From positions 1 to 28,890 of the IMG/VR virus record IMGVR_UViG_3300006736_000065: a stretch of 28,890 bases of DNA, one strand, 5' to 3'. The translations under genes were made by a program, and so were the position numbers. The number at the start of each line of letters is the position of its first letter. The stretch's first letter is position 1. The notes under the pieces are model-generated. The model made no database searches. It worked only from the letters and a program-made list of their open reading frames with translations, and was not told the origin of the DNA. This DNA comes from a virus. Shown here in pieces: positions 1 through 28,890 of this stretch.

Positions 1-158
1 CAGCTGGCGCAGATGTATATGTTTGTAGAATTAATAAAATAGGCGAATATCGCCTTAGTAAGCCATGTTCAATGTGCCACGCGGCGCTTAAACATGTGGG
101 GATTAAAAGAGTTTATTATACGACTAACATTGATCAGATCGAAATGTATAAGTTGTAA
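1..158 (+). CDS. Cytidine/deoxycytidylate deaminase, C-terminal fragment
   Basis: The reading frame is open from the window edge (first full codon at base 3) and ends at a TAA at 156-158, giving 52 residues. It contains SKPCSMCHAALKHVGIKRVYYT-like sequence: a PCxxC pair followed by a short helix and a beta strand, which is the second zinc-binding motif of the cytidine/dCMP deaminase superfamily. The HxE motif that supplies the third zinc ligand and the catalytic Glu would lie upstream, outside the window. In a phage that also carries dUTPase and ThyX, a dCMP deaminase making dUMP is the most sensible role, but the fragment alone cannot exclude a cytidine, guanine or tRNA-type deaminase. Confidence 0.75.
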   Translation, partial: AGADVYVCRINKIGEYRLSKPCSMCHAALKHVGIKRVYYTTNIDQIEMYKL

Positions 159-189
159 CTAATTATATTATTAGAAAAGAGGGCTAAAT

Positions 190-522
190 ATGAAATCTCT
201 TAAATCTGTTGTTTCAGAAGTTTTTAAGGAAATTCTTTATGAAGCAGAGGTTATACTTCGATCTGATAGAAGTAGAAATTTAACTGTTGTAACTGATAAT
301 TTACGCGGTGTTTGTGGAATAACTGTTGTTAATGTACAAGAACCGGCCAAGCCAGTATCAACAACAGTTGAAAGAACTCTTTTAAAGGTTAAATTCTTTT
401 TACTTGAGCCTACAATAGGCGAACACGTAAGACGTATGTCGCTTGAGTCCCGTCGTATTGATGGTGTTTATTCTTTTCTAGTTAAAAAAGTAAATAAAGT
501 TTCAAGTCGCGTGTATAGATAA
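190..522 (+). CDS. Hypothetical protein, 110 aa
   Basis: This is an intact small gene with a good ribosome site (AAAAGAGGG) about 7 nt before the ATG. I do not recognise the product. It is basic and has no membrane segment. It starts with an amphipathic helix (KSLKSVVSEVFKEILYEAEVI) and continues with alternating hydrophobic stretches that look like beta strands. It contains one Cys and a cluster of Arg residues near positions 80-90. It sits between the deaminase fragment and the 5'-3' exonuclease, 13 nt before the latter, so it is probably cotranscribed with the replication genes. No catalytic motif is visible. Confidence 0.7.
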   Translation: MKSLKSVVSEVFKEILYEAEVILRSDRSRNLTVVTDNLRGVCGITVVNVQEPAKPVSTTVERTLLKVKFFLLEPTIGEHVRRMSLESRRIDGVYSFLVKKVNKVSSRVYR

Positions 523-535
523 TAAGAGGTGTATT

Positions 536-1504
536 TTGTCTAAACGTTTGGTTATTATTGACCAACTTAATTTATTTTTTCGGAATTATATTGTTAATCC
601 AAGCTTGTCAGTTAATGGACAACCAATTGGTGCTCTAAAGGGCTGTGTACAATCGATTCAGAAAATTGCCCGGGAAACTAAACCGGATAAAATTATTATT
701 TGTTGGGATGGAGAAGGTGGTTCGAAAAAACGAAAGCTTTTGAAGAAGGATTATAAAGACGGAAGAAAACCAATTCGTCTAAATCGCGATATTCGTAACA
801 TGAGTGAGCAGGAAGAAGTCGACAATAAGATCTGGCAGCAAAGTCGTCTTATTGAATATTTTAATTCTATGCCAGTTATGCAATTTATGTTTAAAGGCAC
901 GGAAGCCGATGATATAATTGCATATCTAACACAAGTACCGAGTCTTGAAGATTGGCAGAAAATTATTGTTTCAAGCGATAAAGATTTCTATCAGTTGTTA
1001 GATAAAAATACAATCTTGCATCGTCCGGTACAAAAAGAATTTATTAATAAAATTAATTTAATTGAGCGCTTTGACATTCATCCAAATAACTTTGCCATGG
1101 CCCGCGCCATGGCCGGTGACAAATCAGATAATTTGGATGGTATTGGCGGAGTCGGCTTAAAAACTGTATCAAAAAGATTTCCATTTTTTAAAGAACAAGA
1201 ACAGGTAACATTTACAAAGCTGTTGGAATATTGTCGTACAATGATGCCAGAATCAAGAGTGAAAGCATATGAAAAGGTTATAGAAAAAGAAGATATTCTA
1301 CGACGAAATTATCAAATGATGCAGCTATACGCCCCTATGCTTTCCATCGAGTCAAAAAAGCATATTCGTCAAGTTATCGATAGTCCAGACATGTCATTTA
1401 ATAAAACAGAAGTAATTAAGATGATGTTCCAAGATGGTTTCGGAGAAATCAATTTTGTAGAATTATTTTCACATTTTAATAAAATGTGTGTGGATGCAAA
1501 GTAG
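536..1504 (+). CDS. 5'-3' exonuclease / flap endonuclease (T5 exonuclease, T4 RNase H type)
   Basis: The 322-residue protein has the full FEN-family layout. Asp9 is in LVIIDQLNLFFRN, and Asp58 is in IIICWDG followed by the basic KKRKLLKKDYK stretch. The acidic cluster EADD is at 123-126, SSDKDFYQLL at 146-155, and GDKSDNLDGIGGVGLKT at 194-210 is the metal-binding plus helix-hairpin-helix segment. The enzyme should remove RNA primers and 5' flaps during lagging-strand synthesis. The start is a TTG, with AAGAGG 6-7 nt upstream; no ATG lies between the upstream stop and the conserved first strand. It lacks a polymerase domain, so this is a stand-alone nuclease serving the DnaE replicase encoded downstream. 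Confidence 0.93.
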   Translation: MSKRLVIIDQLNLFFRNYIVNPSLSVNGQPIGALKGCVQSIQKIARETKPDKIIICWDGEGGSKKRKLLKKDYKDGRKPIRLNRDIRNMSEQEEVDNKIWQQSRLIEYFNSMPVMQFMFKGTEADDIIAYLTQVPSLEDWQKIIVSSDKDFYQLLDKNTILHRPVQKEFINKINLIERFDIHPNNFAMARAMAGDKSDNLDGIGGVGLKTVSKRFPFFKEQEQVTFTKLLEYCRTMMPESRVKAYEKVIEKEDILRRNYQMMQLYAPMLSIESKKHIRQVIDSPDMSFNKTEVIKMMFQDGFGEINFVELFSHFNKMCVDAK

Positions 1505-1536
1505 TTTGGTTTCTATATTATGGCTATGAGGTAAAA

Positions 1537-2916
1537 ATGACAGATAATATCAGTTTTTCAAAATATGGAAAACAGTTTCAAGAAACGCTTGTACATTTAA
1601 TTCTTGAAGATCGACCTTTTGCCGATCAGCTCGAAGAAGTGTTGGATAATAGTTTTTTTGAATTAAAATATCTTCGGGTATTTTCTTCGAAAATTTTTGA
1701 TTATCGTAAAAAGTATGGCGTGCATCCAACACAAAAGATTATGTCGTCTATCCTTCGTACGGAGATGGACTACGAGTCAGATGCATTGCAAAAACAAGTA
1801 CGTGATTATTTTTCTAGAATTTTGATTAGGAAAATTCAAGATGAAAAATACATTAAGGAAACTGCTTTAGATTTTTGTAAAAAGCAGAAGCTGAAAGAGG
1901 CTTTGATGAAATCAGTTAACCTTATTCATAGTTCTTCCTATGACGAGATTAAAGGAGTAATTGACGAAGCATTAAAGTTGGGCATGGATAACAACTTTGG
2001 TCATGATTTTATTAAAGATTTTGAGCTAAGATACGAATTTAAAAATCGAAATCCTGTTTCTACTGGTTGGCCAAAAATTGATAAATTGACTAATAGGGGC
2101 CTGGGCAAGGGAGAACTTGGAGTAATAATCGCTCCTACCGGTGCAGGTAAGTCTATGGCGTTAGTACATCTCGGCGCAGCTGCTCTAAAAGAAGGTAAAA
2201 ATATTGTACATTATACTTTGGAGTTGGGAGAAGGTGTTGTTGGCCAAAGATACGATAGCTGCTTAAGCCAGATACCACTATCAACTCTCTTCCACCGCAA
2301 AGATGAAGTATTGGAGGCAATTAGCGACTTACCGGGTTCTTTGATTGTTAAGGAATATCCAACAAAATCTGCTACACCCAACAATATTCGTTCTCACTTA
2401 GAAAAGTTAAAAAAAAGAAATCATAAAATCGACATGATTATAGTAGATTACGCTGATTTACTTCGTCCGCCTACTTTTTATAAGGAAAAAAGGAATGAGT
2501 TAGAGTCTATTTATGAAAACCTGCGAGCTATCGGCCAAGAGTTTGATTGCCCGTTATGGACAGCATCACAGACAAACAGGTCTGGATTGAACGCAGAGGT
2601 TGTAACAATGGAATCTATTTCAGAGGCGTTTAATAAGTGTTTTGTGGCTGATTTTATTTGTTCAATATCAAGAACAGTAAAAGACAAAAACGCAAATACT
2701 GCGAGAATGTATATTGCAAAAAATCGCAATGGGCCTGATGGATTGGTCTTCCCCATGTTTGTGGATACGGCGACCGTTTCTTTGAAGGTTCTGGAGCCCA
2801 TAGATTCTGCAGAAATTAAATTTAGTTCATCACCACAAGATTTGGCAAAAGAATTAAGAGAGAAATACAAAAGTTTTAAAAAAGCAAGACAGGAGAGCAG
2901 TAATGGAGCTACCTAG
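1537..2916 (+). CDS. dnaB: DnaB-family replicative helicase
   Basis: The 459-residue protein carries a RecA-like ATPase core. The Walker A motif APTGAGKS is at 199-206, and the Walker B strand DMIIVDYADLL at 299-309 ends in the DYAD typical of DnaB. Further motifs are TASQTNRSG and the C-terminal RNGPDG, which supplies the arginine-finger-like H4 motif. The N-terminal 150 residues are helical, as in DnaB N domains. No zinc finger or TOPRIM domain is fused, so primase must be separate. The ATG at 1537, with GAGG 5 nt before it, is preferred over an in-frame ATG at 1486 that would overlap the exonuclease and add an unconserved tail. The end overlaps the reductase gene by 14 nt. Confidence 0.93.
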   Translation: MTDNISFSKYGKQFQETLVHLILEDRPFADQLEEVLDNSFFELKYLRVFSSKIFDYRKKYGVHPTQKIMSSILRTEMDYESDALQKQVRDYFSRILIRKIQDEKYIKETALDFCKKQKLKEALMKSVNLIHSSSYDEIKGVIDEALKLGMDNNFGHDFIKDFELRYEFKNRNPVSTGWPKIDKLTNRGLGKGELGVIIAPTGAGKSMALVHLGAAALKEGKNIVHYTLELGEGVVGQRYDSCLSQIPLSTLFHRKDEVLEAISDLPGSLIVKEYPTKSATPNNIRSHLEKLKKRNHKIDMIIVDYADLLRPPTFYKEKRNELESIYENLRAIGQEFDCPLWTASQTNRSGLNAEVVTMESISEAFNKCFVADFICSISRTVKDKNANTARMYIAKNRNGPDGLVFPMFVDTATVSLKVLEPIDSAEIKFSSSPQDLAKELREKYKSFKKARQESSNGAT

Positions 2917-4759
2917 CAAGATTTTATCAGACATCACAGTACATATGAAGTACGCACGCTACATTCCTAAAAAGGAAAGAAGAGAAACCTGGAAAGAGCT
3001 AGTTAGCCGAAATAAAAGAATGCATTTGAAAAAGTACCCCGATCTTAAAGATGAAATTGAGGAGGCTTATATATATGTTTATGATAAAAAAGTATTACCA
3101 TCTATGCGATCTATGCAATTCGGGGGTAAGCCAATTGAAGTGGCTCCTAACCGGATTTACAACTGCGCTTTTATGCCTATCGATCATCTTGCTTCTTTCA
3201 GCGAATGCATGTTTCTCTTACTTGGTGGAACTGGTGTCGGATATTCGGTTCAGAAACATCATGTGGATAAACTTCCCGAAATTCAAAAACCAAACACAAA
3301 ACGTACGCGAAGATTTCTTATCGCTGATTCGATCGAGGGCTGGTCAGACGCAATCAAAGCTTTAATTAATTCGTATTTCAAGGGGGGTTCAAAGCTTAGA
3401 TTTGATTTTTCAGATATTCGTCCGAAGGGCGCAAGACTACTTACTAGTGGAGGCAAGGCCCCGGGCCCTCAGCCTTTAAAAGAATGTCTTGTTAAAGTAC
3501 AGGGTATTTTGGAAGAAAAAGAGAATGGAGATAAACTTGAGCCCATTGAAATCCACGATATTATTTGTCATATTGCTGATGCCGTTCTCGCTGGCGGGAT
3601 TCGCCGCGCTGCTCTTATTTCGCTTTTTTCAGCGGACGATGAAGAAATGCTCGCCGCAAAAACAGGAAATTGGTGGGAAACCAACTCACAACGAGGAAGA
3701 TCTAACAATTCAGTAGTATTGATGCGCCACCGTATCACGAGAGAATATTTTACAGATCTTTGGGAGCGGGTTAAGGCTTCTGGATCTGGAGAACCAGGCT
3801 TTTATTTTACAAATGATAAAGATTGGGGTACAAATCCATGTTGTGAAATCGCCCTAAAACCTTATCAATTTTGTAATCTTGTCGAAGTAAATGCGTCTGA
3901 TTTAAAAACGCAAGAAGAATATGAAAATCGTATAAGAGCAGCTACTCTTATTGCTACTCTACAGGCTGGATACACAGACTTTCATTATTTACGTGAAGTA
4001 TGGCGTAGAAACACAGAAAAAGATGCATTAATCGGTGTATCTATGACTGGTATCGCTTCAGGAAGAGTCTTAGAATTAGATATGAAAGCGGCCTCCTTAA
4101 TTGTCAAGCGAGAAAATAGACGCGTCGCATCACAAATTGGTATTAGACCAGCAGCGCGAACCACGTGTGTTAAGCCGGCCGGAACTACTTCTTTGGCTCT
4201 AGGTACCTCAAGTGGGATTCATGCATGGCACAATAATCATTATATTCGACGCCTACGCGTGGGTAAAAATGAGGCTATTTATACTCATCTTCTTATTCAC
4301 CACCCAGAATTAATTGAAGATGAATATTTTAGGCCACATGATACTGCAGTGATTAGTGTACCACAAAAAGCGCCAGAAAGTGCGATTATACGTACCGAAA
4401 GTGCTTTGCAGCTTCTCAAAAGAGTAAAGAAAGTATCTGAAGAGTGGGTCCGCCCTGGACACCAACGTGGCCAAAATACACATAATGTGTCAGCAACAAT
4501 TTCAATTCGTCCAGATGAATGGACAGATGTGGGTGACTGGATGTGGGAGAATCGAGATTGCTATAATGGTCTATCTGTTCTTCCATATTCTGAACATACA
4601 TATAAACAAGCCCCTTTTGAAGATTGTTCTCCGGAAAAATATCAAGTACTTTTGGAAGCGCTGAAAGACATCAATTTAACAAAAGTTATTGAACTAGATG
4701 ATGAAACCAACCTCACGGGCGAACTAGCTTGTTCGGGCGGCTCGTGTGAAATTGTTTAA
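2903..4759 (+). CDS. nrdJ: Adenosylcobalamin-dependent (class II) ribonucleotide reductase, monomeric type
   Basis: The 618-residue protein reduces ribonucleotides to deoxyribonucleotides with a B12-derived radical. Residues align with Lactobacillus leichmannii RTPR: Cys88 in RIYNCAF (Cys119 there); Cys313 in NPCCEIAL, the thiyl-radical position; Cys324 in QFCNLVEVN, 11 residues later as in RTPR; and a C-terminal shuttle pair Cys610/Cys615 in ACSGGSCEIV with the same CxxxxC spacing. At 618 residues against about 739 it is a compact form. It seems to lack part of the N-terminal or insert region used for allosteric control, an inference from length. AGGAG lies 7 nt before the ATG. It needs no NrdB partner, and none is present in the window. 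Confidence 0.93.
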   Translation: MELPSKILSDITVHMKYARYIPKKERRETWKELVSRNKRMHLKKYPDLKDEIEEAYIYVYDKKVLPSMRSMQFGGKPIEVAPNRIYNCAFMPIDHLASFSECMFLLLGGTGVGYSVQKHHVDKLPEIQKPNTKRTRRFLIADSIEGWSDAIKALINSYFKGGSKLRFDFSDIRPKGARLLTSGGKAPGPQPLKECLVKVQGILEEKENGDKLEPIEIHDIICHIADAVLAGGIRRAALISLFSADDEEMLAAKTGNWWETNSQRGRSNNSVVLMRHRITREYFTDLWERVKASGSGEPGFYFTNDKDWGTNPCCEIALKPYQFCNLVEVNASDLKTQEEYENRIRAATLIATLQAGYTDFHYLREVWRRNTEKDALIGVSMTGIASGRVLELDMKAASLIVKRENRRVASQIGIRPAARTTCVKPAGTTSLALGTSSGIHAWHNNHYIRRLRVGKNEAIYTHLLIHHPELIEDEYFRPHDTAVISVPQKAPESAIIRTESALQLLKRVKKVSEEWVRPGHQRGQNTHNVSATISIRPDEWTDVGDWMWENRDCYNGLSVLPYSEHTYKQAPFEDCSPEKYQVLLEALKDINLTKVIELDDETNLTGELACSGGSCEIV

Positions 4760-4787
4760 TTGATTATATCATTTATGTTACTATAAT
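4760..4787 (+). promoter_or_regulatory. Sigma-70-like promoter upstream of the 4815 gene
   Basis: A TTGATT box (4760-4765) is followed after exactly 16 nt by a perfect TATAAT (4782-4787). The downstream AAGGAGG and GTG start at 4815 leave a leader of about 20 nt. The spacing of 16 recurs in the other promoter-like sites of this window. It should drive the GroES-like, ThyX and following genes using host RNA polymerase. Confidence 0.75.
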
Positions 4788-4814
4788 ATCATTGTTGCTT
4801 ATAAGGAGGTTATT

Positions 4815-5060
4815 GTGAGCGATAGTAAAGAAGATTATGTTGTTGAGTATATTAAGGCCCTAAAGGCTATTGAAGATGAGATGGAGCCGTATAAGGAGCA
4901 TAAAAGAGATTTGAGAAAGAACTATGCTCATAACGGCTGGCTTTCTAAAGATGAAATGCGACAAGCTGTTCGCGCCTATCGCATGCTAAGGAAAGGCGAC
5001 GATATCGATCAGTTTACTGAGTACTTCAACGGCTTAAACAAGAATTTCTTAGGAGGCTAA
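4815..5060 (+). CDS. Small helical charged protein, 81 aa (weakly GapR/DUF2312-like)
   Basis: A GTG start has AAGGAGG 5 nt before it, so the gene is well supported. The product is acidic at the start and rich in charged helices: an N-terminal coiled-coil-like segment (EYIKALKAIEDEMEPYKEHKRDLRK) is followed by a short helix with SKDEMRQAVRAYRMLRK. This helix-loop-helix plan resembles GapR-type (DUF2312) AT-DNA-binding proteins by shape only; I see no diagnostic residues and cannot confirm kinship. It heads the transcript that includes the GroES-like gene, 1 nt downstream. Confidence 0.7.
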   Translation: MSDSKEDYVVEYIKALKAIEDEMEPYKEHKRDLRKNYAHNGWLSKDEMRQAVRAYRMLRKGDDIDQFTEYFNGLNKNFLGG

Positions 5061-5061
5061 T

Positions 5062-5349
5062 ATGCTTATCCCTGTAAATAAATATTTGGTTGTAGAACCA
5101 TTAGAGGTAGAAACCAAAGAAGAGTTAAGCTCTACAATCCTTTTGCCCGAAAATGTTATATTAAATGAATCGCCTTTCTCGGCAGCAAAATTAATTCGAG
5201 CATCACGGGGATCTGAAATGAGCTTGTGGCAAGGATTAAATATTGTTGTACCTAGTCATGTTATTGAGTCTTGTACATACGATGGCGAGACATACCATTT
5301 AGTTCTTGAAAGCCACGTTGTTGGCTGTTTGAGTGAGGATGATGGCTGA
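5062..5349 (+). CDS. groES: GroES-like co-chaperonin
   Basis: The 95-residue protein has the length and pattern of the 10-kDa chaperonin. Its N-terminal strand NKYLVVEPLEVETKEE matches the xDRVxVKxxExE strand of GroES. A flexible loop with a hydrophobic ILLPEN tip corresponds to the mobile loop that docks on GroEL. The rest consists of beta strands ending in ESHVVGCLSED, like the terminal LIMxExDILAI strand. Residue identity is low, as in T4 gp31 and other phage co-chaperonins. A phage GroEL is encoded at 17632, so partnering with it, or with host GroEL, to fold capsid protein is likely. AGGAGG lies 6 nt before the ATG. The 3' end overlaps thyX by 8 nt. Confidence 0.78.
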   Translation: MLIPVNKYLVVEPLEVETKEELSSTILLPENVILNESPFSAAKLIRASRGSEMSLWQGLNIVVPSHVIESCTYDGETYHLVLESHVVGCLSEDDG

Positions 5350-6064
5350 TAAAATTGAATTATATAATGATAACATAGGTTTTGTTGAGCTTGTAGATTA
5401 TATGGGTTCTGACTTAACTATAGTTAACAGCGCCCGTGTTTCTTTCGGAAAACATAAAAGTGAGTTAGACAATAAGGATAAAAAACTTATTAAATATCTC
5501 ATTAAACATAGGCATACCTCAACATTTGAACATAATGTAGTTACATTTAGAATTAATGTACCTTTATTTGTAAGAAGCCAACACCATCGGCATAGAACGT
5601 GGTCTTATAATGAAATTAGTCGTAGATACACTGATTTTGATGTAAAATTTTATGAACCAAAGAAATTTAGAACTCAACACACTTCTAACAGACAAGCTAG
5701 TACAAAGGATTTAATTAATCCTAAGATTGAGGTTAAGCTAGGTATGGGAGATTTTCAAGGTGAGTATTTTGGCAGCGCATCAAAAATAATAAAGACATGG
5801 CATAAAGATTCTTTAAAATTATACGATTGTTTATTAGATGCCGGCGTATGTCGCGAACAGGCTCGTGGTGTATTACCACAAAATATGTATACAGAATATT
5901 ATGGCACTTGTAATTTGAATAACCTATTTAAATTTATAGACTTAAGAAGTCACAAGGGCGCGCAATGGGAAATTCAGCAACTAGCTGAAGGTATGCTAAA
6001 AATAACCAAAATTTTATGGCCCTACGCCGCCGAAGCATACGAGAAGAATAAGGAGAAAAATTAA
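5342..6064 (+). CDS. thyX: Flavin-dependent thymidylate synthase
   Basis: The 240-residue protein makes dTMP from dUMP using FAD, NADPH and methylenetetrahydrofolate. The signature RHRTWSYNEISRRY is at residues 83-96 and fits the ThyX motif RHRx7S. The preceding HTSTFEHNVVTFRINVP (58-74) is the second conserved block, with the usual His and Glu. The CREQARGVLPQNMYTEYYGTCNLNNLFKFIDLR segment carries the C-terminal substrate-binding RxxLP-like and Arg residues. Possible starts are GTG 5333 and ATGs at 5339 and 5342; ATG 5342 with GAGTGAGG just upstream gives the usual N-terminus. It works with the dUTPase and with the deaminase at the window edge. Confidence 0.95.
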   Translation: MADKIELYNDNIGFVELVDYMGSDLTIVNSARVSFGKHKSELDNKDKKLIKYLIKHRHTSTFEHNVVTFRINVPLFVRSQHHRHRTWSYNEISRRYTDFDVKFYEPKKFRTQHTSNRQASTKDLINPKIEVKLGMGDFQGEYFGSASKIIKTWHKDSLKLYDCLLDAGVCREQARGVLPQNMYTEYYGTCNLNNLFKFIDLRSHKGAQWEIQQLAEGMLKITKILWPYAAEAYEKNKEKN

Positions 6065-6065
6065 A

Positions 6066-6728
6066 GTGCATTTTATTATCGCTATTACATTAGCTGCCTT
6101 GTCGGCAATGCCGACAGGCTTTCATGATACCCCGGGTACCGCGGAGCCGGCTGTTGAGTTAGAGTTCGCACAGCCAGCAGACCTTTCTTATAAAGTTAAT
6201 GATCCCGTTACTTACAAAGAATTATTATATCAAGCGGTTTTTAACTGTCGTGGTATTAATCCAAATAAGATTGATTATGCCTTGCTAGATAAATTGATTG
6301 AAGTTGAAAAATCTTTTAATCCGCCACCTGGTATGAGAGGAATGATTTTGGCAGCTGCCTGCATGGAATCAGGATATAATCCCAATGCCAGAGGAGACAG
6401 AAAATTTAGTAAGAATAAGAAAACGCCGATGGCCATTGGAATATTGCAGATGTGGCCAATTTATGAAAAGATGTTCCCTGGCCTGAATAGAACTGATCCG
6501 AAAACAGCTGCTGAAAGTTGGATGAAACACATCGTCAGACAAATACCTAAAGTCAAAAAGATGTGTAAATATAAAACTGAGGATAAAATTTGGCTAGCCG
6601 CGTGGGTTACGGGCATACGCTCCAAAAAAGTTGGCGGCCGTTGCAAGCAAAGACCCAACCATTATAAAATTCTTAAAAAATGGCATAGGGATATCAAACG
6701 AAATCGTAAAAAGATGCTTGGATGTTAA
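6066..6728 (+). CDS. Lytic transglycosylase-like (SLT/lysozyme fold) protein with N-terminal hydrophobic segment
   Basis: The 220-residue product begins with a hydrophobic stretch (FIIAITLAALSAMPTG) that looks like a signal peptide or anchor. The core has AAACMESGYNPNARG at 97-110, in which Glu101 is the expected catalytic acid of the SLT fold, followed by AIGILQMWP, the GxxQ/GILQ motif lining the active site. The C-terminus is strongly basic (KILKKWHRDIKRNRKKM). It should cut peptidoglycan, either as an exported lysis enzyme or as a virion component. The start is GTG, with AAGGAG 10 nt upstream. It follows thyX by 1 nt and overlaps the next gene by 7 nt. I see no holin beside it. Confidence 0.8.
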   Translation: MHFIIAITLAALSAMPTGFHDTPGTAEPAVELEFAQPADLSYKVNDPVTYKELLYQAVFNCRGINPNKIDYALLDKLIEVEKSFNPPPGMRGMILAAACMESGYNPNARGDRKFSKNKKTPMAIGILQMWPIYEKMFPGLNRTDPKTAAESWMKHIVRQIPKVKKMCKYKTEDKIWLAAWVTGIRSKKVGGRCKQRPNHYKILKKWHRDIKRNRKKMLGC

Positions 6729-7438
6729 ACAAAGTTTATAAGTTTTCGACTATTGTAGTTGGGAGTGAATTAAATGCCGTGTTATGTGCCATTAAAGAAA
6801 AGGCTTGTTTGTTGTTTAATCGTCGTCCTTTTTTACATTCTTTCGACACAACAGATAATGAACTGTCTGTGGGGGTAAAAAAATATCCTGCAGGTGCCAG
6901 CAAAGAAGATATATGGGCAGAATTAGTTTATGGACACGCTTTGGAGGGTTATGTTCCCTTCGGTGATACTATTGAAAAAATTAAAATCGCTGACGACAAA
7001 CTAGAAATTACAACAAAACTAGAAAAAAATATTAAAATAGAATATGAAAAGTTGTTTCTTTACGACGACATCAATATTATAAATTCTCCTATACAAAATA
7101 ATTTCGAAAAGTATCGTGTTTTAGATTGGTTTGATATCAAAACGGGTGCAAGACATAATTTGGATAATATACGAAGTGATTCTGATTTTGTCAAAACAGT
7201 TAAATTCTTTTTGTCAAATCGTATTGACGGTAACAAAGATAGAAAAGATGCCGTAACAGAATCTTTTTTAACTTTAGAACAATTACATGATGTAGAATAT
7301 ACAGATACGATGGCTCGATTTAAAACTATAGCTCTTATGAAGGAAGCTGGCGTTGAGAGTAACGTCAAACTAAACTTTTGGAAACGAGATATTTATCCTG
7401 TTATTGATTCGGAGCCTTTTATTCTTAGAACGGAATAG
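6722..7438 (+). CDS. Hypothetical protein, 238 aa, with Rossmann-like N-terminus
   Basis: I do not recognise the family. The first strand and loop (FSTIVVGSELNAVLCA) resemble the betaxGxxxNAxxxA opening of nucleotide-binding Rossmann folds, though the glycine pattern is incomplete. A strand-rich middle part follows (IEKIKIADDKLEITTKLEKNIKIEYEKLFLYDD), then a helical C-terminal half. This would fit a degenerate flavin- or NAD-dependent oxidoreductase-like protein, but catalytic function is not supported. It lies between a transglycosylase and a nucleotidyltransferase-like gene directly before DnaE. It overlaps the upstream gene by 7 nt and is 8 nt from the next, so it is probably cotranscribed. 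Confidence 0.7.
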   Translation: MLNKVYKFSTIVVGSELNAVLCAIKEKACLLFNRRPFLHSFDTTDNELSVGVKKYPAGASKEDIWAELVYGHALEGYVPFGDTIEKIKIADDKLEITTKLEKNIKIEYEKLFLYDDINIINSPIQNNFEKYRVLDWFDIKTGARHNLDNIRSDSDFVKTVKFFLSNRIDGNKDRKDAVTESFLTLEQLHDVEYTDTMARFKTIALMKEAGVESNVKLNFWKRDIYPVIDSEPFILRTE

Positions 7439-7446
7439 AGGATTTT

Positions 7447-8313
7447 ATGAAATTTCATTTGGCTGGAATCATTCCTGTTTCTGGCCAGAAATTAGATTAC
7501 AATATGCCATGGCACGATTGTTTGATGCCAATTGGCCCAGATTATCTAGCTATTGAAAGATGTGTAGTAGAGTGTGCATATGCTGGTTGTGAAACAATAT
7601 GGATTGTTTGTGCTGACGATATACAACCATTGATTCGCTATCGAATTGGAGAAATGGTTCAAGATCCAGTTTGGATTTTAAGACGCTTTGAAGTTGAAAA
7701 AAAAGCTTTTCAAAAACCAATTCAAATATACTACGTTCCTATACATTCTAGGGATATTAATAAACGCGATTGCTTAAGTTGGAGTGTTCTACATGGTGCT
7801 TCAATAGCTAAAAAAATATCATCTGGAATGAGTAAGTGGCTTACACCAGATAAGTTTTATGTTTCATGGCCATATGGCTATTACGATCCTAGTTTTTTGA
7901 GAGAACATAGAGATGTGATATCATCAAAAAGAGATGTGTATCTTGCCAATAATAATAAAAATATTAGTAACGGGGAATATCTTGGATTTACATTTGGTCT
8001 AGAAACACTGGAAACTCTTAAAGAAGAGGTTCGTGCAAAATCAACTGGACTTTGGGCCGGCCCAGATTCTTCCGAAAAACTATCTATAAAGGAAAGATTT
8101 TCTTATAGGTTTTTTACGTTGGAACAGGTATTTGATACTTTAAGTCTTGCGGACGCAGCTATGATAGAAGTTAGCGATTATTTTAAAATAGATAGTTGGG
8201 ATAGTTATTGTGATTTTCTTTCTGAGAAGGGTCATGAAGTTAGACGTCCTTCCCATCATATTCTCAAATACAAAGAATGGAATGGAATTGGAGTCGATGA
8301 AGTTATTGACTAG
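7447..8313 (+). CDS. Nucleotidyltransferase-like (GT-A fold) protein, probably degenerate
   Basis: The 288-residue protein opens like a sugar-1-phosphate nucleotidyltransferase: LAGIIPVSGQKL, then MPWHDCLMPIG, then YLAIERCVVECAYAGCETIWIVCADDIQPLIRYRIGE. The order (strand, substrate lysine/proline region, helix, AG-C-E-I-IVC strand) matches NTP_transferase enzymes. The GGxGTRL nucleotide loop and the PKxMxPI lysine are not intact, so activity is doubtful. The C-terminal half is not recognised. The gene lies immediately before the DnaE promoter; the -35 box of that promoter overlaps its stop codon. A role in sugar or nucleotide modification is inference only. Confidence 0.65.
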   Translation: MKFHLAGIIPVSGQKLDYNMPWHDCLMPIGPDYLAIERCVVECAYAGCETIWIVCADDIQPLIRYRIGEMVQDPVWILRRFEVEKKAFQKPIQIYYVPIHSRDINKRDCLSWSVLHGASIAKKISSGMSKWLTPDKFYVSWPYGYYDPSFLREHRDVISSKRDVYLANNNKNISNGEYLGFTFGLETLETLKEEVRAKSTGLWAGPDSSEKLSIKERFSYRFFTLEQVFDTLSLADAAMIEVSDYFKIDSWDSYCDFLSEKGHEVRRPSHHILKYKEWNGIGVDEVID

Positions 8314-8333
8314 TCGATTTATATTCTTATAAT
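8306..8333 (+). promoter_or_regulatory. Sigma-70-like promoter of the DnaE gene
   Basis: TTGACT (8306-8311) and TATAAT (8328-8333) are separated by 16 nt, close to the sigma-70 consensus. The -35 box overlaps the end of the preceding gene. The ATG of the polymerase gene lies 16 nt after the -10 box, with GAGG at 8340-8343 between them, so the leader is very short. Confidence 0.8.
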
Positions 8334-8349
8334 AGAGTAGAGGTTATTA

Positions 8350-11300
8350 ATGGAAAAAACTAAATCTAAGATTCCTTTTGTTGGTCTGCATGCACATAGC
8401 GTCGTTGGTTCACCTTTCGACGGTTTTGGCTATCCGCAGGACCACATGGATTTTGCATATGAGAACGGCAGCAGCGCACTAGCACTTACTGACCATGGCA
8501 ACATGAATGGTATGTCTTACCAGGTTTTGCATGCCAAGAAAATGAAGACAGCTGGAAAAATTTTTAAGCCAATTTTCGGAGTTGAGGCTTACTTCGTCCC
8601 CTCGGTGGCGAAATGGAAAGAAGCCTATGAACAGGCCAAGGCAGATAAAAAGACTGCTAGACAGTTAGAAAAAGAAGACGGCAGACTTGTCACAGAAGAT
8701 GAGGGTGCCTCGAAACAAAAGAACAACATCATTAAAGCTCGCAGGCATCTGGTGTTGCTTGCTCAAAATCAAGCTGGTCTTAATAATATCTTTAAAATTG
8801 TTTCTGAAACACACCAAGGAGATAATTTTTATCGTTATCCTCGCGTAGATTATAAGCTATTGGAAAAATATAACGATGGAATTATTGCGTCTTCCGCTTG
8901 TCTTGGTGGTGTATACGCTGGAAATTATTGGGATAACCTCGACGATGGTCCGGATGCTATTGTAAATGCAATGCGTCAAACAACTGAGAAAATGCAATCA
9001 ATCCTAGGTGACCGCTGGTATGGAGAGTTGCAATGGAATAACATTGCAGCACAACATGAGCTTAATCAGTATGTAGTTCAAATGCACCATGAATATGGTA
9101 TTGAACTTATTTCAACAGCTGATAGTCATTATCCGAATCCGGACGCATGGAAAGACCGCGAGCTATATAGGCGCTTGGGCTTTCTTAATCGTCCTAGAAA
9201 ACCAGAATGGTTGACGTCAGAACTTCCTATTGATGTTGATGAAATAGGAATGGAGCTTTATCCGAAGAATGGCGACCAAATGTGGGAATCCTATAAGAAG
9301 TACTCAGAAGAGTGTCAAACATTATATGATGATGACTTAGTATACGATTCTATTGTTAAGACTCACTATATTGCACATGAGCGTATCGAAGACTTCATGC
9401 CAGACGACACGGTTCGTCTACCAAGCTTCGTTGTACCAGACGGTGATACCGCAGACGAAGCGCTTTTGAAGATTTCAGTTGCAGCTTTGCGCAGTATGAG
9501 CTTGGGTGATAACAAAGAATATTCTGACCGCCTACAACATGAGTTAAATGTCATCGTCGATCGCGGATTCTCAAAGTATTTTCTCACCATGAAAGCCATT
9601 GCAGATAAGGCGAATGATCATATGCTCTCTGGCCCAGGCCGAGGATCCGCCGCTGGTTCTCTTGTGGCTTACGTGTTAGGCATCACACAGATTGACCCGA
9701 TTAAATATGGCCTTCTATTCAGCCGCTTCCTGCGCGCCGACGCCATGGATTATCCAGACATTGATTATGATGTCAGTGATGCTTTTGGCTTGAAGGAGAT
9801 TTTAGCTGAAGAGTGGGGTGAGACCACAGTTGTGCCTATTTCTAACTTTAATACTCTTCAGCTAAGATCTTTGGTAAAAGACATTTCAAAGTTTTACGGC
9901 GTTCCGTTTGTGGAGGTTAACAGTGTAACTGGTAATATGGTTAAAGAGGCCACGCCGAAGGCCAAAGCAAAGAATGGAATTAAATCTGGCGTATACGTGC
10001 CAACATTTGAAGAGCTTATGGAATTCTCTGATAGCTTACAAAGATTTTTAAATAAGTATCCGCACATTAAAACTCATATCGAAGCCTTATATGGACAAGT
10101 ACGTTCAGTTAGCCGACATGCAGGCGGCGTTGTTGTTGGGGAAAATTTGGACAACCATATGCCACTTATTAACCGTGGCGGTGTGATACAAACGCCATGG
10201 CCCGAAGGGCAAAATGTGCGTCATTTGGAACCTCTTGGCTTTATTAAGTTTGATTTGTTAGGTCTCTCAACATTAGAGATGATTCAGTCTGCTGTTGGTC
10301 ATGTCCTCAAGAGACATCATGGCATCGACAACCCGACCTACGAGGATATCAAAAAATACTACGACGAAAATTTACATCCAGATAAAATTGATCTTTTTGA
10401 TCAACAGGTGTATAAAAACATTTTTCATAAAGGCAAATTCATCGGAGTGTTTCAATTTACAAATGACGGCGCACAGAGATTTTGCAAGAGCGCAAAACCA
10501 AGTAGCATCGTTGATATTGCCGCAATTACATCTATTTACCGACCTGGCCCTCTAGGTGCTAAGGTCGATCGTCAATATGTTAAAGCAAAGAAAAACCCTG
10601 ATAGTATCAACTACGTTAATGATCTAGTAAAAGAAGTAACACAAGAAACTGCTGGATTTCTTATTTTTCAAGAGCAGATTGCTTTGTTGGCCCACAAGCT
10701 TGGCAACGGAATTACTCTTGACGAAGGTAACAAGCTTCGTAAGCTTTTGACAAAGAAAGGCACAGGCAAAGGAAATGAAGAGAAAGAACAAATCAGAAAA
10801 AGATTTATTGAAGGATGCGTTGCTAAGTCAATTGCTCGACCCGCCGCCGCTGAACTCTGGAGAAACTTTGAGTATTTTAGTGGCTATGGGTTTAACAAGT
10901 CTCATGCTGTTGCTTATAGTCTCCTATCTTATCAGTGTGCCTGGCTTTTAAATTATTATCCAGAGTGTTGGTCTGCAGCCTTTTTGGACAAGGAACCTGA
11001 GTCGAGAAAAGCATCGGCAATAAGTCTTGCACAGCAATATGGTTTTGATATCGATGTAATTGATATTAACACTTCTACAAAAGAGTGGGAGATTTCAGAA
11101 GATGGAAATACTTTAATTCAGCCTTTCAGTTCTATTAAGGGAATGGGAGACAAAGCTATTGAGCAGATTATTAATAACAGGCCGTTTGAGTCTATTGAAG
11201 ACTTGCTTTTTAGCGAAGATATTATCTATTCAAAATTAAATAAGAAGGCTTTGGATGTTTTGTGTCGTTCCGGTGCTTTGGATTCCTTGGTGGACGATCG

Positions 11301-11778
11301 GTTTAACGGATGCAAACATTTCTGGATGGCTTGTATCCAAGATCGCCCTAGGTCCGCAAAACAGCTGCAGGAGAAAATTAATTTGTATTCTCCCGAAGAA
11401 GATTTTACAAGCGAAGAGAAGATTGAACACATTTCTACACTAACTGGAATGTTTCCATTTGATTTGGTATTGACAAAACAAATTCGAGAATCAATTCTCC
11501 GTTATCAAGTTCCACCTTTGGGCGAATGGGATAATGATTTAGGCGTTGCTTGGTTTATCCCCCGCGAGGTACTTTCTAAAAAAACTAAACATGGAAAGAC
11601 CTACTGGATTGTTAAGGTAGTCGATGATTCTTCGGTCTTATCAACGATTAGGTGTTGGGGTGTTAAAGATGACGATATAATTCACATCAATAGACCATAT
11701 GCTGCTAAATTGGATTATAATGATGAGTGGGGCTTCAGCACTCGATCTATTCGACATACATTTAAATTATTAGGATAG
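8350..11778 (+). CDS. dnaE: DNA polymerase III alpha subunit (DnaE-type replicase)
   Basis: At 1142 residues this is a full-length family C polymerase. The N-terminal PHP domain keeps all nine metal ligands known from DnaE enzymes with active PHP sites: His14, His16, Asp24, His49, Glu79, His133, Cys184, Asp258 and His260. The polymerase core has SGPGRGSAAGSLVAYVLG, the catalytic YPDIDYD with Asp470 and Asp472, and Asp635 in IKFDLLGL, matching E. coli Asp401, Asp403 and Asp555. Later blocks include SIYRPGPLGA, FQEQIALLAH and FNKSHAVAYSLLSYQ. The C-terminus (about 1040-1142) looks like an OB fold. It should be the phage replicative polymerase. No separate proofreading subunit, clamp or clamp loader is visible in this window. 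Confidence 0.96.
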   Translation: MEKTKSKIPFVGLHAHSVVGSPFDGFGYPQDHMDFAYENGSSALALTDHGNMNGMSYQVLHAKKMKTAGKIFKPIFGVEAYFVPSVAKWKEAYEQAKADKKTARQLEKEDGRLVTEDEGASKQKNNIIKARRHLVLLAQNQAGLNNIFKIVSETHQGDNFYRYPRVDYKLLEKYNDGIIASSACLGGVYAGNYWDNLDDGPDAIVNAMRQTTEKMQSILGDRWYGELQWNNIAAQHELNQYVVQMHHEYGIELISTADSHYPNPDAWKDRELYRRLGFLNRPRKPEWLTSELPIDVDEIGMELYPKNGDQMWESYKKYSEECQTLYDDDLVYDSIVKTHYIAHERIEDFMPDDTVRLPSFVVPDGDTADEALLKISVAALRSMSLGDNKEYSDRLQHELNVIVDRGFSKYFLTMKAIADKANDHMLSGPGRGSAAGSLVAYVLGITQIDPIKYGLLFSRFLRADAMDYPDIDYDVSDAFGLKEILAEEWGETTVVPISNFNTLQLRSLVKDISKFYGVPFVEVNSVTGNMVKEATPKAKAKNGIKSGVYVPTFEELMEFSDSLQRFLNKYPHIKTHIEALYGQVRSVSRHAGGVVVGENLDNHMPLINRGGVIQTPWPEGQNVRHLEPLGFIKFDLLGLSTLEMIQSAVGHVLKRHHGIDNPTYEDIKKYYDENLHPDKIDLFDQQVYKNIFHKGKFIGVFQFTNDGAQRFCKSAKPSSIVDIAAITSIYRPGPLGAKVDRQYVKAKKNPDSINYVNDLVKEVTQETAGFLIFQEQIALLAHKLGNGITLDEGNKLRKLLTKKGTGKGNEEKEQIRKRFIEGCVAKSIARPAAAELWRNFEYFSGYGFNKSHAVAYSLLSYQCAWLLNYYPECWSAAFLDKEPESRKASAISLAQQYGFDIDVIDINTSTKEWEISEDGNTLIQPFSSIKGMGDKAIEQIINNRPFESIEDLLFSEDIIYSKLNKKALDVLCRSGALDSLVDDRFNGCKHFWMACIQDRPRSAKQLQEKINLYSPEEDFTSEEKIEHISTLTGMFPFDLVLTKQIRESILRYQVPPLGEWDNDLGVAWFIPREVLSKKTKHGKTYWIVKVVDDSSVLSTIRCWGVKDDDIIHINRPYAAKLDYNDEWGFSTRSIRHTFKLLG

Positions 11779-11780
11779 AT

Positions 11781-12041
11781 GTGGGAAGCATAAAAAGAAA
11801 AATAAGTCGCGCTAAAAAGAAAAGAGCGGAAAAAGAACTGAAAGAGAAGATCTTTATGTTTGACAAATTAGGAGAACATTGTCTAGTTTGTACCAAACCT
11901 TTTGATAAAGCAGATAAAGAACAAGTTCAAAGTTGGACCGTAGTGGTACGACAAACACAAAATAAAGTTAATCTTTACTGTCCAGAGTGTTGGACAGGAG
12001 CTAAAAATGTCATTGAAGAATTTGCAAGGAGTAAAGAATGA
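11781..12041 (+). CDS. Small zinc-ribbon-like protein, 86 aa
   Basis: A strongly basic N-terminus (SIKRKISRAKKKRAEKELKEK) is followed by two CxxC pairs, CLVC and CPEC, about 34 residues apart, with strand-like sequence between them. This is a typical treble-clef or zinc-ribbon arrangement. The WTVVVRQTQNKVNLYCPECW segment reads like the strand pair of such a fold. It probably binds nucleic acid or a replication partner; the exact role is unknown. The start is a GTG 3 nt after the polymerase stop, and the gene overlaps the dUTPase gene by 4 nt, so it belongs to the same transcript. Confidence 0.75.
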   Translation: MGSIKRKISRAKKKRAEKELKEKIFMFDKLGEHCLVCTKPFDKADKEQVQSWTVVVRQTQNKVNLYCPECWTGAKNVIEEFARSKE

Positions 12042-12532
12042 TAATTGAGTATGCAACAGCTGAATATGGAGTTAAAGTTCCTTCAAGAAGTAATCCTTCG
12101 GATGCTGGCTTGGATATATATGCTTATCTTAAGAAGGAAGTTGAGATTGCTCCCGGTGAAAATAAAATGATTCCAACAGGCCTGCGGTTTGGAATCCCGC
12201 ATGGATATATGCTGCAGGTTTGTAATCGATCTAGCATGGGGGCAAAACGATCTTTGATCGTCGGCGCTCATATTATCGATTCAGGATATGATGGCGAAGT
12301 ATTTATTGATCTTCATAATATTGGCAATGAATCTCAAATTATTTATCATGAAGACAAGATCGCACAATTAGTTTTGGTACCGGTAGTACATTTTCGTTCT
12401 CGGCAAGCTGTAGGTCAAAATCTATATGAAAACCAAGGACTTACTATAAGTAACCGAGGCTCGGATGCTTTAGGGAGCACAAACGAAAAAACTTCAGATC
12501 ATCACCCACTTACTAATATTTCTGGATTTTAA
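12038..12532 (+). CDS. dut: dUTP diphosphatase (trimeric dUTPase)
   Basis: The 164-residue protein hydrolyses dUTP to dUMP, keeping uracil out of DNA and feeding ThyX. All five trimeric dUTPase motifs are in order: SDAGLDIYA (21-29), NRSSMGAK (63-70), IIDSGYDGEV (79-88, with the catalytic Asp), DKIAQLVLVPV (106-116) and the C-terminal P-loop-like RGSDALGST (140-148). In motif 5 the usual Phe that stacks on uracil is Leu145, a mild substitution. The tail after motif 5 (EKTSDHHPLTNISGF) is longer than usual. The ATGA overlap with the upstream zinc protein suggests translational coupling. Confidence 0.95.
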   Translation: MIIEYATAEYGVKVPSRSNPSDAGLDIYAYLKKEVEIAPGENKMIPTGLRFGIPHGYMLQVCNRSSMGAKRSLIVGAHIIDSGYDGEVFIDLHNIGNESQIIYHEDKIAQLVLVPVVHFRSRQAVGQNLYENQGLTISNRGSDALGSTNEKTSDHHPLTNISGF

Positions 12533-12562
12533 TATGAAACTTAATAAGAAGGAGGAAACAAA

Positions 12563-13585
12563 ATGAAACAGACCTATTCCTTTGATGATGTGTTATTAAC
12601 ACCACAATATAGCACAATAGAAAGTCGTAGCCAAATTGATATAGGAAATAACTTAGATTCATTTACGAGATTAGAATTGCCTGTCATATCCAGCCCAATG
12701 GATACTATAACTGAATCGGCTATGGCTACCATTATGAGCCAGTTTGGTGGGTTAGGAATTATTCATAGATATAACTCGATTGAAGAACAAGTTGATCTTG
12801 TGCGTGAAGCCAACGCTCCCTCTACAACATCCGTCGCAGTTGCTATTGGGGTCACGGGTGACTACGAGGAAAGAGCCGTCGCTCTTTACGAAGCCGGTGC
12901 AAGAGTTATATGTATCGACGTTGCTCACGGCCACCATTCTTTAGTAAAGCATGCTTTGTCCTCCATTCGCGAACTGTTGGGAAACAAAGTACATGTAATG
13001 GCTGGTAATGTAGCAACCCTAGAAGCTTTCGACGCCTTGGCATCCTGGGGCGCAGATTCAATTCGCGTGGGGATTGGAGGAGGATCTATTTGTTCCACAC
13101 GGCTCGTGACTGGCCACGGAATTCCAACTTTTCAAAGTATTTTAAACTGCGCGAGGACTAGTTATGATGTAAAAATTATTGCCGACGGCGGTATAAGAAC
13201 AACCGGCGACATGGTTAAGGCGTACGCCGCCGGCGCAGATTTTGTTATGATTGGCTCTATGTTGGCCGGCACAAAAGAAACTCCAGGTGAAGTATTTTTT
13301 GGTAAAGCAGATAAAAAATATAAAGTTTATAGGGGCATGGCATCGGCCAACGCCCAAACTGCCTGGAGGGGGAAAACTTCAACTCCAGAAGGCGTTTCAA
13401 CTACCGTTCCGTTTAGGGGTAGTGTTGGGAATATCCTTCAAGATATTATTGGTGGCATTCGCAGTGGCCTGTCTTATTCAGGCGCACATGATTTGGCAGA
13501 ACTTCGATGTAAGGCATCTTTCGTCTTACAATCAAGCGCATCACAACTAGAGAGCAATACTCATATTCTTTGGAAAAATAAATGA
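12563..13585 (+). CDS. IMP dehydrogenase / GMP reductase family enzyme
   Basis: The 340-residue TIM-barrel protein starts with [15 protein letters not shown] and [16 protein letters not shown], as in IMPDH and GMPR. The catalytic loop [17 protein letters not shown] has Cys177; [30 protein letters not shown] binds phosphate. There is no CBS pair between barrel strands, and the length matches GMP reductase. The segment after YRGMAS is short and lacks both the IMPDH Arg-Tyr flap and the GMPR EMAM-type Glu, while [12 protein letters not shown] is mixed. It acts on IMP, XMP or GMP, but direction cannot be fixed from sequence. AGGAGG lies 7 nt before the ATG. It overlaps the next gene by 4 nt (ATGA). 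Confidence 0.92.
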
Positions 13586-13923
13586 AAGACCCAACTATAC
13601 CAGATGCGAAAACACGTAAGAAATTTATGTTTTATGATACTGAGAAACGCCAGGCTGATTTGAGAATAAGGTGTGGATATGATGGCATAAACCAATCTCA
13701 ATTTTTTAGAATGATGATCACGGGATATTTAGAAAACGATTCAGGGGTCTTAGAATATATAAATAAATTTAAAGAGAAAATGAATTTGCAAGGAAAACTA
13801 AAAAGAAATTATATTAAAAGAATGCACGGCAAAGCCCAAGAAACTAAAAAGAAATTTGCGCTTGATGATAATGATTTGGAAAGTATATTTGATATTATAG
13901 CAGAGGATCATCCAGAGATATGA
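13582..13923 (+). CDS. Hypothetical basic protein, 113 aa, possible ribbon-helix-helix
   Basis: I do not recognise this gene by name. Residues 23-50 read RQADLRIRCGYDGINQSQFFRMMITGYL: a short basic strand followed by two helices with the polar turn typical of Arc/MetJ-type DNA-binding proteins. The middle is lysine- and arginine-rich (KGKLKRNYIKRMHGK region) and the C-terminus is acidic. A role as a small DNA-binding regulator is plausible but unproven. It is coupled by ATGA overlaps to the upstream purine enzyme and the downstream sigma-4-like protein, forming a three-gene run. Confidence 0.72.
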   Translation: MKDPTIPDAKTRKKFMFYDTEKRQADLRIRCGYDGINQSQFFRMMITGYLENDSGVLEYINKFKEKMNLQGKLKRNYIKRMHGKAQETKKKFALDDNDLESIFDIIAEDHPEI

Positions 13924-14159
13924 AAAAATGTTTAAAGGTTTGCAGAGATATGAACGTTGTGTGTCCCGTTCAAGAGTGTCGACATTGGATATCATATCCT
14001 GATGATCACAATTGTGTTTTGGAAGCTGTTGAAAAAAATGGACCTATGACTTTGCGAGAATGTTCAAAGCGGCTGGGAATCAGCTTTATACGTGTTAAGC
14101 AAATACAAGATATTACATATAAAAAAATTAAAAATTTACTTGATGAAGATGCTATATAA
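13920..14159 (+). CDS. Zinc-finger protein with sigma-70 region 4-like helix-turn-helix
   Basis: The 79-residue protein has an N-terminal Cys cluster (Cys4, Cys8, Cys15, Cys20, Cys32) with CPVQECRHW and DDHNC, probably holding zinc. The C-terminal half, MTLRECSKRLGISFIRVKQIQDITYKKIKNLL, follows closely the region 4.2 pattern (TLxEIxxxLGxxxxRVxQIxxxAxxKL) that binds the -35 element. It lacks region 2, so it cannot act alone as a full sigma factor. It could direct RNA polymerase to phage promoters or act as a co-activator. It is the last gene before a gap holding promoter-like motifs and the head-like genes, a fitting place for a late-gene regulator; that role is inference. Confidence 0.82.
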   Translation: MKKCLKVCRDMNVVCPVQECRHWISYPDDHNCVLEAVEKNGPMTLRECSKRLGISFIRVKQIQDITYKKIKNLLDEDAI

Positions 14160-14170
14160 TTATAAGGGAA

Positions 14171-14200
14171 TTGACTTTCTTAAGTACAAGATACTATTTA
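14171..14200 (+). promoter_or_regulatory. Promoter region before the acidic head-like protein gene
   Basis: TTGACT (14171-14176) is followed after 15 nt by TACTAT (14192-14197), which overlaps the octamer ACTATTTA (14193-14200). The latter recurs exactly at 21936, 28244 and 28819, always outside well-supported coding sequence. Either a sigma-70 promoter or a phage-specific late -10-like element, or both, could act here. The gene start lies 44 nt downstream. Confidence 0.5.
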
Positions 14201-14244
14201 TAAAAGGATTCAGCCTCATTTTTTAAAAAGCAAGGAGCGAAGAG

Positions 14245-14814
14245 ATGTCCAAAAAAGTTTTAAACGAATCAGAAATTAGAAAATTTATGAAATATGCCAA
14301 TATCGGCAGCCTATCAAAAGGCTTTATTTCTCGCCTTAACGAAGGTGGAGCATATGGTAGAGATGACGATATAATGGAACAACCGGAAGAAGAAGAAATG
14401 CCCATGGGCGGGGAAGAGCCCGAAATGGACATGGGCGGAGAAGAGCCCGAAATGGACATGGGCGGAGAAGAGCCCGAAATGGACATGGGTGCAGAAGAAG
14501 GTGGCGGCGACGTTGAGGCTGAAGTTGTTGTCCCCGAAGAAGAAGTCGATGCGCTCAAAGTCGCTCGTGATGTTTTGGATAAGATCCTCGGCGCCGCCGA
14601 AGGGGAAGAAGGCGAGGGGCTAGAAGAGCCAATGCCGGGTGAAGAAGAAGTTGCCGAGCCCGGCGAAGAAGAGCCCCTGGAAGACGAAGAAGAAGTGATG
14701 CAAGAGCTTGAAGCTGCTGGCATTGAATTACAAGAAATGGATGATGATTTGGTACAAGAAGTAACACGTCGCGTCGCCGCTCGTCTTTTAAACAGTGTAA
14801 GAAAAAATCAGTAA
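14245..14814 (+). CDS. Very acidic repeat protein, probable prohead core/scaffold-like protein
   Basis: The 189-residue protein has a short basic, helical N-terminus (NESEIRKFMKYANIGSLSKG) ending in FISRLNEGG. A long Glu-rich low-complexity stretch with three exact MGGEEPEMD repeats follows (54-80), and the C-terminus is helical (DDLVQEVTRRVAARLLNSV). High acidity, low complexity and coiled-coil-like ends fit scaffold or core proteins of T4-like heads. The LNE/G site near residue 33 resembles the LxE site cut by T4 prohead protease. Its neighbours, a ClpP-type protease and a large conserved protein, support a head-assembly role, which remains inference. GGAG lies 8 nt before the ATG. Confidence 0.75.
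   Translation: MSKKVLNESEIRKFMKYANIGSLSKGFISRLNEGGAYGRDDDIMEQPEEEEMPMGGEEPEMDMGGEEPEMDMGGEEPEMDMGAEEGGGDVEAEVVVPEEEVDALKVARDVLDKILGAAEGEEGEGLEEPMPGEEEVAEPGEEEPLEDEEEVMQELEAAGIELQEMDDDLVQEVTRRVAARLLNSVRKNQ
14404..14484 (+). repeat. Three tandem 27-bp units encoding MGGEEPEMD
   Basis: The units start at 14404, 14431 and 14458. The second and third are identical and the first differs by one base (GGG for GGA), with a degenerate partial fourth copy from 14485. Reading frame is preserved, so copy number can change without disrupting the protein. Confidence 0.95.
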
Positions 14815-14850
14815 TAAAGATTAAATATTTATAAAAAAGAGGTTAGAATA

Positions 14851-14884
14851 AAGGCAAGGGGTTAGCCCCTTGCCTTTTGTTTTT
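14851..14884 (+). terminator. Rho-independent terminator
   Basis: An 11-bp perfect stem, AAGGCAAGGGG (14851-14861) with CCCCTTGCCTT (14866-14876), has a TTAG loop and is followed by TTGTTTTT. It ends the transcript carrying the acidic protein. The ribosome site of the next gene starts right after the T tract. Confidence 0.95.
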
Positions 14885-14895
14885 AGGAGGTAAAA

Positions 14896-15297
14896 TTGGA
14901 GGATTTAACTTGGGTTAATTCAATATTATGGTTTCTTGCCGGCGCAGTAACTTATAAGGTTGGAACACTTGTTTTAAGTATGAGCGTGTCATTGGCTTTG
15001 TTCAATGAGACTATATATCACGTTTTGAATATTTTAAAAATGGGGGACGAGAACTACCACGCCGCGTCTGAATTAAAATATGAAGTGATGAAAGCTGCAA
15101 ATTGTAGTAAAGAGGATACTGATGAAGTAAAAGATAAAGATAGAGATATTATTAACCTGTGGAGAGAATTATCCATAGCTATGATTTTATTTGCCTGTCC
15201 TGGTAAAGTCGGTCAAAGACTTAGTTTTAAAAATTGGGATCAAGCAATGAGACTTTTAAAAAAACAAGAGGCAAAAAATGAAAAAATTCTCAACTAA
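14896..15297 (+). CDS. Small membrane-anchored protein, 133 aa
   Basis: A TTG start lies 5 nt after AGGAGG. The N-terminal 40 residues contain a hydrophobic region (SILWFLAGAVTYKVGTLVLSMSVSLALF) that should span or insert in a membrane. The rest is charged and helical, with a second moderately hydrophobic segment (LSIAMILFACPG) near residue 95. I do not recognise the family. It follows a terminator directly and overlaps the ClpP-like gene by 20 nt, so it is either cotranscribed with it by readthrough or from an unseen promoter. It could be an assembly-site anchor, but there is no direct evidence. Confidence 0.75.
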   Translation: MEDLTWVNSILWFLAGAVTYKVGTLVLSMSVSLALFNETIYHVLNILKMGDENYHAASELKYEVMKAANCSKEDTDEVKDKDRDIINLWRELSIAMILFACPGKVGQRLSFKNWDQAMRLLKKQEAKNEKILN

Positions 15298-15904
15298 GAA
15301 AAAGAGTAACGGGGATGAACAAGAGACAAAAGAAACAGATTTTCTACTTAATTTTGCAGATACCCTTGAAAATAAGTTAAGGGTAACAGGAATTTACGGA
15401 GATATCAATGAAGAAAAGTGTTCTGAAGCTGTCTTTGGCATGCTTTTACTAGATTCTGAAAACAATAAAGCCGACGAAGAAGAAACTAATGATCCTGTCG
15501 ATTTTTATGTTTCGACATACGGCGGCCTTTCAACTGAAATGTTTGCAGTATATGATGTTATCAGAATGGTTCGCAAGCGGACACCAATACATACTTATGG
15601 CATCGGAAAAGTAATGTCAGCTGGTGTTTTATTATTAGCATCAGGCACGGACGGCGAAAGACGAATTGGAAGAAACTGTAGAGTTATGATTCATGGTGTT
15701 ATATCTGGCCAACACGGACACTTACAGGATGTTGAGAATGAGTTTGAAGAGGCTAAATTTACTCAGAGGCTTTATATTAAAGCTTTGGCTAAAGAGACAG
15801 ATATGACTGAGAGACATATTAAAAAACTTATGGATAGAAAAACTAACGTTTATATTGACGCAGAAAAAGCAGTTGAATTGGGAATTGCTGATATAGTTTT
15901 CTAA
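15278..15904 (+). CDS. clpP: ClpP-type serine protease (possible head maturation protease)
   Basis: The 208-residue protein follows the ClpP fold: DFYVSTYGGLSTEMFAVYDVI (the GG substrate strand), THTYGIGKVMSAGVLLLASG-like sequence with Ser114 as nucleophile, and RVMIHG with His139. Where cellular ClpP has its catalytic Asp two residues before the FLSAxEAxEYGLVD block, this protein has Asn190 (TNVYIDAEKAVELGIAD), a change also known in Listeria ClpP1. The MxA helix lacks the usual AASMA sequence. The 30-residue charged N-terminus is longer than in mature ClpP. The ClpP fold is used by many phages as prohead protease, and the position between an acidic core-like protein and a structural-looking protein suits that. 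Confidence 0.9.
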   Translation: MKKFSTKKKSNGDEQETKETDFLLNFADTLENKLRVTGIYGDINEEKCSEAVFGMLLLDSENNKADEEETNDPVDFYVSTYGGLSTEMFAVYDVIRMVRKRTPIHTYGIGKVMSAGVLLLASGTDGERRIGRNCRVMIHGVISGQHGHLQDVENEFEEAKFTQRLYIKALAKETDMTERHIKKLMDRKTNVYIDAEKAVELGIADIVF

Positions 15905-15923
15905 TTAATAAGAGGGTTTATAA

Positions 15924-17570
15924 ATGGATTCAAAAGAAATTAAATTTTTAAGAGAAAATGTATTTAACAAAAAAACAAATGATGTTTTCTCTATGACAAA
16001 AATGTTTGAGTTGTTAGAAGAGGTTATTGGTGAGTTTGGTCCGAACATGCTTTTTGAAAAGAAAGAATCACCGTATGCTCCTGGACCATTCTCTAAAAAG
16101 ACTCGTGCCGCGACACCTGTAGCAAAGATTACAGAAGCTTGGGGAAAAATAGGCCCCGACGATAGAGATATTATTGAACAATTTACTAAGAATTTAGGCG
16201 GCGAGACCAATACAGTTGAGGAAAAGATAACATTGATTGCTGACATTATCAATCCCAAAGAAGGGGAAACGAAAGCAGCGACGCTTGGTGAAATAATGAC
16301 AGTTATGATGGTTGTCCAAATTATGAATTCCATCTTAGGCGAATTTACTGAAGCTGCTGGTGGTTTTATTTTTGAGGGTTTTCTTGCTGGGCTGTTTGGC
16401 GGCCAGTCTGTTCAAATTACTGATCCAAAAGACCTCGCCGGCAACCCTGCAGGCCGCGTTGAAGTGGGCCCCGACGGGGAAGCTTCCGAAGTGGCGGGCA
16501 AACCAATCACAGATGTTGTGTTGGGTGGCCAACATTACTCTCTTAAGCTTTTGGGCCCAAAGACAGCTGTTAAGGGCTCTTTCACAAACATGATTCAGCA
16601 CTTTATTGATTACGATCATGTTGTTTATCTCGACGCCCGCCGACAAGGCTCAACTCTTCATTTTTCTGAATTTGATATTACCCTTGAAAAATTCTTAGAT
16701 GTTTTCTTTAGACCTTGGGCAAAGATTAAGCAGCTACAAAAGAAATACTCTACTTCTCAAAGCTTGACAAAAGCTCTTGATTCTTTTGGCAGAAAGGCAT
16801 GGAAAGTAAGCTTCGCAACTATGCCACTGACTAGAAAAGGCTTGGCACAACAAATTGGTATCTTCTCTACTAAAAGAGGATTTGATATAGTCGACGGGGC
16901 CCCAAGTAAAGAATTGGAAGCATTGCTTGCTGTTGATCCAAAATTATTAAAACCTTTTGGTCCATTCACGGTACATTACTCCGAAGAGAGATTTGGAGGC
17001 GCAAAACTTAAAAAACTATTCGGCTCTGCACGACAATTTAATGAAATTCAAGAAGCTCTTGCTGCGTTTAATGCGGGACAAATTGATCGTAAAGATATGA
17101 TTGCAAGATTGTTAGCACTCCCAGGCGCTGGAGGCGGGGGCAGTAGCGTAGAACAATTTATATTCACTGCCGAGCAAGTCAAAGAAATATCGAGTTATCG
17201 AGAGGTTGGAGTGCTAGAGTTAGGAGAGCCTGCTATGCAGAAAATATGGCTTGAGCACGGAGAGCTATTAAATGCTACCATGGCACCAGTTTATGAGACA
17301 TTGAACAGATTTACTGATAATGTAAATGAATACTTCTTGGCTAATGACAAGAGAAGGGGAGACCAGGCTGTTAATGATGCAGAAGACTTAGAAGCTGCTA
17401 CCTCCACTGCAGTCGAAGGCCTAGGCGCAGATCCCGGTCAGATGACTAAACAGCAAATTGCCGCTATGAATCGACGTACCAAGGCCCATGCGGCCACGTA
17501 CGGCGAGAGCCTAGATCGTGGGCTCTTCATCACAGACGAAGCGCTTGGAATCAACACCAGGAAGAAATAA
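15924..17570 (+). CDS. Large conserved phage protein, 548 aa, probably structural; possible nuclease-like core
   Basis: The N-terminal 120 residues are helical and charged. A hydrophobic, alanine/glycine-rich stretch follows (MTVMMVVQIMNSILGEF, then GGFIFEGFLAGLFGG). Next comes GKPITDVVLGGQHYSLKLLGP and KGSFTNMIQHF, then strand-rich sequence (VVYLDARRQGSTLHFSEFDITLEKF). From memory, similar proteins lie among head genes of marine T4-like phages. The D-x(n)-SLK and GS pattern recalls the PD-(D/E)xK nuclease fold, but the acidic residue before the Lys is Ser here, so activity is uncertain. The Gly-rich GAGGGGSS near 400 looks like a linker. A virion or assembly role is favoured by context. AGAGGG lies 8 nt before the ATG. 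Confidence 0.72.
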   Translation: MDSKEIKFLRENVFNKKTNDVFSMTKMFELLEEVIGEFGPNMLFEKKESPYAPGPFSKKTRAATPVAKITEAWGKIGPDDRDIIEQFTKNLGGETNTVEEKITLIADIINPKEGETKAATLGEIMTVMMVVQIMNSILGEFTEAAGGFIFEGFLAGLFGGQSVQITDPKDLAGNPAGRVEVGPDGEASEVAGKPITDVVLGGQHYSLKLLGPKTAVKGSFTNMIQHFIDYDHVVYLDARRQGSTLHFSEFDITLEKFLDVFFRPWAKIKQLQKKYSTSQSLTKALDSFGRKAWKVSFATMPLTRKGLAQQIGIFSTKRGFDIVDGAPSKELEALLAVDPKLLKPFGPFTVHYSEERFGGAKLKKLFGSARQFNEIQEALAAFNAGQIDRKDMIARLLALPGAGGGGSSVEQFIFTAEQVKEISSYREVGVLELGEPAMQKIWLEHGELLNATMAPVYETLNRFTDNVNEYFLANDKRRGDQAVNDAEDLEAATSTAVEGLGADPGQMTKQQIAAMNRRTKAHAATYGESLDRGLFITDEALGINTRKK

Positions 17571-17585
17571 TTATTTAACATTCTC

Positions 17586-17613
17586 TTGATTTCGTTTATA
17601 ATGTTATTAAATT
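17586..17613 (+). promoter_or_regulatory. Putative promoter of groEL sharing a 12-bp element with hsp20
   Basis: TTGATT (17586-17591) and TAAATT (17608-17613) are 16 nt apart. The -10 box is weak (4 of 6), but the -35 lies within TTCTCTTGATTT (17581-17592), which is repeated exactly in front of the Hsp20 gene at 20670-20681. The -10 to start distance is about 18 nt, with AGAGG in between. Confidence 0.55.
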
Positions 17614-17631
17614 ACTATACAGAGGTATATG

Positions 17632-19197
17632 ATGGCAAAGATTTACTCTGATGGCAAGAGCCTTCAAGAAAGTATTTTAAATGGCGTCAATAAATTAGCT
17701 GATAACGTGGCTTCGACGCTTGGACCACGAGGTCGCAACGTCATTATTCATGTTAAAGGTAAAAACCCCATCGTTACAAAAGATGGCGTAACTGTCGCTA
17801 AGTTTGTTGACTTCGAAGATGAATTTGAAAACGTTGGAGCACAGATTATTAAACAAGTTGCTTCTGAGACAAACAATTTAGCTGGTGACGGTACTACTAC
17901 TTCTACGGTACTTGCTCGTGGAATCTTAAATAATACACAAAAATACATTGCAGCCGGCGCGTCTCCTGTGGAGCTAAAGAGAGGGATGGATAAAGCCTTG
18001 GAAGAAATTGTCAAGAAGATTGAAGAGATCTCCAGACCCATCCAAACTCAAGAAGAAATTGAACACGTAGCTACAATCTCTGCTAATGGAGACAAGTCGA
18101 TTGGCAAGTTAATCTCGATGGCTGTCGACCAAGCTGGACACGACGGCGCCATCTCCATTGAAGAAGCCAAATCAATGGAAACCACACTAGATGTGACGGA
18201 GGGATTTAGATTTGATTCTGGATATTTTGCTAATGCCTTTGTTAACAATGAACGACGCGTCGCGGTCGAGCACGATGGTGCTTATATCCTTGTGACTGAT
18301 TATAAATTGGATACAGTACAAGAGATTCTACCGGCGCTGGAGTTGGTTGCTCGCGAGTCGAAACCCTTTGTTATTATTGCTGAAGAGGTCGAAGGACAAG
18401 CCCTTGCAGCGCTAATTATGAATGCCATGCGCGGCACTATGAAGGTTGCTGCAGTGAAGGCCCCTCGTTATGGCCAAGAGCGCCACAACATACTAAAAGA
18501 CCTGGCTCTAGCCGTAGGCGCAACTTTTGTTAGCAGAGAGTCTGGAAAGAAGCTAAGTGATATTAAATTAACTGATTTGGGCGAATGCAAAAAGATTGAA
18601 GTTTTAAAATACAGCACCACGATAGTCGGCGGTAATTCTGATTGGGAAGAGATTGACAAAAGAGTCGAATCTCTTAAAGAGGAAATCAGACAAATTGATG
18701 ATATCGCGGAATGTGAAAGAATACAAGAAAGAATAACTCGTTTGATCAGCGGCGTGGCTATAATTAAGGTAGGCGCTGCGACTGAAGTCGAGATGCTAGA
18801 AAAGAAATATCGAGTAGAAGATGCTCTAGAGGCGGTTAAATCTGCCTTAGAAGAGGGTATTGTTCCTGGCGGCGGGGTCGTGTTGGCTCGTTGCAAAGAC
18901 TTTAAAGTTGAAGTTGATAATGAAGATCAAAAATACGGAGCCGAGATTATAAGAAAATCTCTCGAATCGCCAATAAGACAAATGGCTCTCAACGCTGATG
19001 AATCTCCTGATTTGATTTTAAGTCTTGTCGAAAACGAGATGGGCAACTGCGGTTGGGATTATATTAGTAATAAAATGGTAGATATGATTGAAAGCGGGAT
19101 TACAGACCCAGCGAAGGTTACTCGTGTAGCACTTCAAAACGCTGTAAGTGCTGCTTCTATTTTAATCACCACCGGTCATGCAATTGTGGAGGTATAA
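17632..19197 (+). CDS. groEL: Chaperonin GroEL
   Basis: The 521-residue protein is a full-length group I chaperonin that folds proteins in an ATP-driven double ring. Visible motifs are LGPRGRNV (30-37), TKDGVTVAK with Asp51, AGDGTTTSTVLAR with Asp86, APRYGQER in the apical domain, and RVEDALEAVKSALEEGIVPGGGV with the ATP-hydrolysis Asp. The C-terminal GGM-type tail of cellular GroEL is missing; the protein ends at HAIVEV. The ATG at 17632, 6 nt after AGAGG, is preferred to the adjacent ATG at 17629. The GroES-like gene is 12 kb upstream, not in the same operon, unlike most bacteria. Likely clients are capsid proteins. Confidence 0.97.
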   Translation: MAKIYSDGKSLQESILNGVNKLADNVASTLGPRGRNVIIHVKGKNPIVTKDGVTVAKFVDFEDEFENVGAQIIKQVASETNNLAGDGTTTSTVLARGILNNTQKYIAAGASPVELKRGMDKALEEIVKKIEEISRPIQTQEEIEHVATISANGDKSIGKLISMAVDQAGHDGAISIEEAKSMETTLDVTEGFRFDSGYFANAFVNNERRVAVEHDGAYILVTDYKLDTVQEILPALELVARESKPFVIIAEEVEGQALAALIMNAMRGTMKVAAVKAPRYGQERHNILKDLALAVGATFVSRESGKKLSDIKLTDLGECKKIEVLKYSTTIVGGNSDWEEIDKRVESLKEEIRQIDDIAECERIQERITRLISGVAIIKVGAATEVEMLEKKYRVEDALEAVKSALEEGIVPGGGVVLARCKDFKVEVDNEDQKYGAEIIRKSLESPIRQMALNADESPDLILSLVENEMGNCGWDYISNKMVDMIESGITDPAKVTRVALQNAVSAASILITTGHAIVEV

Positions 19198-19199
19198 CA

Positions 19200-19526
19200 A
19201 TGCGCGTTAAATTAAATTATTCACTGGAAATGGAAGAAGTACCAGAACTAATTGAAAGTATGGTTGCTCGTGTTAGAAAAGAATTGGTATCTTGTTTGTC
19301 TAAGAACTTTGATATTAACAATCCTAGAGAATTTATTGCAAATGCTGAAGAAGTTCGTGCTAGTTTGTTTGGTATCGATTCAACAATGGACGAATGTACT
19401 AAGATTTTATCTGGGTTTATCCAAAGACACATGCAAGCAGTATCACAATCTGAAGAACAACCAGAAGCAACACCTAAAGAAGAGGAAGAGCAACAAGAAG
19501 CTTCAGAAGATACAGAAGATGCGTAA
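19200..19526 (+). CDS. Hypothetical protein, 108 aa, acidic C-terminus
   Basis: The gene begins 2 nt after the groEL stop and is very likely in the same transcript; its ribosome site (GGAGG) lies within the end of groEL. The N-terminal strand (RVKLNYSLEMEEVPELIESMV) and a helical middle are followed by a Glu/Gln-rich tail (EEQPEATPKEEEEQQEASEDTEDA) that should be disordered. Two Cys residues lie at about 32 and 66. I do not recognise the family. Its place next to groEL is no proof of a chaperone role. The 3' end overlaps the next gene by 8 nt. Confidence 0.75.
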   Translation: MRVKLNYSLEMEEVPELIESMVARVRKELVSCLSKNFDINNPREFIANAEEVRASLFGIDSTMDECTKILSGFIQRHMQAVSQSEEQPEATPKEEEEQQEASEDTEDA

Positions 19527-19749
19527 AGAAGGAGATTTAGTACATGTACCGTCTGGCGTGGACTTATATCTTATTGAAGACCAGGACATTAAAAAGGTTC
19601 GTACGCTGGAAGAACCTAAGAAACTTTTAATTGTACCCAAGAAAGCAAAACAAGCTAAAACAAATGTATCAGAATCTCTTTGTCGAGTTTTTTATGATAA
19701 TGAATTTTGGTATGTAAAAATTACTGATACTTATTTAATGGAGAAATAA
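19519..19749 (+). CDS. Small GDLV-type protein, 76 aa
   Basis: The reading frame is open from far upstream, but the upstream part is the shadow of the preceding gene. The start at ATG 19519 gives MRKEGDLVHVPSGVDLYLI, matching the MKVGDLV openings of other short proteins at 26344, 26529, 27290 and 28618. The rest is strand-rich with a lysine stretch (KKLLIVPKKAKQAK) and ends CRVFYDNEFWYVKITDTYLMEK, consistent with a small SH3-like barrel. Overlap of 8 nt with the preceding gene suggests coupled translation. Function is unknown. Confidence 0.75.
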   Translation: MRKEGDLVHVPSGVDLYLIEDQDIKKVRTLEEPKKLLIVPKKAKQAKTNVSESLCRVFYDNEFWYVKITDTYLMEK

Positions 19750-20073
19750 ATGAATTTGATTGAATTAGTGGAGATCCACTCTAAAGGAAAACAATATAAT
19801 CCAAAAACAGAAAATTGTGATGTAGAGTATTCGTTACGTGTGGTATATGTTAATCCTGCATATATAGGTATGATTCGTGAAGATGAGATGCATACCCGAC
19901 TTCATAAAAATGGGAATTTAATTGATGGTTTGAACGAAGGCCAAGATTTTTCAAAATTATTTTTAGAATATTCTAAAAACTCACCCGCATCACTTACTGT
20001 CGTAGGGAACCCAGAAACAATAATTGAAAAGATTAAAGGGAATGCCGATGGCAATGTATATCCTCTTTGTTAA
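19750..20073 (+). CDS. Hypothetical protein, 107 aa
   Basis: The ATG directly follows the previous stop codon, with GGAG 6-9 nt before it. The protein reads as strands and loops: SLRVVYVNPAYIGMIREDE in the middle and SPASLTVVGNPETIIEKIKG near the end. The pattern VxVNPxxI is one I associate with small conserved phage proteins of unknown role, but I cannot name the family. There is no membrane segment or metal motif. The last 26 nt overlap the glutaredoxin gene. Confidence 0.72.
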   Translation: MNLIELVEIHSKGKQYNPKTENCDVEYSLRVVYVNPAYIGMIREDEMHTRLHKNGNLIDGLNEGQDFSKLFLEYSKNSPASLTVVGNPETIIEKIKGNADGNVYPLC

Positions 20074-20293
20074 GAAAAAATGTTGCTACTGTATTAAGGC
20101 AGAAAAGCTTTTACAGGAGAAACAGCTTCAATATAAAAAAGTTCTTTTTGAAGAAGATCAAAAGTCCGTCTTGAACGAAATAAAGGATGCGTTGGATTAT
20201 AAAACAGTACCTATGATTTTTAAGCGCCTAGAAAAAGAAGTTAAGTTTATTGGCGGCTATAGCGATTTAGAGAATTATTTAGATAATGGCTGA
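20048..20293 (+). CDS. Glutaredoxin-like thiol-disulfide protein
   Basis: The 81-residue protein has the thioredoxin fold of glutaredoxins: a first strand MYILFVKKK, the active-site CCYC (Cys12 and Cys15, in place of CPYC), a helix, then KTVPMIF with the cis-Pro at 55, and FIGGYSDLENYL matching the GGxxdl helix. It could keep the ribonucleotide reductase C-terminal cysteines reduced or act in general redox balance. Of several in-frame ATGs, 20048 is chosen because AAAGGG lies 7 nt before it and the first strand follows directly. It overlaps the upstream gene by 26 nt and the downstream gene by 8 nt. Confidence 0.9.
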   Translation: MAMYILFVKKKCCYCIKAEKLLQEKQLQYKKVLFEEDQKSVLNEIKDALDYKTVPMIFKRLEKEVKFIGGYSDLENYLDNG

Positions 20294-20660
20294 TCAGGTA
20301 AAAGACGAACCTCTAGTATTTGCTATACCCATAACATATGTCAATCTTATATTACAAGAGTGTGATGAACAAATTTCTGTATTTGGCTCTTTGGTAGAAA
20401 GCTGCTTGGATAAAAGCCAAAAATATATTTGGTGCAGCGATCAATATTTGATATTTTACTATGAATCTCTTTTTACAAATCTTAAACTAAAAGAATTATT
20501 TGAAAAAGAATTAAATGATCTAGTTTTTATAAGAGGTAAAACAGGCGAAGAGTTGATAGTATTAAGAGAAACCTTACAGATGATCGAAGCGCTTTTGCTA
20601 GCTCGTTATCACACAGCTTCTGAGTTGAAAAGATTATCTTTATCAACTTCTTTAAATTAA
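20286..20660 (+). CDS. Hypothetical protein, 124 aa
   Basis: The product is helical and mixed in charge, with hydrophobic positions spaced as in a soluble helical bundle (PITYVNLILQECDEQISVFGSLVESCLDK; EELIVLRETLQMIEALLLARY). There is no signal, membrane segment or catalytic motif that I recognise. The gene overlaps the glutaredoxin gene by 8 nt and is the last of the run before the hsp20 promoter. No terminator is visible between its stop and that promoter. Confidence 0.7.
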   Translation: MADQVKDEPLVFAIPITYVNLILQECDEQISVFGSLVESCLDKSQKYIWCSDQYLIFYYESLFTNLKLKELFEKELNDLVFIRGKTGEELIVLRETLQMIEALLLARYHTASELKRLSLSTSLN

Positions 20661-20674
20661 TATTGTTTTTTCTC

Positions 20675-20702
20675 TTGATTTAAACTTTGACGTGTTTATT
20701 AT
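20675..20702 (+). promoter_or_regulatory. Sigma-70-like promoter of hsp20
   Basis: TTGATT (20675-20680) and TATTAT (20697-20702) lie 16 nt apart. The -35 box is inside TTCTCTTGATTT, identical to the element before groEL. The predicted transcript start (about 20708-20710) coincides with the first base of a strong hairpin. Confidence 0.7.
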
Positions 20703-20707
20703 ATCCA

Positions 20708-20742
20708 TATCACAGGTATTGCCTTACGGAATATGTGTGATA
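20708..20742 (+). promoter_or_regulatory. 5'-terminal stem-loop in the hsp20 leader
   Basis: TATCACA (20708-20714) pairs with TGTGATA (20736-20742). Inside it, TATT and CC (with one bulged G) pair with GG and AATA around a TTAC loop, giving about 13 pairs plus one wobble. The AAGGAG ribosome site at 20758-20763 lies outside the hairpin. It therefore looks more like an mRNA-stabilising 5' cap structure or protein-binding site than a classic ribosome-site-hiding thermometer. Confidence 0.6.
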
Positions 20743-20770
20743 AGTTACTTGCTTAAAAAGGAGAAATAAT

Positions 20771-21202
20771 ATGAATACTGCAATGACAACTTACCGACCG
20801 GGCCTTCTTGGCCGAAGCGTTTTCGACGACGCATTTAACAACTTTTTCACGGATTTTCCGCGTCACATGCGTCAATCAACACGGGGATATCCCGTCGCTG
20901 ATATTTACCGCAATGAAGAAGGCAGCACTGTAATGGAGTTCGCACTGGCTGGTTTTACTAGAGACGAATTGAATGTCGATGTACAACCAGATAAGCGGTC
21001 CATCACGGTTTCTGCTGCTTCTTCGATTGGAGATGAAAATGACTCTCGACGCATCGCCAGACGTAGTTTTACCAAAACATACGTTAATTATGATGACAAC
21101 CTTGATCTTTCACAAGCACGTGCCGGGTTTGAAAATGGCTTGCTTACCGTGACGGTGCCGCAGCGCCCTGAAGTCAGGCCTGTGACAATCAGCATTAAGT
21201 AG
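20771..21202 (+). CDS. Hsp20 / alpha-crystallin family small heat-shock protein
   Basis: The 143-residue protein contains the alpha-crystallin domain: PVADIYRNEEGSTVMEFALAGFTRDELNVDV, the strand ITVSAASS, and the hallmark FENGLLTVTVPQRP. A C-terminal ISI supplies the IxI motif that docks between subunits. The N-terminal arm (FDDAFNNFFTDFPRH) is typical for oligomer formation. It holds unfolding proteins without ATP, for transfer to chaperonins; similar proteins occur in cyanophages. It has its own promoter and a structured leader, and AAGGAG sits 7 nt before the ATG. It shows visibly more GC-rich codons (CGC, GGC, CCG) than nearby genes, which may reflect high expression or later acquisition. 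Confidence 0.95.
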   Translation: MNTAMTTYRPGLLGRSVFDDAFNNFFTDFPRHMRQSTRGYPVADIYRNEEGSTVMEFALAGFTRDELNVDVQPDKRSITVSAASSIGDENDSRRIARRSFTKTYVNYDDNLDLSQARAGFENGLLTVTVPQRPEVRPVTISIK

Positions 21203-21262
21203 TTTTTTTAAAAAAAGCAACTATTACAACACTTTTCAGTTGTTTGGTATATAGTTAAAAGT

Positions 21263-21290
21263 GTGGGTGCGAAATAATTTTCGCACCCAC
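21263..21290 (+). other. Perfect 12-bp hairpin after hsp20, without T tract
   Basis: GTGGGTGCGAAA (21263-21274) pairs perfectly with TTTCGCACCCAC (21279-21290) around a TAAT loop. CTCGACG follows, so there is no U tract and it is not a standard intrinsic terminator. It could be a 3' stabiliser, a processing site or a protein-binding site. It sits in the 116-nt gap between hsp20 and the PAP2 gene, which also holds a T7A7 run at 21203-21216. Confidence 0.8.
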
Positions 21291-21318
21291 CTCGACGTAC
21301 CTTTGGTAGGGAAGCTGT

Positions 21319-21921
21319 ATGCCCGTAAAAAGGAAATTACCATACATTATAAGTGTAATAATTTTATGGGCGCTATCCTATTGCTTAATACAGTTTTTCA
21401 TCACCGGCAGCGATAATAGCTTTTTACTACCGGTCGACCAGCAGATTCCATTTATTCCAGAGTTTATTTGGATTTATCATTCTTTAGCTCCGGTCTTGAT
21501 AATCACGATGATTTGGATGGTAAAAACTCGCCAAAACTTTTTCAATATGTTTTGGGCCTGCATCGCAGCAAGCATTATAATGAATGTATTTTATATTATG
21601 ATGCCGTGTTTTTACCCACGAATCGCGCTTGAAGCTTCAACTTTATCTGAAATTTTAGTTCAAGCAACCAGATATATAGATGATGCTCATAATACTTTAC
21701 CATCTGGTCATGTAACTTTTGCATGGCTAACTTTGTTAGCATTTATAAATTGTAGTAACTTTACAAGTTCTCGATTTTTAAGATTTTTTTATATAAGCTG
21801 GACGGTTTTGATTTCTGTATCAACTCTTGCTTTGAAACAACATTATGTGGTTGATGTAGCATCGGGCATCACTTTGGCCTTTCTAAGTTTTTATAGCGTA
21901 CGCTATTTACTTAATCGTTAA
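21319..21921 (+). CDS. PAP2-family membrane phosphatase
   Basis: The 200-residue protein has about five or six hydrophobic segments and the PAP2 motifs in order: a degenerate first block (MPCFYPR), LPSGHVTFAW as motif 2 with its His, and STLALKQHYVVDVASG as motif 3 with His and Asp. In motif 3 the usual SR is ST, as seen in the PAP2_3/Aur1-like branch. The family dephosphorylates lipid phosphates such as phosphatidic acid or undecaprenyl diphosphate, at the membrane. A phage could use it to alter host envelope metabolism or lysis timing, which is speculation. ATG 21319 lies 8 nt after GTAGGGAAG. Confidence 0.88.
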   Translation: MPVKRKLPYIISVIILWALSYCLIQFFITGSDNSFLLPVDQQIPFIPEFIWIYHSLAPVLIITMIWMVKTRQNFFNMFWACIAASIIMNVFYIMMPCFYPRIALEASTLSEILVQATRYIDDAHNTLPSGHVTFAWLTLLAFINCSNFTSSRFLRFFYISWTVLISVSTLALKQHYVVDVASGITLAFLSFYSVRYLLNR

Positions 21922-21935
21922 ACGATCTTCTTTAT

Positions 21936-21943
21936 ACTATTTA
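21936..21943 (+). promoter_or_regulatory. ACTATTTA motif upstream of peptide deformylase gene
   Basis: This is an exact copy of the octamer also found at 14193, 28244 and 28819. It lies 66 nt before the start of the def gene. A TATAAT at 21967-21972 is closer to the gene but has no clear -35 box at 16-18 nt. The motif may be a late-promoter -10 element; evidence is recurrence only. Confidence 0.35.
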
Positions 21944-22009
21944 CAATATAGCAGTGGAGAGGGTTGTATAATAGATTTGTTGAGGTTTTAGCTGTCAGGA
22001 GATAGCCGC

Positions 22010-22453
22010 TTGATTATAAAGAAAAAAAATGTACTCAGCAAACCAACAAAAAAATGTGAATCTGTCATGGAAGGACGCATGCTTGGAGAACGGTTATTAG
22101 AAGTTTTAGCACAGACTAGAGATGGCGTCGGCCTGGCAGCAAATCAAATTGGTGTTAATCTGAGTGTGTGCGTTGTTAAAGTTAATAAACCTCTAGTTCT
22201 TATCAACCCGAAGATCGTAGGAAAATTTGGAAAAACTTTTTTTCAAGAAGCTTGCCTTTCCTTCCCAGGTGATTATATTGTAACTGAACGCTGGACAGAT
22301 ATAATTGTTCAGGAAGACAATTACAAAAAACAGCTTATTTTTTCTTTTGAAAAAGATGCTTTAGAATGTGTATGTGTTCAACACGAAATCGATCATCTTA
22401 ATGGTTTAACCATGTTTGATCGGCAAGTCAATACGGAGATTTTTGATGGCTAA
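22010..22453 (+). CDS. def: Peptide deformylase
   Basis: The 147-residue metallo-enzyme removes formyl groups from new proteins. Its three motifs are complete: GVGLAANQIG (39-48, with Gln46), EACLSFPG (80-87, Cys82 metal ligand; Ala instead of the usual Gly), and QHEIDHLNG (124-132, with His125, catalytic Glu126 and His129). It lacks the C-terminal helix of long bacterial forms, as do other viral deformylases. The start is TTG, 8 nt after AGGAG; no upstream ATG fits. It overlaps the next small gene by 8 nt. In cyanophages such enzymes are thought to help maturation of fast-turnover host proteins; whether this applies here is unknown. Confidence 0.95.
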   Translation: MIIKKKNVLSKPTKKCESVMEGRMLGERLLEVLAQTRDGVGLAANQIGVNLSVCVVKVNKPLVLINPKIVGKFGKTFFQEACLSFPGDYIVTERWTDIIVQEDNYKKQLIFSFEKDALECVCVQHEIDHLNGLTMFDRQVNTEIFDG

Positions 22454-22604
22454 TCTAAAAGGCAACAGAAAAGTTGCATCACCAAAAAAGAAAACCAGCC
22501 AAGGGCTTGGTAAGTATAGTAAATTTGGTAATAAGGGCGGCGGACCGGGCGGCTCAACAACTGGTAAAACTTATCGAAAAAAGTATAGGGGCCAGGGGAA
22601 GTGA
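22446..22604 (+). CDS. Small basic Gly/Lys-rich protein, 52 aa
   Basis: ATG 22446 overlaps the end of the deformylase gene and gives MANLKGNRKVASPKKKTSQG followed by a Gly-rich GNKGGGPGGSTTG and a basic KTYRKKYRGQGK tail. The protein is highly positive and probably disordered. It may bind nucleic acid, perhaps packaged DNA. From memory similar short proteins recur in marine T4-like phages, without known function. A longer in-frame start at 22416 would lie inside def and is not preferred. Confidence 0.75.
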   Translation: MANLKGNRKVASPKKKTSQGLGKYSKFGNKGGGPGGSTTGKTYRKKYRGQGK

Positions 22605-22741
22605 GCGAACGACCTTTTCTAGAATTACCGCTACCTCCTCCGCGCCCTCCATTTGATTGGGAGCACACTAAGGTCGATAAAGAAGGCCAACCCCAAGAAG
22701 AAGAGAAGAAAGAAGAAAGAGTTATAATTATTCAATTATAA
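22601..22741 (+). CDS. Small proline-rich protein ending RVIIIQL, 46 aa
   Basis: A GTG start overlaps the previous stop (GTGA), with CAGGGGAA just upstream. The product begins SERPFLELPLPPPRPPFDWE, continues with a Glu/Lys-rich stretch (EEEKKEERV) and ends VIIIQL. Similar short proteins with an acidic middle and a hydrophobic RVIIIxL end appear, as far as I recall, in T4-like marine phages; their role is unknown. The tight overlap and conserved-looking ends argue that it is a real gene despite its size. Confidence 0.7.
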   Translation: MSERPFLELPLPPPRPPFDWEHTKVDKEGQPQEEEKKEERVIIIQL

Positions 22742-22776
22742 AATAATTTGTTTTTCTTAAAAAAAGGAGCTGCATA

Positions 22777-22971
22777 ATGGGCAGAATAGTATATGTGCCT
22801 GACAAGAGAGAAAATCTTGTACAAGAGGCATTAAGTGATCTTTATTTGCTAAGGCAAGCTGTAGATTATCAATCTGGTACAACGGATTCGCGATTGAGCA
22901 TGATTGATAAAATTAGAAATAAGCTACAGAGAGTAGCCAAAGGTTTTGATGAGTCGCGCAAAGAAAACTAA
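22777..22971 (+). CDS. Hypothetical protein, 64 aa
   Basis: AAAGGAG lies 8 nt before the ATG. The product is soluble and helical (NLVQEALSDLYLLRQAVDY; SMIDKIRNKLQRVAKGFDE), with an amphipathic pattern suited to a helical hairpin. No motif is recognised. It overlaps the next gene by 23 nt in another frame. Confidence 0.75.
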   Translation: MGRIVYVPDKRENLVQEALSDLYLLRQAVDYQSGTTDSRLSMIDKIRNKLQRVAKGFDESRKEN

Positions 22972-23221
22972 GACCAAGAAAAAGTTTTTGAAGAGACCCA
23001 GGGGATTCAAGAAACTTAAAGAGAATCCAGAGGTAAGCAATTATCATATTAATCATGCGCGCCATGGATGTTATGAGGTGATTCTTCAAAGGAATGAGAA
23101 GATGTTATACTTAACTAACTTTCGTAATAAGAGGGCGGCACAAAAATTTATTGAGGCACACAAGAAAAATGAGGTCACAATCGATCCAGAAACTTGTATT
23201 CCCACCCCTGATTTTAAATAA
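22949..23221 (+). CDS. Basic hypothetical protein, 90 aa
   Basis: ATG 22949 is chosen over the adjacent TTG. The first 28 residues are strongly basic (SRAKKTKTKKKFLKRPRGF), and the rest has a strand-helix pattern (HGCYEVILQRNEKMLYLTNFRNKRAAQKFIEAHKK) resembling a small alpha/beta nucleic-acid-binding module. The family is not recognised. The overlap with the preceding gene points to coupled translation. Confidence 0.72.
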   Translation: MSRAKKTKTKKKFLKRPRGFKKLKENPEVSNYHINHARHGCYEVILQRNEKMLYLTNFRNKRAAQKFIEAHKKNEVTIDPETCIPTPDFK

Positions 23222-23281
23222 TAATTTACTATTTTTTAATGGTAAGTATATTTATAATTCATGATTTCAAAGGAGTATATT

Positions 23282-23497
23282 ATGAAAATCACATTTGCAA
23301 TGATCTTGCTAATGATTGTAGCCATTTGTGGCTGCACTACGGATGAACAAGCTGTTCCGGAACAGGTAACTGACGATGTTGTGGTAGGTGATACCACGGT
23401 CGAGGAAATGGACGATGGGGTAGTATCCTCTGACCTTCAGGTTTCTCTTGACGCGGCTGATGTTGTTCCTACTGTTGAAGAAGACGTAGAAAACTAA
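23282..23497 (+). CDS. Small putative lipoprotein, 71 aa
   Basis: AAAGGAG lies 7 nt before the ATG. The N-terminus MKITFAMILLMIVAICGCTT has one Lys, a hydrophobic core and Ile-Cys-Gly-Cys, a fair lipobox with Cys18 as the lipidation site. The mature part is short, acidic and low in complexity (many Val, Asp, Glu), likely disordered. An export or surface role in the infected cell is possible. A UUCG terminator follows 20 nt after the stop. Confidence 0.7.
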   Translation: MKITFAMILLMIVAICGCTTDEQAVPEQVTDDVVVGDTTVEEMDDGVVSSDLQVSLDAADVVPTVEEDVEN

Positions 23498-23516
23498 ACT
23501 AAAACTTGAGTTTTGT

Positions 23517-23538
23517 GCGCCTTCGGGCGCTTTTTTTT
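23517..23538 (+). terminator. Rho-independent terminator with UUCG loop
   Basis: GCGCC (23517-23521) and GGCGC (23526-23530) pair around TTCG, followed by eight T. The last T is immediately followed by the first base of the tRNA-Leu gene. Confidence 0.93.
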
Positions 23539-23626
23539 GGCCTTGTGGTGGAATTGGCATACACATCAGACTTAAAATCTGACGCCCGATACGGGTTTGC
23601 GGGTTCGAGTCCCGCCGAGGCTACCA
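23539..23626 (+). tRNA. tRNA-Leu (anticodon UAA), CCA encoded
   Basis: The acceptor GGCCTTG pairs with CGAGGCT through two wobbles. The anticodon arm is TCAGA-CTTAAAA-TCTGA with TAA at the anticodon position, the variable arm is long as required for Leu (CCCG-ATA-CGGG), and the T arm is GCGGG-TTCGAGT-CCCGC. The gene ends in ACCA. It reads UUA/UUG, codons common in this AT-rich genome. Confidence 0.95.
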
Positions 23627-23650
23627 GAATATTATATAAGGAGTAAAATT

Positions 23651-23749
23651 ATGAATGACATGCATCATCTTGAAAGTGACAAATTGTTCATGAAGATTAT
23701 GGTTGGCTTGGTCGCCAGCGCTATAATTTTTGTACTGTTTGGGCTATAG
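23651..23749 (+). CDS. Single-span membrane micropeptide, 32 aa
   Basis: A short gene lies between the two tRNA genes, with AAGGAG 8-9 nt before the ATG. The peptide has a charged start (MNDMHHLESDKLFMK) and then one hydrophobic span (IMVGLVASAIIFVLFGL) to the C-terminus. The strong ribosome site and the clean soluble-then-membrane design support a real gene. Function is unknown: a single-span membrane peptide could be holin-like, an envelope modulator or an accessory peptide. Confidence 0.6.
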   Translation: MNDMHHLESDKLFMKIMVGLVASAIIFVLFGL

Positions 23750-23755
23750 TTTCAT

Positions 23756-23829
23756 GCACCCGTAGCTCAGTGGATTAGAGCAACGGACTTCTAATCCGTA
23801 GGCCGCAGGTTCGAGTCCTGCCGGGTGTG
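23756..23829 (+). tRNA. tRNA-Arg (anticodon UCU)
   Basis: The acceptor GCACCCG pairs with CGGGTGT, the D arm is GCTC/GAGC, the anticodon arm ACGGA-CTTCTAA-TCCGT carries TCT, and the T arm is GCAGG-TTCGAGT-CCTGC. The discriminator is G, and CCA is not encoded (CTT follows), unlike the neighbouring tRNA-Leu. It reads AGA, frequent in the phage genes here. Confidence 0.95.
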
Positions 23830-23863
23830 CTTAACGTGAAAATTATTATTTCAAGGCCAGAGA

Positions 23864-24487
23864 ATGAAAAATAAAATTATGATTGACGAGATAGGCAAGC
23901 AGTTGGTAGATTTTTTACATAACGAAAGTGTTTGTTTAAAGGAAAACGCCGACGGACGCCTGGAATCTTTGAATTCAGAAGACAACCTTACAAATCGTTT
24001 GAGGAAAGAATTTGGAAACAAAATAAATATGTTGCCGAAGGAAGACAATAGAGCATTTGGTGATTTGGATATAGAGATTGGTGGGGTAGTTTATCCGATT
24101 AACATAAAGATGGTCGACCCAAAAAAAAGCACCACCTACAATGGAGGGGGTGTTAAGGTATTTAATCATGTCCTGTATGGTGGAAAAGATACAAACTGGT
24201 CGACCCTTGCTACAAAAATAAGCGGGAACAAACCAAAGAAAATTCATTCTGAATATTTCTATCTGGTTTATTACAAAAGAAGTGATAAGAAACCAGTGTT
24301 TGTTTCTTTAACTAATATCCACGAAGATTCAATTGTAACAAATCCCAGCAATCCCATACAGCTGAAGAAGGATATAAAAGTTAAGAAAAGGTCGTGTGCA
24401 GAAAAAGTAGATTTTATGACAGAATTATTTGGAGATATTTGTCGTAAAAAAGCAAAGCCTCACCTCATTCTGGAGGGAGCAGCATGA
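23864..24487 (+). CDS. Probable type II restriction endonuclease (PD-(D/E)xK-like)
   Basis: The 207-residue protein overlaps a DNA methyltransferase gene by ATGA, the usual layout of a type II system. It contains FGDLDIEIGGVVYPINIKMV: Asp67, then a beta strand ending Asn80-Ile-Lys82. This D-x(n)-NxK arrangement is a variant of the PD-(D/E)xK active site; MspI is a known enzyme with Asn in the middle position. A preceding basic helix (NLTNRLRKEFGNKINMLPKEDNR) and later strands (YFYLVYYKRSDKKPVFVSL) fit that fold. The target sequence cannot be read from the protein. It could attack competing phage DNA or host DNA. Ribosome site is modest (AAGG). Confidence 0.65.
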   Translation: MKNKIMIDEIGKQLVDFLHNESVCLKENADGRLESLNSEDNLTNRLRKEFGNKINMLPKEDNRAFGDLDIEIGGVVYPINIKMVDPKKSTTYNGGGVKVFNHVLYGGKDTNWSTLATKISGNKPKKIHSEYFYLVYYKRSDKKPVFVSLTNIHEDSIVTNPSNPIQLKKDIKVKKRSCAEKVDFMTELFGDICRKKAKPHLILEGAA

Positions 24488-25344
24488 GATTATACAATGA
24501 TGATTGCTTGAATGTTTTAAAGAATTTGCCTGATAATTCAATTGATTTAGTTTTGAATGATCCCCCCTATGGAACAACTTCTATCAAGTGGGATAAGATA
24601 TTAGATTTTGGTCTCATTTGGGAAGAACTACAGCGAGTAATGAAGCCAAAAACTAATGCTATATTTTTTGGAAGTCAGCCATTTTCTTCTCTTTTAATTA
24701 CATCTAAGCTTGATTGGTTTAAGTATGAATTAATATGGAACAAAAATAAATGTGGTAGTCCAGGTTTAGCAAAGAAAAGACCATTAAAAGTACATGAAAA
24801 CATTCTTGTTTTTGCAAACGGTACTAACGCCACGTATAATCCTATTATGGAAAGCGGTAAATCTTATGAAAGAAAGTGTAAAAGTCCGGACGGATATGGT
24901 ACTGGCACCAATACACATAAATATGGTTTCGGAAAAAATAAAATTACTCACATGAAGAACGACGGTACTCGGTATCCCAAGAGTATCTTGCATGCGTCGA
25001 GAAATTTCTCTGCACAGCAGACTATACATCCGACACAGAAGCCGACCAATATATTAAATTGGTTGATTATGACATATAGCAATCCAGGCGACGTGGTACT
25101 TGATTTTACGATGGGCTGTGGTTCAACTGGAGTTTCTGCTAAATTGACTGGCAGAGATTTTATCGGGATAGAGCTAGAAAAGAAATACTTTGATTTAGCC
25201 AAAGAACGTATAGAGTTAGTTGATTATACTATAGTAGATAAAAACAACTCTCAGCTTACAACTCAAATTCATACAGAAATGAAGACTGTACCTGAAGAAA
25301 AATATGAAAAAGCCTTTAACAAGAGATTCGAAAAAGATAAATAA
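24484..25344 (+). CDS. DNA adenine-N6 or cytosine-N4 methyltransferase, beta class
   Basis: The 286-residue enzyme has the catalytic DPPYG at residues 26-30 and the SAM-binding VLDFTMGCGSTGVSA around 205-220 near the C-terminus, followed by FIGIELEKKYFDLAKERI. Catalytic block first and SAM block last defines the beta class, which includes CcrM/HinfI-type and many phage enzymes. DPPY is compatible with both N6-adenine and N4-cytosine methylation. The last 40 residues form a charged tail beyond the usual core. It is coupled to the upstream endonuclease-like gene, so its most likely job is to protect phage DNA from that enzyme. Confidence 0.93.
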   Translation: MRLYNDDCLNVLKNLPDNSIDLVLNDPPYGTTSIKWDKILDFGLIWEELQRVMKPKTNAIFFGSQPFSSLLITSKLDWFKYELIWNKNKCGSPGLAKKRPLKVHENILVFANGTNATYNPIMESGKSYERKCKSPDGYGTGTNTHKYGFGKNKITHMKNDGTRYPKSILHASRNFSAQQTIHPTQKPTNILNWLIMTYSNPGDVVLDFTMGCGSTGVSAKLTGRDFIGIELEKKYFDLAKERIELVDYTIVDKNNSQLTTQIHTEMKTVPEEKYEKAFNKRFEKDK

Positions 25345-25368
25345 GGTTGTAAGAAGTCGAGAAAAACA

Positions 25369-26055
25369 ATGAAGAATAAAATTTTAATTATGATGTGCCT
25401 GACACTGTTCTGTTCATGCACTCGCGTGTATGTGGATACAAAGCCAAACCTCCCATTTGATTCTTTCGTGCGGATTGAGATGAAGCGTTACAAAGCAAAT
25501 TGTATTACTTGTGTGTTGGAAGCTGGCTCTGGCTCTGGAACTGTTGTGGCATCAAACAAAGTTTTGACTGCTGGGCATATATGTGCTGGGGTTCGTGAGA
25601 TGGTTGATAACGCAGCACAGTCTGAAGTTCTTGATAAAGTTCTTGTAACTATCCACGATGACAAAGAAAATACATATGCTGCAGTTGAGTTGAATATCCA
25701 CACTTCAAGAGATATCTGCTTAATGAAGACCGGCCGATCTTTGTTGGCGGATCCAATACCAGTCGCACGCGAAAATCCCTCACGGGGCAAAGTGGTATGG
25801 AGTATGATGGCACCAGATGGCGTTGCTGGAAAAGGCTTGGTCCCTGTTGTTTCTGGACATTTTGCCGGAGGCGATCGCCTAACGTCTGTCTTCACCATCC
25901 CTGCATATCCAGGTTCGTCAGGCGCTCCAATTCTTAACATCGCTGGTGAGATTGTTGGCCTTGTTTCACAAATCAACAAAAGGTTTCATCATATCGTTGT
26001 CTCGCCTTCACGCAGATCTTTAAAAGCTTTTATTTATTCCGGAGAAAGTAGATGA
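25369..26055 (+). CDS. Trypsin-like serine protease with signal/lipoprotein-like N-terminus
   Basis: The 228-residue protein begins MKNKILIMMCLTLFCSCTRV, a short signal sequence with Cys15 and Cys17; a lipobox is possible but not ideal. The catalytic triad is visible: His70 in VLTAGHIC, Asp115 in TSRDICLMK, and Ser184 in PAYPGSSGAPI. The GSGSGTVVASNKVLTAGH strand pair is typical of the chymotrypsin fold in the HtrA/V8 branch. There is no PDZ domain. It probably acts in the periplasm or at the envelope. The 3' end overlaps the next gene by 4 nt. The ribosome site is weak. Confidence 0.9.
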   Translation: MKNKILIMMCLTLFCSCTRVYVDTKPNLPFDSFVRIEMKRYKANCITCVLEAGSGSGTVVASNKVLTAGHICAGVREMVDNAAQSEVLDKVLVTIHDDKENTYAAVELNIHTSRDICLMKTGRSLLADPIPVARENPSRGKVVWSMMAPDGVAGKGLVPVVSGHFAGGDRLTSVFTIPAYPGSSGAPILNIAGEIVGLVSQINKRFHHIVVSPSRRSLKAFIYSGESR

Positions 26056-26357
26056 AATTAGTTAGAGATAACATTCCTGATATTATTGAGAAAGATGGTA
26101 AGACTTGTGAATATCACATTGCCAACCATGATGAATACAAGGCTCGCCTATACAAGAAGATGCGTGAGGAGCTTGACGAGTTTATTGACACGCCCTGCTA
26201 CGAAGAAGCAGCAGATATCTGGGAAGTTTTTATTGCGATATGCCATGTACATGAGCTAAGTATGATTCGTGTAGAATTAGCTGCGGAGGAAAAACGATAT
26301 AAGCGCGGCAAGTTTGATGATAGAATTATTTTAGAGAAGGTTGATGAAACTCGGTGA
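26052..26357 (+). CDS. MazG/HisE-like nucleoside-triphosphate pyrophosphohydrolase
   Basis: The 101-residue all-helical protein starts KLVRDNIPDIIEKDGKTCEYHIA, the opening of a common family of small phosphoribosyl-ATP pyrophosphohydrolase-like enzymes. It has the metal-binding EExxE at 39-43 and ExxD at 52-55 (EEAADIWE). Such enzymes hydrolyse nucleoside triphosphates to monophosphate and pyrophosphate. The substrate could be a noncanonical dNTP, or an alarmone as proposed for cyanophage MazG, but this is not shown by sequence. GGAG lies 8 nt before the ATG; ATGA overlap with the protease gene. Confidence 0.88.
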   Translation: MKLVRDNIPDIIEKDGKTCEYHIANHDEYKARLYKKMREELDEFIDTPCYEEAADIWEVFIAICHVHELSMIRVELAAEEKRYKRGKFDDRIILEKVDETR

Positions 26358-26532
26358 TTTGGTAAAAATTAACTCCGATACATTGCTTCAGCATGGAACG
26401 GTTGGTATCATAACCAGTATTTCAGAGGCATCGGTAATGTTTCCTTATGAAGTTGTATCTGTGACTTTTTCTGATACTCATACCATTGAAGGCATACCTG
26501 GGAGATGGGTTGAGGTTGTAAATGATAAATGA
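26344..26532 (+). CDS. MKLGDLV-type small SH3-like protein, 62 aa
   Basis: ATG 26344 gives MKLGDLVKINSDTLLQHGTVGIITSI, then VVSVTFSDTHTIEGIPGRWVEVV. The pattern of a GDLV strand, a G-x-G-I-I strand and a final WVEVV strand suits a small KOW/SH3-like barrel. It overlaps both neighbours, 14 nt upstream and 4 nt downstream. Function is unknown; it is one of at least five proteins with this opening in the window. Confidence 0.72.
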   Translation: MKLGDLVKINSDTLLQHGTVGIITSISEASVMFPYEVVSVTFSDTHTIEGIPGRWVEVVNDK

Positions 26533-26738
26533 AAGTGGGAGATTTAGTTAAGCTTGATCTTCATTTGAGTTTTACTAGTGGTATTAAATATGCTATTGGG
26601 ATACCATTCGATGCGATAGGTATAGTAATACAAGAAGAATGTGATGTTTGTAGTATTCTTTTTCCATCGCTGGATGATGAGATAAGAAGCTTTATAAAGA
26701 AAGACTTACAAGTTTTAAGTGAAAACGAATCTATTTAA
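26529..26738 (+). CDS. MKVGDLV-type small protein, 69 aa
   Basis: The product opens MKVGDLVKLDLHLSF, then AIGIPFDAIGIVIQEECDVCSILFPS, and ends with KDLQVLSENES, matching the barrel-like plan of its upstream neighbour with a longer first loop. It contains a CDVC pair that could be accidental. ATGA overlap with the preceding gene indicates coupled translation. Function is unknown; tandem position suggests duplication. Confidence 0.7.
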   Translation: MKVGDLVKLDLHLSFTSGIKYAIGIPFDAIGIVIQEECDVCSILFPSLDDEIRSFIKKDLQVLSENESI

Positions 26739-26742
26739 TAAT

Positions 26743-27288
26743 ATGAAAAGCATTTTAAAAAAGTGGAAAAACTTTCTCTTGAGGGAATCACTTAATGATT
26801 ATAATCAAGGTGGTATGATTAGGTTATATCATTTTACAAGAGGTACAGCACCCAAGTTGTTGTTAGACCCAGAATATTCTGTGACTCACGCTAACCCTTA
26901 TACACGAAAAGATTTTAATGTTTCACAACTACCGAGAATATATTTTTACGTTAATCTGGACCACACAGAAGAATTTGTTAGGCAAGGAGCAACACTTTAT
27001 AGTACCATGGTACCAATCAAAAATATATATGATTTAAGTGTTGATCCAGACAATCTTAAAGAAAAGGCTAGCCCTTATCCTGGGGTAACCACTGTACTAT
27101 ATGATAAAATATTGAGAAGTTTGGCCAATCAATTTCCGGAACATTGGAATACTGAAAGTCTTTTGGATCCTGGCACGCCTCCTTACGGTGGTGTGTTTTA
27201 TACCACAGGACAAATGGATATAGTAAGTTGGTTTGAGCCAATCGAAGTTCAAAAGTATAACTTAGATGATACAAACATGGAGGTTTAA
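26743..27288 (+). CDS. Leader-tagged protein with ADP-ribosyltransferase-like pattern, 181 aa
   Basis: ATG 26743 gives MKSILKKWKNFLLRESLNDY, a basic amphipathic helix ending LRE|S that resembles the T4 capsid-targeting leader (MKTYQEFIAE) and is shared with the genes at 27591 and 28832. The body reads MIRLYHFTRGTAPKLLL, then PRIYFYVNLDHTEEFV, VPIKNIYDL and GGVFYTTGQMDIVSWFEPIEV. The LYHxT start, aromatic second strand and late Glu are reminiscent of ADP-ribosyltransferase folds. That call is low-confidence; no full H-Y-E triad can be asserted. If both parts hold, it would be an internal head protein injected with DNA, like T4 Alt. No clear ribosome site is visible. An upstream start at 26719 is possible. 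Confidence 0.6.
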   Translation: MKSILKKWKNFLLRESLNDYNQGGMIRLYHFTRGTAPKLLLDPEYSVTHANPYTRKDFNVSQLPRIYFYVNLDHTEEFVRQGATLYSTMVPIKNIYDLSVDPDNLKEKASPYPGVTTVLYDKILRSLANQFPEHWNTESLLDPGTPPYGGVFYTTGQMDIVSWFEPIEVQKYNLDDTNMEV

Positions 27289-27289
27289 A

Positions 27290-27631
27290 TTGAAAGTTAA
27301 TGATGTTGTGTTCCAAGATTATCAAGGGATCAGACGCTTTGGCGTGATCACAAATAAGATAATTAAAGAAGACAGGTGGGCGTATGTAAGAGTGAAATGG
27401 TTTGGTGATCAAAAATACAAAAAGGCTATGGATGTACTTAGCCAGATGCGCGGAGGAAATCATTTCCTCGATGAATACCGAATCGATCAATTACACGCAT
27501 TAAATGTTAATCATGAAATTGATACCTTAAACAAATGCAAAAGATATGTAAATCGACGTCGTGTCTTAAAAAATAGGAGTCTTAATTCAAATGAAGGAAA
27601 TTTTAGAGAGTTGGAAAAGGTTTTTGAATGA
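27290..27631 (+). CDS. MKVNDVV-type protein, 113 aa
   Basis: A TTG start at 27290 follows GGAGG by 6 nt and gives MKVNDVVFQDYQGIRRFGVITNKI, in line with the other MKVGDLV proteins; the in-frame ATG at 27266 lies inside the previous gene. The middle AYVRVKWFGDQKYKKAMD completes the barrel-like part. A basic helical extension follows (HEIDTLNKCKRYVNRRRVLKNRSL), which the shorter relatives lack. Function is unknown. The last 41 nt overlap the next gene. Confidence 0.72.
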   Translation: MKVNDVVFQDYQGIRRFGVITNKIIKEDRWAYVRVKWFGDQKYKKAMDVLSQMRGGNHFLDEYRIDQLHALNVNHEIDTLNKCKRYVNRRRVLKNRSLNSNEGNFRELEKVFE

Positions 27632-28223
27632 GTCCTCGCTTTCGCGAGTTTATGGATTTATTCAAACAACTGACACTGCAATTATTTCAGCTTTTCGCGA
27701 CGACCCACTAGACCGGTCGAAGTGTGAAGATGCAGCCGTAGAGGAATCTGGCGAAGAAGGTACGACATTCCAAGTAAATCGGAGGAGAAGCCGCGACCTC
27801 AAAGCTGCAATGTTGTCTTTGAAATATGGTGTCACCAAAGTACGAGGAAGTTATATCGAAGATTTTGATACTCCTCAAGCTGTTGAAGTTACAGAAGAAA
27901 GTTTTTTTGTTGTTAATCTTGAAGAAGATCCTAATTTTATGAGTAATATCAAGAGATTAGGAGAAAAGTTTTGTCAAGATTCGGTACTTATTATTCCGAA
28001 AGGTGGCCAAGGTGCTCACCTCTTTGGAACAAACGATAGTGAATTTCCTGGGTACGGACAAAAGATTGAAGTTGGGAGTTTAAAGATGGGAGAAGAATCA
28101 GAATTTATGACGAGAGTCAATAAGCGTCCGCTCACCTTTACTGAAGGCCTTGAAACCTATAAGAATTTGTCTCGCAACGAGAGAATGGCTGTTAAGAATA
28201 TCGCAAAAGTGATTTTATCTTAA
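27591..28223 (+). CDS. Leader-tagged protein, 210 aa, weakly DUF3293-like
   Basis: The N-terminus MKEILESWKRFLNESSLSRV repeats the MKxILxxWKxFLxES leader of the 26743 gene and offers an LNE|S site like the T4 prohead protease target. The body has TAIISAFRDDP, NRRRSRDLKAAMLSLKYGVTKVRGSYIED and VTEESFFVVN, a layout that recalls DUF3293 (a domain of unknown function) though I cannot confirm it. The C-terminal part (GAHLFGTNDSEFPGYGQKIEVG) is not recognised. AGGAG lies 11 nt before the ATG. Packaging into the head is an inference from the leader. Confidence 0.68.
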   Translation: MKEILESWKRFLNESSLSRVYGFIQTTDTAIISAFRDDPLDRSKCEDAAVEESGEEGTTFQVNRRRSRDLKAAMLSLKYGVTKVRGSYIEDFDTPQAVEVTEESFFVVNLEEDPNFMSNIKRLGEKFCQDSVLIIPKGGQGAHLFGTNDSEFPGYGQKIEVGSLKMGEESEFMTRVNKRPLTFTEGLETYKNLSRNERMAVKNIAKVILS

Positions 28224-28243
28224 CAAATTAACGATATTCTAGT

Positions 28244-28251
28244 ACTATTTA
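28244..28251 (+). promoter_or_regulatory. ACTATTTA motif
   Basis: Exact copy of the octamer at 14193, 21936 and 28819. It lies 63 nt before the preferred start at 28315 and 6 nt before an in-frame ATG at 28258 that has no ribosome site. Confidence 0.35.
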
Positions 28252-28314
28252 CTTACGATGTATTTACCATTAACAGGATTTGAAAAACATTGTGAGGATA
28301 AAAGAGGTATTAAA

Positions 28315-28614
28315 ATGAAAGTCGGTTCAATTTCGTCACAGATGGTTAGGCCCATGCAGCCGAGCCAATCTGTACAAACACAGAATCAGAATGTTAACAA
28401 TCAGAATGACAATCAAAAGTCTCAGAATAATGCAGCCAGTATTACAAGTGAGAAATTTAACAGTCATAATTCCAAATGTAGTATGAGCACAGAAGATTTT
28501 TTGAAGTTACACAACTCAGGTATAGAACAGATAGCCGACGCTATTAAAGATGTGATGGCACTAAAAGTTATGGAAAAGGCTTTGGAAGTTATTGATAAAA
28601 TAGTTTCGGATTGA
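28315..28614 (+). CDS. Hypothetical Gln/Asn-rich protein, 99 aa
   Basis: The start at 28315 has AAAGAGG about 8 nt upstream; an in-frame ATG at 28258 lacks a ribosome site. Residues 10-50 are low in complexity and rich in Gln, Asn and Ser (QPSQSVQTQNQNVNNQNDNQ), probably disordered. The C-terminal half is helical with an amphipathic pattern (STEDFLKLHNSGIEQIADAIKDVMALKVMEKALEVIDKIV). The function is not recognised. Confidence 0.7.
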   Translation: MKVGSISSQMVRPMQPSQSVQTQNQNVNNQNDNQKSQNNAASITSEKFNSHNSKCSMSTEDFLKLHNSGIEQIADAIKDVMALKVMEKALEVIDKIVSD

Positions 28615-28617
28615 CTG

Positions 28618-28797
28618 ATGGATGTAGGCGACCTAGTGGCGGATAAAACAAAGCCTGGCTCACGTGGTATTATTGTTGAGGTTAGATCGATGACTAACAA
28701 AAGATCTAAGAATGTCTATACAACTTATTTGGTGCATTGGTTCGACACAGAGTTCAAGTCGACGCACGGCCCAACCCAGCTGGCCTTGATAGTTTAA
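28618..28797 (+). CDS. MDVGDLV-type small SH3-like protein, 59 aa
   Basis: The gene starts 3 nt after the previous stop and gives MDVGDLVADKTKPGSRGIIVEVRS, then VYTTYLVHWFDTEFKSTHGPTQLALIV. The GDLV strand, a G-I-I-V strand and the YLVHWFD strand match the small barrel pattern of the other family members. It has no strong ribosome site of its own and probably relies on coupling to the upstream gene. Function is unknown. Confidence 0.72.
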   Translation: MDVGDLVADKTKPGSRGIIVEVRSMTNKRSKNVYTTYLVHWFDTEFKSTHGPTQLALIV

Positions 28798-28812
28798 CTG
28801 TCATTATAAACG

Positions 28813-28826
28813 TAAATAACTATTTA
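28813..28826 (+). promoter_or_regulatory. TAAATA-AC-TATTTA palindrome with CTATTTA motif
   Basis: A perfect 6-bp inverted repeat around AC contains the ACTATTTA octamer (28819-28826). It ends 5 nt before the ATG at 28832, where no Shine-Dalgarno sequence is present. The same CTATTTA-5 nt-ATG arrangement occurs at 26731-26745. Confidence 0.35.
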
Positions 28827-28831
28827 TTGTT

Positions 28832-28890
28832 ATGAAGATGCAAAAGCTTTTCGCAAATTGGAGAAATTTCAAGAAGGACACTATTTTGGA
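28832..28890 (+). CDS. Leader-tagged protein, N-terminal fragment
   Basis: The frame is open to the window end and gives MKMQKLFANWRNFKKDTIL. It repeats the basic amphipathic W-x-x-F leader of the genes at 26743 and 27591, with FKKD in place of FLxE. Only 19 complete residues are visible, so the function cannot be judged. No ribosome site is visible; the CTATTTA motif lies 5 nt upstream. Confidence 0.55.
   Translation, partial: MKMQKLFANWRNFKKDTIL

What the first reader, a model, noticed from the sequence alone, without database searches (positions are those of the whole stretch)
26743..28890. Shared N-terminal leaders that look like T4 capsid-targeting sequences
Three genes (26743, 27591, 28832) open with MK-x-(I/M)L-type amphipathic helices containing W-x-x-F: MKSILKKWKNFLLRES, MKEILESWKRFLNESS and MKMQKLFANWRNFKKD. 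Their bodies are unrelated, so the leader behaves like a portable tag. In T4, internal head proteins carry MKTYQEFIAE, removed by the prohead protease after an (L/I)xE site; the first two leaders here offer LRE|S and LNE|S, and the acidic core-like protein at 14245 has LNE|G. The simplest reading is a set of proteins packaged in the head and injected at infection, with a tag sequence unlike T4's.
Basis: partly seen in the sequence, partly recalled or inferred. Interest (0 to 1): 0.72.

Follow-up and report, generated by a model that had tools for sequence, protein, structure and literature searches.

The report
Portable capsid-packing tag on phage effectors
Two unrelated proteins in this marine T4-like phage fragment (and probably a third, cut off by the window edge) begin with the same short tag, a variant of the T4 tag that loads proteins into the virus head; the tag recurs on more than a hundred unrelated protein families in ocean viruses, which yields a list of candidate proteins injected at the start of infection.

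Summary
A leader profile trained on 119 unrelated families ranks 27591 and 26743 first and second of 711 possible starts in the window; 28832 fits if read from the ATG at 28838 but is cut off. About 300 leader proteins fall into ~125 unrelated body families, and conservation stops right after an (L/I)xE. The leader's W8-x-x-F11-L12-x-E14 has the spacing of T4 CTS residues Y4, F7, I8, E10, shown in T4 to drive targeting (4, 7) and cleavage (8, 10). On the SAM-lyase body of 27591, relatives carry different leaders, including a T4-type MKTFKEFLEE, at the same junction E|SSLSR. The S-CREM2 relative was found by mass spectrometry in purified virions, and all 3 S-CREM2 genes matching the strict T4-type pattern are virion proteins. 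The 26743 body has an ADP-ribosyltransferase-like predicted fold; T4's injected Alt has that activity. Best reading: capsid-targeting sequences, cut by the T4-type protease, on injected effectors. Packaging and cleavage in this phage remain untested.

The parts
26731..26737 (+). CTATTTA, late-promoter-like element 12 nt before the ATG of 26743, which has no Shine-Dalgarno sequence
   Evidence: strand-biased element (10 vs 0 in the window); in relatives it also lies 25-40 nt upstream of the scaffold-like and tail genes
26743..26787 (+). Leader 1: MKSILKKWKNFLLRE, proposed capsid-targeting sequence, predicted cut after E15
   Evidence: 10.8 bits, rank 2 of 711; residues 1-13 of the model pLDDT < 50, outside the folded body; leader on all listed viral-contig homologues
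26788..27288 (+). Body 1: ADP-ribosyltransferase-like fold (candidate injected effector)
   Evidence: invariant LYH and FFY motifs; listed VIA-align rows are mostly ADP-ribosyltransferase-fold chains (best Z 6.9)
27575..27579 (+). AGGAG, Shine-Dalgarno-like sequence of 27591
27591..27632 (+). Leader 2: MKEILESWKRFLNE, proposed capsid-targeting sequence, predicted cut after E14
   Evidence: 29.6 bits, rank 1 of 711; invariant E|SSL junction, other leaders in other phages
27633..28223 (+). Body 2: S-adenosylmethionine lyase family (PF23780), candidate injected anti-restriction enzyme
   Evidence: 42.9 bits, cut-off 28; homologue S-CREM2 ORF6 found in virions, 19 unique peptides
28820..28826 (+). 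CTATTTA, late-promoter-like element 12 nt before the ATG at 28832
28832..28890 (+). Gene 3, cut by the window end; leader MQKLFANWRNFKKDTIL from the ATG at 28838 (W in the canonical register), LxE not visible
   Evidence: 12.3 bits from 28838, -44 from 28832; compare MKKLFENWRRFKKDILNE in L092
28245..28251 (+). CTATTTA element 13 nt before the ATG at 28258
14245..14814 (+). Acidic protein of a conserved family (LNESEIRKFMKxAN...), conserved (L/I)xE at the end of its N-terminal block; no W leader; candidate core protein

Best explanation
The leaders are capsid-targeting sequences of a T4-superfamily marine phage. They are a longer variant of the T4 CTS: an amphipathic MKxLLxx extension in front of the T4-like core aromatic-x-x-F-(L/I)-x-E. 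During prohead assembly the leader would dock the protein into the core, with W8 and F11 doing the work of T4 Y4 and F7. The T4-type (S77/gp21) protease would then cut after the E, freeing the body inside the head, and the body would be ejected into the host with the DNA. Cargo here: a SAM-lyase-family protein (27591), expected to lower SAM and so blunt restriction-modification, and an ADP-ribosyltransferase-like protein (26743) that may modify host proteins as Alt does. Shown: leader, portability, junction, body families, protease in relatives, virion location of one homologue. Inferred: packaging, cutting, injection and target of these particular proteins.
For: Leader ranks first and second in the window. 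120+ stretches in IMG/VR vs 1 for the swapped control. 304 leader proteins in ~125 body families; conservation ends after E14, and where E is out of register a displaced (L/I)xE lies in residues 9-20 in 34 of 52 vs 3-6 of 52 in distant windows. Conserved as protein, not DNA, with abundant synonymous change. Leaders within one contig are more alike than between contigs (67 vs 58%, 0 of 500 permutations). S77 protease in 10/10 leader contigs of 130 kb or more and gp23-type MCP in relatives. Same body, same junction E|SSLSR with different leaders: MKTFKEFLEE, MQFKQYILGE, MKDFDSFLEE...LEE. T4 ipII/ipIII MKTYQEFIAE with residues 4 and 7 for targeting, 8 and 10 for processing (PMC9026906). S-CREM2: ORF6 homologue with 19 unique peptides in CsCl virions (PMC10665884); 3/3 strict and 5/5 extended T4-type-leader genes are virion proteins among 219 with 52 virion (p = 0.013 and 0.0006). 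Late-promoter-like element before leader genes and structural genes. Cargo hits: ART, kinases, peptidases, SAM lyase, DnaJ.
Against: No proteomics of any phage with the W-type leader. S-CREM2 leaders are the short F type, its authors warn of co-purification, and its extended pattern was fixed after seeing the N-termini. The window fragment shows none of the head module. The LxE of 26743 is one residue out of register and that of 28832 is unseen. Random contigs of 60-170 kb also carry S77 in 3 of 11. The ART assignment rests on modest structural scores and no family hit.
Confidence: 0.85

Rival explanations
1. The leader docks proteins to another assembly or cell site (tail hub, membrane, a phage-made compartment) and is not removed; LxE is just the helix end.
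For: The leader is predicted helical and amphipathic; no cleavage has been seen in this group.
Against: Leader swapped for a T4-type CTS on the same body; a displaced LxE appears when it is out of register; S-CREM2 virion data.
Confidence: 0.07
2. A core-binding leader that is packaged and works inside the head (assembly or DNA compaction) but is not injected, or is injected without host function.
For: T4 IPIII affects head assembly (PMC9026906).
Against: Many cargo matches are enzyme families better suited to host cells: SAM lyase, ART, kinases, Zeta-toxin-type ATPase, transglutaminase-like, peptidases.
Confidence: 0.06
3. The conserved stretch is a DNA-level element (recombination junction or translation signal) that is incidentally coding.
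For: Bodies are exchanged behind it; a conserved CTATTTA lies just upstream in some cases.
Against: Abundant synonymous change with residue-level conservation.
Confidence: 0.02

Closest known systems
T4 capsid-targeting sequence (IPII/IPIII MKTYQEFIAE; IPI MKTFKEF...)
   Same: N-terminal, portable over unrelated bodies, aromatic-x-x-F-(I/L)-x-E with the same spacing, T4-type protease in the phage group
   Different: Four residues longer, MKxLLxxW start, W instead of Y/F; found on ~125 families, up to ten or so genes in one genome (G010)
Kyanoviridae short leaders (S-CREM2 ORF6/14/154 MKxFxxFL(E/T)E; AG-345 MKTFKEFLEE)
   Same: Same core and junction; one shared body family (SAM lyase); S-CREM2 members found in virions
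   Different: Short T4-length leader with F
Alishewanella phage Slicko01 leaders (MKI(D/E)xLYxxLLEE on ART-like proteins)
   Same: N-terminal, aromatic-x-x-L-(L/I)-x-E, ART-like bodies
   Different: Different sequence; cluster of five genes; not described as a tag in the record
T4 Alt
   Same: ADP-ribosyltransferase carried in the head and injected, cut by gp21
   Different: No sequence relation was tested; the 26743 body is known as ART-like only from its predicted fold

Membership tests
T4-type capsid-targeting sequence | Short N-terminal propeptide at the start Met | tested here: met
   14-15 residues
T4-type capsid-targeting sequence | Targeting residues: aromatic and F three apart (T4 Y4, F7) | tested here: met
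   W8 and F11 in both complete window leaders
T4-type capsid-targeting sequence | Processing site (I/L)-x-E directly after the targeting residues | tested here: met
   LNE in register in 27591; LRE one residue later in 26743; unseen in 28832
T4-type capsid-targeting sequence | Same tag on unrelated bodies | tested here: met
   ~125 body families
T4-type capsid-targeting sequence | gp21/S77 protease in the same genome | tested here: inconclusive
   Head module not seen in the 28.9 kb fragment; present in relatives G002, G009, G010 and in 10/10 long leader contigs
T4-type capsid-targeting sequence | Packaging and cleavage shown by experiment | not testable with these tools
   Only a homologue of the 27591 body (S-CREM2 ORF6) is known from virions
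S-adenosylmethionine lyase (PF23780) | Profile score above the curated cut-off | tested here: met
   42.9 bits vs 28
S-adenosylmethionine lyase (PF23780) | Catalytic residues and activity | not tested
   Residues not mapped to a solved lyase; no PDB sequence match
ADP-ribosyltransferase (26743 body) | ART fold | tested here: inconclusive
   AF2 pLDDT 76; best Z 6.9, most listed rows ART-fold chains, Foldseek E 0.011
ADP-ribosyltransferase (26743 body) | Match to a curated ART profile | tested here: not met
   No Pfam ART family at E <= 1

The most novel reading that the evidence does not exclude
The W-type leader imitates a piece of the phage's own major capsid protein propeptide (LLENQ-xx-(x)-(F/L)L-x-E), so cargo would enter the prohead through the binding site meant for the shell protein; any gene that acquires the 14-residue mimic becomes an injected effector, and the >100 cargo families found here are a largely unread effector arsenal of marine T4-like phages. 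Support: with the W position masked, the propeptide segment is the best window of all six-frame ORFs in S-CREM2 (19.2 bits of 253,360 windows) and best in a 50 kb stretch of T4, and ranks 2nd in G009, 3rd in G006, about 14th in G002. One insertion was allowed in most cases, and the idea was formed after seeing the data.
Probability: 0.3. Interest if true: 0.85.

Novelty: new variant of a known kind. Interest (0 to 1): 0.72.

Why it matters
In T4 the CTS is known from a handful of proteins. Here one tag, readable from sequence alone, marks about 125 unrelated protein families in marine T4-like phages as probable head cargo. That turns many proteins of unknown function into ranked candidates for injected anti-defence or host-takeover proteins, and gives a simple test (N-termini after LxE in virions). 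It also links cyanophage virion enzymes already seen by mass spectrometry (SAM hydrolase, kinase, cytidylyltransferase) to a shared loading signal that the S-CREM2 passages read here do not mention. Of the 15 open-access papers that use the term capsid targeting sequence, none treats marine phages in its title or in the abstract opening shown.

Tried and rejected
Megablast of the window's first 25 kb against phage records: no match. tblastn of a bare 21-residue leader: no match, too short. Pfam, PHROGs and PDB sequence searches for the 26743 body: nothing usable; a fold was needed. PDB sequence match for the SAM-lyase body: none. DNA-level element: rejected by synonymous variation. The LNESEIRKFMK N-terminus of 14245 as another portable tag: rejected, it is one conserved family. 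S77 presence as proof by itself: weakened, because 3 of 11 random contigs also have it.

Full report
Setting. The window is a 28.9 kb virus record, a fragment, with no near DNA match among phage records for its first 25 kb. Relatives were found through the 27591 protein and read whole where long (G002 157.7 kb, G009 104.9 kb, G010 147.4 kb and others). G002, G009, G010 and Alishewanella phage Slicko01 carry the T4-type prohead protease Peptidase_S77, and these plus G003 and G006 carry gp23-type capsid proteins, so the group belongs to the T4 superfamily. The head genes themselves were not seen in this window.

Observation. The three N-termini are as quoted. To test chance, a profile of the first 14 residues was built from 119 families not represented in the window and run over all start codons with an open frame. 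In the window 27591 scores 29.6 bits and 26743 10.8 bits, ranks 1 and 2 of 711; no other start reaches 7, and the reversed sequence peaks at -18. Gene 28832 scores well only from its second ATG (28838), where W falls in the usual position 8 (12.3 bits); the window ends before its LxE could be seen.

The tag elsewhere. A looser scan of those loci found 352 N-termini, 300 with W at residue 8. Requiring an LxE leaves 304 proteins; clustering their bodies by BLAST gives 125 families. A few of these are spurious short frames, so about 120 is a fair number. Alignments of unrelated representatives give the consensus MK(L)LLENWRKFLxE followed by no consensus. One per family, information is 3.5 bits at E14 and 0.9 bits at residue 15. 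Among 168 N-termini that do not match the search pattern, 69% still have E at position 14 and 86% an aliphatic residue at 12. In those without an in-register site, an (L/I)xE occurs in residues 9-20 in 34 of 52, against 3-6 of 52 in windows further in. The leader is conserved as protein: third codon positions vary freely. Leaders on different bodies in one contig are more alike than leaders from different contigs (67 vs 58%, none of 500 permutations), as expected if they adapt to a partner in their own phage or spread by copying within a genome. G010 carries about ten leader genes, mostly between 122 and 145 kb.

Relation to T4. T4 ipII and ipIII begin MKTYQEFIAE. Experiments reviewed in PMC9026906 place targeting at residues 4 and 7 and processing at 8 and 10. 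W8-x-x-F11-L12-x-E14 has exactly that spacing. The leader is therefore a longer, W-bearing version of the same signal rather than an unrelated one; whether by descent or convergence cannot be said from 14 residues.

Exchange on one body. The 27591 body is a SAM-lyase family member (PF23780, 42.9 bits, cut-off 28). Its homologues share an almost invariant junction ESSL(S/A)R, but what stands before it differs: MKEILESWKRFLNE| in the window, MKTFKEFLEE| in marine single-cell viruses AG-345-L05 (Kyanoviridae) and AG-345-E15, MQFKQYILGE| in Microcystis phage Mel-JY01, MKDFDSFLEEFDRDQESLEE| in Synechococcus phage S-CREM2, MNFEQLLESEINALSE| in Slicko01. A T4-type CTS and the W leader thus replace each other at the same place on the same protein, which is the strongest sequence evidence that they do the same job. 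It remains possible that ESSLSR is conserved for the enzyme's own sake.

Virion evidence. In S-CREM2 the homologue (ORF6) was detected in CsCl-purified virions with 19 unique peptides, along with an APH-like kinase (ORF14) and a cytidylyltransferase (ORF154) (PMC10665884). I read the N-termini of all 219 S-CREM2 genes. The strict T4-type pattern matches three, ORFs 6, 14 and 154, all virion proteins (p = 0.013 given 52 virion proteins of 219); the slightly wider pattern matches five, all virion proteins (p = 0.0006), but that pattern was fixed after seeing the N-termini. The authors caution that such proteins might co-purify. This concerns the short F-type leader, not the W type.

The other body. 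The 26743 family (21 viral relatives, all with the leader, with W or F at position 8; part of that search used the leader itself as a pattern) has invariant LYH and FFY motifs. AlphaFold2 (pLDDT 76) leaves residues 1-13 unsettled and folds the rest. Foldseek's best PDB match is a toxin of a Vibrio toxin-antitoxin pair (VPA0770, E 0.011), followed by PARP catalytic domains; VIA-align's listed chains are mostly ADP-ribosyltransferases or their fold relatives (ParT, RES/MbcT, NatT, DarT, KptA/Tpt1, PARPs), best Z 6.9. These scores are modest and no sequence profile matches, so ART-like is a probable fold, not a shown activity. T4 packages an ADP-ribosyltransferase, Alt (PMC9026906), and several other leader families also match ART profiles. 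A distant homologue in Microcystis phage Mel-JY01 begins MSLINVIIE|A, without the aromatic residues.

Expression. CTATTTA is strand-biased (10 vs 0 in the window; 24 vs 4, 21 vs 2, 26 vs 7 and 17 vs 2 in G002, G009, G010, G006) and precedes the scaffold-like gene and tail genes by 25-40 nt in relatives; before 26743, 28832 and several other leader genes it lies 12-13 nt from the ATG with no ribosome-binding site. I read it as the group's late-promoter element, which would make these genes late, and some mRNAs leaderless. This is inference from position only.

Mechanism. Shown: the tag, its portability, its junction, the cargo families, the protease in relatives, the virion location of one homologue. 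Inferred: docking into the prohead core by W8/F11, cutting after E by the gp21-type protease, ejection with DNA, and host effects (SAM depletion, protein ADP-ribosylation). With W masked, the leader profile's best match in S-CREM2, and in a 50 kb stretch of T4, is a segment of the capsid protein's own propeptide, which suggests mimicry of the shell protein; this was a late, partly post-hoc finding and is offered as the novel case only.

Noticed in passing
L086:110-2200, G009 7.6-11.8 kb (- strand), G002 80.3-80.7 kb and many others: A second recurrent N-terminus, MKITKxQLKxIIKEEL, stands on many small dissimilar proteins of the same phages (48 found by one pattern); a similar stretch (MKITREQLKEKIRIIVKRVLNEA) ends the C-terminus of the Mel-JY01 SAM-lyase homologue.
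   Followed up: partly
window 26731, 28245, 28820: CTATTTA 12-13 nt before start codons without a Shine-Dalgarno sequence suggests leaderless late mRNAs in this phage group.
   Followed up: partly
L013:35888-41558 (Slicko01 85888-91558, - strand): Five genes in a cluster begin MKIxxLYxxLLE(E/A) or close to it: four look ART-like and one kinase-like; a third leader type in an isolated phage.
   Followed up: partly
L195:7704-10313 (- strand), S-CREM2 ORF12: A protein annotated as Cas9-like is in the virion and has RFASFMAE|A, a CTS-like core, at residues 18-25.
   Followed up: no
window 14245-17570: Acidic LNESEIRKFMK-family protein, a short protein, a ClpP-like protease and a 548-residue protein of unknown family stand in a row; the ClpP-like protein also matches head maturation protease profiles.
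   Followed up: no
window 8350-11778, 12563-13585, 17629-19197: By sequence the phage appears to carry a bacterial-type DNA polymerase III alpha subunit, an IMP dehydrogenase-like protein and a GroEL-like chaperonin (read from the translations, not searched).
   Followed up: no
window 25369-26055: Trypsin-like serine protease (PF13365) with a lipoprotein-like signal sequence.
   Followed up: no
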